The position numbers were made by a program, and so were the translations under genes. From Bordetella parapertussis (GTDB lineage Bacteria > Pseudomonadota > Gammaproteobacteria > Burkholderiales > Casimicrobiaceae): a DNA stretch of 64,000 bases. The stretch lies in the NCBI GenBank assembly GCA_943331295.2, contig CALQLA020000007.1, positions 62,001 through 126,000 on the forward strand. The letters run 5' to 3'. Below, piece after piece: positions 1 to 64,000 of this stretch. The stretch's first letter is position 1, and the number at the start of each line of letters is the position of its first letter. The notes under the pieces were generated by a model. The model searched no databases, had not been told where the DNA came from, and saw only the letters and a list, made by a program, of their open reading frames with translations.

Positions 1-1656
1 CTGCGACAGCTGCTCGCCGGTCTGCGACAGCGCGTAGACGGTGCCGAGCGCGCCGACCGCGACCTCGCGCGCGGCGAGCCCCGGCACCAGCGCGATGCAG
101 ATCTGCCAGTTGAATCCGATCGGCGCGAACACGTGCTCCAGCAGGTGGCCCAGCATGCCGGCGAAGCTGTAGTTGATCGCCGGCTGCACGCTGCCCGGCG
201 GCGGCGCGGGGAACGTGCTGAGGAACCACAGCACGATCATCAGCGACAGGATGATCGTCCCGACGCGGGACAGGAAGATCCGCGTTCGCTCCCACAGGCC
301 GAGCGCGAGGTTGGGCAGGTTCGGCCAGTGGTAGTCGGGCAGCTCCATCAGCAGCGCCGGCGGCAGCGCGCGGCCGCGCGCCCGCTTGGCCAAGAACGCG
401 ACGCCCATCGCCGACAGCACGCCGGCGACGTACAGCGCGAACAGCACGACGCCTTGCAGGTTGAAGATGCCGGCGACCACCCGATCCGGGATGAACGCGG
501 CGATGATCACCGCGTAGACGGGCAGCCGCGCCGAGCACGTCATCAGCGGCGCGATCATGATCGTCACCAGCCGGTCGCGCGGATTCTGGATCGTCCGCGT
601 GGCCATGATGCCGGGGATGGCGCAGGCGAAGCTCGAGAGCAGCGGCATGAACGCGCGGCCCGACAGCCCCGCGGTGCCCATCAGCCGGTCGAGCAGGAAC
701 GCCGCGCGCGGCAGGTAGCCCGATTCCTCGAGCACGAGGATGAAGAAGAAGAGGATCAGGATCTGCGGCAGGAACACGAGCACCGAGCCGACGCCGGCGA
801 CGATGCCGTCGACGAGGAGGCCGCGCAGCAGGCCCTCGGGCAGGTTCGTCGCGATGACGCTGCCGAACCATGCGGCGCCGTCCTTGATCGCGTTCATCGG
901 CGCCTGCGCCCAGCTGAACACGGCCTGGAAGACGAGGAACATCAGCACCGCGAGCAGCAGCGGGCCGGCCAGCGGATGCAGCACCACGCGGTCGACGCGC
1001 TCGGTCGCGCGCAGGCCGGCGGCATCCCGCGTGATGCAGGCGTCGAGGATGCGGCGGACCTCGCGGTGCGTGTCCTCGATGCTCGGGTCGGCGTCGCCCG
1101 CGGCCGCGCCGGGCGTGGCCGGGGTGGCGGGCGGAAAGTGCAGCGCGTCGAGTGCCTCGACCAGCGGCGCATCGCCGCCGTGGCGGACGGCGACGGTCTC
1201 CACCACCGGCACGCCGAGCAGCCGCGACAGCGCGCCGCTGTCGATGACCATGCCGCGGCTCTTCGCGACGTCCATCATGTTGAGCGCGACCACCATCGGC
1301 AGCCCGAGTCGCCGCACCTCGAGGACGAGGCGCAGGTTGAGCCGCAGGTTGGTCGCGTTGACGACGCACACGACGCCGTCGGGCGCCCGTTCGTCGCGCC
1401 GCCGGCCCATGATCACGTCGCGCGTGATCGCCTCGTCGGGTGTCGTGGCCTGCAGGCTGTAGGCGCCGGGCAGGTCGAGGATGCGCCAGTGGCGCCCGCC
1501 GCGCGACGCGAAGCTGCCCTCCTTGCGCTCGACCGTCACGCCCGCATAGTTGGCGACCTTCTGCCGGGCACCGGTGAGGCGGTTGAAGAGCGCGGTCTTG
1601 CCGCAGTTGGGGTTGCCGATCAGCGCGAGCAGCGGCGGGGCGATGCCGGTGGTCAC
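1..1656 (-). CDS. feoB: Ferrous iron transport protein B (FeoB), 3' end cut by window edge
   Basis: Reverse-strand translation from a GTG at 1656: VTTGIAPPLLALIGNPNCGKTALFNRLTGARQKVANYAGVTVERKEG...DLPGAYSL (G-protein motifs), then a polytopic membrane region. GTGA overlap with feoA. Absent from the ORF track because it runs off the window. Confidence 0.95.
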   Translation of the reverse strand, partial: MTTGIAPPLLALIGNPNCGKTALFNRLTGARQKVANYAGVTVERKEGSFASRGGRHWRILDLPGAYSLQATTPDEAITRDVIMGRRRDERAPDGVVCVVNATNLRLNLRLVLEVRRLGLPMVVALNMMDVAKSRGMVIDSGALSRLLGVPVVETVAVRHGGDAPLVEALDALHFPPATPATPGAAAGDADPSIEDTHREVRRILDACITRDAAGLRATERVDRVVLHPLAGPLLLAVLMFLVFQAVFSWAQAPMNAIKDGAAWFGSVIATNLPEGLLRGLLVDGIVAGVGSVLVFLPQILILFFFILVLEESGYLPRAAFLLDRLMGTAGLSGRAFMPLLSSFACAIPGIMATRTIQNPRDRLVTIMIAPLMTCSARLPVYAVIIAAFIPDRVVAGIFNLQGVVLFALYVAGVLSAMGVAFLAKRARGRALPPALLMELPDYHWPNLPNLALGLWERTRIFLSRVGTIILSLMIVLWFLSTFPAPPPGSVQPAINYSFAGMLGHLLEHVFAPIGFNWQICIALVPGLAAREVAVGALGTVYALSQTGEQLSQ

Positions 1657-2021
1657 GATGGTTCGGGGTCCGGGCTGTCATTCGCGCCGCCGGGCCGTCC
1701 CAAGGCGCGAATTGCACCCCCTTGGGGGGCAGCGCCGCGGCGAACGCCGCAAGCGCGGGGGTCGTCCAATGCCACGAGGGCGGCTTCGTGGCGGCGCAGC
1801 GCGAACGTCGAGTTGCCGATGCGCACGGCGAGCGGGTCGCCGGACGGGAACGCGCGGTGCAGCACGCGGACGGCTTCGCCGGGCAGGAATCCCAGTTCCT
1901 GCAGCCGCGCCGTCAGGTCCACGCCGTCGGCGCCTGCACCGGCGCCCGCGCCGAGGACGCGCGCGACCGTGGCCGGGCGGCCGACGGGCAGGGCATCGAG
2001 CGTGGCGGGAAGCTTCATCAA
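1653..2021 (-). CDS. feoA: Ferrous iron transport protein A (FeoA, SH3-like)
   Basis: LTARLQELGFLPGEAVRVLHRAFPSGDPLAVRIGNSTFALRRHEAALV is FeoA-like; directly upstream of feoB. Confidence 0.92.
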   Translation of the reverse strand: MMKLPATLDALPVGRPATVARVLGAGAGAGADGVDLTARLQELGFLPGEAVRVLHRAFPSGDPLAVRIGNSTFALRRHEAALVALDDPRACGVRRGAAPQGGAIRALGRPGGANDSPDPEPS

Positions 2022-2067
2022 GTCCGTAAACGCAGCAGGGTGTTTCCCTGCCCTCCATGGTCGATCT

Positions 2068-2093
2068 TAAATGATAATGAGAATTGCTGCTAT
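2068..2093. promoter_or_regulatory. Fur-box-like sequence upstream of feoAB
   Basis: aaATGATAATGAGAATTGCTGCTATT resembles Fur hexamer arrays (GATAAT GAGAAT ...); lies about 50 bp upstream of the feoA start. Confidence 0.7.
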
Positions 2094-2308
2094 TGACGGG
2101 GATCAACATTTGTTGCAGGAGGGTCAAATGCAACACCCGGGTGCGCCCCCAGACGCGCCGGCGGCGCCCGACGACAACCGTTTCCCCGGGACGAGGCTAG
2201 AATCGTGTCCGGGCGGGATTGCGTGCCGTCCGCCCCCGTTCGCCTGCTTGCCCGGCCAGGGCTTCCGTCCGGCGCCCGCGCCCCGCGCTTTCGTTTCGAG
2301 GATCCCCG

Positions 2309-3727
2309 TTGTCGCAACCGGTACCGGACGACGCGCCGCCCGCCGCCTTTTCGCGGACGATTCCGCTGATCGTCGCCGCCACGTTCTTCATGGAACTGCT
2401 GGACGGGTCGATCGTGACCACGTCGCTGCCGGCGATCGCCGCGACGTTCGGCGAGCCGCCGCTGACGCTCGCCGCCAGCATCTCGGTCTACCTGGTCGCG
2501 ATGGCCGTGTTCGTGCCCACCGCCGGCTGGGCCAGCGAGCGCTTTGGCGCGCGCCGGCTGTTCGCGGGGGCGGTGACCGTGTTCACGCTCGCGTCGCTGC
2601 TGTGCGGCCTGAGCCCGTCGGTGGAAGCGCTGATCGCCGCGCGGGCGCTGCAGGGAATCGCCGCCGCGTTCATGGCACCGGTGGGCCGGCTCATCGTGCT
2701 GCGCGAAACGCCGAAGCACCGGATCATCGACGCCATCGCGATGATCACCTGGCCCGCGCTGATCGCGCCCGTGCTGGGCCCGCCGCTGGGCGGCTTCATC
2801 ACCACCTATGCGTCGTGGCGCTGGATCTTCCTCATCAACCTGCCGCTGGGCGTGCTGGGCGTGCTGCTGGTGCTGCGGTTCGTGCCGCGGCACGACGAGA
2901 CAGTGAAGACGCCGTTCGACGCCGTCGGCTTCCTGTTGACCGCGGTGGCGCTCGCGGCGTCGATCCAGGGCCTGCTGTCGCTGGGCGAGGGCGGGGCCGA
3001 CCGCTACGCGGGCGCCTCGCTGGTCGCGCTGGGCGCCGTCGCGGGCATCGCCGCCGTCCGCCATGCGCGCTCCCATCCGTCGCCGATGCTCGACCTCTCC
3101 GCAGTCGCCGTGCGCACGTTCGCGTTCTGCACGGTGACGGGCGGCGTGCTGTCGCGGATCGCGATCAACACCGGCCCGTTCCTGCTGCCGCTGATGTTCC
3201 AGATCGGCTTTGGCCGCAGCGCGTTCGAGGCCGGCGGGATGCTGTTCGTGTACATGCTGGGCAACCTCGCCGCGAAGAGCGTCACGACGCCGATCCTGCG
3301 CCGGTTCGGCTTCCGCCGCGTGCTGGTGGGCAACGGCCTCGTCGGTGCGGCGGCAATCGCCGGCTGCGGCCTGCTGTCGCCCGACGTCGCGATGCCGGCG
3401 GTGTACGCCGTGCTGCTCGCGGCCGGCCTCACGCGGTCGATGCATTTCACGTCGCTCGCCACGCTCGCGTTCGCCGACATCTCGCCGGGGCAGCGGGCCG
3501 GCGCGAGCGCGCTCGTCAGCACGATGCAGCAGGTGGCGATGGCGGTGGCGGTCGCGTTCGCCGCGACGGCGCTGGCGCTGTTCGTCGACCTGCGCGGCGG
3601 GAGCGATCTCGTGCTGGCGGATTTCCGCCACGCGCTGTTCGCGGCGGCGGCGCTGATGGCGGTCGGCGCGCTGCTGGCGCTGCGGCTGCCGAAGGACGCC
3701 GGGGCCGAGGTGTCGCGGCGCGGCTGA
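2309..3727 (+). CDS. MFS transporter, DHA2/EmrB-QacA-like
   Basis: FFMELLDGSIVTTSLPAIAATFG and GWASERFGARRLF MFS motifs, many TM segments. Start (TTG 2309) uncertain; ORF opens at 2219. Confidence 0.85.
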   Translation: MSQPVPDDAPPAAFSRTIPLIVAATFFMELLDGSIVTTSLPAIAATFGEPPLTLAASISVYLVAMAVFVPTAGWASERFGARRLFAGAVTVFTLASLLCGLSPSVEALIAARALQGIAAAFMAPVGRLIVLRETPKHRIIDAIAMITWPALIAPVLGPPLGGFITTYASWRWIFLINLPLGVLGVLLVLRFVPRHDETVKTPFDAVGFLLTAVALAASIQGLLSLGEGGADRYAGASLVALGAVAGIAAVRHARSHPSPMLDLSAVAVRTFAFCTVTGGVLSRIAINTGPFLLPLMFQIGFGRSAFEAGGMLFVYMLGNLAAKSVTTPILRRFGFRRVLVGNGLVGAAAIAGCGLLSPDVAMPAVYAVLLAAGLTRSMHFTSLATLAFADISPGQRAGASALVSTMQQVAMAVAVAFAATALALFVDLRGGSDLVLADFRHALFAAAALMAVGALLALRLPKDAGAEVSRRG

Positions 3728-3813
3728 CGGTTGACGATCCCCCCAGGCTCACTTCGTTCGCGCACCCCCCTCAAGGGGGCAAGGCCTCCCTTGGGGCGGC
3801 CCGGCGGGAGGCC

Positions 3814-4269
3814 TTACCAGTTCATCGCGCCGAAATCCGGCCACCACAGCCACGGGTCGGACATGTCGCGCGTGGTCGCCTGCTGCATCGCGACGTCCTG
3901 CTTCGCGTACGACGCCATGTCGGCGTTGGCCTGCGCCGAGAGCCCGGGCCCGCCCTGCGTGCGACCCTGCTGGTAGGCCGCGAATTCCTTCGGCGTGCCG
4001 ACATAGAGCGCCTTGCCGGAAGGGTCCGGGTAGACGTAGAACTCGCGGCCGTTGCGCTGCATCGCCGAGACCCTGCCCGGCGCCAGCGCCTGCAGGTGCA
4101 ACTGCTGCTCTCGCCTCGTCGCCTCGATGCGCTTGAAGCCGGCGGCCGCGAGCAGGCTTTCGTTCGGCGGCGGCGGCGCGGTCGTCGCGCAGGCGGCGAG
4201 TCCGAGCACGGCGAGGGCGGCGAAGAGGCCGGGGACGAGCGCCCGGCAGGAATGCCAGAAGTCGCGCAT
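3814..4269 (-). CDS. Putative lipoprotein (DUF4124-like region possible)
   Basis: Signal plus lipobox MRDFWHSCRALVPGLFAALAVLGLAAC; mature region KRIEATRREQQLHLQALAPGRVSAMQRNGREFYVYPDPSGKALYVG. Confidence 0.65.
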   Translation of the reverse strand: MRDFWHSCRALVPGLFAALAVLGLAACATTAPPPPNESLLAAAGFKRIEATRREQQLHLQALAPGRVSAMQRNGREFYVYPDPSGKALYVGTPKEFAAYQQGRTQGGPGLSAQANADMASYAKQDVAMQQATTRDMSDPWLWWPDFGAMNW

Positions 4270-4429
4270 GGGAACCTGTCGTGTTTGGGTCATCTGCGAG
4301 AATACGTGGCGCTCACGCCGCCGGCAAGCGCGCGCGGGAATCCGGCCGAGGCCGCGCGTGGCACTGTAGAGTAGCGGCGGAAGCGATCGGCCGTCACGCC
4401 CGCGCGGCGCTAACAGGGGAACGCAAACA

Positions 4430-5392
4430 ATGGAACTGTGGCGGATCGAACCGGGCAAGGCAGCCGTGCCGATGGCGGCCGGCGATCCGCTGCCCGCGGC
4501 GGGATTTGCGTGGCTCGACCTCGTGTACGACGAGGCGGACCGGCTGCAGGCCGAGGTCGAGCGATTGACTGGCGTGCGCATCGTCGACGTCCACCTGGGC
4601 GACGCGGCGAACCTCACGCACCCGTCGTCGTTCGACAACACGGACACCTACGAGATCGTCGTGTTCGCGGGGCTGTCGCCCGAGTCGACCGTCGATTTGA
4701 TCATTACGCGGCCGATGACGTTCTTCAATTTCGACCGGCTGCTCGTCACCGTCCGCGCGCCCGATAGCCGCTCGGTGGCGCAGACTCGGGCGCGCTACCT
4801 CAACATGCCGGGCAAGATGCCGCAGAACCCGGACGACCTGATGCAGCGCCTGCTCTCGGCGATGGTCGACCACTACCTCGACCTGCGCGCGCCGCTGACC
4901 CAGCGGCTCGACGGCTGGCAGCAGGCGCTGCTCGATCCGCGCGTGCCCTTCCACGACTGGCCGAAGCTGCTCGCGAGCCGGCAGCAGATCAGGAAGCTGG
5001 AGGAGCTTTCCGACGAGCAGCGCGACGCGGTCCAGGAGTGGCGCGACTACCGGATCGCCGACCTCTCGCCCTCGATGCACGCGCGCTTCGCCGACATCAT
5101 CGAGCACATCGAGCGCGTGCGGAACCACGCGCGCACCGTCGAGAGCCAGGCCGAGTCGGCGGTGCAACTCTACTTCGCCGCGATGAGCCACCGGACGACG
5201 GAGATCATGCGGCTGCTCACGCTGATCACCGCGGTGTTCATGCCGCTGACGCTGCTCACCGGCGTGTTCGGGATGAACTTCGACTTCATCCCGGGCCTGC
5301 ATCGGGCCGACGGCTTCTGGATCGCGCTGGCCGGGATGATCGCGATCGTGATCGGCATGCTCTACTACTTCCGGCACAAGCGCTGGCTGTAG
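4430..5392 (+). CDS. CorA/ZntB-family divalent cation transporter
   Basis: C-terminal TAVFMPLTLLTGVFGMNFDFIPGL (GMN motif) followed by a final TM helix. Confidence 0.93.
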   Translation: MELWRIEPGKAAVPMAAGDPLPAAGFAWLDLVYDEADRLQAEVERLTGVRIVDVHLGDAANLTHPSSFDNTDTYEIVVFAGLSPESTVDLIITRPMTFFNFDRLLVTVRAPDSRSVAQTRARYLNMPGKMPQNPDDLMQRLLSAMVDHYLDLRAPLTQRLDGWQQALLDPRVPFHDWPKLLASRQQIRKLEELSDEQRDAVQEWRDYRIADLSPSMHARFADIIEHIERVRNHARTVESQAESAVQLYFAAMSHRTTEIMRLLTLITAVFMPLTLLTGVFGMNFDFIPGLHRADGFWIALAGMIAIVIGMLYYFRHKRWL

Positions 5393-5577
5393 CCGAGCGC
5401 CTGCGCGAGCAGCAGCACCGCGAGCACCGACAGCCGGTGGATCGCGATGCCGATGACGAGCGCTGCGAGCGACTGCGGCCGCGCGATCGCCGAGCGCGTC
5501 TCCGTCACCTCGGACCGCGCGACGACCGGCGCGGCGATGCCGGCGACGGTAAGCGACGCCAGCAACAGCTTCGTCAT
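5365..5577 (-). CDS. Small hypothetical protein with signal/TM segments
   Basis: MTKLLLASLTVAGIAAPVVARSEVTETRSAIARPQSLAALVIGIAIHRLSVLAVLLLAQALGYSQRLCRK; overlaps the 3' end of the corA-like gene on the opposite strand. Confidence 0.4.
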   Translation of the reverse strand: MTKLLLASLTVAGIAAPVVARSEVTETRSAIARPQSLAALVIGIAIHRLSVLAVLLLAQALGYSQRLCRK

Positions 5578-5634
5578 TTTCGACACGGTGCAACTCTCCC
5601 GACGGTTGGATTCCTGGATTGGCCGGGGGATACG

Positions 5635-5666
5635 TGTCCCTGCGTCGCGCTGGCGACGCAGGGACG
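5635..5666. repeat. Perfect 13-bp inverted repeat (hairpin) in intergenic DNA
   Basis: GTCCCTGCGTCGC-GCTG-GCGACGCAGGGAC read directly. Confidence 0.8.
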
Positions 5667-5704
5667 GCGCGGCTCCGGCACCGTACAGAGTCCGCGCCGG
5701 AGCG

Positions 5705-5736
5705 AAAAATACACCGGGGCGGTAGATTCGCCCCGG
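5705..5736 (-). terminator. Rho-independent terminator for the 5742-6251 gene
   Basis: On the minus strand CCGGGGCG-AATCTAC-CGCCCCGG followed by TGTATTTTT. Confidence 0.7.
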
Positions 5737-5741
5737 GGCCG

Positions 5742-6251
5742 CTACTTGGGCGCGGCCGCGGCCGGCTTGGCCGGCGATGGCGCGGGATCGGGGGCAGGCG
5801 TGTCCGAGTTCCAGATGTTGCGGATCATCAGCCACCTGCCTCCCGACTTCTGCCACAGCTCGACGTACTTGCCGGTGTCGACGGTGGCGCCGGCCTTGTC
5901 CTTCAGCAGGTAAGTGCCGGCGTGCCACGCCGTGTTGCCCGCGACGCCGACGTCGTTCATCGTGCCGAACGCGAACGAGATGCCGGCCGACTGCGCGCCC
6001 GCGATTTCCTTCGTCATCGCCTGCCGCAGCTGGACGTGGCCCTTCAGCGACGGGGAGCCCGGCGGCATCACGACGGCGTTTTCCGCATAGAGGGCGACGA
6101 GGGTGTTGGCATCGCCCGCGTTGAATGCCTTGACCCATTTCTCGGTGCCGGCGCGGATCGTCGCCGCGACGTCCTCGGCGGCGGCCGGCGGCGCGACCAC
6201 GGCGAACGATGCGACGGCGGCGAACAGGACCAGCTTTCCTGCGATCGGCAT
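5742..6251 (-). CDS. Secreted SnoaL/DUF4440-like (NTF2-fold) protein
   Basis: Signal peptide, then IRAGTEKWVKAFNAGDANTLVALYAENAVVMPPGSP...YVELWQKSGGRWLMIRNIWNSD. Confidence 0.8.
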   Translation of the reverse strand: MPIAGKLVLFAAVASFAVVAPPAAAEDVAATIRAGTEKWVKAFNAGDANTLVALYAENAVVMPPGSPSLKGHVQLRQAMTKEIAGAQSAGISFAFGTMNDVGVAGNTAWHAGTYLLKDKAGATVDTGKYVELWQKSGGRWLMIRNIWNSDTPAPDPAPSPAKPAAAAPK

Positions 6252-6415
6252 GGCGGATTCCTCCGGTTGGTCGTGGCGTCCCGATGCGGATGCCGCCGGC
6301 GATTCTACGCCGGGAACCCGCGGCGGCAACGGGGGCGGGCGGCGGCCGGTACCGCCGCCATCGCGGCCCGGCATTTGGGTATCATCGGGGCTCACCCCCC
6401 CCCACTTCCCCGCCG

Positions 6416-7255
6416 ATGCCTTCCACGCTGCGCTTTTCCACCGCCGACGCCCATGCGATCGGCGAAATCCTGCGCGACGCCGCGCAGGCCGAGATCCTGC
6501 CGTGCTTCCGGCGCCTCGACGACGCGGCGATCCGCCACAAGTCGTCGCCGCTCGACCTCGTCACCGATGCCGACGAAGCCGCCGAGCGGATGATCACCGC
6601 GCGGCTCGCGAGGGCGTTCCCGCGCGCCGTGATCATCGGCGAGGAGGCGACCGCCCGCGACCCGTCGCTGCCCGACCAGCTCGGCGCCGCCCCCTTCGCG
6701 ATCCTCGTCGACCCGATCGACGGCACCAAGAACTTCGCGTCCGGCCTGCCGCTGTTCGGCGTGATGGCGGCCGTCGTGTCGGCCAACACGGTCGTGGCCG
6801 CCATCATCCACGATCCTATTTCCGACGACTGCGCCTACGCCATTCGCGGCGAGGGCGCGTGGCTCGAGCATCGCGACGGCAGGCGGATCGACCTCCACGT
6901 CTCGAAGGCGCCGCCGCTCGCGCAGATGCTGGGCATCGTGTCGTGGATGTTCATGCCCGAGCCGATGCGCAGCACGGTCACGCGGAACCTGGCGCGGGTG
7001 GCCGGCGCGTCGGACTACCGCACGGCCGCGCACGAGTACCGGCTGGTCGCCGCCGGGCATTTCGACTTCGTGATGTTCAGCAAGCTGCTGCCGTGGGACC
7101 ACGCGGCCGGCGTGCTGCTGCACGCGGAGGCCGGCGGGTACTCGGCGCGCTTCAACGGCGAGCCGTACCTGCCGACGGTCCACTCCGGCGGCCTGCTCTG
7201 CGCGCCGGATCGCGCCAGCTGGCGCGTGCTGCACGCCGCGCTGCTCGGCGATTGA
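6416..7255 (+). CDS. Inositol monophosphatase family protein
   Basis: DLVTDADEAAE, GEEAT and ILVDPIDGTKNFASGLPLFGVM signature motifs. Confidence 0.93.
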   Translation: MPSTLRFSTADAHAIGEILRDAAQAEILPCFRRLDDAAIRHKSSPLDLVTDADEAAERMITARLARAFPRAVIIGEEATARDPSLPDQLGAAPFAILVDPIDGTKNFASGLPLFGVMAAVVSANTVVAAIIHDPISDDCAYAIRGEGAWLEHRDGRRIDLHVSKAPPLAQMLGIVSWMFMPEPMRSTVTRNLARVAGASDYRTAAHEYRLVAAGHFDFVMFSKLLPWDHAAGVLLHAEAGGYSARFNGEPYLPTVHSGGLLCAPDRASWRVLHAALLGD

Positions 7256-7297
7256 GGCAGGCCGGTCGCGCCGGCCGCGAGGCGGTCGTCCGCCCCG

Positions 7298-8596
7298 TCA
7301 GGCGTCGCCCAGGTTCCGCGCCAGGCGCCGCGCCAGCGCGCCGGTGTCGACGGCGCGCAGCGAGCCGCCATCCGCGAGGTCGATCGCGTGCGCGGCGGCC
7401 GTGCCCATCGCGATGCAGGGCCCCATCACGCGCACCGATGCCAGCGCCAGCACGTCGCCGTCGATGCAGCGGCCGGCGGCCAGCAGGTTGTCGGCCTCGG
7501 CGTGCAGCATGCTGCGGTAGGGGATGTAGTGGACGTGGTCGTCGCCGAAGCCTTCCCAGTGCACGTCGGCGAGGTCGTTGTGCAGTTCGATGCCCCACGC
7601 GCAGCGGGCGACCGCATCGGGAAAGCGCACGCCGCTCCTCACGTCGTCGGCGGTCAGCTGGTAGTCGCCCCGGATCCAGCGCGTCTGCCGGATGCCCGGC
7701 TGGCCGTAGCTGTCGACTTCGGCACGGCCGAAGATCGCCGGGAACTCGTGCCGCAGGAACGCCATCGCCGCGTCCATCCGGCGGTGGCCTTCGACGACCA
7801 TCCGCGACGCGCCCAGGGGATCGAGCGGCGTCGCGATGTGCGTCATGTTGACCAGCGCGCGATCGGTGCCCGGCAGCACGTAGACGAACGCGTCGCGGCG
7901 CTCGAGCCCGTGCTGCGCCGCCATTTCGACGACGCGCCGCTTGACGATCTCCGGTCCGCCGGCCGCGGCGAGCGCCGCGAGGTCGATGCCGCGGACGATG
8001 GCGTTCTGCGAGCCGTAGACGGTGCCGTGCGCGGGCTCGTGCACCGCGAGACCGGCGAGCCACGCGAGCGCGGCGTCGCCGGAGGCGTCGACGAAGGCGC
8101 CGGCCCGGACGTCGACCTCGCCGTGGCGCGTCATCGCGGTGACGCCGGCGAGCCGCGGACCGTCGCGGTCGACCGCATGCAGCAGCGCGCCGGTGACGAC
8201 GGTGACGCCGGCGCGGTCGAGCGCCTCCTCGATCCAGCGCTGCAGCGCCGAGTGGCTGTAGTACAGGATGATCGTGTTGCGGCGGCCCTCGATCCGGGCC
8301 ATCGCGCCGGCGGCCGTGAGGTCGCGGACGATTTCCTCGGCGACGCCGTAGGCGAGGAGTTCGGGCTGCGGGCCGTTGCCGTAGAACCCGCAGAACGTCT
8401 CGATCAGCGCGCCGGTGGCCTGGCCGCCGACGGCGGGGGCGCCGTCGAGCAGGACGACCTTGCGGCCGAGCCGTGCGGCCTCGATGGCCGCGGCCGACCC
8501 GGCGGCACCGGAGCCCACGACGCAGACGTCGCAGGCGAGCGCGGTTCGCGCGCCCGGGGCGCGACGGCGGACCACGACGGCGCCGCTGGCGGTCAT
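7298..8596 (-). CDS. FAD-dependent oxidoreductase
   Basis: N-terminal CDVCVVGSGAAGSAAAIEAARLGRKVVLLDGAPAVGGQATG dinucleotide-binding fold; INGxDVLALASVRVMGPCIAMGTAAA-like C-terminus. Confidence 0.85.
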   Translation of the reverse strand: MTASGAVVVRRRAPGARTALACDVCVVGSGAAGSAAAIEAARLGRKVVLLDGAPAVGGQATGALIETFCGFYGNGPQPELLAYGVAEEIVRDLTAAGAMARIEGRRNTIILYYSHSALQRWIEEALDRAGVTVVTGALLHAVDRDGPRLAGVTAMTRHGEVDVRAGAFVDASGDAALAWLAGLAVHEPAHGTVYGSQNAIVRGIDLAALAAAGGPEIVKRRVVEMAAQHGLERRDAFVYVLPGTDRALVNMTHIATPLDPLGASRMVVEGHRRMDAAMAFLRHEFPAIFGRAEVDSYGQPGIRQTRWIRGDYQLTADDVRSGVRFPDAVARCAWGIELHNDLADVHWEGFGDDHVHYIPYRSMLHAEADNLLAAGRCIDGDVLALASVRVMGPCIAMGTAAAHAIDLADGGSLRAVDTGALARRLARNLGDA

Positions 8597-8645
8597 CGTG
8601 GCCGGGCTTGCGATGCGGGCCCGCGAAAGCGTGCGGGCACGGCGA

Positions 8646-9200
8646 CTAGACCCGGCGGCGGTACTCGCCGGTGCGGGTGTCGATTTCGATCCGGTCGCCG
8701 GTGGCCACGAACAGCGGCACCTGGACCGAATGGCCGCCGGTGATCTTGGCGGGCTTCAGCACCTTGCCGGAGGTGTCGCCCCGGACGGCGGGCTCGGTGT
8801 ACTCGACCTCGCGGACGACGGACGTCGGCAGTTCGACCGAGATGGCCTTGCCGTCGTAGAACGTCAGTTCGCAGGGCAGCCCGTCGTCGAGGTAGAACAG
8901 GGCGTCGCCCATGTTGTCGCGCTCGACTTCGTGCTGGTTGTACTCGGTGTCCATGAACACGTACATGGGGTCGGCGAAGTACGAGTAGGTGACGTCCTTG
9001 CGCTCGAGTTGCACCACGTCGAACTTCTCGTCGGCGCGGTAAACCGTTTCGGTGCCGGAGCCCGAAAGGAGGTTCTTGAGCTTCATCTTGACGACCGACG
9101 CGTTGCGGCCGGACTTGTTGAACTCGGCCTTCTGCACGACCATCGGATCGGTTCCGACCATGATCACGTTGCCGGCGCGAATTTCCTGTGCGGTTTTCAT
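8646..9200 (-). CDS. efp: Elongation factor P (Arg-tip type)
   Basis: [51 protein letters not shown]...; Arg in the KSGRNAS loop. Confidence 0.97.
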
Positions 9201-9251
9201 TGCGGTACCTGGCTTGAAAGCGGTCAATGGGGCAAATTGGGAAACCGGAAA

Positions 9252-10412
9252 TCATACTCCGTTTCGGGCCGCCTTGACCAGTCCCGTTGCCAAGTCGGGC
9301 ATCGCGGCCAGCGCGGCCGCCCAAACCGGCCCGTGCGTCGCGAGCGCGGGGCGGGCGTGGGCATAGGCCGCCCACGCCGGGCCCGCGGGGGGCGCGCCGG
9401 GTCCGCCGTTCCAGGCGCGCCACATTCGCTGCACGGCCGCCTGCGGCGCGGGGTCGAGGCCGGCGGTGTAGCGGTCGGCCAGCGCGTCGAGCTTCGGCAG
9501 GTGCGCCGCGTCGGCCTGCCGGTAGATCTGCCAGACGAACGGGCGCGCCGCCCACTGGGCGCGGACGACGGAATCCTCGCCGCGGACGAAATTGACGTCG
9601 CAGGCCCACAGCAGGCGGTCGTACGCGTCCTGCGACACGAACGGATGGATCCGGAGCGCGAGGCGGCCGCGCGTCACCGAGGCGCCGGGCGTGCCCGATA
9701 CCGGCCGCCCCGCCCAGCCATCGACGAGCGCGCCGGCGACACCCTGAGGAATGAAGCACGCGACGTCGTCCTCGCCGCCCGCGAACGCGTCGAGGAGCGC
9801 CGGCAGCGCCGGGTTGTCGTAGCAGAACAGCGAGATCTTCACCGCGCCGGCGGCCGGCGGTGGCGCCCCGAGCGCCGCCCACAGCGCGCGCTGCGCGACG
9901 GGGTCGGCACGGAAGGCGTCGCGTGCCGCGAACAGGCCGCGCTCCCGCAGCAGGCCGCCGGTGCGGGCGGTGAAGCCGGGAAACCAGAAGTGGCGCGCGA
10001 GCGGCAGCCGCGGATGCGGCGACGCGAGCCCATGACTGCCGTCGACCCAGGGCTCGGCCGACAGGTACTCCAGCACGAACCACGACGGCGCGGGCACCGC
10101 CGCCGCCATCGCCGCAACGTAGGCCTCCGGCAGACCACAACCGAAAGCCTCGACGACGACGGCGGGCAGCGGCGCGAGGGGCAGCGGGTGCGTCCAGCGG
10201 CGGATCGTCACGCCCTGCACGCGCTGCTCCGCGCGGTCGGCCGCGACCCCGGGCGCGATCGCCGCGAGCGGCGCCACCAGGTCGAGCCACAGCGTGACGT
10301 CGAGGCCGTGCGCCGCCGCCAGCTCGCGCGCGAGGCGCCACGAGATGCCGGCGTCGCCGTAGTTGTCGACGACCTTGCAGAAAATGTCCCAACGGGCGGG
10401 GCTGGCGGTCAT
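9252..10412 (-). CDS. earP: EF-P arginine rhamnosyltransferase
   Basis: WDIFCKVVDNYGDAGISWRLARELA start and adjacency to an Arg-type efp; MRGEDSVVRAQWAARPFVWQIY-like active region (NFVRGEDSVVRAQWAARPFVWQIY). Confidence 0.93.
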   Translation of the reverse strand: MTASPARWDIFCKVVDNYGDAGISWRLARELAAAHGLDVTLWLDLVAPLAAIAPGVAADRAEQRVQGVTIRRWTHPLPLAPLPAVVVEAFGCGLPEAYVAAMAAAVPAPSWFVLEYLSAEPWVDGSHGLASPHPRLPLARHFWFPGFTARTGGLLRERGLFAARDAFRADPVAQRALWAALGAPPPAAGAVKISLFCYDNPALPALLDAFAGGEDDVACFIPQGVAGALVDGWAGRPVSGTPGASVTRGRLALRIHPFVSQDAYDRLLWACDVNFVRGEDSVVRAQWAARPFVWQIYRQADAAHLPKLDALADRYTAGLDPAPQAAVQRMWRAWNGGPGAPPAGPAWAAYAHARPALATHGPVWAAALAAMPDLATGLVKAARNGV

Positions 10413-10526
10413 GGGGCGGGGGCTCCGGCGCGCATTATCGCGCGCCGGGTCGCGTCGCCGGAGGATAATCGCGCTTCGACGCTCGATTCACCCCGCATTC
10501 AACTCCCCGTTCGAGAGGCGCGCACG

Positions 10527-11192
10527 ATGACCGGCCAAGCCACCGAAAAACTGAACATCGACGTCATCTCGGACGTCGTCTGCCCCTGGTGCTACGTCGG
10601 CAAGCGGCGGCTCGAGCGGGCGCTCCTCCAACTCGCGATCGACGCGCCGCACGTCCGTCCAATCGTCAGCTGGCATCCGTTCGAGCTCAACCCCGACCTG
10701 CCGGCGGAAGGCATCGCCCGCAGCGCGTACCTCGAGGCCAAGTTCGGCGGCCCGGCGCGCGCGGCATCCATCTACGACAACGTCCGCGCCGCCGGCCGCA
10801 GCGTCGACATCCCGTTCGCGTTCGAGCGGATCGAGCGGCAGGCCAACACCCGCGACGCGCACCGGCTCATTTCGTGGGCCCAGTCCCGCGGCGACGCCGA
10901 CCCGCTGGTCGAGCGGCTGTTCCGCGCCTGCTTCCTCGAGGGACGCTTCATCGGCGACCGCGACGTGCTGGCGGCGCTCGCGGGCGAGGCAGGCGAGGAT
11001 TCCGCCGCGGCCCGCGCGTTCCTCGACTCCGGGCAGGGCGGCGACACCGTCGACGCGATGGAGCGGCGGGTGCGCGAGCTGGGGGTCACCGGCGTGCCGT
11101 TCTTCATTTTCGGTGAGCGCGTCGCCGTCTCCGGCGCGCAGGAGGCCGACGCGCTGCTCGACGCGATCCGGGAGGCGCGCGCCGTTGTGTAG
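10527..11192 (+). CDS. DsbA-family/FrnE-like oxidoreductase
   Basis: LNIDVISDVVCPWCYVGKRRLERAL (CPWC motif) ... GVTGVPFFIFGERVAVSGAQ. Confidence 0.93.
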   Translation: MTGQATEKLNIDVISDVVCPWCYVGKRRLERALLQLAIDAPHVRPIVSWHPFELNPDLPAEGIARSAYLEAKFGGPARAASIYDNVRAAGRSVDIPFAFERIERQANTRDAHRLISWAQSRGDADPLVERLFRACFLEGRFIGDRDVLAALAGEAGEDSAAARAFLDSGQGGDTVDAMERRVRELGVTGVPFFIFGERVAVSGAQEADALLDAIREARAVV

Positions 11193-11276
11193 CCCGGGTT
11201 GAGCGAACGCGAAACCCGGGTGGGTGCGGCGATGCGCAACATCCTCCCGGGTTTCGCTCGCGCTCAACCCGGGCTA
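11189..11276. repeat. Dispersed palindromic (REP-like) element, paired inverted arms
   Basis: gtagcccgggttgagcgaacgcgaaacccggg ... cccgggtttcgctcgcgctcaacccgggctac. Confidence 0.9.
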
Positions 11277-11365
11277 CGGCAGTCCCGGGCCACGGTCCGC
11301 CTATCGCCTGCTTCCATGTCCGAAAACGGCGGGCGCCGGCCCGCCGGCGCGCCCATAATCCGGCC

Positions 11366-12805
11366 ATGCACCTCGATCCCGACAGCTGCTATCGCGCCCT
11401 CGAGGCGCACGACCCGCGCTTCGACGGCAAGTTCTTCGTCGCCGTGTCGTCGACCGGCATCTATTGCCGGCCGGTGTGCACGGCGCGCACGCCGCGCCGC
11501 GCGAACTGCAGCTTCCACGCGAGCGCGGCCGCGGCCGAGGCGCAAGGCTATCGCCCGTGCCTGCGCTGCCGACCCGAGCTCGCCCCCGGCAATGCCGGCA
11601 TCGACGCGACCGCGCGGCTCGCGCAGGCCGCCGTCGACCTGATCGAGAACGGCGTCCCCGACGGCGACGGGATGGAGGGCGTGGCGGCGCGAATCGGTGT
11701 CACCGGCCGGCACCTGCGCCGGATCTTCGCGCACGAGTTCGGCGTCACGCCGGTCGCGTATGCGCAGACGCAGCGGTTGCTGCTCGCGAAGCGGCTGCTC
11801 ACCGACACGACGCTGCCGGTCACCGAGGTGGCGCTGGCGAGCGGCTTTGCCAGCGTGCGCCGCTTCAATACGCTGTGGAAGGCGCGCTACCGGATGCTGC
11901 CGTCCGACCTGCGCCGCCGGGTCGGCGCCGGCGACGCCGGGCCGGCCCGGTTCGCGTTCGAGCTCGGCTACCGCCCACCCTACGACTGGGACGCGATGCT
12001 CGCGTTCCTGCGCGCGCGGGCGGTGGCCGGCGTCGAGCACGTCGGCGCCGACCGCTACCGGCGGACGCTCGCGATCGAACATCGCGGCGCGCGGCACGTC
12101 GGCTGGATCGACGTGCGGCGGCTGCCGCGGAAGTCCGCGCTGGAGGTCGCCCTGTCGGCATCGTTTGCGCGGGTCGTGCCTGTCGTGCTGGCCCGCGTCA
12201 AGCATGCGTTCGACCTGGCCTGCGACCCGACGCGGGTCGCTGCCGCGCTGGGCGACCTGGCGCTCGCGCGCCCGGGGCTGCGGGTGCCCGGCGCGTTCGA
12301 CGGCTTCGAACTCGCGGTGCGCGCGGTGGTGGGCCAGCAGGTCTCGGTCGCCGGCGCGCGGACGATGCTCGGGCGGCTGGCGACGGCGCTGGGCGAGGAC
12401 GCCGACACGGGTGCCGGGCCCGAGGTCGCGCGCCTGTTCCCGACGGCGGCGCGCGTCGCGCAGTGCGAGCCGGCGGCACTGGCGCGCATCGGTTTGACCG
12501 GTGCCCGCGCCTGCACGCTGGTCGCGCTCGCGCGTGCCGTCGCCGCCGGCGAGATCACGCTGGCGCCGGGAGTCGACGTCGACGCCACGCTTGAAGCGCT
12601 GATGGCGTTGCCGGGCATCGGCAGCTGGACCGCGCAGTACGTCGCGATGCGGGCGCTCGGCTGGCCCGACGCCTTTCCCGCCGGCGACCTCGTCGTGCTG
12701 AGGGCGCTCGGCGAAACCCGCCCGGCCCGCGCCATCGCGAAGAGCGAGGCCTGGCGCCCATGGCGCGCATACGCCGTCATGCACTTGTGGAGCAATGCGA
12801 AATGA
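11366..12805 (+). CDS. alkA: Ada N-terminal Zn domain + AraC HTH + AlkA DNA-3-methyladenine glycosylase II fusion
   Basis: YCRPVCTARTPRRANCSF...RPCLRCRPELAPG (Ada Cys4), GRHLRRIFAHEFGVTPVAYAQTQRLLLAKRLL (AraC), ALPGIGSWTAQYVAMRALGWPDAFPAGDL (HhH-GPD). Confidence 0.95.
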   Translation: MHLDPDSCYRALEAHDPRFDGKFFVAVSSTGIYCRPVCTARTPRRANCSFHASAAAAEAQGYRPCLRCRPELAPGNAGIDATARLAQAAVDLIENGVPDGDGMEGVAARIGVTGRHLRRIFAHEFGVTPVAYAQTQRLLLAKRLLTDTTLPVTEVALASGFASVRRFNTLWKARYRMLPSDLRRRVGAGDAGPARFAFELGYRPPYDWDAMLAFLRARAVAGVEHVGADRYRRTLAIEHRGARHVGWIDVRRLPRKSALEVALSASFARVVPVVLARVKHAFDLACDPTRVAAALGDLALARPGLRVPGAFDGFELAVRAVVGQQVSVAGARTMLGRLATALGEDADTGAGPEVARLFPTAARVAQCEPAALARIGLTGARACTLVALARAVAAGEITLAPGVDVDATLEALMALPGIGSWTAQYVAMRALGWPDAFPAGDLVVLRALGETRPARAIAKSEAWRPWRAYAVMHLWSNAK

Positions 12806-13317
12806 AGACAGCGATCTGCTACCAGCGCATCGCGAGCCCGCTGGGCTCGCTGCTGCTCGCCGCTGCCGGCGACGCGCTCGCCGGCGTCTGGTTCGACGGC
12901 CAGCGCTACCACCCGGTCGTCGGCGACGACTGGCGGCGCGACGCGGCACATCCCGTGCTGCGCGCGGCGCGTGTGCAACTCGCCGAGTACTTCGCGCAGC
13001 GGCGCACGCGCTTCGAGCTGCCGCTGGCGGCGACGGGCACGCCGTTCCAGCGCGCCGTCTGGCAGGCGATCGCAGCCGTGCCGTTCGGCGCGACGATCGC
13101 CTATCGCGACCTCGCCGCGCGGGCAGGCGCGCCGGGCAGCGTGCGCGCGGCCGGCACGGCGACGGGCCGCAATCCCTGGTCGATCGTGGTCCCGTGCCAC
13201 CGGATCGTCGGTGCCCAAGGCGCGCTGACGGGCTATGCGGGCGGGCTGTCGCGCAAGGCCGCGCTGCTCGCGCTGGAGCGGCAGGGCAGCGAAGCATCGT
13301 GTTCGCTGGCGGCGTGA
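12802..13317 (+). CDS. ogt: Methylated-DNA--protein-cysteine methyltransferase
   Basis: NPWSIVVPCHRIVGAQGALTGYAGGLSRK (PCHR motif); ATGA overlap with alkA. Confidence 0.96.
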   Translation: MKTAICYQRIASPLGSLLLAAAGDALAGVWFDGQRYHPVVGDDWRRDAAHPVLRAARVQLAEYFAQRRTRFELPLAATGTPFQRAVWQAIAAVPFGATIAYRDLAARAGAPGSVRAAGTATGRNPWSIVVPCHRIVGAQGALTGYAGGLSRKAALLALERQGSEASCSLAA

Positions 13318-13359
13318 GGTGACGGCACCCACGTTCGCCGGGTGTGCGGGCGCGCGCTG

Positions 13360-14238
13360 ATGCGTGCCGCGGACCTCGCGCGACTTGTCGCGCTGGCGGC
13401 CATCTGGGGTGCCAGCTTCATCTTCATGCGCACGGTGGCGCCGGCGCTGGGGCCGGTGGTCACGGCCGCGGCGCGCACGCTGCTCGCCGCCGGCGCGCTG
13501 CTTGCGTACTTCCGCTGGATCGGATTCGACGCGGAAGCGGCGCGGCACTGGCGCCACTTCCTCGTGATCGGCATCGTCAATTCGGCGCTGCCGTTCTCGC
13601 TGTTCGCGTTCGCGGCGATTCACCTGCCGGCGTCGTACCTCGTGATCCTCAACGCCGCGACGCCGCTGTTCGCCGCGGTGCTGTCCGCGCTGAGCGAGGA
13701 CGAGCGGCTCACGCTGCCGCGCGCGGTCGGCCTCGTGCTGGGGATCGCCGGTGTCGCGCTCGTTACCCGCGCGGGGCCTGTCGTGCCCGACGCGATGTTC
13801 GGCTGGGCGATCGCGGCCGCGCTTGCGGCGGCGCTCTGCTACGCGCTCGCCGGCATCTACATCCGGCGGCGCGTCAAGGGGGTGAAGCCGATGGCCATCG
13901 CCGGCTGGAGCCAGCTGATGGCCGCCGTGGTGCTGCTCCCGCTCGTGCCGTTCGCGCCGCCGCCCGGCAGCCTCACCGTCGTGGTCGCCGCGAACCTGCT
14001 CGCGCTGGGGCTCCTGTGCAGCGCGGTCGCCTACATGCTCTATTTCCGCCTGATGGTCGACGTGGGGCCGACGCGCGCGATGAGCGTGACGTTCCTGCTG
14101 CCGGTCTTCGGCATGCTCTGGAGCGTGCTGTTCCTGGGCGAGAGCGTCACGCCGCCCATGCTGGCCGGCTGCGCATTGATCGTCGGCGGAATCGGGCTCG
14201 TCGCGCGCCCGGCCCCGCATCGGGCGCACCCGCGATAG
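13360..14238 (+). CDS. EamA/DMT-family transporter
   Basis: LARLVALAAIWGASFIFMRTVAPALGPVVTAAARTLLAA and repeated EamA architecture. Confidence 0.92.
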   Translation: MRAADLARLVALAAIWGASFIFMRTVAPALGPVVTAAARTLLAAGALLAYFRWIGFDAEAARHWRHFLVIGIVNSALPFSLFAFAAIHLPASYLVILNAATPLFAAVLSALSEDERLTLPRAVGLVLGIAGVALVTRAGPVVPDAMFGWAIAAALAAALCYALAGIYIRRRVKGVKPMAIAGWSQLMAAVVLLPLVPFAPPPGSLTVVVAANLLALGLLCSAVAYMLYFRLMVDVGPTRAMSVTFLLPVFGMLWSVLFLGESVTPPMLAGCALIVGGIGLVARPAPHRAHPR

Positions 14239-14287
14239 TGCCGGGCCGCGGTTGCCCCGGGCACCTTTCTTCTCTAGACTTCGGGCG

Positions 14288-15712
14288 ATGAAAAATCGCC
14301 CGCTCGCCGCCTGTGCGCTGGCGCTCGCCCTCGTCGTGCTCGCCGGTTGCGCGACGCGGCCCGTCAACCCGCCGCTCGGCCAGGCCGACCCGAGGGTCGG
14401 CTACCGCAACGAGAGCCGCGCGATCCGCGGCACGGCGGACGACACGTTTGTCGTGCTCGCGTTTTCGGGGGGCGGCACGCGCGCGGCGGCGTTTTCCTAC
14501 GGCGTGCTGGAGGAGTTGCGCCGGACCGAGGTGATCATCGGCGGGCGCCGCACGTGGCTGCTCGACGAGGTCGACGTCATCACCGGCGTCTCCGGCGGCA
14601 GCTTCACCGCGCTCGCCTACGGGCTCTATGGCGAGAAGCTGTTCGACGACTACGAGACGCGGTTCCTGAAGCGCGACGTGCAGGGCGCGCTGATCGCGCG
14701 GTTCCTCTCCCCCGCGCAGTGGCCGAGCCTGATGTCGAACAGCTACGGGCGGTCGGAGATGGCCGCCGCGTACTACGACGAGATCCTGTTCCAGGGCGCG
14801 ACCTTCGGCGACCTGATGAAGAAGCCCGGGCCGATCGTCATCGCGACGGCCACCGACATCTCGACCGGCTCGCGGCTGGGGTTCACGCAGTCGGACTGGG
14901 ACCTCATCTGCTCGGACCTTACCGCGGTGCCGCTGTCGCGCGCGGCGGCGGCCTCGTCGGCGGTGCCGCTGGCGCTGTCGCCGGTCACGATCGACAACTA
15001 CGGCGGCACCTGCGGCTACACCGAGCCGCCCTGGGTGCGCGCGGTCGGCGACCCGGCCAACCGCGCGCGTCCCGCCGGCCGCGCGCTGCAGCGCTACAAG
15101 GAGATGCGCTCGTTTCAGGACAGCGTCAACCGCCCCTACCTGCATCTCGTCGACGGCGGCCTGTCGGACAACCTCGGCATGCGGGCTGTGCTGGAAGGCC
15201 TGGAGCAGATCGAGATGACGCGCTCGGTCGGCGGCCGCTCGCGCTTCGACAAGGTGCGGCGGATCGTGGTGTTCGTCGTGAATTCGCTGTCGGTGCCGGC
15301 GACCGACTGGGACCGGAACGAGCGGCCGCCCAACGACCTCGTGATCCTGCTGAAGGCGACCGGCGTGCCGATCGACCGCTATTCGTACGAGGCGGTCGAA
15401 CTGCTGAAGGACATGATCGCGCGCTGGCAGGCCGCGAGTTCCCTGCGCGCGTCCGGCGCGTTCGCCAACGCCGGCAACCCGGTGCTGGCGCGCGCGGCGA
15501 GCGTGCCCGAGATCGACCTGTACGCGATCGACGTCAGTTTCGACGCGAACCCGAGCAGAGCGGAGCGCGCCTACCTCAACGACATGCCGACGTCGTTCGT
15601 GCTGTCCGACGAGCAGGTCGACCGGCTGCGCGCCGCGGCCGGCGCGGCGATCCGCGAATCATCGGATTTCCAGCGGCTCTTGCGCGACCTGGGAGCGAAA
15701 CCCGCGCCGTGA
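14288..15712 (+). CDS. Patatin-like phospholipase lipoprotein
   Basis: Lipobox LVVLAGCATRP; FSGGGTRAAAFSYGVLEELR and TGVSGGSFTALAYG (GxSxG); DGGLSDNLGMR (DGG). Confidence 0.93.
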   Translation: MKNRPLAACALALALVVLAGCATRPVNPPLGQADPRVGYRNESRAIRGTADDTFVVLAFSGGGTRAAAFSYGVLEELRRTEVIIGGRRTWLLDEVDVITGVSGGSFTALAYGLYGEKLFDDYETRFLKRDVQGALIARFLSPAQWPSLMSNSYGRSEMAAAYYDEILFQGATFGDLMKKPGPIVIATATDISTGSRLGFTQSDWDLICSDLTAVPLSRAAAASSAVPLALSPVTIDNYGGTCGYTEPPWVRAVGDPANRARPAGRALQRYKEMRSFQDSVNRPYLHLVDGGLSDNLGMRAVLEGLEQIEMTRSVGGRSRFDKVRRIVVFVVNSLSVPATDWDRNERPPNDLVILLKATGVPIDRYSYEAVELLKDMIARWQAASSLRASGAFANAGNPVLARAASVPEIDLYAIDVSFDANPSRAERAYLNDMPTSFVLSDEQVDRLRAAAGAAIRESSDFQRLLRDLGAKPAP

Positions 15713-15774
15713 CACCGTCCTCAACCGGGTGGGCGCGACGATCGGCACGGATTGCACCAACGGGTGGGGTTCAC

Positions 15775-15803
15775 CCGGGTTCCGCCGACGCGGAACCCGG
15801 CTA
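15775..15803. repeat. Short palindrome related to the dispersed GTAGCC(C)GGGTT element
   Basis: CCGGGTTCCGC-CGAC-GCGGAACCCGG; overlaps the TAG stop of the BMP gene. Confidence 0.7.
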
Positions 15804-16913
15804 CTTGGATGTGGTCAGCTTGCCCTGCACGCCTTCGACGTAGTAATCCATCTTCGACAGGTCGGCGTCGGTGATCACCTTGCCGGCGGCGAGGCGCTCC
15901 TTGCCTTCGTTGTCCTTGACGGGGCCGGTGAACGGATGGAACTTGCCGCTGCCGATGTCGGCCGCCGTCTTGTTGACGAGGTCCTGCGTTTCCTTCGGCA
16001 CCACCGGGTTGAACGGCGCCATCTTGATCATGCCTTCCTTGATGCCGCCCCAGGTGTTGCCCGGCTTCCACTTGCCGCTCATCGCGTCCGACACCGCCTT
16101 GGTGTAGTACGCGCCCCACTGGTGCGTGACCGCGGTGAGGTGCGCGTTCGGGCCGTACTTGGACATGTCGGAGTGATAGGCGACGGCGTACACCTTCTTG
16201 GCCTCGGCGGCCTGGACCGTCGCGGTGGAGTCGGTGTGGTGGGTCAGCACGTCGGCGCCCTGCGAGACGAGCGTCTCGGCGGCCTCGCGCTCGCGGCCCG
16301 GGTCGAACCACGAGTTGACCCAGATCACCTTGACCTCGGCCTTCGGGTTGACGCTGCGCATCCCGCGCGCGAAGGCGTTGATCCCCATCACCACCTCGGG
16401 AATCGGGAACGCGGCGACGTAGCCGGCGACGTTGCTCTTGGTCATCTTGCCGGCGACCTGGCCGGCGAGGTAGCGCCCTTCGTAGAACCGTGCGTTGTAG
16501 ATGCCCACGTTGGCGTCGGTCTTGTAGCCGGTCGCGTGCTCGAAGTTCGTCTTCGGGTACGACTTGGCGACCTTCAGCGTCGGGTTCATGTAGCCGAACG
16601 AGGTCGTGAAGATGATCTGGTTGCCGCTCTGCGCGAGCTCGCGGATCACGCGCTCGGCGTCGGCGCCCTCGGGCACGCTCTCGACGTACTTGCTGACGAC
16701 CTTGCCGGCGAGCGCCTTCTCCATTTCCTTGCGGCCGAGGTCGTGCTGGTAGGTCCAGCCGGCGTCGCCGATGGGGCTCACATAGACGAATCCGATCTTG
16801 TACGGCGCGGCGGCGGCGGGCGCCTGCGCGGCGGCGGGCAGGCCGGCGGCCATGACGGCGGCGCCGAGCGCCAGCGTGGCGAACAGCGCGTTCCTGCGGT
16901 GGATGTCGGTCAT
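15801..16913 (-). CDS. BMP-family ABC transporter substrate-binding protein
   Basis: YKIGFVYVSPIGDAGWTYQHDLGRKEMEKALAGKV...SKYGPNAHLTAVTHQWGAYYTKAVSDAMSGKWKPG. Confidence 0.95.
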   Translation of the reverse strand: MTDIHRRNALFATLALGAAVMAAGLPAAAQAPAAAAPYKIGFVYVSPIGDAGWTYQHDLGRKEMEKALAGKVVSKYVESVPEGADAERVIRELAQSGNQIIFTTSFGYMNPTLKVAKSYPKTNFEHATGYKTDANVGIYNARFYEGRYLAGQVAGKMTKSNVAGYVAAFPIPEVVMGINAFARGMRSVNPKAEVKVIWVNSWFDPGREREAAETLVSQGADVLTHHTDSTATVQAAEAKKVYAVAYHSDMSKYGPNAHLTAVTHQWGAYYTKAVSDAMSGKWKPGNTWGGIKEGMIKMAPFNPVVPKETQDLVNKTAADIGSGKFHPFTGPVKDNEGKERLAAGKVITDADLSKMDYYVEGVQGKLTTSK

Positions 16914-17012
16914 CGGTGTGCTCCTGGGTCGTCGGGTTGGCGGAATACGGACAGCGAATCTTACCTGCGCCGGCGGGTGTTGGGCAGCAACCGGTCATCC
17001 GTCGCCGTGTCC

Positions 17013-17048
17013 GTAGCCCGGGTCGAGCGCCAGCGAAACCCGGGCTAC
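17013..17048. repeat. Dispersed palindromic element, single copy
   Basis: gtagcccgggtcgagcgccagcgaaacccgggctac; contains the stop of the permease at 17045. Confidence 0.9.
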
Positions 17049-17965
17049 GCACCCGGATGGAACGGCTTGCCGAGCGAGGCGGGCGCGTTGAGGCGAATGG
17101 TGATCGCGTCGCGCGAGATGATCGCGAGCACCACGATCGTCGCGACGTAGGGCAGCATCGACAGGAGTTGCGACGGCACGGTGACGCCGAGCGCCTGCGC
17201 CTGGAACGTCGCCAGCGTGACGCCGCCGAACAGGTATGCGCCGGCCAGCACGCGCCATGGTCGCCAGGTCGCGAACACCACCAGCGCCAGCGCGATCCAG
17301 CCGCGGCCGGCCGTCATGCCCTCGGTCCACAGCGGCGTGTACGCCATCGCGAGGTACGCGCCGGCGAGCCCCGAGCAGGCGCCGCCGAACAGCACCGTGA
17401 GGTAGCGGATGCGGACGACCGGGCACCCGATCGCATGCGCCGACTGCGGGCTCTCGCCAACGGCGCGGACGATGAGGCCCGCGCGTGTCCGGTACAGGAA
17501 CCACTGGATCGCCGCGAACAGCGCCAGCGACAGGTAGACGAGCGGGTTGTGCCCGAACAGCAGCTTGCCGACGAAGGGCAGGTCGGTGAGGCCGTGCACC
17601 GCCAGCGGCTTGATGCCGTCGATCACCACGCTCACGTAGTTGAGGCCGGCGAACGCCGAGAGCCCGATGCCGAACAGCGTGAGCGCGAGGCCGGTGGCCA
17701 CCTGGTTGGCCATCAGCGACAGCGTGAGCACCGCGAACACCATCGACAGCGCGGACCCTGCGGCGATCCCCGCGCCCACGCCCAGCCACGGGCTCTTGGT
17801 CGTCGCGGCGACGATGAACGACGTGATGGCGCCGGCCAGCATCATGCCCTCGACGCCGAGGTTCAGCACGCCGGATTTCTCGGTGACGAGCTCGCCCAGC
17901 GCTGCGAACACCAGCGGCGTGCCGGCGGCGAGGGTGAGCACCAGCAGTTCGGCGACGTGGTCCAT
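17045..17965 (-). CDS. ABC transporter permease (nucleoside/purine type)
   Basis: LTLAAGTPLVFAALGELVTEKSGVLNLGVEGMMLAGA motif of the BMP-associated permeases. Confidence 0.94.
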   Translation of the reverse strand: MDHVAELLVLTLAAGTPLVFAALGELVTEKSGVLNLGVEGMMLAGAITSFIVAATTKSPWLGVGAGIAAGSALSMVFAVLTLSLMANQVATGLALTLFGIGLSAFAGLNYVSVVIDGIKPLAVHGLTDLPFVGKLLFGHNPLVYLSLALFAAIQWFLYRTRAGLIVRAVGESPQSAHAIGCPVVRIRYLTVLFGGACSGLAGAYLAMAYTPLWTEGMTAGRGWIALALVVFATWRPWRVLAGAYLFGGVTLATFQAQALGVTVPSQLLSMLPYVATIVVLAIISRDAITIRLNAPASLGKPFHPGA

Positions 17966-17998
17966 GCTAGCGGTGCGCCATCGCGGTCGACGCGGCGC

Positions 17999-19088
17999 TC
18001 ATGGCGGCGAGGCCAGCGTCGCGCGGCGCGGGCGGCCGACGCGGCCGCCGATGCGCAGCCGGTAGTTGATGAACACGTCGGACGCCAGCAGGAAGAAGAG
18101 CAGTGTCCCCTGGAACAGGCCGGTCACCGCCGCCGGCAGGGCGAGTCCCATCTGCGCCGCCTCGCCGCCGAGGTACAGCAGCGACATCAGGAGGCTCGCG
18201 AACAGGATGCCGACGGGGTGCAGCCGGCCGACGAAGGCGACGATGATCGCCGCGAAGCCGTAGCCCGGCGACACGGTCGGTTGCAGTTGCCCCAGCGGGC
18301 CCGCGATTTCGTTGACGCCCGCGATGCCGGCGCAGGCGCCGCCGGTCAGCATGCCGATCCAGATCGTCCGCGCCGACGAGATGCCGGCGTAGTTGGCGGC
18401 GGCCGGCGCGAGCCCGGCGACGCGCATCTGGTAGCCGGCGAGGCTGCGGCTCATGAATACCCAGCCGCCCGCGACCGCCGCCAATGCCAGCAGGAAGCCC
18501 CAGTTGAGCCGCGTCTCAGGCAGCAGGCTGGGCAGCAGCGCGACGTCGTTGAACATCTTCGACTGCGGGAAGTTGAAGCCCTCGGGGTCGCGCCAGGGCC
18601 CGTGCACGAGTAAGGACAGCGTGTAGGCGGCGACGTACACGAGCATCAGCGACACCAGGATTTCGTTGGCGTTGAAGCGCACTCGAAGCACGGCGGGAAT
18701 CGCGGCCCACAGCATCCCGCCGACCGCGCCGGCGACGATCATCGCCGGCAGCAGCAGCGGCGACGTCGAGTCGTGGAACGCGAGTGCCAAGCCGCCGCCG
18801 AAGATCGCGCCCATCGTGAGCTGGCCCTCGGCGCCGATGTTCCAGACGTTGGCGCGGTAGCCGATGGCGAGCCCGACCGCGCACAGCATCAGCGGTCCGG
18901 CCTTCAGCAGCAGCTCGGCGACGCCGTAGAGCGTCGCCACCGGCTTGATGAAGAACACGACGAAAGCGGCCCAGGGGTCCTTGCCCAGCGCGGAGAACAG
19001 CGCGAAGCCGACCACCAGCGTGGCCACTGCCGCGATCAGCGGCGAGAGCCAGCCCGCGAGCCGCGACGGCTCGGGCCGCGGCTCCAGC

Positions 19089-19099
<11 letters not shown>
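17999..19099 (-). CDS. ABC transporter permease (nucleoside/purine type)
   Basis: AVGLAIGYRANVWNIGAEGQLTMGAIFGGGLAL; overlaps the ATPase gene. Confidence 0.94.
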
Positions 19100-20663
<1,564 letters not shown>

Positions 20664-20745
20664 GCCGCGATTATGCCGCCGATCCCACGTGGACTGGATG
20701 CGAATTGTTTCGCCCGCCGCGCCACGACACCGCAGAAGGCCGGCC

Positions 20746-21921
20746 TCAGCGCCGCAACTCCGGCGCGATCATGCCGATTGCCTCGGGCCCGGTCGACGCC
20801 GCCGCGTCATCCGGCTCCGACTGTGCACGCTCGCGGTGCATCAGGATCTCGCCGGCGACCGCCACCGCGATCGTGCCGGGCTCCTTGCTTCGTATTGGTG
20901 CGAACGCGGTGCCGATCGGACAGGTGAGGCGCGCCGTCGCGTCGGCGCCGAACCCGCGCTGCGCGGCGCGGCGCTCGAACTGCGCCCGCTTCGGCCGCGA
21001 GCCGATCATCCCGAGGTAGCGCCAGTCGTCGCGCGCCAGCGCGGCCAGCGCGAGGTCGAAGTCGAGCGCGTGGCTGTGCGTGGTGATCACCACGTAGCTG
21101 CCGGGCGGCGCCGCGGAGAGCTCGGCCTCGGGGACGTCGGTCGCGACGATCTCGACGTTGGGGGGCACGGCGGGCGGAAAGTCTGCCGCGCGCTCGTCGA
21201 TCCAGGTGACGCGCGCCGGCAGCGCGCCCAGCACCTGGACCAGCGCGCGGCCGACGTGGCCGTTGCCGAACACGAGCACGTCGAAGCCGGCGGGACGCAC
21301 GACGTGGACCAGCAGCGTGGCGTCGCCGGCGGCGGCGAGGCCCGTGCCGCCGGCGTCGCCGCCGCGCGTGTCGCGGACCGCGGCGAGGCGCGCGCGCGCC
21401 GCGACGATCGCCGCCGAATCGAGCGGCCCGGCGCCGAGCGTGCCGCGGACGTCGTCGGCGGTGACGACGAGGCGCAGCGAGGCGGCCGGGCCGCCGCCGA
21501 CCACCGCCACCAGCGCGAACGGCGCGGCGGTCCGCTCGCAGGCGCGCACCGCGGCGAGCCACGCGGCGTCGTCCCGGGCGACGGTCTGGAACGCGAGCGT
21601 CGCCACGCCGCCGCAGCACTGGCCGAGCCGCGCGGCGAGCGGGAAGCGGACCAGCCACGTCGCCGCCGGCGTGGCGTCGTCGCCGGTGCCGGACAGCGCC
21701 TCGCGCGCGAGACGCGTCGCCTCGAATTCGAGATGGCCGCCGCCGATGGTTCCAGCCGCCGCACCGGGCGTGACGATCATCGCCGCGCCCGACTCGCGCG
21801 GCGCCGAGCCGCGCGTGTCGGCCACCGTGACCACGACGGCGCGCTCGCAGCGCGCGAGCGCCGCGGCGAGCGCATCGGGCCAGCCGCCGCGACGCGCGGG
21901 CACGGGCGTCGCGTCCGTCAT
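20746..21921 (-). CDS. xdhC: Xanthine dehydrogenase accessory protein XdhC
   Basis: VTVADTRGSAPRESGAAMIVTPGAAAGTIGGGHLE; LVFGNGHVGRALVQVLG; WRYLGMIGSRPKRAQF. Confidence 0.95.
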   Translation of the reverse strand: MTDATPVPARRGGWPDALAAALARCERAVVVTVADTRGSAPRESGAAMIVTPGAAAGTIGGGHLEFEATRLAREALSGTGDDATPAATWLVRFPLAARLGQCCGGVATLAFQTVARDDAAWLAAVRACERTAAPFALVAVVGGGPAASLRLVVTADDVRGTLGAGPLDSAAIVAARARLAAVRDTRGGDAGGTGLAAAGDATLLVHVVRPAGFDVLVFGNGHVGRALVQVLGALPARVTWIDERAADFPPAVPPNVEIVATDVPEAELSAAPPGSYVVITTHSHALDFDLALAALARDDWRYLGMIGSRPKRAQFERRAAQRGFGADATARLTCPIGTAFAPIRSKEPGTIAVAVAGEILMHRERAQSEPDDAAASTGPEAIGMIAPELRR

Positions 21922-24239
21922 GGCGCGCCGCGCTGCGCGACGACGGCGTCGTAGATCGCCTCGGCGGTCGCCGGCGCGTCGAGTGCGGGCGACCGCCGGC
22001 CATCGCCCGCGCTCGCGATCGCGTCGCGAATCGCGTGGAACGCGGACAGCGCGAGCATCAGCGGCGGCTCGCCGACCGCCTTCGACCGGTGGATCGTGTC
22101 CACGCGGTTCGGCGCGTCGTGGAAGTCGACGCGAAAGGCGGCAGGGCATTCGCGCGCGGTCGGGATCTTGTACGTCGACGGCGAATGCGTCTTCAGCGCG
22201 CCGTCGTCGTTCCACCACAGCGCCTCCATCGTCAGCCAGCCGTAGCCCTGCAGGTAGCCGCCCTCGACCTGTCCGCGGTCGAGCGCCGGGTTGAGCGAGC
22301 TGCCCGCGTCGTGCAGGATGTCCACGGCGACGAGCCGGCACTCGCCGGTCAGCGTATCGATCGCCACTTCGCTGACCGCGGCGCCGTACGCGAAATAGTG
22401 GAACGGCCGGCCGGTGCGCGTCTGCCGGTCGTAGTGGATGTCGGGCGTCGCGTAGAAGCCGGTGGCCGAGAGCGGCACGCGCGCCATGTAGGCGCTGCGC
22501 GCGAAATCGGCGAACGCGATCGTCCGTTCCCCGGCGTGCACCGCGTCGCCCTCGAAGCGCACCGCGTCGGGAGCCACGTCGAACGTCCGCGCCGCGTGGG
22601 CGACGAGCGCGGCCTTCAGCCGGCGCGCCGCGTCGCGCGCGGCCATGCCGTTGAGATCGCTGCCCGACGACGCGGCGGTCGGCGCTGCGTTCGGCACCTT
22701 GCTCGTGTCCGCCGCGCTGACGCGGACGCGCGCGACGCCGACGCCGAGCTCGTGGGCGACGACCTGCGCGACCTTGGTGAACAGGCCCTGGCCCATCTCG
22801 GTGCCGCCGTGGTTCACGAGCAGCGTGCCGTCGCTGTACAGGTGGAGCAGCGCGCCCGCCTGGTTGTAGTGCGTCGCGGTGAACGAGATGCCGAACTTCA
22901 CCGGCGTCAGCGCGATGCCGCGCTTCACCACCGGCTGCGCGCGGTTCCACTCGCGGATCTCGCGCCGGCGCTCGCGGTAGCGCGACGTCACCTCGATCTG
23001 CGCGAGCAGCGCGGGGGCGATGTTGTCGTCCACGGTCATCCCGTACGGCGTGACGTTGCGCGTGCCGGTGCCGTAGAGGTTGATCCGGCGGACGTCGAGC
23101 GGATCGCGGCCGAGGCTGCGCGCGATCTCGTCGATGACGTACTCGATCGCGAACATGCCCTGCGGACCGCCGAAGCCGCGGAATGCCGTGTCCGAGACGG
23201 TGTTGGTGCGGCAGCGGTACGAGTGCAGCGCCACGTCGGACAGCCAGTAGCAGTTGTCGGCGTGGAACATGGCGCGGTCGTTGATCGGCCCCGACAGGTC
23301 GGCCGAGAACCCGCAGCGGGACGCGAGCGTGAGGTCGAGGCCGACGATGCGGCCGGCGGCGTCGAAGCCCACGTCGTAGGTGTAGCGGAACGCGTGCCGC
23401 TTGCCCGTCATGATCATGTCGTCGTCGCGGTCGAGCCGGAACTTCACGGGCCGCCCGGTCCGGCGCGCGAGGATCGCGGCGAGGCACGCGAACTGCGACA
23501 TCTGCGTCTCCTTGCCGCCGAAGCCGCCGCCCATTCGCCGGCACAGCACCGTCACGTCGTGCGCGGCGACGCCGAGCGCGCCGGCGACCATATGCTGGAC
23601 TTCGCCGGGGTGCTGCGTCGAGCAGTGAACCCGCATGCCGCCGTCTTCCTGCGGCAGCGCGAGCGCGATCTGGCCTTCGAGGTAGAAGTGGTCCTGGCCG
23701 CCGCTGGCACAGGCGCCGCGCAGCCGGTGCGGCGCCGAGGCGAGCGCGGCGGCGGGGTCGCCGCGGACGAGGTGCGCGGGCGGCAGCACCCACGATTGCG
23801 CGGCCAGCGCGTCGTCGATGGTCAGGATCGCCGGCAGCGGGTCGATCGCGACGACGCCTGCCTTGGCCGCGCGGCGCGCGGCGGTCGCCGACGTGGCGGC
23901 GACGGCGAACACCGGCTGGCCGACGAACTGCACGGTGCCGTCGGCGAGGATCGGATCGTCGCTCGCGATCGGCCCCACGTCGTTGACGCCCGGGATGTCG
24001 GCTGCGGTGATGACGGCGATCACGCCCGGCGCGCGCCGCACGCGTTCGAGGTCGACCGTGGCGATCCGTCCGTGCGCGACGGGGCTCGTGCCGACCGCCG
24101 CGTGGAGCATCCCGCGCGGCTCGGCGATGTCGTCGGTGTAGGTCGCCTCGCCCGCGACGTGCAGGTGCGCCGAGTCGTGGGCGAGGCCGGCGCCGATGAC
24201 GCGCGAACCGCCAGCCGGCACCGCGTGGCCGTCGCTCAC
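21918..24239 (-). CDS. xdhB: Xanthine dehydrogenase molybdopterin-binding subunit
   Basis: GSRVIGAGLAHDSAHLHVAGEATYTDDIAEPRGMLHAAVGTSPVAHG...RAFRGFGGPQG; ATGA overlaps with xdhC and xdhA. Confidence 0.96.
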   Translation of the reverse strand: MSDGHAVPAGGSRVIGAGLAHDSAHLHVAGEATYTDDIAEPRGMLHAAVGTSPVAHGRIATVDLERVRRAPGVIAVITAADIPGVNDVGPIASDDPILADGTVQFVGQPVFAVAATSATAARRAAKAGVVAIDPLPAILTIDDALAAQSWVLPPAHLVRGDPAAALASAPHRLRGACASGGQDHFYLEGQIALALPQEDGGMRVHCSTQHPGEVQHMVAGALGVAAHDVTVLCRRMGGGFGGKETQMSQFACLAAILARRTGRPVKFRLDRDDDMIMTGKRHAFRYTYDVGFDAAGRIVGLDLTLASRCGFSADLSGPINDRAMFHADNCYWLSDVALHSYRCRTNTVSDTAFRGFGGPQGMFAIEYVIDEIARSLGRDPLDVRRINLYGTGTRNVTPYGMTVDDNIAPALLAQIEVTSRYRERRREIREWNRAQPVVKRGIALTPVKFGISFTATHYNQAGALLHLYSDGTLLVNHGGTEMGQGLFTKVAQVVAHELGVGVARVRVSAADTSKVPNAAPTAASSGSDLNGMAARDAARRLKAALVAHAARTFDVAPDAVRFEGDAVHAGERTIAFADFARSAYMARVPLSATGFYATPDIHYDRQTRTGRPFHYFAYGAAVSEVAIDTLTGECRLVAVDILHDAGSSLNPALDRGQVEGGYLQGYGWLTMEALWWNDDGALKTHSPSTYKIPTARECPAAFRVDFHDAPNRVDTIHRSKAVGEPPLMLALSAFHAIRDAIASAGDGRRSPALDAPATAEAIYDAVVAQRGAP

Positions 24240-25783
24240 GCGGCGACCTCGCCGACCCGCGTCACCGCGCGGACGGGGCCGGCGTCGGCGGCCGTCTCGT
24301 GCCAGCAGCGCAGCAGCAGCGCGCCCAGCATCGCGCGCCGGTAGCCGGCGGTGGCGCGCATGTCGGTGAGCGGCGAAAATTCAGCTGCGAGCGCGGCGGC
24401 GGCGGCATCCGCGGTCGCGCGGTTCCAGAGGCGGCCGGCCAGGAGCGCCTCGGTGACGGGCGCCCGGGAGGGCGTCGCCGCGACGCCCCCGCAACCTATC
24501 CGTGCCGCGACGATGCGCTCGCCGTCGAGATCGAGGCGCACGCCGACGAACACCGCCGAGATGTCCTGGTCGAATCGCCGGCTGACCTTGTAGGCGCGCA
24601 CGACCGGGCCGCGGCCTGCAGCCGCCGGCCGCTTCGGAACCCGGATCGCGGCGACGAACTCGTCCGCCGCGCGCGCCGTCCGCCGGTACGCGACGTAGAA
24701 CGCCTCGAGCGGCAGTTCGCGCGACGTGCAGCCGCCCCGGCCGTCGGCGCCGCACAGCACGACGGCGGCACCGAGCGCGATCAGCGCGGGCATCGAGTCG
24801 CCGATCGGCGAGCCGTTCGCGACGTTGCCGCCCAGCGTGCCCGAGTTGCGGATGGGCACCGACGCGAACCGCTGCCACGCCTCGGCGAGTTCCGGCCACT
24901 CGGCGTCGAGCGCGGCGAACGCGTCGGCGAGCGTGGCGGCGGCGCCGATCTCCAGCATGGGCCCGGCGGCGCCGGCTGTCGCGCGTATCGCCGCCAGCTC
25001 GCGCACCTGCCCGACGTGGATGATGTCGGGCAGCACGCGCCGCTCCTTGGTCACCCACAGGCCGACGTCGGTGCCGCCGGCTACGATCTGCGCACCGGGA
25101 TTCGCCGCGACGAGCTGGGCCAGCGCGGCGAGCGTGACGGGGGCGAGGAAGCGCTGCGCGCCGTCGGTGTACTCGAAGGTGTCCGTGCGCGCGAGCGCAG
25201 CCAGCGTCGCGATCGTCGCCGCCTCGGCGTCGCTCGCGCGGCGCGTGCCGTCGGCATCCACGCCCGGCCCCCGCCACCCGTCCGGCGCCGGGAGGTCGTA
25301 CATCGCCTGGGCCGCGTCGGCGATGGGCCGGTAGCCGGTGCACCGGCACAGGTTGCCCGACAGCGCGTCGTGCACCGCGTCGCGCGACGGCCGGTGCACG
25401 TTCTTGTAGAGCGCGAAGAGGCTCATCGCGAACCCGGGCGTGCAGAACCCGCACTGCGACGCATGGCACGCGATCAGCGCCTGCTGCACCGGGTGCGGTG
25501 TCCCGTCGTCGCCGCGGAGGCTCTCGACCGTGTGGACGGCCTTGCCGTCGACGGTGGGCAGCAGCCGGATGCAGGCATTGACCGCCCGCCAGGCGGGCGC
25601 GCCGTCCGCGTCGCGTTCGAGGATCGCGACGGTGCACGCCCCGCAGTCGCCCTCGGCGCAGCCCTCCTTGGTGCCGGTGAGGTGCGCGCGCTCGCGCAGG
25701 TACTCGAGCAGCGTCGTCTGCGGCGACAGCCCCGAGGCTGCGACGAGGTGGCCGTTGAGCAGGAAGCGGACCGGATCGTTCAC
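24236..25783 (-). CDS. xdhA: Xanthine dehydrogenase small subunit (2Fe-2S/FAD)
   Basis: VRFLLNGHLVAASGLSPQTTLLEYLRERAHLTGTKEGCAEGDCGACTVA; CGFCTPGFAMSLFALY; GNLCRCTGYRPIADA. GTG start 25783 inferred. Confidence 0.95.
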   Translation of the reverse strand: MNDPVRFLLNGHLVAASGLSPQTTLLEYLRERAHLTGTKEGCAEGDCGACTVAILERDADGAPAWRAVNACIRLLPTVDGKAVHTVESLRGDDGTPHPVQQALIACHASQCGFCTPGFAMSLFALYKNVHRPSRDAVHDALSGNLCRCTGYRPIADAAQAMYDLPAPDGWRGPGVDADGTRRASDAEAATIATLAALARTDTFEYTDGAQRFLAPVTLAALAQLVAANPGAQIVAGGTDVGLWVTKERRVLPDIIHVGQVRELAAIRATAGAAGPMLEIGAAATLADAFAALDAEWPELAEAWQRFASVPIRNSGTLGGNVANGSPIGDSMPALIALGAAVVLCGADGRGGCTSRELPLEAFYVAYRRTARAADEFVAAIRVPKRPAAAGRGPVVRAYKVSRRFDQDISAVFVGVRLDLDGERIVAARIGCGGVAATPSRAPVTEALLAGRLWNRATADAAAAALAAEFSPLTDMRATAGYRRAMLGALLLRCWHETAADAGPVRAVTRVGEVAA

Positions 25784-25888
25784 TGGGCTGCCTTCGTGCT
25801 TCGCACTCCGGTATTCGCGCTTGCGACGGCCCGGCGCACTCATGATGCCAGGGGGAAGCGTCGGGCGACGATAGCACAACGACCGGGC

Positions 25889-25920
25889 GAAAAAAACGAG
25901 GGCCCGCGAACGGGCCCTCG
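25889..25920 (-). terminator. Rho-independent terminator of the SYLF-domain gene
   Basis: On the minus strand CGAGGGCCCG-TTCG-CGGGCCCTCG followed by TTTTTT. Confidence 0.88.
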
Positions 25921-25945
25921 TCGACTTGCCGTTGCGGCGCGGCGG

Positions 25946-26632
25946 TTACTTGCCGGCGGCCTTCGCGACTTGCGCGAGCAGCGGATCGGCGGCCTTGTTC
26001 GACACCGTCATGCGGACGAGGATGTCCGGCGGCAGCACTTTCTTGCCGAAGAAGGCCTCGTTCCAGTCGTCGGAGGTCTTGACGACGGTGCCGTCGAGGT
26101 TGAGGCCGCCGTAGACGCCCTTGGAGCGGCTGAAGGCGATCAGGTCGGCAACCACGTCCGACTTGGCGCCGGCGCCGACCGGGCCCGCAGCGACGCTGGC
26201 ATCGCCGCCCATCTTGAACGAGCTCGACAGCAGCGAGTTGAGGCCCTTTTCGGTCATCACCAGCGTGATGGTTTCCGACACGGCGACACCGGCCTGGAAG
26301 CCGACGCTGGCCGTGGCCAGCGTGTAGAACGCCGGGCCGACCCACTTGCCGGTCTTCGCATCGTGCACGACCAGCACGGCACGGCCACCCGATCCGCCGA
26401 AGATGAAGCCGGCCTTGACGATTTCCGGCGCGATCAGCACGGCCTTGGCGCGGCCCAGGTTCTGCTGGATCCACGTCATTTCCGGATCGCGGACGAAGTT
26501 GGAGAAAGTGGTCTCGGCGCTGCTGATCAGCTTCTGCTGTTCGCTCTGGGCGCTCGCGACCGGCGCGAACGCAACAGTGGCGACGGCGGCCACCATGGCG
26601 ACGACGGTGCTGCGAAGGGTATTCATGTTCAT
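25946..26632 (-). CDS. SYLF/YSC84-domain secreted lipid-binding protein
   Basis: AKAVLIAPEIVKAGFIFGGSGGRAVLVV...GFQAGVAVSETITLVMTEKGLNSLLSSSFKMGGDASVAAGPVG. Confidence 0.9.
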   Translation of the reverse strand: MNMNTLRSTVVAMVAAVATVAFAPVASAQSEQQKLISSAETTFSNFVRDPEMTWIQQNLGRAKAVLIAPEIVKAGFIFGGSGGRAVLVVHDAKTGKWVGPAFYTLATASVGFQAGVAVSETITLVMTEKGLNSLLSSSFKMGGDASVAAGPVGAGAKSDVVADLIAFSRSKGVYGGLNLDGTVVKTSDDWNEAFFGKKVLPPDILVRMTVSNKAADPLLAQVAKAAGK

Positions 26633-26715
26633 TATTTCTCCTTTTCAGGGGCTTAGGATCCCAGCCCGCCATTTTACATGGAATCCCGGGCCGACGCAGC
26701 CGCGCCGGTACCGTG

Positions 26716-27585
26716 CTACTGGGGCACGGAGTTCAGCACGAACATCGCCGCCAGCAGCGCCGTGGGCCGGCCGAATGCCCCGAACCAGCGGGTGAAGATC
26801 GGCTCGATCTCGCCGCCTGCGTAGATCCGGGTCAGCGCGCGGTTCACCTCCAGCCGGAAGTTCGAATCGCCGCGCGGCACCGCGAACGCGAGGGGCTCAT
26901 AGGACAGGTCCTCGCCCAGCAGCGCCAGCTTCGACGGATCCTTGGCCTGCCCGGCGAGGCCGACCAGCTTGATCTTGTCGCTGGCGAAGGCGTCGAGCGA
27001 CCCCGATTCGAGCATGGCCACGCCTTCGTTGCCGTCCTTCAGCCGGGTGACCTTGGCGGTGAGGAGCTTCTCCTTCAGCATCTGGTCGAGCCGCGTCTCG
27101 GTCGTCGTGCCGGCGATCACGCCGATGCGCTTGCCCCCGAGGTCGGCCAGCTTCTGTATCGGGCCCGTCGCCCCGACCAGGAAGCCGCCGCTCTCGACGA
27201 AGATGAGCCCGGAGAAATCGACGACCTCCATCCGGGTCTGCGACGCCGTCGTGTTCGCGCACTCGAGGTCGGCCTTGCCGGTGGCGACCATCTGCACCCG
27301 CTCGGCGGCCGTGCCGACCCGCCAGTTGACCTTGAGGTCCGGCACGCCGACCGTCCGGCCGATCAGCGCGATGACCCTGTTGCAGATGTCGATCGAGTAG
27401 CCCGCCGGCTTGTCATCCTTCTCGATGTACGAGAACGGCATCGAGTCGCCGGAAAACGCGACGGTGATCTGCTTTGCCGCCTTGATCCGTCCGAGCGTGT
27501 CGGGCGCGGCCTGGGCGGCGGCGGGCGCCGGCACGAGGGTGGCGGCGAGCGCCGCGACCAGGAGTCCGAGGAAGATGCGTTGCAT
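26716..27585 (-). CDS. Periplasmic solute-binding protein (amino-acid PBP2 type), orphan
   Basis: DTLGRIKAAKQITVAFSGDSMPFSYIEKDDKPAGYSIDICNRVIALIG... SBP family 3. Confidence 0.9.
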   Translation of the reverse strand: MQRIFLGLLVAALAATLVPAPAAAQAAPDTLGRIKAAKQITVAFSGDSMPFSYIEKDDKPAGYSIDICNRVIALIGRTVGVPDLKVNWRVGTAAERVQMVATGKADLECANTTASQTRMEVVDFSGLIFVESGGFLVGATGPIQKLADLGGKRIGVIAGTTTETRLDQMLKEKLLTAKVTRLKDGNEGVAMLESGSLDAFASDKIKLVGLAGQAKDPSKLALLGEDLSYEPLAFAVPRGDSNFRLEVNRALTRIYAGGEIEPIFTRWFGAFGRPTALLAAMFVLNSVPQ

Positions 27586-27817
27586 GGGGCTGCCTCTGTC
27601 GAATAATGAAGGGATCGCGTCGCGGCGGCCCGTGCGAGTTGCGTGGACGGGGCGGGCGGCCGCGCATTCTATCGCAGGGCGCGGCCTGCCGGTTCCGCTT
27701 GCCGTGGATTCACCGGCCGCGGCCACGGCCGTGCCTCCCGCGCCGCGACGGGCGGCGGGGGGGCAGGCCCCGGGGCTGCGTGCTAAACTCGAAAGGCCAA
27801 TTTTCACGGTCATATCC

Positions 27818-28690
27818 ATGATTCGTCCTGCATTTTTCGCTGCGCTTCCGATCGCTTTCCTCGCCGTCGCCGCAACGGCCCTTCCGGCACTCGCCGCCGA
27901 CGGGCCTGTGCTCGAACGCATCCGGAGTTCGGGCACCGTGACCTTCGCCTACCGCGAGGGCGCCGCGCCATTCTCGTTCAAGGACAGGCGCGGCAAGGTG
28001 CACGGCTACAGCGTCGAGCTCTGCAACCGCATCGCGGCGGCCCTGCAGAAGGACCTGCGGCTGCCCGCCCTCAAGGTCGAGTGGCTCCCGGTCGACGCGG
28101 CCCGGCGGATCGGCGCGATCACCGGCGGCACGGCCGACCTCGAGTGCGGCACGACGACGATCACGCTGACCCGCATGCAGAGCGTGGACTTCAGCGTGCC
28201 GATCTTCGTCGACGGCGGCAGCGTGCTGGTCGCCGGCAAGGCGCAGCTGAAGCGGCTCGCGGACCTCAAGGGCAAGCGCGTGGCCGTCATCGGCAACACG
28301 ACGACGGAGCAGGCCTTGAAGCGCGCGCTCGACCAGGTGGACGCGTCGGCCACGCTGGTCACGGTCAAGGATGGCGAGGCGGGCCTCGCGCTGCTCCAGC
28401 AGGGCAAGGTCGACGGCTACGCCGGCGATCGCATCGTGCTGGCCGGCATCCGGAACAGCCTCCCCGAATCCAGCGGGCTCGAACTGATGGAAGGCGACTT
28501 CTCGTTCGAGCCGTACGCGCTGATGATGTCGCGCACCGACCCCGATTTCCGGCTCGCGGTGAACCGCGCGCTGGTGGGCCTCTACCGGAGCGGCGAGATC
28601 GACGGGATCTTCCAGCAATGGCTGGGCGGCCTCGGACGGCCCGGCCCGCTGCTGCATTCGATGTTCTATCTCAACACGTTGCCGGAGTGA
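27818..28690 (+). CDS. Periplasmic solute-binding protein (amino-acid PBP2 type), orphan paralogue
   Basis: PVLERIRSSGTVTFAYREGAAPFSFKDRRGKVHGYSVELCNRIAAAL...; aligns throughout with the 26716-27585 product. Confidence 0.9.
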   Translation: MIRPAFFAALPIAFLAVAATALPALAADGPVLERIRSSGTVTFAYREGAAPFSFKDRRGKVHGYSVELCNRIAAALQKDLRLPALKVEWLPVDAARRIGAITGGTADLECGTTTITLTRMQSVDFSVPIFVDGGSVLVAGKAQLKRLADLKGKRVAVIGNTTTEQALKRALDQVDASATLVTVKDGEAGLALLQQGKVDGYAGDRIVLAGIRNSLPESSGLELMEGDFSFEPYALMMSRTDPDFRLAVNRALVGLYRSGEIDGIFQQWLGGLGRPGPLLHSMFYLNTLPE

Positions 28691-28694
28691 GCCG

Positions 28695-29177
28695 ATGACG
28701 AACGCTTCGTTGCCGGCCGCGCGCGCCGGTCGCCTGCTGTGCACCGTGCTGGTCGCCGCGCTCGCCCTCGCGGCCGCGGCGCCGGGCCTCGCGCAGACCG
28801 CCGCCGCCGCCGCCGCCGCCGAGTGTGGCGCCTGCGGCAAGGTCGAGTCGATCCGCGTCGCTACCGCGAACCAGCAGTGGACGCCGCTGGGCACCGGCGT
28901 CGGCGTCGGTGGCGTCCCGAGCCTGGGCGACACGCCGGCGGGCATCACCTCGTACAAGATCGGCCCGGGGCTCTCGAACCAGGGCATGGTCGTCCTCGGC
29001 TCGGCCGGCGGCGCGGCCTACAAGAAGACCCCGAATTCGTTCGAGCAGAGGCGGTGGGAGGTGACGGTCAGGATGGATGCGGGCGGCATGCGCATCCTCA
29101 GCCTTTCCTACGAGCCGTACGTCCAGGAAGGCGATCACGTCCGCGTTTCCGGCAACAGCCTTGAACTCGCCGATTAG
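28695..29177 (+). CDS. Secreted glycine-zipper/SlyB-like hypothetical protein
   Basis: Signal peptide, CGACGKVESIR, GSAGGAAYKKT, WEVTVRMDAGGMRILSLSYEPYVQEGDHVRVSGNSLEL. Confidence 0.65.
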   Translation: MTNASLPAARAGRLLCTVLVAALALAAAAPGLAQTAAAAAAAECGACGKVESIRVATANQQWTPLGTGVGVGGVPSLGDTPAGITSYKIGPGLSNQGMVVLGSAGGAAYKKTPNSFEQRRWEVTVRMDAGGMRILSLSYEPYVQEGDHVRVSGNSLELAD

Positions 29178-29287
29178 TCCACCCGGCCGCAGCGCGAAAG
29201 CTGCGCCGTCCCGGCAAGTGGCTGCCCGCGCAGAACGCGCCCCCGCGCGCGGAAGAAAGTCGTTGAAACCATGAACAGGAAACCGCA

Positions 29288-29860
29288 ATGACGAAGAACT
29301 TCCTCCGGAGCCTCGCGCTCCTCGTCGCGGCATTCGCGCTGAACGCCGCCGCGCAGCAACCGAAGGTCGAGGCCGCCAAGGGCGCAGTCGAGGTCAGCAC
29401 GCTCACGGCGAAGATCGAGTCGATCGACATGGCGAGCCGCGTGGTCACGGTCAAGGGCCCGCTGGGGCGCGTGGTCGCGATCAAGGTCGACGACCGCGTC
29501 AAGAACCTGGCGCAGGTGAAAGCCGGCGACGAGATCGTGCTGAAGTACGCCGAAGCCGTGTCCGTCGCGCTGACCAAGGGCGGCGCCGGGCGCAGCGAGA
29601 CGGTGACGTCCCAGCCGCCGGTGACCGCGCCCGCCGGCGCCAAGCCGGGCGTGGCGGCCGCGCAGCAGACGAAGATCGTGGCGAAGATCGACAAGGTCGA
29701 CGCGTCGCGCCAGGTCGCGCTGCTCGAAGGCCCGAACGGCCGCTACGTCGAGGTCAAGGTCAAGGACCCCGCCGTGTTCAAGGAACTGAAGGCCGGCGAC
29801 AACGTCGAGGTGACGTACACCGAGGCCGTGGTCGTCGAGGTCGTGACGCCGAAGAAGTAA
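29288..29860 (+). CDS. Secreted protein with two internal repeats of a small beta-rich domain
   Basis: TAKIESIDMASRVVTVKGPLGRVVAIKVDDRVKNLAQVKAGDEIVLKYAEAVSVAL vs VAKIDKVDASRQVALLEGPNGRYVEVKVKDPAVFKELKAGDNVEVTYTEAVVVEV. Confidence 0.75.
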   Translation: MTKNFLRSLALLVAAFALNAAAQQPKVEAAKGAVEVSTLTAKIESIDMASRVVTVKGPLGRVVAIKVDDRVKNLAQVKAGDEIVLKYAEAVSVALTKGGAGRSETVTSQPPVTAPAGAKPGVAAAQQTKIVAKIDKVDASRQVALLEGPNGRYVEVKVKDPAVFKELKAGDNVEVTYTEAVVVEVVTPKK

Positions 29861-29932
29861 CCCGTCGCTGCGCCCGGACCCGAGGAGCCCTACGCCGATG
29901 ACCGCGGGCCGCTCCGCGCGCGGGAGTTCCAA

Positions 29933-31087
29933 GTGACCCCGGCGGTCGTCGCGACGGGGCTCGCCCCGGCCGTGGCGGCGCTCGCCGTCGATGACGCTCC
30001 GGACGGCCGGTGTGTGCTGACGCTGTCGGGCCGGCTCGACGCGACGACGCTCGAGAGCGTCTGGGAGCCGGCGCGGCGCGCGGTGGCCGACGTGCTGCCG
30101 TCCCGGCCGATCGTGGTCGACGCGGCCGCCGTCGACTACTGCGACGGTGCCGGCGTCGCGCTGTTCGTCGAGTTGCTGCGCCACCCGCGCGAAGGCAGCC
30201 TCGACGTCGTCAACCTCAAGCCGCCCTTCGCCGCCCTGCTGAAGCAGTTCGACCCGAAGCTGCTCGAGCACGACCTCGACCCGGCGCCGCCCCGCGGCCC
30301 GGCGGTCGAGGAAGTGGGCCGCGCGGCGTACGTGGTCTGGCGCGACATGCGCGGGCAGGTCGCCTTCATCGGCGAGACGGCCGCCGCGCTCGTGCACGCG
30401 GCGCTGCGCCCGTCCTCGGTGCGCTGGCGCGACGTCTGGCACATCTGCGAGCGCGTCGGCGCCGACGCGCTGCCGATCGTCACGCTGATCTCGTTCCTGC
30501 TGGGCATGATCCTCGCGTTCCAGTCGGCGGTGCCGATGAAGCGCTTCGGCGCCGAGATCTTCGTCGCCGACCTGATCGGACTGTCCATGCTGCGCGAACT
30601 GGGCCCGCTGATGACGGCGATCCTGATCGCCGGCCGCTCCGGCGCCGCTTTCGCCGCCGAGATCGGCACCATGCGCGTCAACCAGGAAGTCGATGCACTG
30701 ACGACGATGGGGCTCGACCCGGTGCGCTTCCTGGTCACGCCGCGGATCATCGCGGCGCTGCTGATGACGCCGCTCCTCGTCGTCTACGCGGATCTCGTCG
30801 GGCTCATCGGCGGGGCGATCACGATGCAGTCGTTCTCGATCCCGTTCAGCACCTTCATGAAGGAGGTCGACAGCGCGGTGACGCTCACCGACTTCCTCGC
30901 GGGCTTCGTGAAGTCGTTCGTGTTCGCGCTGCTCATTGCCGGGATCGGCTGCCTGCGCGGGCTGCAGACCGGGGCCGGCGCGTCCGCGGTCGGCGAGTCG
31001 GCGACACGCGCCGTCGTTTCGGGCATCATCCTGCTCGTCGTCGTCGACGGCCTGTTCGCCGTCGCCTACTACCTGCTCAACATATGA
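29933..31087 (+). CDS. MlaE-family permease with N-terminal STAS domain
   Basis: STAS-like N-terminus (VLTLSGRLDATTLES...VDAAAVDYCDGAGVALFVELL) + LGPLMTAILIAGRSGAAFAAEIGTMRVNQEVDALTTMGLDPVRFLVTPR. Confidence 0.95.
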   Translation: MTPAVVATGLAPAVAALAVDDAPDGRCVLTLSGRLDATTLESVWEPARRAVADVLPSRPIVVDAAAVDYCDGAGVALFVELLRHPREGSLDVVNLKPPFAALLKQFDPKLLEHDLDPAPPRGPAVEEVGRAAYVVWRDMRGQVAFIGETAAALVHAALRPSSVRWRDVWHICERVGADALPIVTLISFLLGMILAFQSAVPMKRFGAEIFVADLIGLSMLRELGPLMTAILIAGRSGAAFAAEIGTMRVNQEVDALTTMGLDPVRFLVTPRIIAALLMTPLLVVYADLVGLIGGAITMQSFSIPFSTFMKEVDSAVTLTDFLAGFVKSFVFALLIAGIGCLRGLQTGAGASAVGESATRAVVSGIILLVVVDGLFAVAYYLLNI

Positions 31088-31860
31088 ACCCGGACGCCAC
31101 CGCCGAAGCCATCATTCGCGTCGAGAACCTGTCCGCGGGCTACGACGACGTCGCCATCCTGGACAACCTCAACTTCGAGGTTCGCCGCGGCGAGGTCTTC
31201 GGCATCCTGGGCGGCTCCGGCTGCGGCAAGAGCACGCTGCTGAAGCACATGATCGGGCTGATCCCGCCGGTGACCGGCAGCGTCTGGATCGACGGCGACG
31301 ACATCATCACCGCGGACGACGCGACGATGGCGAAGATACGCCGCCGGTTCGGCGTGATGTACCAGTCGGGCGCGCTGTTCGGTTCGATGACGACGCTGGA
31401 GAACGTCCGGCTGCCGCTCGAGGAGTACACCGACCTGTCCGACGACACGATCGACCTCATCGCGCGGATGAAGCTGGAGCTGGTGGGGCTGGAAGCGTTC
31501 ACGGGGCACCTGCCGGCCGAGCTTTCGGGCGGGATGCAGAAGCGCGCCGGCATCGCCCGCGCGATGGCGCTCGACCCGTCGATCCTGTTCATGGACGAGC
31601 CGTCGTCGGGCCTCGACCCGGTCACCGCGGCCTCGCTCGACGCGACGATCCGGCGGCTGGCCGACAGCCTCGGCGTCACGTTCGTGATCGTCACCCACGA
31701 CCTCGGCAGCGTGTTCGTCGCCGCCGACCGCGTGATCCTGCTCGACCGCCGCGCCCGCGGCATCATCGCCGACGACGACCCGCGCAAGCTGCGCGACGAC
31801 AGCGCCGATCCGCGCGTGCGCGCATTCTTCCGTCGCGAAGCCGAGCCGGTGGGGGCCTGA
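31084..31860 (+). CDS. MlaF-type ABC ATPase
   Basis: LGGSGCGKSTLLKHMIGL; ELSGGMQKRAGIARAMALDPSILFMDEPSSGLDPVTAASLD. Confidence 0.96.
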   Translation: MNPDATAEAIIRVENLSAGYDDVAILDNLNFEVRRGEVFGILGGSGCGKSTLLKHMIGLIPPVTGSVWIDGDDIITADDATMAKIRRRFGVMYQSGALFGSMTTLENVRLPLEEYTDLSDDTIDLIARMKLELVGLEAFTGHLPAELSGGMQKRAGIARAMALDPSILFMDEPSSGLDPVTAASLDATIRRLADSLGVTFVIVTHDLGSVFVAADRVILLDRRARGIIADDDPRKLRDDSADPRVRAFFRREAEPVGA

Positions 31861-31890
31861 CGGCCGCCGCGACGAGATACCCGGACACGC

Positions 31891-32943
31891 ATGAAAGCCA
31901 ACTACTTCAAGCTGGGACTCTTCGTCATCGGCGCCGCGTTCGTGATGCTGCTGCTGCTGGTCATCGTCGGCTCGGGCCGCGTGCTGCAGCAGAAGATCAC
32001 GATCGAGACCTACTTCAACGAGTCGGTGCAGGGCCTCGACATCGGCTCCAAGGTGAAGTATCGCGGCGTGGTGATCGGCGAGGTCACCAAGATCACCTTC
32101 ACCTACGTCAGGTACCAGCAGGACAAGCCGATGAGCGAGCGGCTGCGCTACGTGCTGATCGAGGCCCAGCTGCAGCCGAAGCTGCTGGGCGGCCGCGTGG
32201 CCACCGAGATCACGGGGCCGGAGAGCATGCCGGCCGAGGTCGAGAAGGGATTGCGCGTGCGCAGCGCGCCGCAGGGGATCACCGGCACCAACTACCTGGA
32301 GATCGACTACGTCGAGCCGCCGCCGCCGCTGCTGCCGTTCGACTGGACACCCGACAATGCCTACATCCCGAGCGCGGCATCGACCGTGACGGCGCTGATC
32401 AACTCGGCATCCGAGATCATGGACCGGCTGCACAAGCTCGACGTCGAGGGCACGGTCGCCAACCTCAACACGCTGATGGTCACCACCAACAAGCGGATCG
32501 CCGACATCGACACCAAGGCGATCTCGCAGCGGACCGAGCGGCTGCTGACGAAGGCCGAGACCGCGCTCGACAGCGTCGCGCTGAAGAATCTGTCGGGCGA
32601 AGCCGTCGCCCTCCTGGCCGAGCTCCGGCAATCCAACGCGGACCTGCGGAAGACGCTCGCCAACCCCGCGCTGCAGAAACTTCCCGACGACGCCGCGGCT
32701 GCCTTCGCGAAGGTCAACCAGCTGGTGTCAGACCCGAGGCTGCCGAAGACGATCGGCAACCTCGAGCGGACGCTCTCCCGCGTCGACCGGATACTCGGCG
32801 GCGGCGAGGCCGACCTCACGCGGACCATCGAGAACCTGCGGCAGATCACCGACAACCTGCGCGACCTGACCGAGGACACCAAGCGCTATCCCGCGAACGT
32901 GTTCTTCGGCGCACCGCCGCTACCGCTGGAGCGCAAGCAATGA
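31891..32943 (+). CDS. MlaD/MCE-family protein
   Basis: ANYFKLGLFVIGAAFVMLLLLVIVGSG...YFNESVQGLDIGSKVKYRGVVIGEVTKI. Confidence 0.95.
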   Translation: MKANYFKLGLFVIGAAFVMLLLLVIVGSGRVLQQKITIETYFNESVQGLDIGSKVKYRGVVIGEVTKITFTYVRYQQDKPMSERLRYVLIEAQLQPKLLGGRVATEITGPESMPAEVEKGLRVRSAPQGITGTNYLEIDYVEPPPPLLPFDWTPDNAYIPSAASTVTALINSASEIMDRLHKLDVEGTVANLNTLMVTTNKRIADIDTKAISQRTERLLTKAETALDSVALKNLSGEAVALLAELRQSNADLRKTLANPALQKLPDDAAAAFAKVNQLVSDPRLPKTIGNLERTLSRVDRILGGGEADLTRTIENLRQITDNLRDLTEDTKRYPANVFFGAPPLPLERKQ

Positions 32944-33587
32944 ACGTCCGAATGCCCGCTTTCAACCGCCCGCGGCTCGTGCGCCGCCTCGCGGCGGGTG
33001 CCGCGGTCGCGCTCGTGCTGGGCGGCTGCTCGGTCACGCGTCCGCCGGTCGTCAAGGAGACGTACCTGCTCGATCCGGCGCCGGCGGCGGCCGTCGCGCG
33101 CACGCAGCCCGGCACGCTGCGCGTCGGCGTGGTCAACGTCGCCGCACCGTACCGCACCCGGACCTTCGTCGTCCGCGAGACCGACCTCAAGTACGAGTCG
33201 GATTTCTACACCGAGTTCGTCGTGGCGCCGGGGGCGAACATCGCCGACGCCACCGCCCGCAGCCTGCAGCGCGCGAAGGTGTTCGACCGCGTGCTGGAGT
33301 CGGGGGCGCCGGTCGAGTCGGACTGGGTGCTCGACGGCTTCGTGCCGACGCTCTACGCCGACATGCGGAATCCTGTCAAGCCGGCCGCGGAGATCGCGAT
33401 CTCGTACTACCTTTCGAAGGCGGACGGGGGCTCCGGCTTGCCGTTCTGGACGCGTGACTATGCGCGCCGCGTGCCGTTCACCGGCGGCTCGCAGGCCGCG
33501 TACGCCGCTGCGCTGAACACGGGCCTTTCGGAGATCCTCGGCGAGCTCGCGCGCGACCTGTCGGCCGCGCAATTGCCGGCGAAATAG
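32940..33587 (+). CDS. ABC-type transport auxiliary lipoprotein (PqiC/DUF330-like)
   Basis: Lipobox LVLGGCSVTRP; TYLLDPAP...LRVGVVNVAAPYRTRTFVVRETDLKYESDFYTEFVVAPGANIADATARSL; ATGA overlap with the MCE gene. Confidence 0.9.
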   Translation: MNVRMPAFNRPRLVRRLAAGAAVALVLGGCSVTRPPVVKETYLLDPAPAAAVARTQPGTLRVGVVNVAAPYRTRTFVVRETDLKYESDFYTEFVVAPGANIADATARSLQRAKVFDRVLESGAPVESDWVLDGFVPTLYADMRNPVKPAAEIAISYYLSKADGGSGLPFWTRDYARRVPFTGGSQAAYAAALNTGLSEILGELARDLSAAQLPAK

Positions 33588-35054
33588 TCAGAACAGCGGC
33601 TGGCTGGCGGCGCGTTCGGCGATCGGCGGCGCGTTGCCTGCCGGCGCCAATCGCGCGGCCTCGTCGATCCAGCCGCCGCCCATCGCCTTGTACACGCTGA
33701 CGACCTGGATGTAGCCGTCGGCGTAGGTGCGCACCGCGGTCAACTCGGCCGAGAAGAGCTCGTTCTCCGCGAACAGCACGTCGAGGTAGCTCGCGTAGCC
33801 GTTGCTGAAGCGGGCGCGCGACAGCCGCGCGTAGTCGCGCAGCGCGGCGACGCGCTGCGCCTGCGCCGCCGCTTCGCGCCGCTTCTTGACCGTGCCCACC
33901 AGCGCGTCGTTCGTCTCGCGGAAAGCGAACAGGATCGTCTGCTGGTAGCCGGCGAGCGCCGCGGCCTTGTCGGCCTCGGCAGTTCGCACCTGGCCGGCAA
34001 TCGCGCCGGCGTTGAAGATGGGACCGGCGAGCCCCGCGGCGATCGTCCACGCGGTGGCGGGGCCGGACAGGAAGTCGCCGAACGCCGCGCTGACCGAGCC
34101 GAGCGACCCGGTGAGGTTCAGCTGTGGGTAGTACAGCGCCTTGGCGGCGCCGATATTGGCATTCGCCGCGATGAGGTCCTGCTCGGCCTGCAGGATGTCG
34201 GGACGGCGTTCGAGCAGCGCCGACGGCAGCCCCGCCGGGATGCCCGGCACGTTCAGCTGGTCCACCGGCAGCCCACGCGGGATCGGGTACGGATTCCGGC
34301 CGAGCAGCAATGCGATCAGGTTCTCCTGCGCAGCGATCTGCTGCTCCAGCGCGGGAATCGCGGCGAGCGCCTGCTGGTACTGCGAGTCGACCTGCGCCAC
34401 CTCGAGCCGGGACACGACGCCGCCCTTGTGCTGAAGCTCGAACAGGCGCTGCGTGTTGGCGTAGTTCTGCGCCGTCCGCTGCGAGATCTCCAGTTGCTTG
34501 TCGAGCGCGCGCAGGCCGATGTAGCTGGCGGCCACGCTGGTCACGACCGACAGCACGACGCCGCGCCGCCCCTGCTCCGACGCATAGACGGCCGCCTGCG
34601 TCGCCTCGGTCTGGCGGCGGATGCGGCCGAAGAGGTCGATCTGCCAGTTGGCACCCAGCGCCCCCTGGTAGAGCGTGTAATACGGGTCGGCGCCCGGCGG
34701 CAGCGGCGACGCGCCGACCGCGGTAATCCGGTTGCGCCCGGCGCTGAGGTTGTAGTCGGCCTGCGGGTAGAACTGCGCGCGCGTCGTGTTGAGCTTGCCG
34801 AGGAAGCCCTCGACGCGCGCCGCTGCGATGATCAGGTCGCGGTTTTCCTGCAGTGCGGCGTCGATCAGGCCGGTGAGCACGGGATCGCCAAATGCTTCCC
34901 ACCACCGCGTGTTGGCGACGTCGGCGGCCTGTGCCAAATCGATCCGCCAGGCCGGCGGCGTGTCGACGACCGGCTTCACGTAGTCGGGGCCAACCGTGCA
35001 GCCGGCGGCGGCGACGACGACGACGGTGACGAGCAGGCGGCGAAATGCGTCCAT
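33588..35054 (-). CDS. RND efflux outer membrane factor (NodT/OprM-like), system B
   Basis: GCTVGPDYVKPVVDTPPAWR...ERRPDILQAEQDLIAANANIGAAKALYYPQLNLTGSLG. Confidence 0.95.
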   Translation of the reverse strand: MDAFRRLLVTVVVVAAAGCTVGPDYVKPVVDTPPAWRIDLAQAADVANTRWWEAFGDPVLTGLIDAALQENRDLIIAAARVEGFLGKLNTTRAQFYPQADYNLSAGRNRITAVGASPLPPGADPYYTLYQGALGANWQIDLFGRIRRQTEATQAAVYASEQGRRGVVLSVVTSVAASYIGLRALDKQLEISQRTAQNYANTQRLFELQHKGGVVSRLEVAQVDSQYQQALAAIPALEQQIAAQENLIALLLGRNPYPIPRGLPVDQLNVPGIPAGLPSALLERRPDILQAEQDLIAANANIGAAKALYYPQLNLTGSLGSVSAAFGDFLSGPATAWTIAAGLAGPIFNAGAIAGQVRTAEADKAAALAGYQQTILFAFRETNDALVGTVKKRREAAAQAQRVAALRDYARLSRARFSNGYASYLDVLFAENELFSAELTAVRTYADGYIQVVSVYKAMGGGWIDEAARLAPAGNAPPIAERAASQPLF

Positions 35055-35056
35055 CG

Positions 35057-38000
35057 TCAGCGCCCCCCGTCCGGCGGGGGCGCGGCGGGCGCGGGCGGCG
35101 TTGCCGCCGCGGCGGGGGCCTTGCGCGCGACCCGCGCCGACATCGACTCCAGGATCCAGAAGAACACCGGCGCGAAGATGATGCCGATCAGCGTCGACGC
35201 GACGATGCCGCCGATCACCCCGGTGCCGATCGCGCGCAGGCTGTTGGCGCCGGGGCCGGTCGCGATCGCGAGCGGCACGCAGCCCAGGCCGAACGCCAGC
35301 GACGTCATCACGATCGCGCGCAGCCGCAGCCCGGCCGCCTCGATCGCGGCCTCGCGCGGGGCCATGCCCTTGCGCACCCGGGCGATCGCGAACTCGCAGA
35401 TCAGGATCGCGTTCTTCGCCGAGAGGCCGACCAGCGTCACGAGGCCGACCTGGAAGTAGACGTCGTTCTCGAGGCCCACGGCCCACGTCAGCACCAGCGC
35501 GCCGAACACGGCGACCGGCACCGTCAGCACCACCGCCACCGGCAGCGTCCACTTCTCGAACTGCGCGGCGAGCAGCAGGAACACGACGATGATGCCGAAC
35601 AGGAAAGCCGACGACGACGTGCTGCCCGATTCGCGCTCCTGCAGCGCCTGCCCGGCCCACGCGTACGAGAAGTCGTTGGTGAGGACCTCCTTCGCCACGG
35701 CCTCCATCGCGGCGAGCGCCTGGCCGGAACTGTAGCCTTCCGCCTGCGAGCCCGTGATCTTGACGGCGGGAAAGCCGTTGAAGCGGCTGATGAGCTTCGG
35801 CGACGCGACGTAGCGGGTGGTGATCAGCGCCGAGAGCGGGACGTTGGCGCCCGACTTCGAGCGGATGAAGACCTTGTCGAAATCCGACGGGTTCATCCGG
35901 TAGCTGGCGTCGGCCTGCAGCACCACCCACCAGATGCGGCTGAACTGCGAGAACTGGCCGACGACCTGCGAGCCGAAGAACGCCTGCATCGTCTGGAACA
36001 CCTCCTGCACCGGCACGCCGAGCACCTCGGCCTTGTTGCGGTCGAGGTCGACGAAGAGCTGCTGCGTCGACGCGCGGAACGTCGTCGACACGCCGGCCAG
36101 CTCGGGCCGCTGGCGCGCCTTCTCGAGGAACGCGTTGAGCATCTGGCCCGTCACCCAAATGTCGCCCGCGCCGCGGTTCTGCAGGTAGAACTCGAAGCCG
36201 CCGACGGCGCCGAGGCCCGGGATCGACGGCGGGTTGATCGCGAAGACGAACGCGTCCTTGACGCCGGCGAACTGGCCGTTCAGCCGGTCGAGCACCGCGA
36301 ACGAGGAGAGCGACGGCCTGGTGCGCTCCTCGAACGGCTTCAGCGACGCGAAGATGATCCCGGCGTTGCTCTGGATCGAGCCGTCGAGCAGGTTGAATCC
36401 CGCCACCGACGCGACGTCCTGCACGCCGGGATCGGCCGAGACGATCCGCTGCGCGCGCTCGGTGATTGCCGTGACGATGTCGAGGCTCGCCGTGTCGGGC
36501 GCGACGATGGCGACGAAGAAATAGCCCTGGTCCTCCTCGGGGACGAAGCTCGACGGGACGAGCCGGAACATGAACAGGATGCCGGCGAGGAGGCCGACGA
36601 ACACGGCGAGCGACAGCGGCCAGGCCTGGATCGCGCGCGCGACGACGCCGACGTAGCCGCGCGACAGCGCGGCGAACCCGCGCTCGAACCCGCGGAAGAA
36701 CCCCTTCTTCTCGCCGTGATGCGCGCGCAGGATGATCGCCGCCAGCGCGGGCGACAGCGTCAGCGCCATCACGCCGGAGATCACCATCGAGATCGAGATC
36801 GTGATCGCGAACTGCTTGTACAGCGTGCCGGTGACGCCGCCGAGGAACGCGACGGGCAGGAACACGGCGACCAGCACCAGCACGATCGAGATCAGCGCGC
36901 CCGCGATCTGCGTCATCGCCGCCTTGGCGGCCTCCAGCGGCGGCAGGCCCTTCGTCATGTTGGCCTCGACGTCCTCGACCACGACGATCGCGTCGTCGAC
37001 GACGAGGCCGATGGCGAGGATCAGGCCGAACATCGTCAGCATGTTGATCGAGAAGCCGAGGAAGTGCAGCCCGATGAAGGTGCCGATGATCGACACGGGC
37101 ACCGCGAGGATCGGGATGATCGTCGCCCGCAGCGACTGCAGGAACACGAACACCACGAGCACGACCAGGACGACGGCCTCGAAGAACGTGTGGAGCACCT
37201 TGTCGATCGAGTTCAGCGTGAACAGGCTGGTGTCGAGCGCGACGCGGTAGTCGAGGCCGGTCGGGAACTGCGTCTTCAGCTCTTCGAGGCGCTTCCTCAC
37301 CGCCGTGGCGGTCGCCACCGCGTTGGCGCCGGGCTGCCCGTTGATCCCGATCGTCGTGGCGATCTTGCCGTTCATCTTGCCGACGACCGAGTAGTCGAGC
37401 TTGTCGAGGTCGACGCGCCCGATATCCTTCAGCCGGACGATGGCCGCGCCTTCCTTCGCCGCGCGGACGATGATGTTCTCGAACTGCTCGGGCTTGGTGA
37501 GCAGGCCCTGCGCGGTCACCACGAACGTCTGCTGCGTGCCCGGGACGGACGGCGCCGCGCCGATCGAGCCGATGCCGAAGGTCTGGTTCTGGCTCTGGAT
37601 CGCCGCCGAGACCTCCTGCACGGTGATGCCCAGCTGCGCCATCCGGTCCGGCTGCAGCCACACCCGCATCGCGATGTCGGGCATCCCGAACACCGACGCG
37701 CGGTTGGCGCCGGGCACGCGCTTCAGCTCGTCCAGCACGTACAGGTTGGTGTAGTTGTCGATGTAGGTCGAGCTGTAGCGGTTGTCCGGCGAATAGATCG
37801 ACACCACCAGCATGATGCTGGACGACTGCTTGGCGACGCTCACGCCCTGCTGGACGACGGTCTGCGGCAGCTGCGCCGTGGCCTGGCTGACACGGTTCTG
37901 GACGTTGACCTGGTTGATGTCGGGGTCGCTGCCGGGCTTGAACACGACGTTGATCGAGACGTTGCCCGACGACGCGCTCGTCGACTCGAAGTAGAGCAGG

Positions 38001-38224
38001 TTGTCGATGCCGTTCAACTGCGCCTCGATGGGCGCCGCCACGGTGTTGGCGATCACGTCGGCGGTGGCGCCGGGAAAGCGCGCCGAGATCGACACCGACG
38101 GCGGCGCCAGCTCCGGATACTGCTCGATCGGCGCCTCGCGCATCGCGAGCAGCCCGCCCAGCACGAACAGGATCGAGATGACCGACGACAGGACCGGGCG
38201 ATCGATGAAGAAGTGGGTGAACAT
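35057..38224 (-). CDS. RND (HAE1/AcrB-like) efflux permease, system B
   Basis: MFTHFFIDRPVLSSVISILFVLGG...GLVVDDAIVVVEDVEANM...; 1055 aa. Confidence 0.96.
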   Translation of the reverse strand: MFTHFFIDRPVLSSVISILFVLGGLLAMREAPIEQYPELAPPSVSISARFPGATADVIANTVAAPIEAQLNGIDNLLYFESTSASSGNVSINVVFKPGSDPDINQVNVQNRVSQATAQLPQTVVQQGVSVAKQSSSIMLVVSIYSPDNRYSSTYIDNYTNLYVLDELKRVPGANRASVFGMPDIAMRVWLQPDRMAQLGITVQEVSAAIQSQNQTFGIGSIGAAPSVPGTQQTFVVTAQGLLTKPEQFENIIVRAAKEGAAIVRLKDIGRVDLDKLDYSVVGKMNGKIATTIGINGQPGANAVATATAVRKRLEELKTQFPTGLDYRVALDTSLFTLNSIDKVLHTFFEAVVLVVLVVFVFLQSLRATIIPILAVPVSIIGTFIGLHFLGFSINMLTMFGLILAIGLVVDDAIVVVEDVEANMTKGLPPLEAAKAAMTQIAGALISIVLVLVAVFLPVAFLGGVTGTLYKQFAITISISMVISGVMALTLSPALAAIILRAHHGEKKGFFRGFERGFAALSRGYVGVVARAIQAWPLSLAVFVGLLAGILFMFRLVPSSFVPEEDQGYFFVAIVAPDTASLDIVTAITERAQRIVSADPGVQDVASVAGFNLLDGSIQSNAGIIFASLKPFEERTRPSLSSFAVLDRLNGQFAGVKDAFVFAINPPSIPGLGAVGGFEFYLQNRGAGDIWVTGQMLNAFLEKARQRPELAGVSTTFRASTQQLFVDLDRNKAEVLGVPVQEVFQTMQAFFGSQVVGQFSQFSRIWWVVLQADASYRMNPSDFDKVFIRSKSGANVPLSALITTRYVASPKLISRFNGFPAVKITGSQAEGYSSGQALAAMEAVAKEVLTNDFSYAWAGQALQERESGSTSSSAFLFGIIVVFLLLAAQFEKWTLPVAVVLTVPVAVFGALVLTWAVGLENDVYFQVGLVTLVGLSAKNAILICEFAIARVRKGMAPREAAIEAAGLRLRAIVMTSLAFGLGCVPLAIATGPGANSLRAIGTGVIGGIVASTLIGIIFAPVFFWILESMSARVARKAPAAAATPPAPAAPPPDGGR

Positions 38225-38239
38225 GGAGGCGCGGCGCCG

Positions 38240-39481
38240 CTATTTCTTCGGCGCGTCGGCGGACTTCGCCGGGGCGGCCGGTGCCGCGGGTTTCGCCGCG
38301 GTGCCCGTTGCCGGCGCCTCGGCGCCGGCGGGGACGACGGTCACCGGCTGTCCGGGCACGGTCTTCATCACGCCTTCGACGACGACGCGGTCGCCGGCGA
38401 CGAGGCCGCCCATGATCACGATATCCGTCTCGCCGTAGTAGTCGCCGACGACGACGGGGCGGATCTCGGCGAAGCCCTTGTCGTTGACGACGTAGACGAG
38501 GTGGCCGTTGCTGCCCTGCTGCACGGCGAGCTGCGGGACGACGATCGCGTTCGGCCGCATCGCGCCCTTCACGATCGCCGTCACGAACATTCCGGGGCGG
38601 AGCTCCGACTTCGGGTTCGGCAGCACCGCCCGCACCAGGAACGAGCCCGTGTCCGAGCTGAACGACGGGTCGGCGAAATTGATCCGGCCGCGGTAGGGGT
38701 AGATGGCCCCGCCCGGAAGCTGCAGCTCGACGGTGAACGCGTTGTCCTTCGGCGTCAGCACCATGCCCTTGCCGGCGGCTTCGGACCACTTGGCCATCTG
38801 GTTCTGCGACACGCTGAAGTTGACCCAGATCGGGTCGACCGCGGCGACGTACGTGAGGTTGGCGCTCTCGGCCGTCGCGTTGACGAACGCGCCCTGGCGC
38901 TGCAGCGAGCGGCTGGCGAGCCCGGTGACCGGCGAGTTGATCGTCGCGTAGCTGAGATTCAGTTCCGCGCTCTCGACCTTGGCCCGCGCCGAGAACACGG
39001 CGGCCTTCGCGGCGTCGAGCTCGCCCCTGGCGCGGTCGAGGTCGGATTGCGGCAGCGCGTCCTGCTCGGCCAGCGGCTTCACGCGCGCGATCGTCGCCTC
39101 CGCGGTGGCGAGCCGCGCCTGCTGCGACTGCAGCTCGCCCTGCGCGGCGTTGAGCTGCGCGACGAAGGGCTTGGGGTCCAGCCGGAACATCGGTTGTCCC
39201 TGCCGGATCAGGTCGCCTTCCTGGTATTCGATCCGGTCGAGGAAGCCCGAGACGCGGGCGACGATGTTCACCTGGCGCGAGGATTCGGTCTGCGCGACGA
39301 AGGTCGGCGTGAACGGAATCGTCGTCGGCGCCACCGTCAGCACGCTGACCTGGGGCGCCTGGCGCGCCGGCGGTGCCGCTTCCTTGACGCAGCCGGCCAG
39401 CGCCGCGGCGACGACGAGCGCGCCGGCGAACGCGACCGCGCGCGGCCGCCGCGCGGCGCGCGGGACGAATCGGTGGCTCAT
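38240..39481 (-). CDS. RND periplasmic adaptor (MFP), system B
   Basis: Lipobox AALAGCVKEA; VARVSGFLDRIEYQEGDLIRQGQPMFRLDPKPFVAQLNAAQGEL. Confidence 0.95.
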   Translation of the reverse strand: MSHRFVPRAARRPRAVAFAGALVVAAALAGCVKEAAPPARQAPQVSVLTVAPTTIPFTPTFVAQTESSRQVNIVARVSGFLDRIEYQEGDLIRQGQPMFRLDPKPFVAQLNAAQGELQSQQARLATAEATIARVKPLAEQDALPQSDLDRARGELDAAKAAVFSARAKVESAELNLSYATINSPVTGLASRSLQRQGAFVNATAESANLTYVAAVDPIWVNFSVSQNQMAKWSEAAGKGMVLTPKDNAFTVELQLPGGAIYPYRGRINFADPSFSSDTGSFLVRAVLPNPKSELRPGMFVTAIVKGAMRPNAIVVPQLAVQQGSNGHLVYVVNDKGFAEIRPVVVGDYYGETDIVIMGGLVAGDRVVVEGVMKTVPGQPVTVVPAGAEAPATGTAAKPAAPAAPAKSADAPKK

Positions 39482-39614
39482 CGGGAACCTCGGGATACGG
39501 GGGAGTGGGAGCGGGACATCGGCGCGGGCGATCGTTGCGGTCGGTGGATCGCCGCTTCCCGGCCGGGAGTGCGATATCGCGCCGGAGTGTGCCACGCCGG
39601 CCGACGGAATGTCG

Positions 39615-39676
39615 AGCCGTGCAATACCGGGCCGTGCAATACCGGCCATGCAATACCGGCCATGCGATACCGGCCG
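39615..39676. repeat. Degenerate 14-15 bp tandem repeat, about four units
   Basis: (a/g)ccgtgcaataccgg|gccgtgcaataccgg|ccatgcaataccgg|ccatgcgataccgg|ccgtgg. Confidence 0.85.
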
Positions 39677-39763
39677 TGGCCCGGGTTGAGCGCGAGCGAA
39701 ACCCGGGGGAAGGCGCAATGGGGCACGACCCACCCGGATTTCGCGTCGCTCAACCCGGGCTAC
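39676..39763. repeat. Dispersed palindromic (REP-like) element, paired inverted arms
   Basis: gtggcccgggttgagcgcgagcgaaacccggg ... cacccggatttcgcgtcgctcaacccgggctac. Confidence 0.9.
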
Positions 39764-39792
39764 GACCCAGCGGGGGCCGCGGGATATCCCCC

Positions 39793-41253
39793 TCAGAACA
39801 CGGGTTGTTTGTCGAGCAGCGACTCCGGGGTCACCGCGGTGCCGCCGGACGTCATCGCATCCGCCTTCGCGATCCAACCCCCGCCCATCGCCCTGTAGAC
39901 CGTCGCCGCCGACGCGAACAGCGAGGCGCGTACCGACGCATAGGTGAGCTCGGCCGGGAACAGCGCCTGCTCCGCCTGCAGCACGGTGGAGTAGGGCGCG
40001 TAGCCGGCGTCGTACTGCAGCTTGGCGAGCCGCGCGTAGTCGCGCAGCGCGTCGACGAGGCGTCCCTGCGCCGACAGCTGCTCGTGCAGGTTGCGGTTGG
40101 CGACCAGCGCGTTGTCGACGTCGGCGAACGCGTTCTGGATCGCCAGCCGGTAGCTGTAGAGCGCCGCCTGCTGCGCGCCCTCGGCCTGCGCGACCTGGCC
40201 GCTGACGGCGCCGAACGTGAAGATCGGGCCGGTGAACTGACCGGCATAGTTCCAGACCCGCGCCGGCCCCGTGAACAGCTTCGACAGGTCCGAGCTCGCG
40301 CTGCCGTACATGCCGGTGAGCGAAATCGTCGGGAAGTAGAGCGCCTTCGCCGCGCCGATCTGCGCGTTGGCGGCGACCAGCGTCTCCTCCGCCTGCAGCA
40401 GATCGGGCCGGCGCTCGAGCAGCGACGACGGCACCCCCGAGGGGATGGCGGGCAGCGCGAACTGGTCGATCGACTTCCCGCGCGCGATCGCGCCGGGATT
40501 CCTGCCGACCAGCACGGCGAGCACGTTCTGCGTCTGCGCGATCTGCGTCTCGAGCACCGGGATCTGCGCCGCCGCGGTCTCGTACTGCGACTGCGCCTGC
40601 GCGACGTTCATCTGCGAGATCTGGCCGTACTTGAATTGCAGCTCGAACAGCCGCACCGACTCGGCATAGGTGGCGAGGGTGCGCCGTGCAATGACGAGCT
40701 GCTCGTCGTAGCCGCGCAGGTTGATGTAGCTGGTCGCCACGGTCGCGACCAGCGTCAGGATCACGCCGCGCCGCGCCTCGTCGGTGGCGAGCACGTTGGC
40801 GCGCGCCGACTCGGACAGCCGCTGCACGCGGCCCCACAGGTCGATCTCCCAGCTCGCCGACAGCGCCGCCTGGTAGGCGGTCTGCGGGTTCGGCACCAGC
40901 GCGTTGACGCGCGCCGAGCCCGACTCGGGCGAGCGCTCGCGCTGCCCGCTGCCGCCGTAGCCCACCTGCGGGAAGAGGCCGGACCGCGTCTGCGTGAAGA
41001 TGCCGGCCGCCTGCTCGAGGTTGGCGTAGGCGACCCTCACGTTCAGGTTGTTCGCCAGCGCCTCGACGATCAGCGCGTCGAGAACCGGGTCCTGGAACTG
41101 CTTCCACCAGTCGGTGTTCGCGGTCTCGGCGGCGTCGCGCGGCAGGTACTGGAACGCCGCCGGCGCGTCGACCGCCGGACGCCGGTAGTCGGGGCCGAGC
41201 GTGCAGCCGGCGACGAGCGCCGCGACGATCGCGCAGGCGACGGGGGCGCGCAC
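39793..41253 (-). CDS. RND efflux outer membrane factor (NodT/OprM-like), system A
   Basis: GCTLGPDYRRPAVDAPAAFQ...LERRPDLLQAEETLVAANAQIGAAKALYFPTISLTG; GTG start inferred. Confidence 0.95.
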   Translation of the reverse strand: MRAPVACAIVAALVAGCTLGPDYRRPAVDAPAAFQYLPRDAAETANTDWWKQFQDPVLDALIVEALANNLNVRVAYANLEQAAGIFTQTRSGLFPQVGYGGSGQRERSPESGSARVNALVPNPQTAYQAALSASWEIDLWGRVQRLSESARANVLATDEARRGVILTLVATVATSYINLRGYDEQLVIARRTLATYAESVRLFELQFKYGQISQMNVAQAQSQYETAAAQIPVLETQIAQTQNVLAVLVGRNPGAIARGKSIDQFALPAIPSGVPSSLLERRPDLLQAEETLVAANAQIGAAKALYFPTISLTGMYGSASSDLSKLFTGPARVWNYAGQFTGPIFTFGAVSGQVAQAEGAQQAALYSYRLAIQNAFADVDNALVANRNLHEQLSAQGRLVDALRDYARLAKLQYDAGYAPYSTVLQAEQALFPAELTYASVRASLFASAATVYRAMGGGWIAKADAMTSGGTAVTPESLLDKQPVF

Positions 41254-41254
41254 G

Positions 41255-44200
41255 TCAGGCGCCCTCCCTCGGGGCCGCCGGTGCGGCCGGCGCCGGCGGG
41301 ATGTCCGCGGCGGGCTCGCCGGAGGCATCCGCCGGCGGCGGCGCGGCGGGCGGTGCGATCGCGGGGGCGTCCTTCTTCCGGTCCGCCCAGCGGTCGAAGA
41401 TGTAGAACAGCAGCGGCACGTACAACATCGCGAGCGTCGTCTCGCCGATCATGCCGCCGATGATGCCGGTGCCGATCGAATGCCGCGCGTTGGCGCCGGC
41501 GCCAACCGCGAACGCCAGCGGCAGGCAGCCCGCCGCGAACGCGAGCGACGTCATGATGATCGGCCGCAGCCGCTGCTCGCCGGCCAGCACGGTCGCTTCC
41601 ATGATCGTCTTGCCCTGCCGGCGAAAATCGACCGCGGCCGACACCCGCAGCACCGCGTTCTTCGCGCCGAGCCCGATCAGCACCAGCAGGCCGATCTGGA
41701 AGTACACGTCGTTCTGGAGCCCGCGCAGGTGGTTGGTGATCAGCGCACCCAGGATTCCGAACGGCACCGCGGACATCACCGCGCCGGGCAGCGTCCACGA
41801 CTCGTACTGGGCGGCGAGCACCAGGAAGACGATGAGGAGCCCGAACACGAACGCGATCGCCGACGTGCCGCCGGATTTCTTCTCCTCGAAGGCGAGGCCG
41901 GACCAGGCGAACGTGTAGCCCGGCGGCAGCGTTTCCCTCGCCACCGCCTCCATCGCCGCGATGGCGTCGCCCGAGCTGTACGCGGCCGCGGCGCTGCCGT
42001 TGATCTTGGCGGCCGGGAAGCCGTTGAAATGGGGCAGCAGGTCGGGGCCGGAGATCCACTCGGTGGACACGACCGCCGTCAGCGGCACCATCTGGCCGGT
42101 CTGCGAGCGCGTGTAGAGGCGGGTGAGGTCGCCGGGCGCCTGCCGGTACGGCGCGTCGGACTGGATGATCACCCACCAGACGCGGCTGAACTGGCTGAAC
42201 TGGCTCGTCGCGATCGACCCGAACTGCGCCTGGATCGCGCTGTAGACGTCCTGCACGGGAACGCCCAGCAGCATCGCCTTCTCGCGGTCGACGTTGGCGC
42301 GCAGCTGCTGCGTGTTGCCGCGGTAGGTCGACACGAGGCCGGTGAGCTCCGGCTGCTCCTTCGCCTTCTTCAGGAACGCCTGCAGCACCTCGTCGAGCGC
42401 CTTGGGGTCGCCGCTGCCCTTGTCCTGGATCCAGAACTCGAAGCCGCCGGTGGTCCCGATGCCGGGGATCGGCGGCGGCGCGATCGGAATCGCGACGCCC
42501 TCGTCGATCAGCTGCGCCTCCTTGAACATCCCGGTGAGGATCGCGCGCGGGTTCTGCGCCTTCGTGCTGTCGATCGACGCGTAGCGCTCGTCGAACGGCT
42601 TCAGCGTGACGAAGAACGTGCCGGCGTTGGTCTTGAAGCCGGAGTCGAGCAGGCTGTAGCCGGTGATCATCGAGCGGTTCTCGACGCCGGGGAGCTTCGC
42701 GAAGATCGCGTCGACCTTGTTGGCGACGGACTGCACCCGCTCGAGGCTCGCGGCCTCCGGCATGATGATCGCCGTCATCACGTAGCCCTGGTCCTCGTTC
42801 GGCACGAAGCTCGTCGGCAGGATCGCGAACAGGTGGTAGATCGACCAGAGGAAGAACGCCAGCAGCGCGAGCGCCACGAACATCCGGCGGATGACGAACT
42901 CGACCGCGTGCCCGAAGCCGCGGGTCACGGCGTCGACCTGCCGGTTGAACCACGCGAAGAACCCGCGCTGCGCCGGCGGAGTGTGCTTCAGCATCGTCGC
43001 GCACATCGCGGGTGTGAGCGTCAGGGCGATGAAGCCGGACACCGAGACCGAGATCACGATCGTGATCGCGAACTGCTTGTAGAGCTGGCCCGTGGTGCCC
43101 GGCAGGAACGCCGCCGGGATGAACACCGAGCACATCACCAGCACCACCGCGACCAGCGAGCTCGCGATCTCGTCCATCGAGCGGATCGTCGCCTCCCGGG
43201 GCGACAGGTGGTGCTGCGCCATGTTGCGCTCGACGTTCTCGACGACGACGATCGCGTCGTCGACCACCATGCCGATCGCGAGCACCAGCCCGAACAGCGT
43301 CAGCAGGTTGATCGAGAAGCCCAGCGCCAGCATGCCGGCGAACGTGGTGACGAGCGCGACCACGATGGCCACCGTGCAGATCAGCGTGGTGCGGATGCTC
43401 TGCAGGAAAAGGAAGACGATCAGCACGACCAGGACGACCGCCTCGAACAGCGTCTTGATCACCTCCTTGATCGACAGCCGGACGAAGTCGTTGGTGTCGA
43501 GCGAGATCGTGTATTCCATGCCCGCGGGGAACTGCGCCTTCATGTCCTCCAGCGTCTTCTTGACCGCGCTGCTCACCACGAGCCCGTTCGCGCCCGGCTG
43601 CTGGTAGACGGCGATCAGCGTCGTGGGGGCGCCGTTGAACCGCGACTCGACGATGTACTGCCGCAGCCCCACGGCCACGCGGGCGACGTCGCCCAGGCGC
43701 ACGATGGCGCTGCCGTCCTGGCTGGCCCGCAGGATGATCTTCTCGTACTCGCGCGGGTCGCTGAACTGGCCCTGGGTGATCACCGGGAACGTGAGCTCGA
43801 CCGGCGAGCTGCCGTACGGCTGCTGGCCGATCTGGCCGGCGCCGAACAGCTGGTTCTGCTGGTTGACCGCGTTGGCGATGTCGGACGTGGTGATCTGCAG
43901 CGACGCCATCCGGTCGGGATTCATCCAGATCCGCATCGCCTGGTCGGCCACGCCCATCACCTGCGCCTGGCCCGCGCCGTTGACGCGCTTCAGCGCGTCG
44001 AGCACGTAGACGTTCGCGTAGTTGGCGACGTAGTCGGCCGTGTAGCGGTTGTCCTTCGCGTACACGGCGATGAGCATCATGATCGACGACGACTTCTTCT
44101 GCACCGACACGCCCTGCTGCGTCACCGCGCTCGGCAGCTGCGGCAGCGCGAGGTTGACCCGGTTCTGCACCTGCACCTGCGCGATGTCGGGATCGGTGTC

Positions 44201-44491
44201 GAGCGAGAAGTACACGGTGAGCGTCATCTGCCCGTTCGACGAGCTCGCCGACGACATGTACAGCATGTTGTCGATGCCGTTGATCTGGGCCTCGATCGGC
44301 GCCGCCACCGATTCGGCGATGGTCGTCGAGTCGGCGCCGGGGTAGCTCGTCGACACGGTCACCTGCACCGGCGTGATCGTCGGGTACTGCTGCACGGGCA
44401 GCACCATCATCGTCACGGCGCCGGCCAGCGTCAGGAGGATTGCGACGACCGCCGCGAAGATCGGTCGCTCGATGAAGAAGCGCGAGAACAT
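41255..44491 (-). CDS. RND (HAE1/AcrB-like) efflux permease, system A
   Basis: MFSRFFIERPIFAAVVAILLTLAGAVTMMVLPVQQYPTITPVQV...GMVVDDAIVVVENVERNMAQ; 1078 aa. Confidence 0.96.
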   Translation of the reverse strand: MFSRFFIERPIFAAVVAILLTLAGAVTMMVLPVQQYPTITPVQVTVSTSYPGADSTTIAESVAAPIEAQINGIDNMLYMSSASSSNGQMTLTVYFSLDTDPDIAQVQVQNRVNLALPQLPSAVTQQGVSVQKKSSSIMMLIAVYAKDNRYTADYVANYANVYVLDALKRVNGAGQAQVMGVADQAMRIWMNPDRMASLQITTSDIANAVNQQNQLFGAGQIGQQPYGSSPVELTFPVITQGQFSDPREYEKIILRASQDGSAIVRLGDVARVAVGLRQYIVESRFNGAPTTLIAVYQQPGANGLVVSSAVKKTLEDMKAQFPAGMEYTISLDTNDFVRLSIKEVIKTLFEAVVLVVLIVFLFLQSIRTTLICTVAIVVALVTTFAGMLALGFSINLLTLFGLVLAIGMVVDDAIVVVENVERNMAQHHLSPREATIRSMDEIASSLVAVVLVMCSVFIPAAFLPGTTGQLYKQFAITIVISVSVSGFIALTLTPAMCATMLKHTPPAQRGFFAWFNRQVDAVTRGFGHAVEFVIRRMFVALALLAFFLWSIYHLFAILPTSFVPNEDQGYVMTAIIMPEAASLERVQSVANKVDAIFAKLPGVENRSMITGYSLLDSGFKTNAGTFFVTLKPFDERYASIDSTKAQNPRAILTGMFKEAQLIDEGVAIPIAPPPIPGIGTTGGFEFWIQDKGSGDPKALDEVLQAFLKKAKEQPELTGLVSTYRGNTQQLRANVDREKAMLLGVPVQDVYSAIQAQFGSIATSQFSQFSRVWWVIIQSDAPYRQAPGDLTRLYTRSQTGQMVPLTAVVSTEWISGPDLLPHFNGFPAAKINGSAAAAYSSGDAIAAMEAVARETLPPGYTFAWSGLAFEEKKSGGTSAIAFVFGLLIVFLVLAAQYESWTLPGAVMSAVPFGILGALITNHLRGLQNDVYFQIGLLVLIGLGAKNAVLRVSAAVDFRRQGKTIMEATVLAGEQRLRPIIMTSLAFAAGCLPLAFAVGAGANARHSIGTGIIGGMIGETTLAMLYVPLLFYIFDRWADRKKDAPAIAPPAAPPPADASGEPAADIPPAPAAPAAPREGA

Positions 44492-44503
44492 GGGCGGGGG
44501 GCG

Positions 44504-46036
44504 CTAGATGCCGCTGGCGATGTCGACGCGCCGCGCGGCGTCGCCGGCGCCGGCGCTGGCGGGCGGGCGCAGGCGCACCCGGTCCGCGGGCAGGCCCGCG
44601 GCCAGCAGCGCGTCGCGCACGGCGGTCGCGCGCTGCTGCGCGAGCGCGGCGCCGTCCGCCGCGGGTCCGTCGGGGTAGCCCGTGACGTAGACGAACGACG
44701 GGCGCGGCAGCAGCGACGCCGCGGCCTTGCGCACCGCCGCCGCCGCCTGTGCGTCGAGCGCCGCGCTGCCGGCGGCGAAGCGCACCGTCGCTTCGGGCGT
44801 CAGCACGATGTCGGCCGGCGCCTTGGCCGCCGTCCCGGCCGCGGCGCCCGCGGTGCCTGCGGTGCGCGAAGCGGCCGCCGCGACGAACGGGCGGGTCCTG
44901 ACCGTCGCGCCGGGCACGAGCCGCAGCGCGCCGTCGACGACGATCGTCTCGCTCGCGGCGAGCCCCTGCGCGACGAACCAGGATTCCTGGTACCACTCGC
45001 CCAGCGCGACGGGACGCTGCTCGACCTGGTTGTCCTTGTTGACGACCCAGACGAAGTGACCCTTGCCGCCCAGCTGCACGGCCCGCTGCGGAACGAGGAT
45101 CGCGCCCGGGCGCACCGCGCCGGTGAGGCGCGCGCGCACGTACTGGTTGGGCCGCAGCACGCCGTCGGGGTTATTCACCGACGCGCGGATCAGGAAGGTG
45201 CCCGTCTGCGGGTTGTACGACGGGTCGGCGAACGTGATGACGCCCCGGTTGGGGAACACGGAGCCGTCGGGCAGCTCGATCGCGACCTCGAACCGGCGCC
45301 CGGGCGGCAGCCGCAGCACGCCGCGGTCCACCTCGTCGCGGATCCGCTGCATCTCGTTTTCCGAGACGCTGAAGTTGACCCACATCGGCGTCAGCACCGA
45401 CACCGTCGTCAGCTGGCTGTTGGTCGCGTTGACGTAGGTGCCATCGGGGACGACGGCGAAGCTCGTCACCCCCGTCACCGGCGACGTGATCGTCGTATAG
45501 GACAGGTTGAGCTTCGCTTCCTCGAGCTGCGCCTTCGCCTGCTCCACCGCGGCCGCCGACTGCTCGTACTGGCCCGTCGCGTCGTCCAGGTCCTTCTGCG
45601 ACAGCGCGTTCTGCGCGGTGAGCGGCCGGGTGCGCGCGAGGTTCTGCGCCGCGACCTGCAGCGCCGCCTGGTTCCTCTGCACCGCGGCGGCCTGCGCGTC
45701 GACCTGCGTCTGGAACGGCTTCTGGTCCATCTGGAACAGCACCTGCCCGGCCTTGACGACGGAGCCCTCGGTGTAGACGCGCTTGTCGAGGAACGCGGAG
45801 ACGCGGGCCTGGATGTTGACGGCCTGCGAGCTCTGGGTCTGCGCCACGTAGACGGGCGCCACCGGCATGTCCTTCGGCACGATCGTCAGCACCGACACCT
45901 CGGCGGGCGGCCGCGCGGTGTCCTTGGGCGCGTCCTTGCCGCAGCCGGCGAGGGCGAGCGCAAGGGCGCAGGCGGCGAGCGCGGCGACGTGCCGGCGGGG
46001 GCGCGGCCCGGGGGGGGTGGCAGGCATTGGAATCAT
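44504..46036 (-). CDS. RND periplasmic adaptor (MFP) with apparent C-terminal OmpA-like domain, system A
   Basis: Lipobox ALALAGCGKDA; QARVSAFLDKRVYTEGSVVKAGQVLFQMDQKPFQTQVDAQAAAVQ; C-term VRFAAGSAALDAQAAAAVRKAA...VYVTGYPDGPAADGAALAQQRATAVRDALLAAGLPADRVRLRPP...ARRVDI. Confidence 0.92.
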   Translation of the reverse strand: MIPMPATPPGPRPRRHVAALAACALALALAGCGKDAPKDTARPPAEVSVLTIVPKDMPVAPVYVAQTQSSQAVNIQARVSAFLDKRVYTEGSVVKAGQVLFQMDQKPFQTQVDAQAAAVQRNQAALQVAAQNLARTRPLTAQNALSQKDLDDATGQYEQSAAAVEQAKAQLEEAKLNLSYTTITSPVTGVTSFAVVPDGTYVNATNSQLTTVSVLTPMWVNFSVSENEMQRIRDEVDRGVLRLPPGRRFEVAIELPDGSVFPNRGVITFADPSYNPQTGTFLIRASVNNPDGVLRPNQYVRARLTGAVRPGAILVPQRAVQLGGKGHFVWVVNKDNQVEQRPVALGEWYQESWFVAQGLAASETIVVDGALRLVPGATVRTRPFVAAAASRTAGTAGAAAGTAAKAPADIVLTPEATVRFAAGSAALDAQAAAAVRKAAASLLPRPSFVYVTGYPDGPAADGAALAQQRATAVRDALLAAGLPADRVRLRPPASAGAGDAARRVDIASGI

Positions 46037-46164
46037 GGCAGTGGAGCCGGAGGCACGGGAGCGCAACCCTACCATCCCTGTCTCCCGGTGGGTACCCGTG
46101 TTACTGACACTGTGACACTGGCGGCCCCCCCCGGTCGGAGAGGGGCGCCATCCCGCGCCGGGCG

Positions 46165-47556
46165 TCAGCGCAGCAGCCGAGCCTTCAGGTCGTGCGGGCC
46201 GGCGCCGGTGATCTCGACGCGGGCGAACGTGCCCGGCACCAGGGTGGCGCCGCCCGCGATGCGCACGGTGCCGTCGATCTCGGGCGCGTCGGCCGCGCTG
46301 CGCGCGATCGCCACCCGGCCCTCGTGCGCATCGACCAGCACGGTCATCTGCTGCCCGACGCGGCGCGCGAGGCGCGCGGCGCTGATGCGTGCCTGCACCG
46401 CCATGAAGCGGGCCTGCCGGTCGGCCTTCACGTCCTCGGGCACGGGGTCGGGCAGCGCGTTGGCCGTGGCGCCTTCCACCGCCGAATACGCGAAGCAGCC
46501 GACGCGGTCGAGCTGCGCGGCCTCGAGGAACGCGAGCAGCTCCTCGAATTCGCCCTCGGTCTCGCCGGGGAAGCCGGCGATGAACGTGCTGCGGATGACG
46601 AGGTCCGGGCGCGCGGCGCGCCAGGCCTCGATCCGCTTCAGCGTGCCCTCGGCGTTGGCGGGGCGCTTCATCAGCTTCAGGATGCGCGGGCTCGCGTGCT
46701 GGAACGGCACGTCGAGGTAGGGCAGGAGCCCGCCTGCCGCGGGGTCGTCGGTCATCAGCGCGATCGCCTCGTCCACGTGCGGGTAGGGGTACACGTAGTG
46801 CAGCCGGACCCACGCGCCGTGGGCGCGCGCCATCGCGTCGAGCGCCGTCGCGAGCGCGGTCATCTTCGTCTTCACCGGCCGGCCTTCCCAGAACCCGGTC
46901 CGGTACTTGACATCGACGCCGTAGGCACTCGTGTCCTGCGAGATGACGAGAAGCTCCTTCACGCCGGCCTGCAGCAGGCGCCCGGCTTCGGCCAGCACGT
47001 CGCCGATCGGGCGCGACACGAGGTCGCCGCGCATCGACGGGATGATGCAGAACGTGCAGCGGTGATTGCAGCCTTCGCTGATCTTGAGGTAGGCGTAATG
47101 CCGCGGCGTGAGCTTGATGCCCTGTGCCGGGACGAGGTCGACGAACGGATCGTGCGGCTTGGGCAGGTGCGCGTGCACGGCGCCCATCACCTCGGCGGTG
47201 GCGTGCGGGCCGGTCACCGCCAGCACCTTCGGATGCGCGCTGCGCACGAAGTCGCCGCCGCCCTTGGCGCCGAGGCAGCCGGTGACGATCACCTTGCCGT
47301 TCTCGGCCAGCGCTTCGCCGATTGCGTCGAGCGACTCGGCGACGGCGGCGTCGATGAAGCCGCAGGTGTTGACGACGACAAGATCGGCGCCGTCGTAGGA
47401 GGGCGCGATCGCGTAGCCCTCGGCGCGCAGTTGCGTCAGGATCTGCTCGGAGTCGACGAGCGCCTTCGGGCAGCCGAGCGACACGAAGCCCACGCGCGGC
47501 GCGGCGGGCGGCGCGCTGCGTGCGACGGGGGAGGTCTTGCTGCGGGCGTTGGCCAT
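46165..47556 (-). CDS. rimO: Ribosomal protein S12 methylthiotransferase RimO
   Basis: [54 protein letters not shown] radical-SAM motif. Confidence 0.97.
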
Positions 47557-47749
47557 CTGCGGTTCGCTTCGACGACGGGTTTCGGAAGGAGGGCGCCGGT
47601 CGCGCGGCGCGACAGCCCGGGCGCGGCCGCGTTCGCTGCGATGCGGCGACAGTCGGGGGCCGCGGGCGCCGCCGGGGCGCCCGGGCGAGTCTTTCGCGCC
47701 GCGGGAAAAGCCTGCCCGCCGGACGGGTTGTTGCAGTGCTCCGGCCGCT

Positions 47750-48325
47750 CTAGCGCGGCTTTTCCTCGTCCGGCCCCGATTGCTGCGCAGCATTGAAGTT
47801 CGGGAACGGGAAGGCCGTGAAGAGCCCGCGGGTCTGGTCCTGCATCCGCTGCTGCATGTCCATGAACAGCTTCGCGCTCTGCTCGAGGTAGTTGCCGAGC
47901 ATGCCCTGCATCGCGGGCGCCTGCATCTGCATGAACTGCTTCCACAGGTCCGGCGTGATCATCATCTTGTCGCCGTAGATCTGCTGCGCCTGGTCCTGCA
48001 GCTTCTTCTGGATGGCGAGGAAGGCGGAGACGTTCTGCTCGATGTAGCTGCCCATGATCGTCTGCTGGGCGCTGCCGTAGAAGCGGATCATCTGCGCCAG
48101 CATTTCCGACGAGAACATCGGCATGCCGGCCGACTCCTCCTCGAGGATGATCTGCAGCAGGATGGCGCGGCTCAGATCGTCGCCGGTCTTCGCATCGATG
48201 ACCTTGAACTCGATGTTCTCGAGCACCATCACCTTCACATCCGCGAGCGTGATGTAGCCGCTGTTGGCGGTGTCGTAAAGGCGGCGGTTCGGGTATTTCT
48301 TGATGATGCGCGGCGAGTCGCTCAT
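47750..48325 (-). CDS. phaR: Polyhydroxyalkanoate synthesis repressor PhaR
   Basis: [60 protein letters not shown]. Confidence 0.97.
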
Positions 48326-48411
48326 TGCGTACTCCGTGGATGGAACGCCGACATTATAAACGTTTGATTTATTGGATGTTTGGAAATCCGGCATGGCGTC
48401 GATATCAACGA

Positions 48412-48428
48412 TTGCTGCGTTGCAGCAA
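48412..48428. promoter_or_regulatory. Perfect palindrome TTGCTGC-GTT-GCAGCAA, candidate PhaR operator
   Basis: Fits the CTGC-N3/4-GCAG type site described for PhaR; lies between phaR and phaP, 7 bp upstream of a -35 hexamer. Confidence 0.75.
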
Positions 48429-48435
48429 AATCTCC

Positions 48436-48464
48436 TTGACACCCGTTTCCGGCATCCCTACAAT
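48436..48464 (+). promoter_or_regulatory. Sigma70-type promoter for phaP
   Basis: TTGACA-N17-TACAAT. Confidence 0.85.
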
Positions 48465-48606
48465 TGGTTTGGTGCGGTGCAGCATTTGCCGCTTTCGGGA
48501 GAGTTGCCTGAGCCTCCCGGCCCGTGCCAGGCCGCTGCCGCACGGGGAGGGACGCGCAACTCGGGCCGATTCAAGAACCTCTCTACCACCTCATCAAAGG
48601 AAGACC

Positions 48607-49161
48607 ATGTCCACGTATAACCCTTCGCTCCAGTTCGCCGAACTCAACAAGGCCAACGTCGCCCAGGCGTCGAGACTCGCCGCCATCGCCGTTGAAAACG
48701 TCGAGAAGCTGATGAAGCTGAACCTGGCCACCGCCAAGTCGGCATTTGCCCAGAGCGTCGAAGGCGCGACGGTTGCCGCGTCGGTAAAGGATGTGCAGGA
48801 ACTGATGGCGCTGCCGACCAAGTACGCCGAGAACAACGTGCAGACCGTGCTGGGCTATTCGCGCAGCCTGTACGAAATCGCCGCCGAAGCGCAAGCGCAG
48901 ATGTCGGCGATCGCCGAAGAAGCCGCCGCCGGCTACACGAAGGGTTTCGCGTCGTGGGTCGAAAAGGCGAGCGCGTCGGCGCCCGCTGGCTCGGAAGTTG
49001 CTATCAATGCAATGAAGTCGACCGTTGCCGCGACCAGCGCCGCGTTCGACCAGTTCCAGAAGGCCTCGAAGCAAGTGGTCAGCCTGGCCGATGCGAGCGT
49101 TCGCGCCGCTGCGGACAACGCTGCCAAGGCTGCCGCCCCGAAGGGTCGCAAGGCCGCCTGA
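48607..49161 (+). CDS. phaP: Phasin family protein
   Basis: FAELNKANVAQASRLAAIAVENVEKLMKLNLATAKSAFAQSVEGATVAASVKDVQELMALPTKYAENNVQTVLGYSRSLYEIA. Confidence 0.96.
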   Translation: MSTYNPSLQFAELNKANVAQASRLAAIAVENVEKLMKLNLATAKSAFAQSVEGATVAASVKDVQELMALPTKYAENNVQTVLGYSRSLYEIAAEAQAQMSAIAEEAAAGYTKGFASWVEKASASAPAGSEVAINAMKSTVAATSAAFDQFQKASKQVVSLADASVRAAADNAAKAAAPKGRKAA

Positions 49162-49326
49162 ATGCGGTTGGCGCAGTTGGATTAGGTAGCAGGCAACGAC
49201 TGAACAGGCGCACCGCAGGCACCTTTGCGGTGCACCGTTGAACCAAGATGGTTCGGCCGATGGCCGGGGCGTCCGAGGCTGGGGGTTGAAGTGCGCAGCC
49301 CGGCCCCCACCTGCAATCGAGCACAA

Positions 49327-49392
49327 CTGTATCTTTTTCCTCCTCCTAAGAGATACAGACTCCGCCCCGGCAGCGATGCCGGGGTTTTTTTT
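49327..49392 (+). ncRNA. Candidate small RNA 3' module: CU-rich loop hairpin + terminator (5' end unknown)
   Basis: CTGTATCT-TTTTCCTCCTCCTAAG-AGATACAG hairpin, then CCCCGGCA-GCGA-TGCCGGGG-T8. Confidence 0.6.
49365..49392 (+). terminator. Strong rho-independent terminator
   Basis: CCCCGGCA-GCGA-TGCCGGGG followed by TTTTTTTT. Confidence 0.95.
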
Positions 49393-49415
49393 GGGGCGGC
49401 GTCCGGCGGCAGTCG

Positions 49416-49880
49416 CTACTGCTGCGCCCGCTGGCATTCGACGTTCATCTCCCTGCAGACACGCAGCACGCGCTCCAGCAGCTGCGCCGTCGCCGCCGGC
49501 ATCGATCCCGAGGCCGCCGACGAGATCATCAGGTGCGCGACGTCGTCGCCGAGCGGGCTCACCTGCATGCCGGCGATGCGCTGGCCGTCGGTGAACTCGA
49601 TCGAGCGCCGCGCGTCGTCCTCGCGCGTGACGGTCACGCCCTGCGCCGCCCGGATCGCGCGCGCGGCGGTGGCGTACACCTTGTCCGCCGGGGCATCGAG
49701 GATCACGGCTGCCGTGTCGTAGGTGACGCCGTTGGGACCCGGCTGCGTCTGGCTCATCTGCTCGACCCGGCCGATCGCGCGGCGGGCGACGAGTGCCCAC
49801 TGCGCGTCGGCGATGCCGGAGGTGAGCATCAGGACGGCGCACAGCGATGCCATCACCGGGCGGACAAGGACGTGGCGCAT
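49416..49880 (-). CDS. Secreted hypothetical protein
   Basis: Signal peptide MRHVLVRPVMASLCAVLMLTSGIADA; AGGAGG Shine-Dalgarno just upstream of ATG 49880. Confidence 0.7.
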   Translation of the reverse strand: MRHVLVRPVMASLCAVLMLTSGIADAQWALVARRAIGRVEQMSQTQPGPNGVTYDTAAVILDAPADKVYATAARAIRAAQGVTVTREDDARRSIEFTDGQRIAGMQVSPLGDDVAHLMISSAASGSMPAATAQLLERVLRVCREMNVECQRAQQ

Positions 49881-49893
49881 GGTCGTGCCTCCT

Positions 49894-51195
49894 CTATTGG
49901 CGCCCGTCGCGGCCGGCGAATTCGCGGCCGCCGCCCTCGCGCTGGGCGCCCGATTGCTGCTGCCGCTGCGCGCCCATCGTGCGTGCCTGGTGATCCTGGT
50001 CGAGCTGGCCGTAGGCTCCTCCGGCGCGCGCGCCGGCGCTCGTCGCGGCGCCGCCGTCCGGCCCTCACGCCGCGCTGCCGTGGACGTAGCTGCCGGTGCC
50101 GGGGTTGTACGCCGAGACCGCGCCCGCGCCGCCGTTGGGGCCGTAGACCGCGCCGCCGTGCGCCCACGCGCCGGTTGCCGGGTTGTACGCGGTGCCGGCC
50201 TTGGCCACGCCCCCGTACGGCCCGTAGACCGCGCCGCCGCGCGCCCACGCCCCGTTCGCCGGGTCGTAGTAGACGGCGCCGGCGTACGAGTACGGGTACG
50301 GGTAGTAGACGGGGACCGGGCCCGCGACGAACTTCGGCGGGCCCGCGGTGACGATGATCTCCGCGGGCGTCGTCGCGACGAATATCGCCGGCACGGCATG
50401 GCCCGCGTACGGCCTGGGCGGGACCTGCGCGCGAACCTCGGCGAAGCTCGCATCGGCCGGGAGTGCCGCGAATGCCGGCGGCAGGACGCCGGTGGGCGTC
50501 CACGGCCCGTTGGCTTCGGGCGCCGTCAGCCAGATGCCGTTGTTGAGCAGGTACCAGCGTTTGCCGTCGGCGTCGTTGAAGACATCCCAGTTCGTGTTCA
50601 CGGCGAACGACAGCGGCGTGCCGGCGACCGGGGCGAGCACCGGCCGGCCGTCGAACACCACGAGGCTCGCGGGCCGGTCGCTGAAGAAGATCGCGGGCGG
50701 GTCGTTCTTCACCGCGGATTCCGCCGGCTTTTCCGCCGGTGGCGGCAGCCAGAGCAGGACCGTGTCGAGCGGGTAGCGCTTCTCGCCCATGTTCGCGAGT
50801 GCCCGCTTGATGGCCGCCTCGAACCGCGTGGCCTGGGCCGTGTCCGCCGACGGGAAGCGCGTGGCCACCAGTTTCGCGTCGGTGAGCGCCACCGAGCGAC
50901 GCGCGAGATCGGTCTGCCTCGCGAAGGCGACGTCGATCGTGCCGAGGATCGGCGCCTTCGCGCCGTTCGGCGTGATGCCGATGGCGACCCGCGCGTTGAG
51001 CGCCTGTCGTTCCGGCCACGAGATCACCTGCGGCTGGTAGATCGTCGCGCTGCCGGCCTCGCCGGCGACCGTGTGCGGCCACGTTCCACTGTCCGGCGCC
51101 GCCGCGACGGCCGGCGCCGACGCGCCGGCGAGCCCGAGCCACAGGCAGCAAAGGACGATGCGCAGGCCCCGGGATTGCCGGCGACGGTCGGTCAT
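49894..51195 (-). pseudogene. Secreted repeat protein (WP...Y/YGP.GG-repeat tail) with in-frame TGA at 50065-50067; ORF-track version is 50065-51195
   Basis: Signal peptide; WPHTVAGEAGSATIYQPQVISWPERQALNARVAIGI...; tail YYDPANGAWARGGAVYGPYGGVAKAGTAYNPATGAWAHGGAVYGPNGG...YVHGSAA*GPDGG...; frame reopens to a TAG at 49894-49896. Pseudogene status not certain. Confidence 0.6.
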
Positions 51196-51216
51196 GCTGA
51201 TGGCATCGACGGCGCG

Positions 51217-51969
51217 TCAGAACATGTGCTGGCCGCCGTTGATCGCGATGTTGGCGCCGGTGAGGAAGGCCGCTTCCTGGCTCGACAGGTAGGCGACCAG
51301 CCCCGCCACCTCGTCGGGCTTGCCCAGACGGCCCATCGGGATCTGCGGGATGATCTTGCTGTCGAGGACTTCCTGCGGGATCGCCATCACCATTTTCGTG
51401 CCGATGTAGCCCGGCGAGATCGTGTTCACCGTGACGCCCTTGCGCGCCACTTCGAGCGCCAGCGCCTTGGTGAAGCCGTGCATGCCGGCCTTGGCCGCCG
51501 AGTAGTTGGTCTGGCCGAACGCGCCCTTCTGGCCGTTCACCGACGAGATGTTGATGATGCGGCCCCAGCCGCGGTCGACCATCGAGTCGCAGACCTGCTT
51601 CGTCATGTTGAAGCAGCTGTCGAGGTTCGTCTTGATCACCGCGTCCCAGCTCGCCTTGTCCATCTTCTTGAAGGTCATGTCGCGGGTGATGCCTGCGTTG
51701 TTGACCAGCACTTCGACGGGACCGAGGTCCTTCACGACCTTCGCCACGCAGGCCGTGCACGAGTCGAAGTCGGCGACGTCGCAGGGGTACGCGTAGAACG
51801 TGTGGCCGTCCCGCTTCATCGCTTCGAGCCATTCCGCCGCCTTGGTGTTGCCCGGGGAATGCGTGGTGACGACCGTGTAGCCCAGCGCCGCGAGCTTGAT
51901 GCAGATCGCCTCGCCGAGCCCGCCCATGCCGCCCGTGACCAGCGCGACCCGATGTTTGTCTTGTGTCAT
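51217..51969 (-). CDS. phaB: Acetoacetyl-CoA reductase
   Basis: RVALVTGGMGGLGEAICIKLAALGYTVV...NNAGITRDMTFKKM...NISSVNGQKGAFGQTNYSAAKAGMHGFTKALA. Confidence 0.96.
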   Translation of the reverse strand: MTQDKHRVALVTGGMGGLGEAICIKLAALGYTVVTTHSPGNTKAAEWLEAMKRDGHTFYAYPCDVADFDSCTACVAKVVKDLGPVEVLVNNAGITRDMTFKKMDKASWDAVIKTNLDSCFNMTKQVCDSMVDRGWGRIINISSVNGQKGAFGQTNYSAAKAGMHGFTKALALEVARKGVTVNTISPGYIGTKMVMAIPQEVLDSKIIPQIPMGRLGKPDEVAGLVAYLSSQEAAFLTGANIAINGGQHMF

Positions 51970-52150
51970 GACCCTGCTCCTCCTTGCGTCGACGATTCGC
52001 GCCGGCCGGGGGGCCGTCGCATCTGCTGGCGTTGCGCGCGCCGGCGCGCGTTCGTGGACAGCGTCCGCCCGCGCTCGATCGCCAGCGCTTGAATCTTATC
52101 GCAGTACGCGCGGCGACGGGCACCTGCGGGGCTGCGAAAGGATCGCTGGT

Positions 52151-52185
52151 GCAGCCCGGGTTGAGCGCGAGCGAAACCCGGGCTA
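52151..52185. repeat. Dispersed palindromic element, single copy
   Basis: gcagcccgggttgagcgcgagcgaaacccgggctac. Confidence 0.9.
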
Positions 52186-52191
52186 CGACCG

Positions 52192-52257
52192 CGACGGCGG
52201 CATCGACGGCGGCATCGACGGCGGCATCGACGGCGGCATCGACGGCGGCATCGACGG
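52192..52257. repeat. 12-bp perfect tandem repeat (cgacggcggcat), 5.5 copies
   Basis: Read directly between phaC and phaB. Confidence 0.97.
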
Positions 52258-52301
52258 TACTGATGCCGCACCGCGGCACGCACGCCGCGAGCGGCGTTGC
52301 T

Positions 52302-53924
52302 TCAGTCCGCGCGCTGCCGCACGAAGGTTCCCGGCGCGGCTTCCAGCGCCGGGTGCGCCGCGCTGCCCGGGCCGCGCGGCGCCTTCACGCGCCGGCCCGC
52401 GTGCGGCGCGAGCCACGCGGCCCAGTGCGGCCACCAGCTGCCGGCCCGGCTTTCGGCGCGCGCGAGCCAGTCGTCCGCGTTCGCCGCGAGGCCGGCGTTG
52501 ACCCAGAAGTTGCGCGCGTTCCGCGCGGGGGCGTTGACGACGCCGGCGATGTGCCCCGACGCGCCGAGGACGAACGTCGCCGGGCGCCCGAGGAGACCGG
52601 TGGTCCGGTAGGCGCCGCGCCACGGCACGATGTGGTCGTCGCGCGCGGCCATCACGTACGCGGGGGCGTCGATGCGCGCGAGGTCGATCGCCACGCCCGC
52701 CACCGTCAGCGCCCCGGGCTCGCGCAGCCGGTTGTCGAGGTAGAGGTTCTGCAGGTAGTCGACGTACATCGGCCCCGGCAGGTTCGACGCGTCGCTGTTC
52801 CAGTGGAGCAGGTCGAACGGCGGCGGCGTCTCGCCGCGCAGGTAGTTGCGGACGACGTAGTGCCAGATGAGGTCGTTGGCGCGAAGCGTCGCGAACGCGC
52901 CGGCGATCTCCCGGCCGTGCAGGCGCGCGCCGCCGCGCAGCGCAGGCGCGCGGGCAGCCAGGAACTCGCGCGACACGTAATGGCCGATCTCGCCCGGTTC
53001 GGCGAAGTCGACGAGCGTGGTCAGCAGCGTGAGGCTCGCCACGCTCCTGTCGCCGCGCGCCGCCAGCACCGCGAGCGCACAGGTGAGCAGCGTGCCGCCG
53101 ACGCAGAAGCCCAGCGCGTTGACGCCGCGCGCGCCGGTGATCTCGCGGGCCACGCGGATCGCGGCGAGCACGCCGATCTCGACGTAGTCGTCCCAGCCGA
53201 GGTGGCCGAACTCGGCGGGGATGCTGCGCCACGACAGCATGAACACCGTGTGGCCCTGCTGCACGGCCCAGCGGACGAACGAGTTCTCCGGCTGCAGGTC
53301 GAGGATGTAGAACTTGTTGATGCACGGCGGCACGATCACCAGCGGCCGCCGATGGACGGTGGCCGTGGCGCTGCTGTACTGGATCACTTCGATCAGGTCG
53401 TTGCGGAACACGACGGCACCCGGCGTCGTGGCGAGGTTGCGGCCGACCTCGAACGCGGACTCGTCGGTCATCGAGATCCGGCCCCGGCCGGCATCCGCCG
53501 CGAGGTTCGCCATGCCGCGCGCGACGCTCGCGCCGTCGGTCTCGAGCGCCCGCCGGATCGCGTCCGGATTGGTCGCGGCGAAGTTCGTCGGGGCGAGCGC
53601 GTCGACCGCCTGCCGGGTGAGGAAGGCAAGGCGCCGCCGCTCGCCTTCGGGCAGCGGTGCGAGTGCCACCGTTTCCTGCGCGTACTCGCCGGCCAGCAGG
53701 TAGCTCTGCTTCAGCAGCGAGAACCAGGGCAGGGTGCTCCACTCGCGGGCGGCGAAGCGGCGGTCGCCGGGCGTCGGGTCGACCATCGCCGGCAGCGGCG
53801 TCGCGTGCACGCCGCCGTCGCGCGGCGTGGCGTCCAGGGCGGCGGCCCACAGTGCCTGCCAGCGCGCGGCGTAGCGTGCCTGGAGCGCCGCGAGCGCGTC
53901 CGGATCGGCGGCGCCCGGCGTCAT
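52302..53924 (-). CDS. phaC: Class I polyhydroxyalkanoate synthase
   Basis: PLVIVPPCINKFYILDLQPENSFVRWAVQQGHTVFMLSWR; lipase-like box GFCVGG; APAYVMAARDDHIVPW; LGASGHIAGVVN. Confidence 0.96.
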   Translation of the reverse strand: MTPGAADPDALAALQARYAARWQALWAAALDATPRDGGVHATPLPAMVDPTPGDRRFAAREWSTLPWFSLLKQSYLLAGEYAQETVALAPLPEGERRRLAFLTRQAVDALAPTNFAATNPDAIRRALETDGASVARGMANLAADAGRGRISMTDESAFEVGRNLATTPGAVVFRNDLIEVIQYSSATATVHRRPLVIVPPCINKFYILDLQPENSFVRWAVQQGHTVFMLSWRSIPAEFGHLGWDDYVEIGVLAAIRVAREITGARGVNALGFCVGGTLLTCALAVLAARGDRSVASLTLLTTLVDFAEPGEIGHYVSREFLAARAPALRGGARLHGREIAGAFATLRANDLIWHYVVRNYLRGETPPPFDLLHWNSDASNLPGPMYVDYLQNLYLDNRLREPGALTVAGVAIDLARIDAPAYVMAARDDHIVPWRGAYRTTGLLGRPATFVLGASGHIAGVVNAPARNARNFWVNAGLAANADDWLARAESRAGSWWPHWAAWLAPHAGRRVKAPRGPGSAAHPALEAAPGTFVRQRAD

Positions 53925-53927
53925 GGT

Positions 53928-54725
53928 TCAGTGGCTGAGGAAGAGATGCGCGGCCGCGATCACTCCGATGCCGAGGCCGATCAGCGCCAGTTGCTTCAGC
54001 GTCTCGAGGGGCTCGGGCCGCCGGTGCAGGCTGGGGATGAGGTCGGCCACCGCGACATAGAGCAGGCTCGCCGCCGCGATCGCCAGCACCGTGGGCAGGA
54101 TGCGCGCCATGTCGGCGAGCGCGAAGTAGCCGGCGAGGCCCCCGGCGACGGTCGCGCAACCGGTCGCGAGGTTGAACGCGAACGCCTTGCGCCGCCCGTA
54201 GCCCGAGTGCAGCAGCACCGCGAAATCACCGACCTGCTGCGGTATCGCGTGCGCTACGATCGCGAGCGTGGTCGCGATCCCCAGCGTCGTGTCGGCGAGG
54301 AACGACGCGGCGATCACGATGCCGTCGCACAGGTTGTGGACGCTGTTGCCGATGAGGATCATCAGCCCGGAACGGCCGTGGTCGCCGTCGCCGTGCCCGT
54401 CGTGGGCATGGTCCTGGGGCAGGTCGTGCTCGCGCTCGGCGGCATCGGCGCCGTGGTCGTGGCTGTGGCGCCACAGCACGAGCTTCTCGAGCAGGAAGAA
54501 CACGAGCAGGCCGACCAGCACCGTCGTCATCACCGACTCGGCGCTGCCGGTCTCGAGCGCGTGCGGCAGCAGTTCGAGGAACACGGCGCCCAGGAGCGCG
54601 CCGACGGCGAAGCTGACCAGCTTCGAGATCCACGACGGGTGCAGCGTCAGCGTTCCTGCCGCCGCGATGATCGACAGGACCCCGCCGGCGACGCTGGCGG
54701 CGATGATGAGGGCAAGCGTACTCAA
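53928..54725 (-). CDS. ZIP-family metal transporter with His-rich loop
   Basis: HSHDHGADAAEREHDLPQDHAHDGHGDGDHG; LIGNSVHNLCDGIVIAASF; IVAHAIPQQVGDFAVLL. TTG start inferred. Confidence 0.9.
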   Translation of the reverse strand: MSTLALIIAASVAGGVLSIIAAAGTLTLHPSWISKLVSFAVGALLGAVFLELLPHALETGSAESVMTTVLVGLLVFFLLEKLVLWRHSHDHGADAAEREHDLPQDHAHDGHGDGDHGRSGLMILIGNSVHNLCDGIVIAASFLADTTLGIATTLAIVAHAIPQQVGDFAVLLHSGYGRRKAFAFNLATGCATVAGGLAGYFALADMARILPTVLAIAAASLLYVAVADLIPSLHRRPEPLETLKQLALIGLGIGVIAAAHLFLSH

Positions 54726-54862
54726 GGGCGCGGTGGCGGCGGGGGCGGAGGAGGCTGCGGCAGGACCTGCGGACGGGCGCGCTCGCCTCGAGCTGAGTCG
54801 GCGGGCGCGGCAGCGCGCATTATAGCGCCGTGCTGCGGGGGGGCCGGGTGCCGGAAGGTATC

Positions 54863-55701
54863 TCACGCGAGCCAGGCAAGCGTGGCCATCCGGCCCTCGT
54901 CGCGCGCGCGGCGGTACGAATAGAAGCGCAGCGGGTCGGCGTAGGTGCACATGCCCCCGCCGTGCACCGCCGCGACGCCCGCCGCGGCGAGGCGCCGGCG
55001 GGCGAGGGCGTCGAGGTCGGCGAGCCACTTGCCTTGCGCCTTCGGCGCGAACGCGCCGGCGGCGCCGGCATCGTCCGCCGTGAAAGCGGCCAGCACGTCG
55101 GCGCCGACCTCGAAATGCGCGGGTCCGATCGCGGGCCCGAACCACGCGACGAGATCGCCCCGGCGTGCGCCCAGGCCCTCCATCGCCGCGACCGTCGCTT
55201 CGAGCACGCCTGCAGCGAGGCCGCGCCAGCCGGCATGCGCGACGCCCACCACCGCCCCTCGCCCGTCGGCCAGCACGACGGGCAGGCAGTCGGCGGTGCG
55301 CACCGCGCAGACGAGGCCGCGCTCCCGGGTCACCACCGCATCGGCGACCGGCGGCGCTTCCCGCGCGGTCGCGAGCGTGCTCCGCTCGAGCACCGTGACG
55401 ACGCGGCCGTGGACCTGCCGCAGCCGCACCGGCGGCGACGGCAGCAGCGACAGCAGCAGCGGATCGGTCAACGGGTCGGCGCCGATGGCCGGCGACGCCG
55501 CGTCGCGGGGTGCCGCGGCAGCGGTGCCGCCGGCGCTCCTGGCCCGCGTCATTGACAGCGCGAGGACGCCGGGCGGCGCCGGCCATGCCGGCAGGATCCA
55601 GTCGAGCCCGGCCGCGGCGAGCGCCGGCGCGAGGCCGTGCCGGGGCTTCCCCGCGGCGCCGTCGGTGCGATCGCCGGCCGGTGTCGTCGCGCCGCCGGCG
55701 C

Positions 55702-55705
<4 letters not shown>
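54863..55705 (-). CDS. pgeF: Purine nucleoside phosphorylase/laccase-domain protein (PgeF/YfiH)
   Basis: LRQVHGRVV; ADCLPVVLADGRGAVVGVAHAGWRGLAAGVLEATV. Confidence 0.94.
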
Positions 55706-56694
<989 letters not shown>

Positions 56695-56751
56695 CGCATG
56701 TCGGGTCGGGCTCCGGACCGCATCTTGGACCGCATTTGGGATAACAGGCGC

Positions 56752-57591
56752 ATGTCCTTCGCATTGCAGAACACCCCATCGGGAAACGGGCAGGGCACCG
56801 CGGCGCGGCGCTGGCTGTGGCCGTTCCTGCTTGCCCTGGCATTCGCGCTGGGCGGCTGCGGATTGTTCCCGGAGGTGCAGGACGAAACGGCAAGCTGGTC
56901 GGCCGAGCGCCTGTACCGCACGGCGCACGACGCGATGGTCGAGGGAAATTATACGCGGGCCGTCAAGCTGTTCGACACGCTCGAGTCGCGCTTCCCCTAC
57001 GGCCGCTACGCGCAGCAGGCGATCCTCGAGTCGGCCTACTCGAGCTATCGCGCCGGCGAGACCGCGGCGGCGGTGGCGGCGGCCGACCGCTTCATCCGCA
57101 CGTATCCGAACCACCCGAACGTCGACTACGCGTACTACCTGAAGGGGCTCGTGTACTTCCGCGAGGACCAGGGCGTGCTGGGCTACGTCTACGAGCTCGA
57201 CCTCTCCGAGCGCGAGCCCAAGGCGATGCGCGAGTCGTTCGCCGCGTTCAAGGAAATGGTTGCGAAGTTCCCCGAGAGCCGCTACGCGCAGGACGCGACG
57301 GACCGGATGAAGTACCTCACCAACTCGCTCGCGCTCTACGAGGTGAAGGTCGCGCGCTACTACTTCAACCGCGGCGCCTACGTGGCCGCCGTCAACCGCG
57401 CGCAGCTCGCGATCACCAACTACCCGCGCACGCCGGCCAACGAGGACGCCCTCGGCATCATCGTGCTCAGCTACCAGAAGCTGTCGATGCCGCAGCTGGC
57501 CGACGATGCCAACCGGATCCTGAACCAGACCTTCCCGAAGAACAGCGAGCTCGCCGACCTTCAGGCGAAGCCCTGGTGGAAGTTCTGGTAG
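56752..57591 (+). CDS. bamD: Outer membrane assembly lipoprotein BamD
   Basis: Lipobox LALGGCGLFPE; AERLYRTAHDAMVEGNYTRAVKLFDTLESRFPYGRYAQQAILESAY; divergent from rluD. Confidence 0.96.
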   Translation: MSFALQNTPSGNGQGTAARRWLWPFLLALAFALGGCGLFPEVQDETASWSAERLYRTAHDAMVEGNYTRAVKLFDTLESRFPYGRYAQQAILESAYSSYRAGETAAAVAAADRFIRTYPNHPNVDYAYYLKGLVYFREDQGVLGYVYELDLSEREPKAMRESFAAFKEMVAKFPESRYAQDATDRMKYLTNSLALYEVKVARYYFNRGAYVAAVNRAQLAITNYPRTPANEDALGIIVLSYQKLSMPQLADDANRILNQTFPKNSELADLQAKPWWKFW

Positions 57592-57624
57592 CCCGGTAGT
57601 TTCTGCCAGGCAGGCCGCGACGCG

Positions 57625-59649
57625 TCAGTCGCCCTGCGGCGCGAAGAACGCCTCGACCGCCGCGAGGTCGCGTGTGCGCAGCATCGGCGGCAGGCTGCGC
57701 CAGATCCGCTTCCCGTAGGGCTTGTCGACGAGGCGCGGGTCGCAGATCATCAGCACCCCCCGGTCGGTTTCCGCGCGGATCAGCCGCCCCGCACCCTGCT
57801 TCAGGCTGATCACCGCCTGCGGCAGCTGGTAGTCCATGAACGGGTTGCCGCCGTCTGCCTTGAGGCGTTCGAGGCGCGCGGCCATCAGCGGATCGTCCGG
57901 TGGCGCGAACGGCAGCTTGTCGATGATCACCACCGACAGCGCGTCGCCCGCCACGTCCACGCCTTCCCAGAAGCTCTGGCTGCCGAGCAGCACTGCGTTG
58001 CCGAGCTCGCGGAAGCGCGACAGCAGCTCGCTGCGCGAGCCCTCGCCCTGCACCAGCAGCGGCCAGGCGAGACCTTCGCGCGCGAACGCGTCGGCGAGGA
58101 GTTCGCGCGCCGCGTGCAGCGCGCGCAGTGTCGTGAAGAGCAGGAAGGCGCGGCCGCCGCTGGCCTTAAGCACCGGCAGCGCGGCGGCGACGACCGCCTC
58201 GGTGTGCTCCCGCGAATTCGGGGCCGGCAGCCCCGACGGCAGGTACAGGAGCGCCTGGTTTGCGTAGTCGAACGGGCTTTCCCAGTAGCCGGTGGCGGCG
58301 TCGGCCAGCCCCAGCTCCCGCTGGTACAGCGAGAAGTCGCCGCCGACGGCCAGCGTGGCCGACGTGAAGATCCACGCCCGGCCCGAGGCCTCGACCTGGC
58401 GCCGGAACAGGCCGGCGATGGACAGCGGCGATGCGTGCAGTTGCCAGCCCGAGGGCGTGACGTCGACCCAGCGGATCCACGCGTCGTCGCCCGCGCCGTG
58501 TCCGGCGGGCGGCGCGTCGGCCAGGCCCCGCCAGCGGGCGAGCAGCGCCGCCGCGTCGGCGGCGCGCTGCGCGCAGAGCCCGAGTTCCTCGCTGCGCTCG
58601 CCGAAGAGCCCGAGCTCGGTGGCGAGCCGGTCGAGCGCCGCGGCAAGCCCGTCCAGCGCGTCGGCGAACCCGGGCCGGCCGGCGGCGATCGCCTGCGCGA
58701 TCTTGCCGGGATCCTCGCCCAATGCGAGCCGCAGCTTGCGGATCGCGGGTCCCAGGCCCGCGGCGGCATCGGGCAGCGCCTCGACTTCGCGCGCCGTCGT
58801 CCGCGCCGCGACCTCCGAGTCGCGCGCCAGGTCGGCGAGCTGCCCCGCCGTCAGTTGCTCGCCGAAGAAGAGCGTCGCCGTGTCCGGCAGCTGGTGCGCC
58901 TCGTCGAGGATGATCGTGTTGCACGCGGGCAGGAGCTCGGCCAGCCCCTCGTCGCGCAGCATGATGTCGGCGAAGAAAAGGTGGTGGTTGACGACGACGA
59001 CGTCGGCGTCGAGCGCGTCCTTGCGCGCCTTCAGGACGAAGCAGTCCTTGTGGTGCGCGCAGTTGCTGCCGAGGCAGTTGTCGCGGGTGGAGGTGACGAG
59101 CGGCCAGATCGACGCGTTCTCGGGGACGTCGGGCACGAGGCTCTTGTCGCCGGTGTCGGAGGCGCGCGCGAAGGCGATGATCTTCGGCAGGTAACGGACG
59201 TCGTCGCGCGAGGGCAGCCGCCCTTCGGCGCCGGCACGCTCGAGGTGATGGTGGCAGACGTAGTTCGCGCGGCCCTTGAGGAGCGCCAGCGTCGCCGGCA
59301 CGCCGAGGGCGTCGCGCACCTGCGGCAGGTCGCGCTGGAACAGCTGGTCCTGCAGCGTCTTGGTGCCGGTGGAGACGATCACCTTGCCGCCGTAGAGCAG
59401 CGCGGGGACCAGGTAGGCGAACGTCTTGCCGGTTCCGGTGCCGGCTTCCGCGATCAGCGGGGCGCGGGCGGCGATGGCCGCGGCGACGGCGTCGGCCATC
59501 GCGAGCTGCTGTGGACGGAAGCGGTAGCCCGGGTGCGCGCGGGCCAGCAGTCCGTCGGCGCCGAAGACCGCCGCAAGCGCGGCGTCGGCGGCCGGCGTCT
59601 CGGGCGTCCCGTCCTGCTCCCGGTCGCCGGGGCGGCCAGGCGCGATCAG
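57625..59649 (-). CDS. DinG/YoaA-like ATP-dependent helicase
   Basis: PLIAEAGTGTGKTFAYLVPALLYGGKVIVSTGTKTLQDQL; ADVVVVNHHLFFADI; IILDEAHQLPD; GSQSFWEGVDVAGDALSVVIIDKLPFAPP. Start codon uncertain. Confidence 0.93.
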   Translation of the reverse strand: MIAPGRPGDREQDGTPETPAADAALAAVFGADGLLARAHPGYRFRPQQLAMADAVAAAIAARAPLIAEAGTGTGKTFAYLVPALLYGGKVIVSTGTKTLQDQLFQRDLPQVRDALGVPATLALLKGRANYVCHHHLERAGAEGRLPSRDDVRYLPKIIAFARASDTGDKSLVPDVPENASIWPLVTSTRDNCLGSNCAHHKDCFVLKARKDALDADVVVVNHHLFFADIMLRDEGLAELLPACNTIILDEAHQLPDTATLFFGEQLTAGQLADLARDSEVAARTTAREVEALPDAAAGLGPAIRKLRLALGEDPGKIAQAIAAGRPGFADALDGLAAALDRLATELGLFGERSEELGLCAQRAADAAALLARWRGLADAPPAGHGAGDDAWIRWVDVTPSGWQLHASPLSIAGLFRRQVEASGRAWIFTSATLAVGGDFSLYQRELGLADAATGYWESPFDYANQALLYLPSGLPAPNSREHTEAVVAAALPVLKASGGRAFLLFTTLRALHAARELLADAFAREGLAWPLLVQGEGSRSELLSRFRELGNAVLLGSQSFWEGVDVAGDALSVVIIDKLPFAPPDDPLMAARLERLKADGGNPFMDYQLPQAVISLKQGAGRLIRAETDRGVLMICDPRLVDKPYGKRIWRSLPPMLRTRDLAAVEAFFAPQGD

Positions 59650-60269
59650 TTGGCGCTCTTGGCCGCGGCCGGTGCCGCGGCGGCGCTTGTCTTGCTGGCG
59701 GCGGTGGCGGTTCCCTTCGCCGGGGCGGGCTTGGCGGCCACCTTGGTCTTGCTCGTGCTTTCGTCCAGCGCCACCTGGACGAGCGTGGCCTGTTCGCGGA
59801 ATGTGTCGTAGGGCTTGGTGATCCGCGCCTTGTACGCCTCGTCGGATTCGCCGGCCTTCCACTTGAGGCCCAGCAGCGAATTGAGCCACGAGTCGTACAG
59901 CGCGCGCAGTCCGTCGACCGCGCCGCGGCTGCCGGTGGCTTCCTTCAGCGCGCTCTGGTAGGGCCGCGTCATCGAGACCTTGTGCTTGTCGACGCAGTAT
60001 TCGCTCTTGGCCGAGTTGGTGCCCTCGTCGGACTTCTCGTAGCCGAACTCGATGATTTCGATGCTCTTCACCTGCCGGCACATGGTGTACAGGTGCTCGA
60101 CCGCGTTCAGGAAGCAGTCGACGGCGTGGGTGCCGCCGGCGTTGGGGCAGAGGTAGGTGTCGGGCTTCGGCGCGGCGGAATCCTTCTGCGCGGAAGCGGC
60201 CGGCGACGCGGCGAACGCGACGGCGGCCAGGAGGGCGGTGGCGAGCGGGGCGAGCGGCAGGCGTGGCAT
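59646..60269 (-). CDS. Secreted hypothetical protein with Ala/Lys-rich tail
   Basis: Signal peptide; CPNAGGTHAVDCFLNAVEHLYTMCRQVKSIEIIEFGYEKS...; low-complexity AAKPAPAKGTATAASKTSAAAAPAAAKSAN end. Confidence 0.7.
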   Translation of the reverse strand: MPRLPLAPLATALLAAVAFAASPAASAQKDSAAPKPDTYLCPNAGGTHAVDCFLNAVEHLYTMCRQVKSIEIIEFGYEKSDEGTNSAKSEYCVDKHKVSMTRPYQSALKEATGSRGAVDGLRALYDSWLNSLLGLKWKAGESDEAYKARITKPYDTFREQATLVQVALDESTSKTKVAAKPAPAKGTATAASKTSAAAAPAAAKSAN

Positions 60270-60390
60270 GGCGGAACCGGGAATCGGGCAAAGGCGGATG
60301 CTAACCCGCGCCGCGTCCCGACTCAAGCCGGCCGGACGGATGACCCCCCGCGCGAGGACGGCCGTCGTCCGGCGCGGACAGGCGCGTCGG

Positions 60391-61137
60391 TCAGATCGTG
60401 ACGCCGCCGGAGACTTCGATGACCGCGCCGTTGATGTAGCTCGCCTCGTCGGAGGCCAGCCACGCGTACGTGTTGGCGATCTCTTCCGGGCGGCCCAGGC
60501 GGCCCATCGGCACCCTGTCTTCCATCATCTCGATGACCTTGTGGGGCATCGTCTTCAGGATCGGCGTCTCGATGAACCCGGGGCAGACGGCATTGGAACG
60601 GATGCCCTTGCGGCCCAGCTCGCGCGCCCAGGTCTTCATCATCCCGATGACGGCGAACTTGCTCGCAGCGTAGTTCGTCTGGCCGAAATTGCCGTGGATG
60701 CCGACGATCGACGACGCGTTGAGGATGCAGCCGGAGTGCTGCTGCAGCATGATGTCGACGACGGCGCGGGTGCAGTTGTAGACGCCCTTCAGGTTCACGT
60801 CGATGACGGAGTCGAACTGCTCCTCGGTCATCTTCTTCAGCTGCGCGTCCTGGACGATGCCCGCGTTGTTGACGAGGGTATCGATCCGGCCCCAGCGGGC
60901 CATCACGCCCTCGACCATCGCCGCGATGCTCGCCTTGTCGGTGACGTCGACGTGGAAGTGGATCGCCTCGCCGCCGTCGTCGTTGATTTCCTTCGCCACC
61001 TTTTGGGCCGCGGCTTCGTTGATGTCGCAGACCGCGACACGCGCGCCCTCGCGCGCAAACTTGGCGGCGGTCGCGTGGCCGATTCCTGAACCGGCGCCGG
61101 TGATGATGGAAACCTTGTCGACGAGGCGCATGCGCAT
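60391..61137 (-). CDS. SDR-family oxidoreductase (FabG/PhaB-like)
   Basis: KVSIITGAGSGIGHATAAKFAREGARVAVCDIN; NNAGIVQDAQLKKM; NASSIVGIHGNFGQTNYAASKFAVIGMMK. Confidence 0.92.
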   Translation of the reverse strand: MRMRLVDKVSIITGAGSGIGHATAAKFAREGARVAVCDINEAAAQKVAKEINDDGGEAIHFHVDVTDKASIAAMVEGVMARWGRIDTLVNNAGIVQDAQLKKMTEEQFDSVIDVNLKGVYNCTRAVVDIMLQQHSGCILNASSIVGIHGNFGQTNYAASKFAVIGMMKTWARELGRKGIRSNAVCPGFIETPILKTMPHKVIEMMEDRVPMGRLGRPEEIANTYAWLASDEASYINGAVIEVSGGVTI

Positions 61138-61437
61138 TCCTTTCTCTGAGTGTGCGGTGTTGCGTGAGGCCCTAAACCCGTCGGACCCAAACCTCTGCAT
61201 TATAGTCGTTATGCTGCATCGCACAACACAATTGTTGCATGGAAATCGAGTCGCGATCGGCGTTGCCGCCGCCTGTAAATTGTTTTAGATCAAATACTTG
61301 TGAAATTGAGGCGAGCAGCCCCTGGCGGCGCTGCCGGTCCCGGTACGACTGCGGGGCTGATTTGCTGCAAGCGCGCCATTGCGGTGCCGCGCGACAGGCC
61401 AAAACCTGCGCCGTGCCCGGCGGCGGCCGCGGCGGCA

Positions 61438-63135
61438 CTATTCCGGCTGCCAGTGCAGGATCGCCAGCTGCAGCGTCGCGCTGCCGTTCCATTCGTTGAT
61501 CTCGGGCCGGTACGCGGCGCGAACCCGCGCGGGCAGCGCGTCGACGGAATTCCACAGGATCGCCGCATACCGCATTCCGTCGCGCGACAGCACGAGCCGC
61601 AGGTGCTTCCCGCCGACGATCCGCTGGTCGTCCACGGCGAACGCGTCGTCGAACACCGGCGCCGGGAAGCCCTGGCCCCAAACCTCGGCCTGCAGTGCTG
61701 CCGCGAGGTCGAAATCGAGCTCGGTCGCGGCGAGCGCGCCGTCGCTGTCCTGCGCGCGCTGCAGGTCCGACGGCGACAGCTGTTCTCGCGCCACCGCCTC
61801 GAACGCCGCGGCGAAGCGGGGCAGGTCGGCCTCGGCCAGCGTCAGCCCGGCGGCGAACGCGTGGCCGCCGAACTTCGCCAGCGTCCCGGGCAGGCGCTTG
61901 GCGACGACGTCGAGCGCGTCGCGCAGGTGGAAGCCGGCGATCGAGCGGCCGGAGCCCTTCAGTTCACCGGCCCCCCCCTGCGCGAAGACGATTGCCGGCC
62001 GGTGGAACCGGTCCTTGAGGCGCGACGCGACGATGCCGACGACGCCCTGGTGCCACTCGGGCCGGTAGAGGCATACGGTGTACGCGCCGTCGCCGGCGGT
62101 TGCGGCCGGCATCGATTCGAGCGCGGCCAGCGCTTCCTCCTGCATCGTCGCCTCGACCTCGCGCCGCGCGCGGTTGAGGCGGTCGAGCTCGTTGGCGAGC
62201 GGCAGCGCGGCCGCGAGCGTGTCGGCCAGCAGGCAGCGGATGCCGATCGTCATGTCGGCGAGTCGGCCGGCAGCGTTGAGCCGCGGCCCGGCGACGAAGC
62301 CCAGGTCGAAGGCGGTGGCGCGCCGTGCGTCGCGCCCGGCGGCGGTGAACAGCGCCGCCACGCCCGGGTGCGCGCGCCCGGCGCGGATCCGCGCGAGTCC
62401 CTGCGCCACCAGCGTCCGGTTGACGCGGTCGAGGCGGACGACGTCGGCCACGGTGCCGAGCGCGACCAGGTCGAGCAGCGTGCCGAGCTTGGGTTCCGGT
62501 CGCCCGCGCCAGGCGCCGCGCTCGCGCAGCGCCGCCCGCGTCGCGAGCAGCACGTAGAACATCACGCCGACCCCCGCCAGGTTCCGGCTCGGGAACGCGC
62601 ACCCCGGCTGGTTCGGGTTGACGATCAGCGCCGGCGCCGGCAGCGTGGCCGCCGGCAGGTGGTGATCGGTGATCAGCACGTCGATGCCGAATCCCGCGGC
62701 GGCGGTCACGCCGTCGTGGCTCGCGATGCCGTTGTCGACCGTCACGATCAGGCGGGGCGCGCGCGTCGCGGCCATCGCCACGATTTCCGGCGTGAGCCCG
62801 TAGCCGTACTCGAAGCGGTTCGGGACCAGGAAGTCGACGTCGGCGCCCAGTGCCGCGAGGCCGCGCATGCCGACCGCACAGGCAGTCGCACCGTCGGCAT
62901 CGTAGTCGGCGACGATCAGCACCCGCTCGCGGTCGCGGATCGCATCGGCGAGCCGGCCGGCCGCGGCGGCGATGCCCTTCATCGACGCAAACGGGGGCAG
63001 GTGCGCGAGGCCCGTGTCGAGTTCGTCGTTGCTCTCGATGCCGCGCGCCGCGTAGACGCGCGCCAGCACCGGATGCACGCCCGCCGCAGCGAGCACGCCC
63101 GCGGCGGCAGGAACGGGCCGGCGGACGATGTCCAT
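61438..63135 (-). CDS. recJ: Single-stranded-DNA-specific exonuclease RecJ
   Basis: VLIVADYDADGATACAVGMRGL; VDNGIASHDGV; LITDHHLPAATLPAPALIVNPNQPG; GGHAFAAGLTL. Confidence 0.96.
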   Translation of the reverse strand: MDIVRRPVPAAAGVLAAAGVHPVLARVYAARGIESNDELDTGLAHLPPFASMKGIAAAAGRLADAIRDRERVLIVADYDADGATACAVGMRGLAALGADVDFLVPNRFEYGYGLTPEIVAMAATRAPRLIVTVDNGIASHDGVTAAAGFGIDVLITDHHLPAATLPAPALIVNPNQPGCAFPSRNLAGVGVMFYVLLATRAALRERGAWRGRPEPKLGTLLDLVALGTVADVVRLDRVNRTLVAQGLARIRAGRAHPGVAALFTAAGRDARRATAFDLGFVAGPRLNAAGRLADMTIGIRCLLADTLAAALPLANELDRLNRARREVEATMQEEALAALESMPAATAGDGAYTVCLYRPEWHQGVVGIVASRLKDRFHRPAIVFAQGGAGELKGSGRSIAGFHLRDALDVVAKRLPGTLAKFGGHAFAAGLTLAEADLPRFAAAFEAVAREQLSPSDLQRAQDSDGALAATELDFDLAAALQAEVWGQGFPAPVFDDAFAVDDQRIVGGKHLRLVLSRDGMRYAAILWNSVDALPARVRAAYRPEINEWNGSATLQLAILHWQPE

Positions 63136-64000
63136 CAGCGCTCGTCCGCCACGTTCCGCGCGGCGGCGAGGAGCGGCGCCAGCGCGGGCGCGGCAAGGCG
63201 CGCGGCGAGGCGTGCCCACGCGCCCGGCCGGCGGGCCGTGGCGACGATCGCGGCGCCACCGCCGTCGGCGATCAGCGTCACGGCGCCGAGCGCCCCCGAG
63301 GCAAGCGCCGACCACGCGGGCGCGGTCCAGTCGCGCTCGAGGTCGGCAAGTGCAAGGGGTGGCGGGAGCGCGACGACGATGCCGTCGGTGTCGTCGCCGG
63401 CGCAGTCCGCGAGCACGCTGTCCAGCGCCGCCGGCGGCGGGCGCGCGGGCCTGCCCGCATGACGGGCAAGCGCCGATGTCATGCCGCCGTCGGCGTAGCT
63501 GCGGATGCGCGTCGCGTCCGGCGCCGGGGCAACCGCGCTGCCGCCGCCCCAGAACCAGAGGCTGTTGGCGACCGGCCGCCCCGTCGCCTCGCGCACCGCG
63601 TTGACCGGATGGTCGTGCAGGAGCATCTGGATCTCGTTCTGCCAGCGCCGCCACTTGCCGGCGTCGGCGCCGGCGGGCAACGACGTTCGCAGCGTTGCGC
63701 CCAGCACCGTGGCAAGCGGCCGGGTGGCGATCGCCGGCGCGCCTTCCACCCGCGCGAACCACGCGTCGGCGGCGGGCGCGACGAACGCGAGGCCGTCGGC
63801 GGCGAAATGGGCGTTGAGCGTGGCGAGGAGCGCCGCGACGTCGGCGGGTTCGAGATCGGCGACGCGGCCCACGAGTTGGACGTCGTCGCGGCCGGCGACG
63901 AGCGTCACCGGGTCGGCGCAGAGCCAGTAGCCGGGGCCCGGGTCGAGCCCGTGACTCGCCGCGCCGATCGCGGCGAGCGGCCAGTCCTGCTGGCGCGCGA
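63135..64000 (-). CDS. RpfE-type / phosphoglycerate mutase-annotated protein upstream of recJ (5' end outside window)
   Basis: Open frame to the window edge (QQDWPLAAIGAASHGLDPGPGYWLCADPVTLVAGRDDVQL...WQNEIQMLLHDHPVNAVREATGRPVANSLWFWGGG); TGATG overlap with recJ. Confidence 0.8.
   Translation of the reverse strand, partial: ARQQDWPLAAIGAASHGLDPGPGYWLCADPVTLVAGRDDVQLVGRVADLEPADVAALLATLNAHFAADGLAFVAPAADAWFARVEGAPAIATRPLATVLGATLRTSLPAGADAGKWRRWQNEIQMLLHDHPVNAVREATGRPVANSLWFWGGGSAVAPAPDATRIRSYADGGMTSALARHAGRPARPPPAALDSVLADCAGDDTDGIVVALPPPLALADLERDWTAPAWSALASGALGAVTLIADGGGAAIVATARRPGAWARLAARLAAPALAPLLAAARNVADER

Follow-up and report, generated by a model that had tools for sequence, protein, structure and literature searches.

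We describe a conserved double-hairpin element with an anti-Shine-Dalgarno loop at the end of the 3' untranslated region (3'UTR) of the phasin gene phaP, found in a 64,000-nucleotide stretch of DNA (the window). The reading that we favor, with a probability of roughly 0.6, is that the element gives rise to a 3'UTR-derived small RNA (sRNA), which would be produced along with phasin upon titration of the repressor PhaR by PHB and would repress mRNAs with a strong Shine-Dalgarno (SD) sequence. The toxic or double-hairpin RNAs of Burkholderiales have so far been linked to growth arrest and carbon use, with no clear physiological role apart from these. Two findings, the element's conserved place in the phasin mRNA and the PhaR operators in front of relatives, point to a testable role, the coupling of PHB (bioplastic) storage to translation, and the former would add the phasin mRNA to the hosts of 3'UTR-derived sRNAs. 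The pattern suggests that carbon storage may be wired to lowered translation of other genes.

The host gene phaP (48607-49161, plus strand) encodes a Phasin_2 protein (PF09361, E = 1.2e-23) and ends with a stop codon at 49159-49161. The 3'UTR that holds the element (49162-49392, plus strand) is longer than that of most relatives and has extra hairpins. Divergent from phaP lies phaR (47750-48325, minus strand; PF05233 and PF07879), which encodes a PHB-responsive repressor, and further downstream is a gene for a phaB-like acetoacetyl-CoA reductase (51217-51969, minus strand; assigned by Pfam). Two genes between phaP and phaB (49416-49880 and 50065-51195, minus strand) have counterparts in some relatives, and a Pfam search gave no match for either.

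To define the element, we examined its arms, fold, and terminator. The 8-bp arms CTGTATCT and AGATACAG flank a 16-nt interval, TTTTCCTCCTCCTAAG, at 49327-49358, and this stem-loop pattern occurs once in the 64-kb window, even when two mismatches are allowed, and in none of 100 shuffled versions. The stem, the loop interval, and the terminator with eight Ts all lie where the preliminary description had placed them. It had described an 8-bp stem with a 16-nt loop, but in the best fold hairpin 1 (49327-49358, plus strand) has an 11-bp stem (49327-49337 with 49348-49358) and a 10-nt loop, UCCUCCUCCU (49338-49347, plus strand), and the short linker to the terminator (49359-49363, plus strand) measures 5 nt, not 6. 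Hairpin 2 (49364-49392, plus strand) is the intrinsic terminator found by the terminator scan, with its stem at 49364-49385 and the eight-T run at 49385-49392. The 71 nt at 49324-49394 fold with -30.9 kcal/mol, compared with -15.0 ± 2.7 kcal/mol for shuffled sequences (z = -5.9). Upstream of the CU-rich hairpin, in the window (49285-49310) and at the same place in relatives, there is a further hairpin with TTGAA in its loop; it recurs in many of the family's phaP 3'UTRs, and GTCCCAAC and a CU box, GATGTCTCCT, often come after it.

The element is widespread in the window's betaproteobacterial family, which was sampled as records of uncultured Betaproteobacteria, Burkholderiales, and Casimicrobiaceae. 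A nucleotide search revealed copies in 13 of 60 relatives, with the loop kept in all and stem positions changing pairwise. A covariance model found the element in 35 of 64 family genomes and in six of seven genera, a count that excludes four weak matches (L114, L116, L117, and L118), three of which resemble the Rfam family RF02278 and one of which is apparently spurious. Genus g2 (17 genomes) gave no match to the covariance model, and neither did a search for the element in a plasmid collection. The loop was nearly invariant among relatives: CTCCTCCT is present in 33 of 35 distinct hairpins and TCCTCC in all 35. The preliminary description, which had likened the loop to an anti-SD sequence and named its lack of conservation as a finding that would speak against an sRNA, is thus borne out on this point, with the loop sitting in a conserved RNA.

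Covariation was observed in both helices. Among 38 copies, 16 of the 19 pairs had changed on both sides and 96.8% of the cells were paired, in an alignment fitted to the covariance model and hence favoring structure; none of 500 shuffled or slid versions came near the observed value. When the raw hairpins were paired from their ends without the model, 97.9% of the eight outer pairs were formed and 36 double changes were seen, while shuffled arms reached at most 86%. In three genomes (G032, G078, and G079), much of the stem has given way to different sequence that is again complementary, and the loop has stayed the same. From this comparison, the element is a conserved structured RNA, and the loop rather than the stem appears to be what selection keeps. 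An inverted repeat is also what a protein-binding palindrome in the DNA would look like, but that reading is hardly credible given that the arms change with compensation, that the layout with the terminator is constant, and that the element has one orientation relative to phaP.

The position of the element is conserved as well. At 32 family loci, the first gene upstream of the element encodes a phasin in the same orientation, and its stop codon is 35 to 165 nt away in most cases, as judged from genes called by a simple script; sampled members of this phasin gene cluster are Phasin_2 proteins by Pfam. At these loci, phaR is usually divergent and phaB is often convergent and downstream. In several relatives the gap between stop codon and hairpin is 35 to 60 nt, and the shortest gaps (about 35 nt) therefore leave little room for a separate promoter. 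Consensus-match scans of 48300-49900 in the window returned a single promoter-like site, the phaP promoter TTGACA-17-TACAAT (48436-48464, plus strand; 11 of 12 consensus positions), and a single terminator-like site, 49364-49392, with no sigma-70-like promoter between the phaP stop codon and the hairpin. No other terminator separates phaP from the gene that follows, so the phaP mRNA and the proposed sRNA would share this one. The tie to phasin proposed in the preliminary description is therefore supported by the phasin gene directly upstream at the 32 loci, and of the two origins it had offered, a 3'UTR-derived or an independent transcript, the former is most likely, given the shared terminator and the lack of a promoter after the phaP stop codon. 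A shared host terminator, no promoter of its own, and a kept linkage to the host gene are features of the 3'UTR-derived class of sRNAs, and all three are seen here.

Additional copies are also found. The window's own genome has a second copy, 88% identical and lying between other genes, and some family genomes have an additional copy, either in tandem or at a distance. In genus g3 (L094, L095, L106, L113, and L115), tandem copies are spaced about 180 to 240 nt apart downstream of phaP. In four extra copies (C15 of the own genome and copies in G002, G011, and G075), a dyad similar to ATTAGA-N8-TCTAAT lies upstream, with a -10-like hexamer 9 nt after it; the arrangement was noticed by eye, and a pattern search also recovers three of the four. 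Dyad sites lie at 4902 in L086, at 4985 (minus strand) in L094, at 5176 (minus strand) in L103, and upstream of 5186 in L095. Judged by these motifs, the dyad copies probably have their own promoters with an activator or repressor site, and the family thus has copies inside the phaP mRNA and copies with a possible promoter of their own.

These observations bear on whether the element has no target in trans and serves the phaP mRNA only in cis, as a conserved 3' stabilizer, a barrier to RNases, or a landing site for Hfq. Such a role would fit the position in the 3'UTR and the shared terminator, and since phasin is made in very large amounts, the stability of its mRNA would matter. We nevertheless consider a purely cis-acting element unlikely: a stabilizer needs its stem and not its loop, but conservation is strongest in the loop and the stems have been replaced, and copies away from phaP exist, one of them in the own genome and four with the shared upstream dyad. 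The conservation of the loop above the stem favors an action in trans.

The phaP promoter is flanked by two PhaR-type operators, TGCTGCGTTGCAGCA (48413-48427) upstream of the -35 box and TGGTGCGGTGCAGCA (48470-48484) downstream of the -10 box, the second of which is conserved at phaP in the family. Both fit the core of the Sinorhizobium meliloti PhaR motif, YGCRNYGCR; in that organism, phaP1 and phaP2 each have two boxes and the sRNA gene mmgR is repressed by PhaR (PMC12542648). In Ralstonia eutropha, phaP1 is repressed by PhaR, which leaves the DNA for nascent PHA granules (PMC11332829). With its promoter flanked by such operators, the 3'UTR RNA would therefore be made during PHB synthesis: nascent PHB granules would titrate PhaR off, and the phaP promoter would then transcribe the phaP mRNA with the element as its 3' end.

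PhaR-type boxes were also found in front of related RNAs. At the RF02278-like loci of the family (L069-L078), a strict box, TTGTGC-N2-YGCA, is present about 70 nt upstream in nine of ten cases (0.008 expected at each), figures that are somewhat generous for the own family since the pattern was chosen after viewing the phaP boxes and some RF02278-like promoters. For RF02278 members of other families, a strict box lies within 150 nt in 8 of 30 cases, with about 0.25 expected.

For the sRNA itself, we propose a molecule made up of hairpin 1 with its CCUCCUCCU loop, the short linker, and the terminator of the phaP mRNA, which supplies the U-tail. An RNase, probably RNase E, would free it from the phaP mRNA, by analogy with S17S, where RNase E cuts a longer RNA to a 67-nt CU-rich RNA and the target is repressed 4- to 7.5-fold (PMC11722255). 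Hfq would probably stabilize the freed sRNA, again by analogy, and a U-tail is present. The loop would then pair with extended SD sequences (AGGAGGAA) and lower the translation of selected mRNAs. Published relatives speak for pairing in trans: besides the repression by S17S, overexpression of ncS27 slows growth and its antisense RNA acts oppositely (PMC5688073).

The loop is complementary to AGGAGGA, and we compared its predicted pairing with the start regions of genes at the locus. The phaB gene has an extended SD sequence in 18 of 19 genomes, with a median loop duplex of -14.5 kcal/mol; in the window its SD sequence, AAGGAGGAG, gives -14.9 kcal/mol. The other medians were -7.2 kcal/mol for phaP, -8.8 for phaR, -6.9 for phaA, and -2.3 for rimO. 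On predicted pairing, phaB is the best candidate target among the locus genes. No co-evolution of the loop with the start regions of phaB, phaR, or phaP was observed, as own pairs were no better than swapped ones. The phaB result may reflect only a strong SD, because a near-perfect anti-SD sequence pairs with any strong SD. A ranking of all window genes by loop pairing was unreliable, as the simple gene finder took some shadow frames.

The same energies bear on autoregulation, in which the loop would bind the phaP SD, either in its own mRNA molecule or in a different one, and limit phasin synthesis. There is a precedent in MmgR, which lowers PhaP1 and PhaP2 protein in S. meliloti (PMC8401924). 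Nevertheless, autoregulation is improbable here, as the phaP SD sequences are short (AAAGGA), their median duplex has half the energy of that of phaB, and the loop and the phaP start region do not co-vary.

We then turned to the order as a whole. A search for phasins in 150 genomes of the order revealed CU-rich hairpins directly behind phasin genes in other families. A second model, R2, was built from the window's family only and run on 250 genomes of the order without phasin guidance; an independent search placed the phasin and phaR genes of the 64 genomes that had R2 matches. Fourteen of the 72 matches outside the family lie directly behind a same-strand phasin gene and five more lie beside phaR, compared with about 0.01 expected by a rough estimate. 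These linked matches span about ten families. Most of the other R2 matches are weak (26-42 bits), some being RF02278 members or chance hits, and some phasin-linked copies of other families match RF02278 at 28.9-40 bits, below its cut-off. We interpret these matches as a single broad group of double-hairpin RNAs that exists in several sequence versions, a common origin for every version being unproven. At two phaP-linked loci of another family (L140 and L143), the RNA and a 6S RNA gene are convergently oriented with under 100 nt between them, and there is a cobalamin riboswitch at a distance of about 1 kb. At three others (L222 in G092, L224 in G252, and L216 in G132), a CU-rich hairpin RNA and phaR point away from each other, and no Phasin_2 match was detected between the two; either the phasin there has diverged or the sRNA stands free beside phaR.

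Finally, the element was compared with known RNA families. No Rfam family matched anywhere in the window at its gathering threshold. The preliminary description had pointed to a family of betaproteobacterial toxic sRNAs and suggested possible membership; this family is RF02278, which comprises the Burkholderia double-hairpin RNAs ncS03, ncS05, ncS27, and ncS62 and to which Bordetella S17 is reported to be similar. Membership is not supported: at 20.2 bits the element stays below the gathering threshold of 50, four pairs of stem 1 are broken, no family genome exceeds the cut-off, and RF02278-like RNAs are separate loci in related genomes. The two nevertheless share two hairpins of which the second is a terminator, a short linker, a CU-rich anti-SD loop in hairpin 1, several copies per genome, and betaproteobacterial hosts, and RF02278-like loci score 31-35 bits with R1, a model built at the family level. 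They differ in stem sequence (CUGUAUC) and in location, the element lying in the phaP 3'UTR and most RF02278 matches elsewhere in the genome. The RF02278 5' box, UGUCUCCUCC, is absent from the window copy, while most relatives of the element have a GUCUCCU-like box. Members in Burkholderia cenocepacia have their own mapped start sites (PMC4603805, PMC5688073). That the element is itself a free-standing RF02278 RNA with its own promoter, beside phaP by chance, would agree with the common layout, the CU motifs, and the reach of R1. It is a very unlikely reading in view of the low score, the lack of a promoter after the phaP stop codon, the separate RF02278-like loci, and a phasin position that recurs across families. 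We conclude that the element is probably a distant relative of RF02278.

Two other families were rejected as assignments. Anti-hemB (RF02837, Burkholderia RNA 7) had the best sub-threshold E-value (0.0023) and shares a terminator and a CU-rich loop, but scored 23 bits against a threshold of 49.5. MmgR/alphaR8 (RF00519) of the alphaproteobacteria scored 18 bits against 41. Like the element, MmgR is an sRNA tied to PHB; it reduces the amount of phasin protein, and PhaR/AniA represses its gene (PMC8401924, PMC12542648), but it is a separate gene, whereas the element is part of the phaP transcript. We tentatively suggest, at somewhat less than even odds, that PHB status controls a set of anti-SD RNAs throughout the order, made up of the phasin-mRNA kind and the RF02278-like kind with PhaR operators, which together would correspond, in betaproteobacteria, to MmgR, and that the long-sought function of the toxic sRNAs would be a carbon-storage-dependent damping of the translation of metabolic genes. 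To our knowledge, no 3'UTR-derived sRNA in a phasin mRNA is known, and no description of one was found in the literature searched, whose coverage leaves out most subscription journals. In enterobacteria and Vibrio, 3'UTR-derived sRNAs use the terminator of the host mRNA and have a conserved position behind one gene, and the element resembles them in both respects. We therefore advise against filing it as RF02278, and it is best called a phasin-mRNA-encoded double-hairpin RNA.
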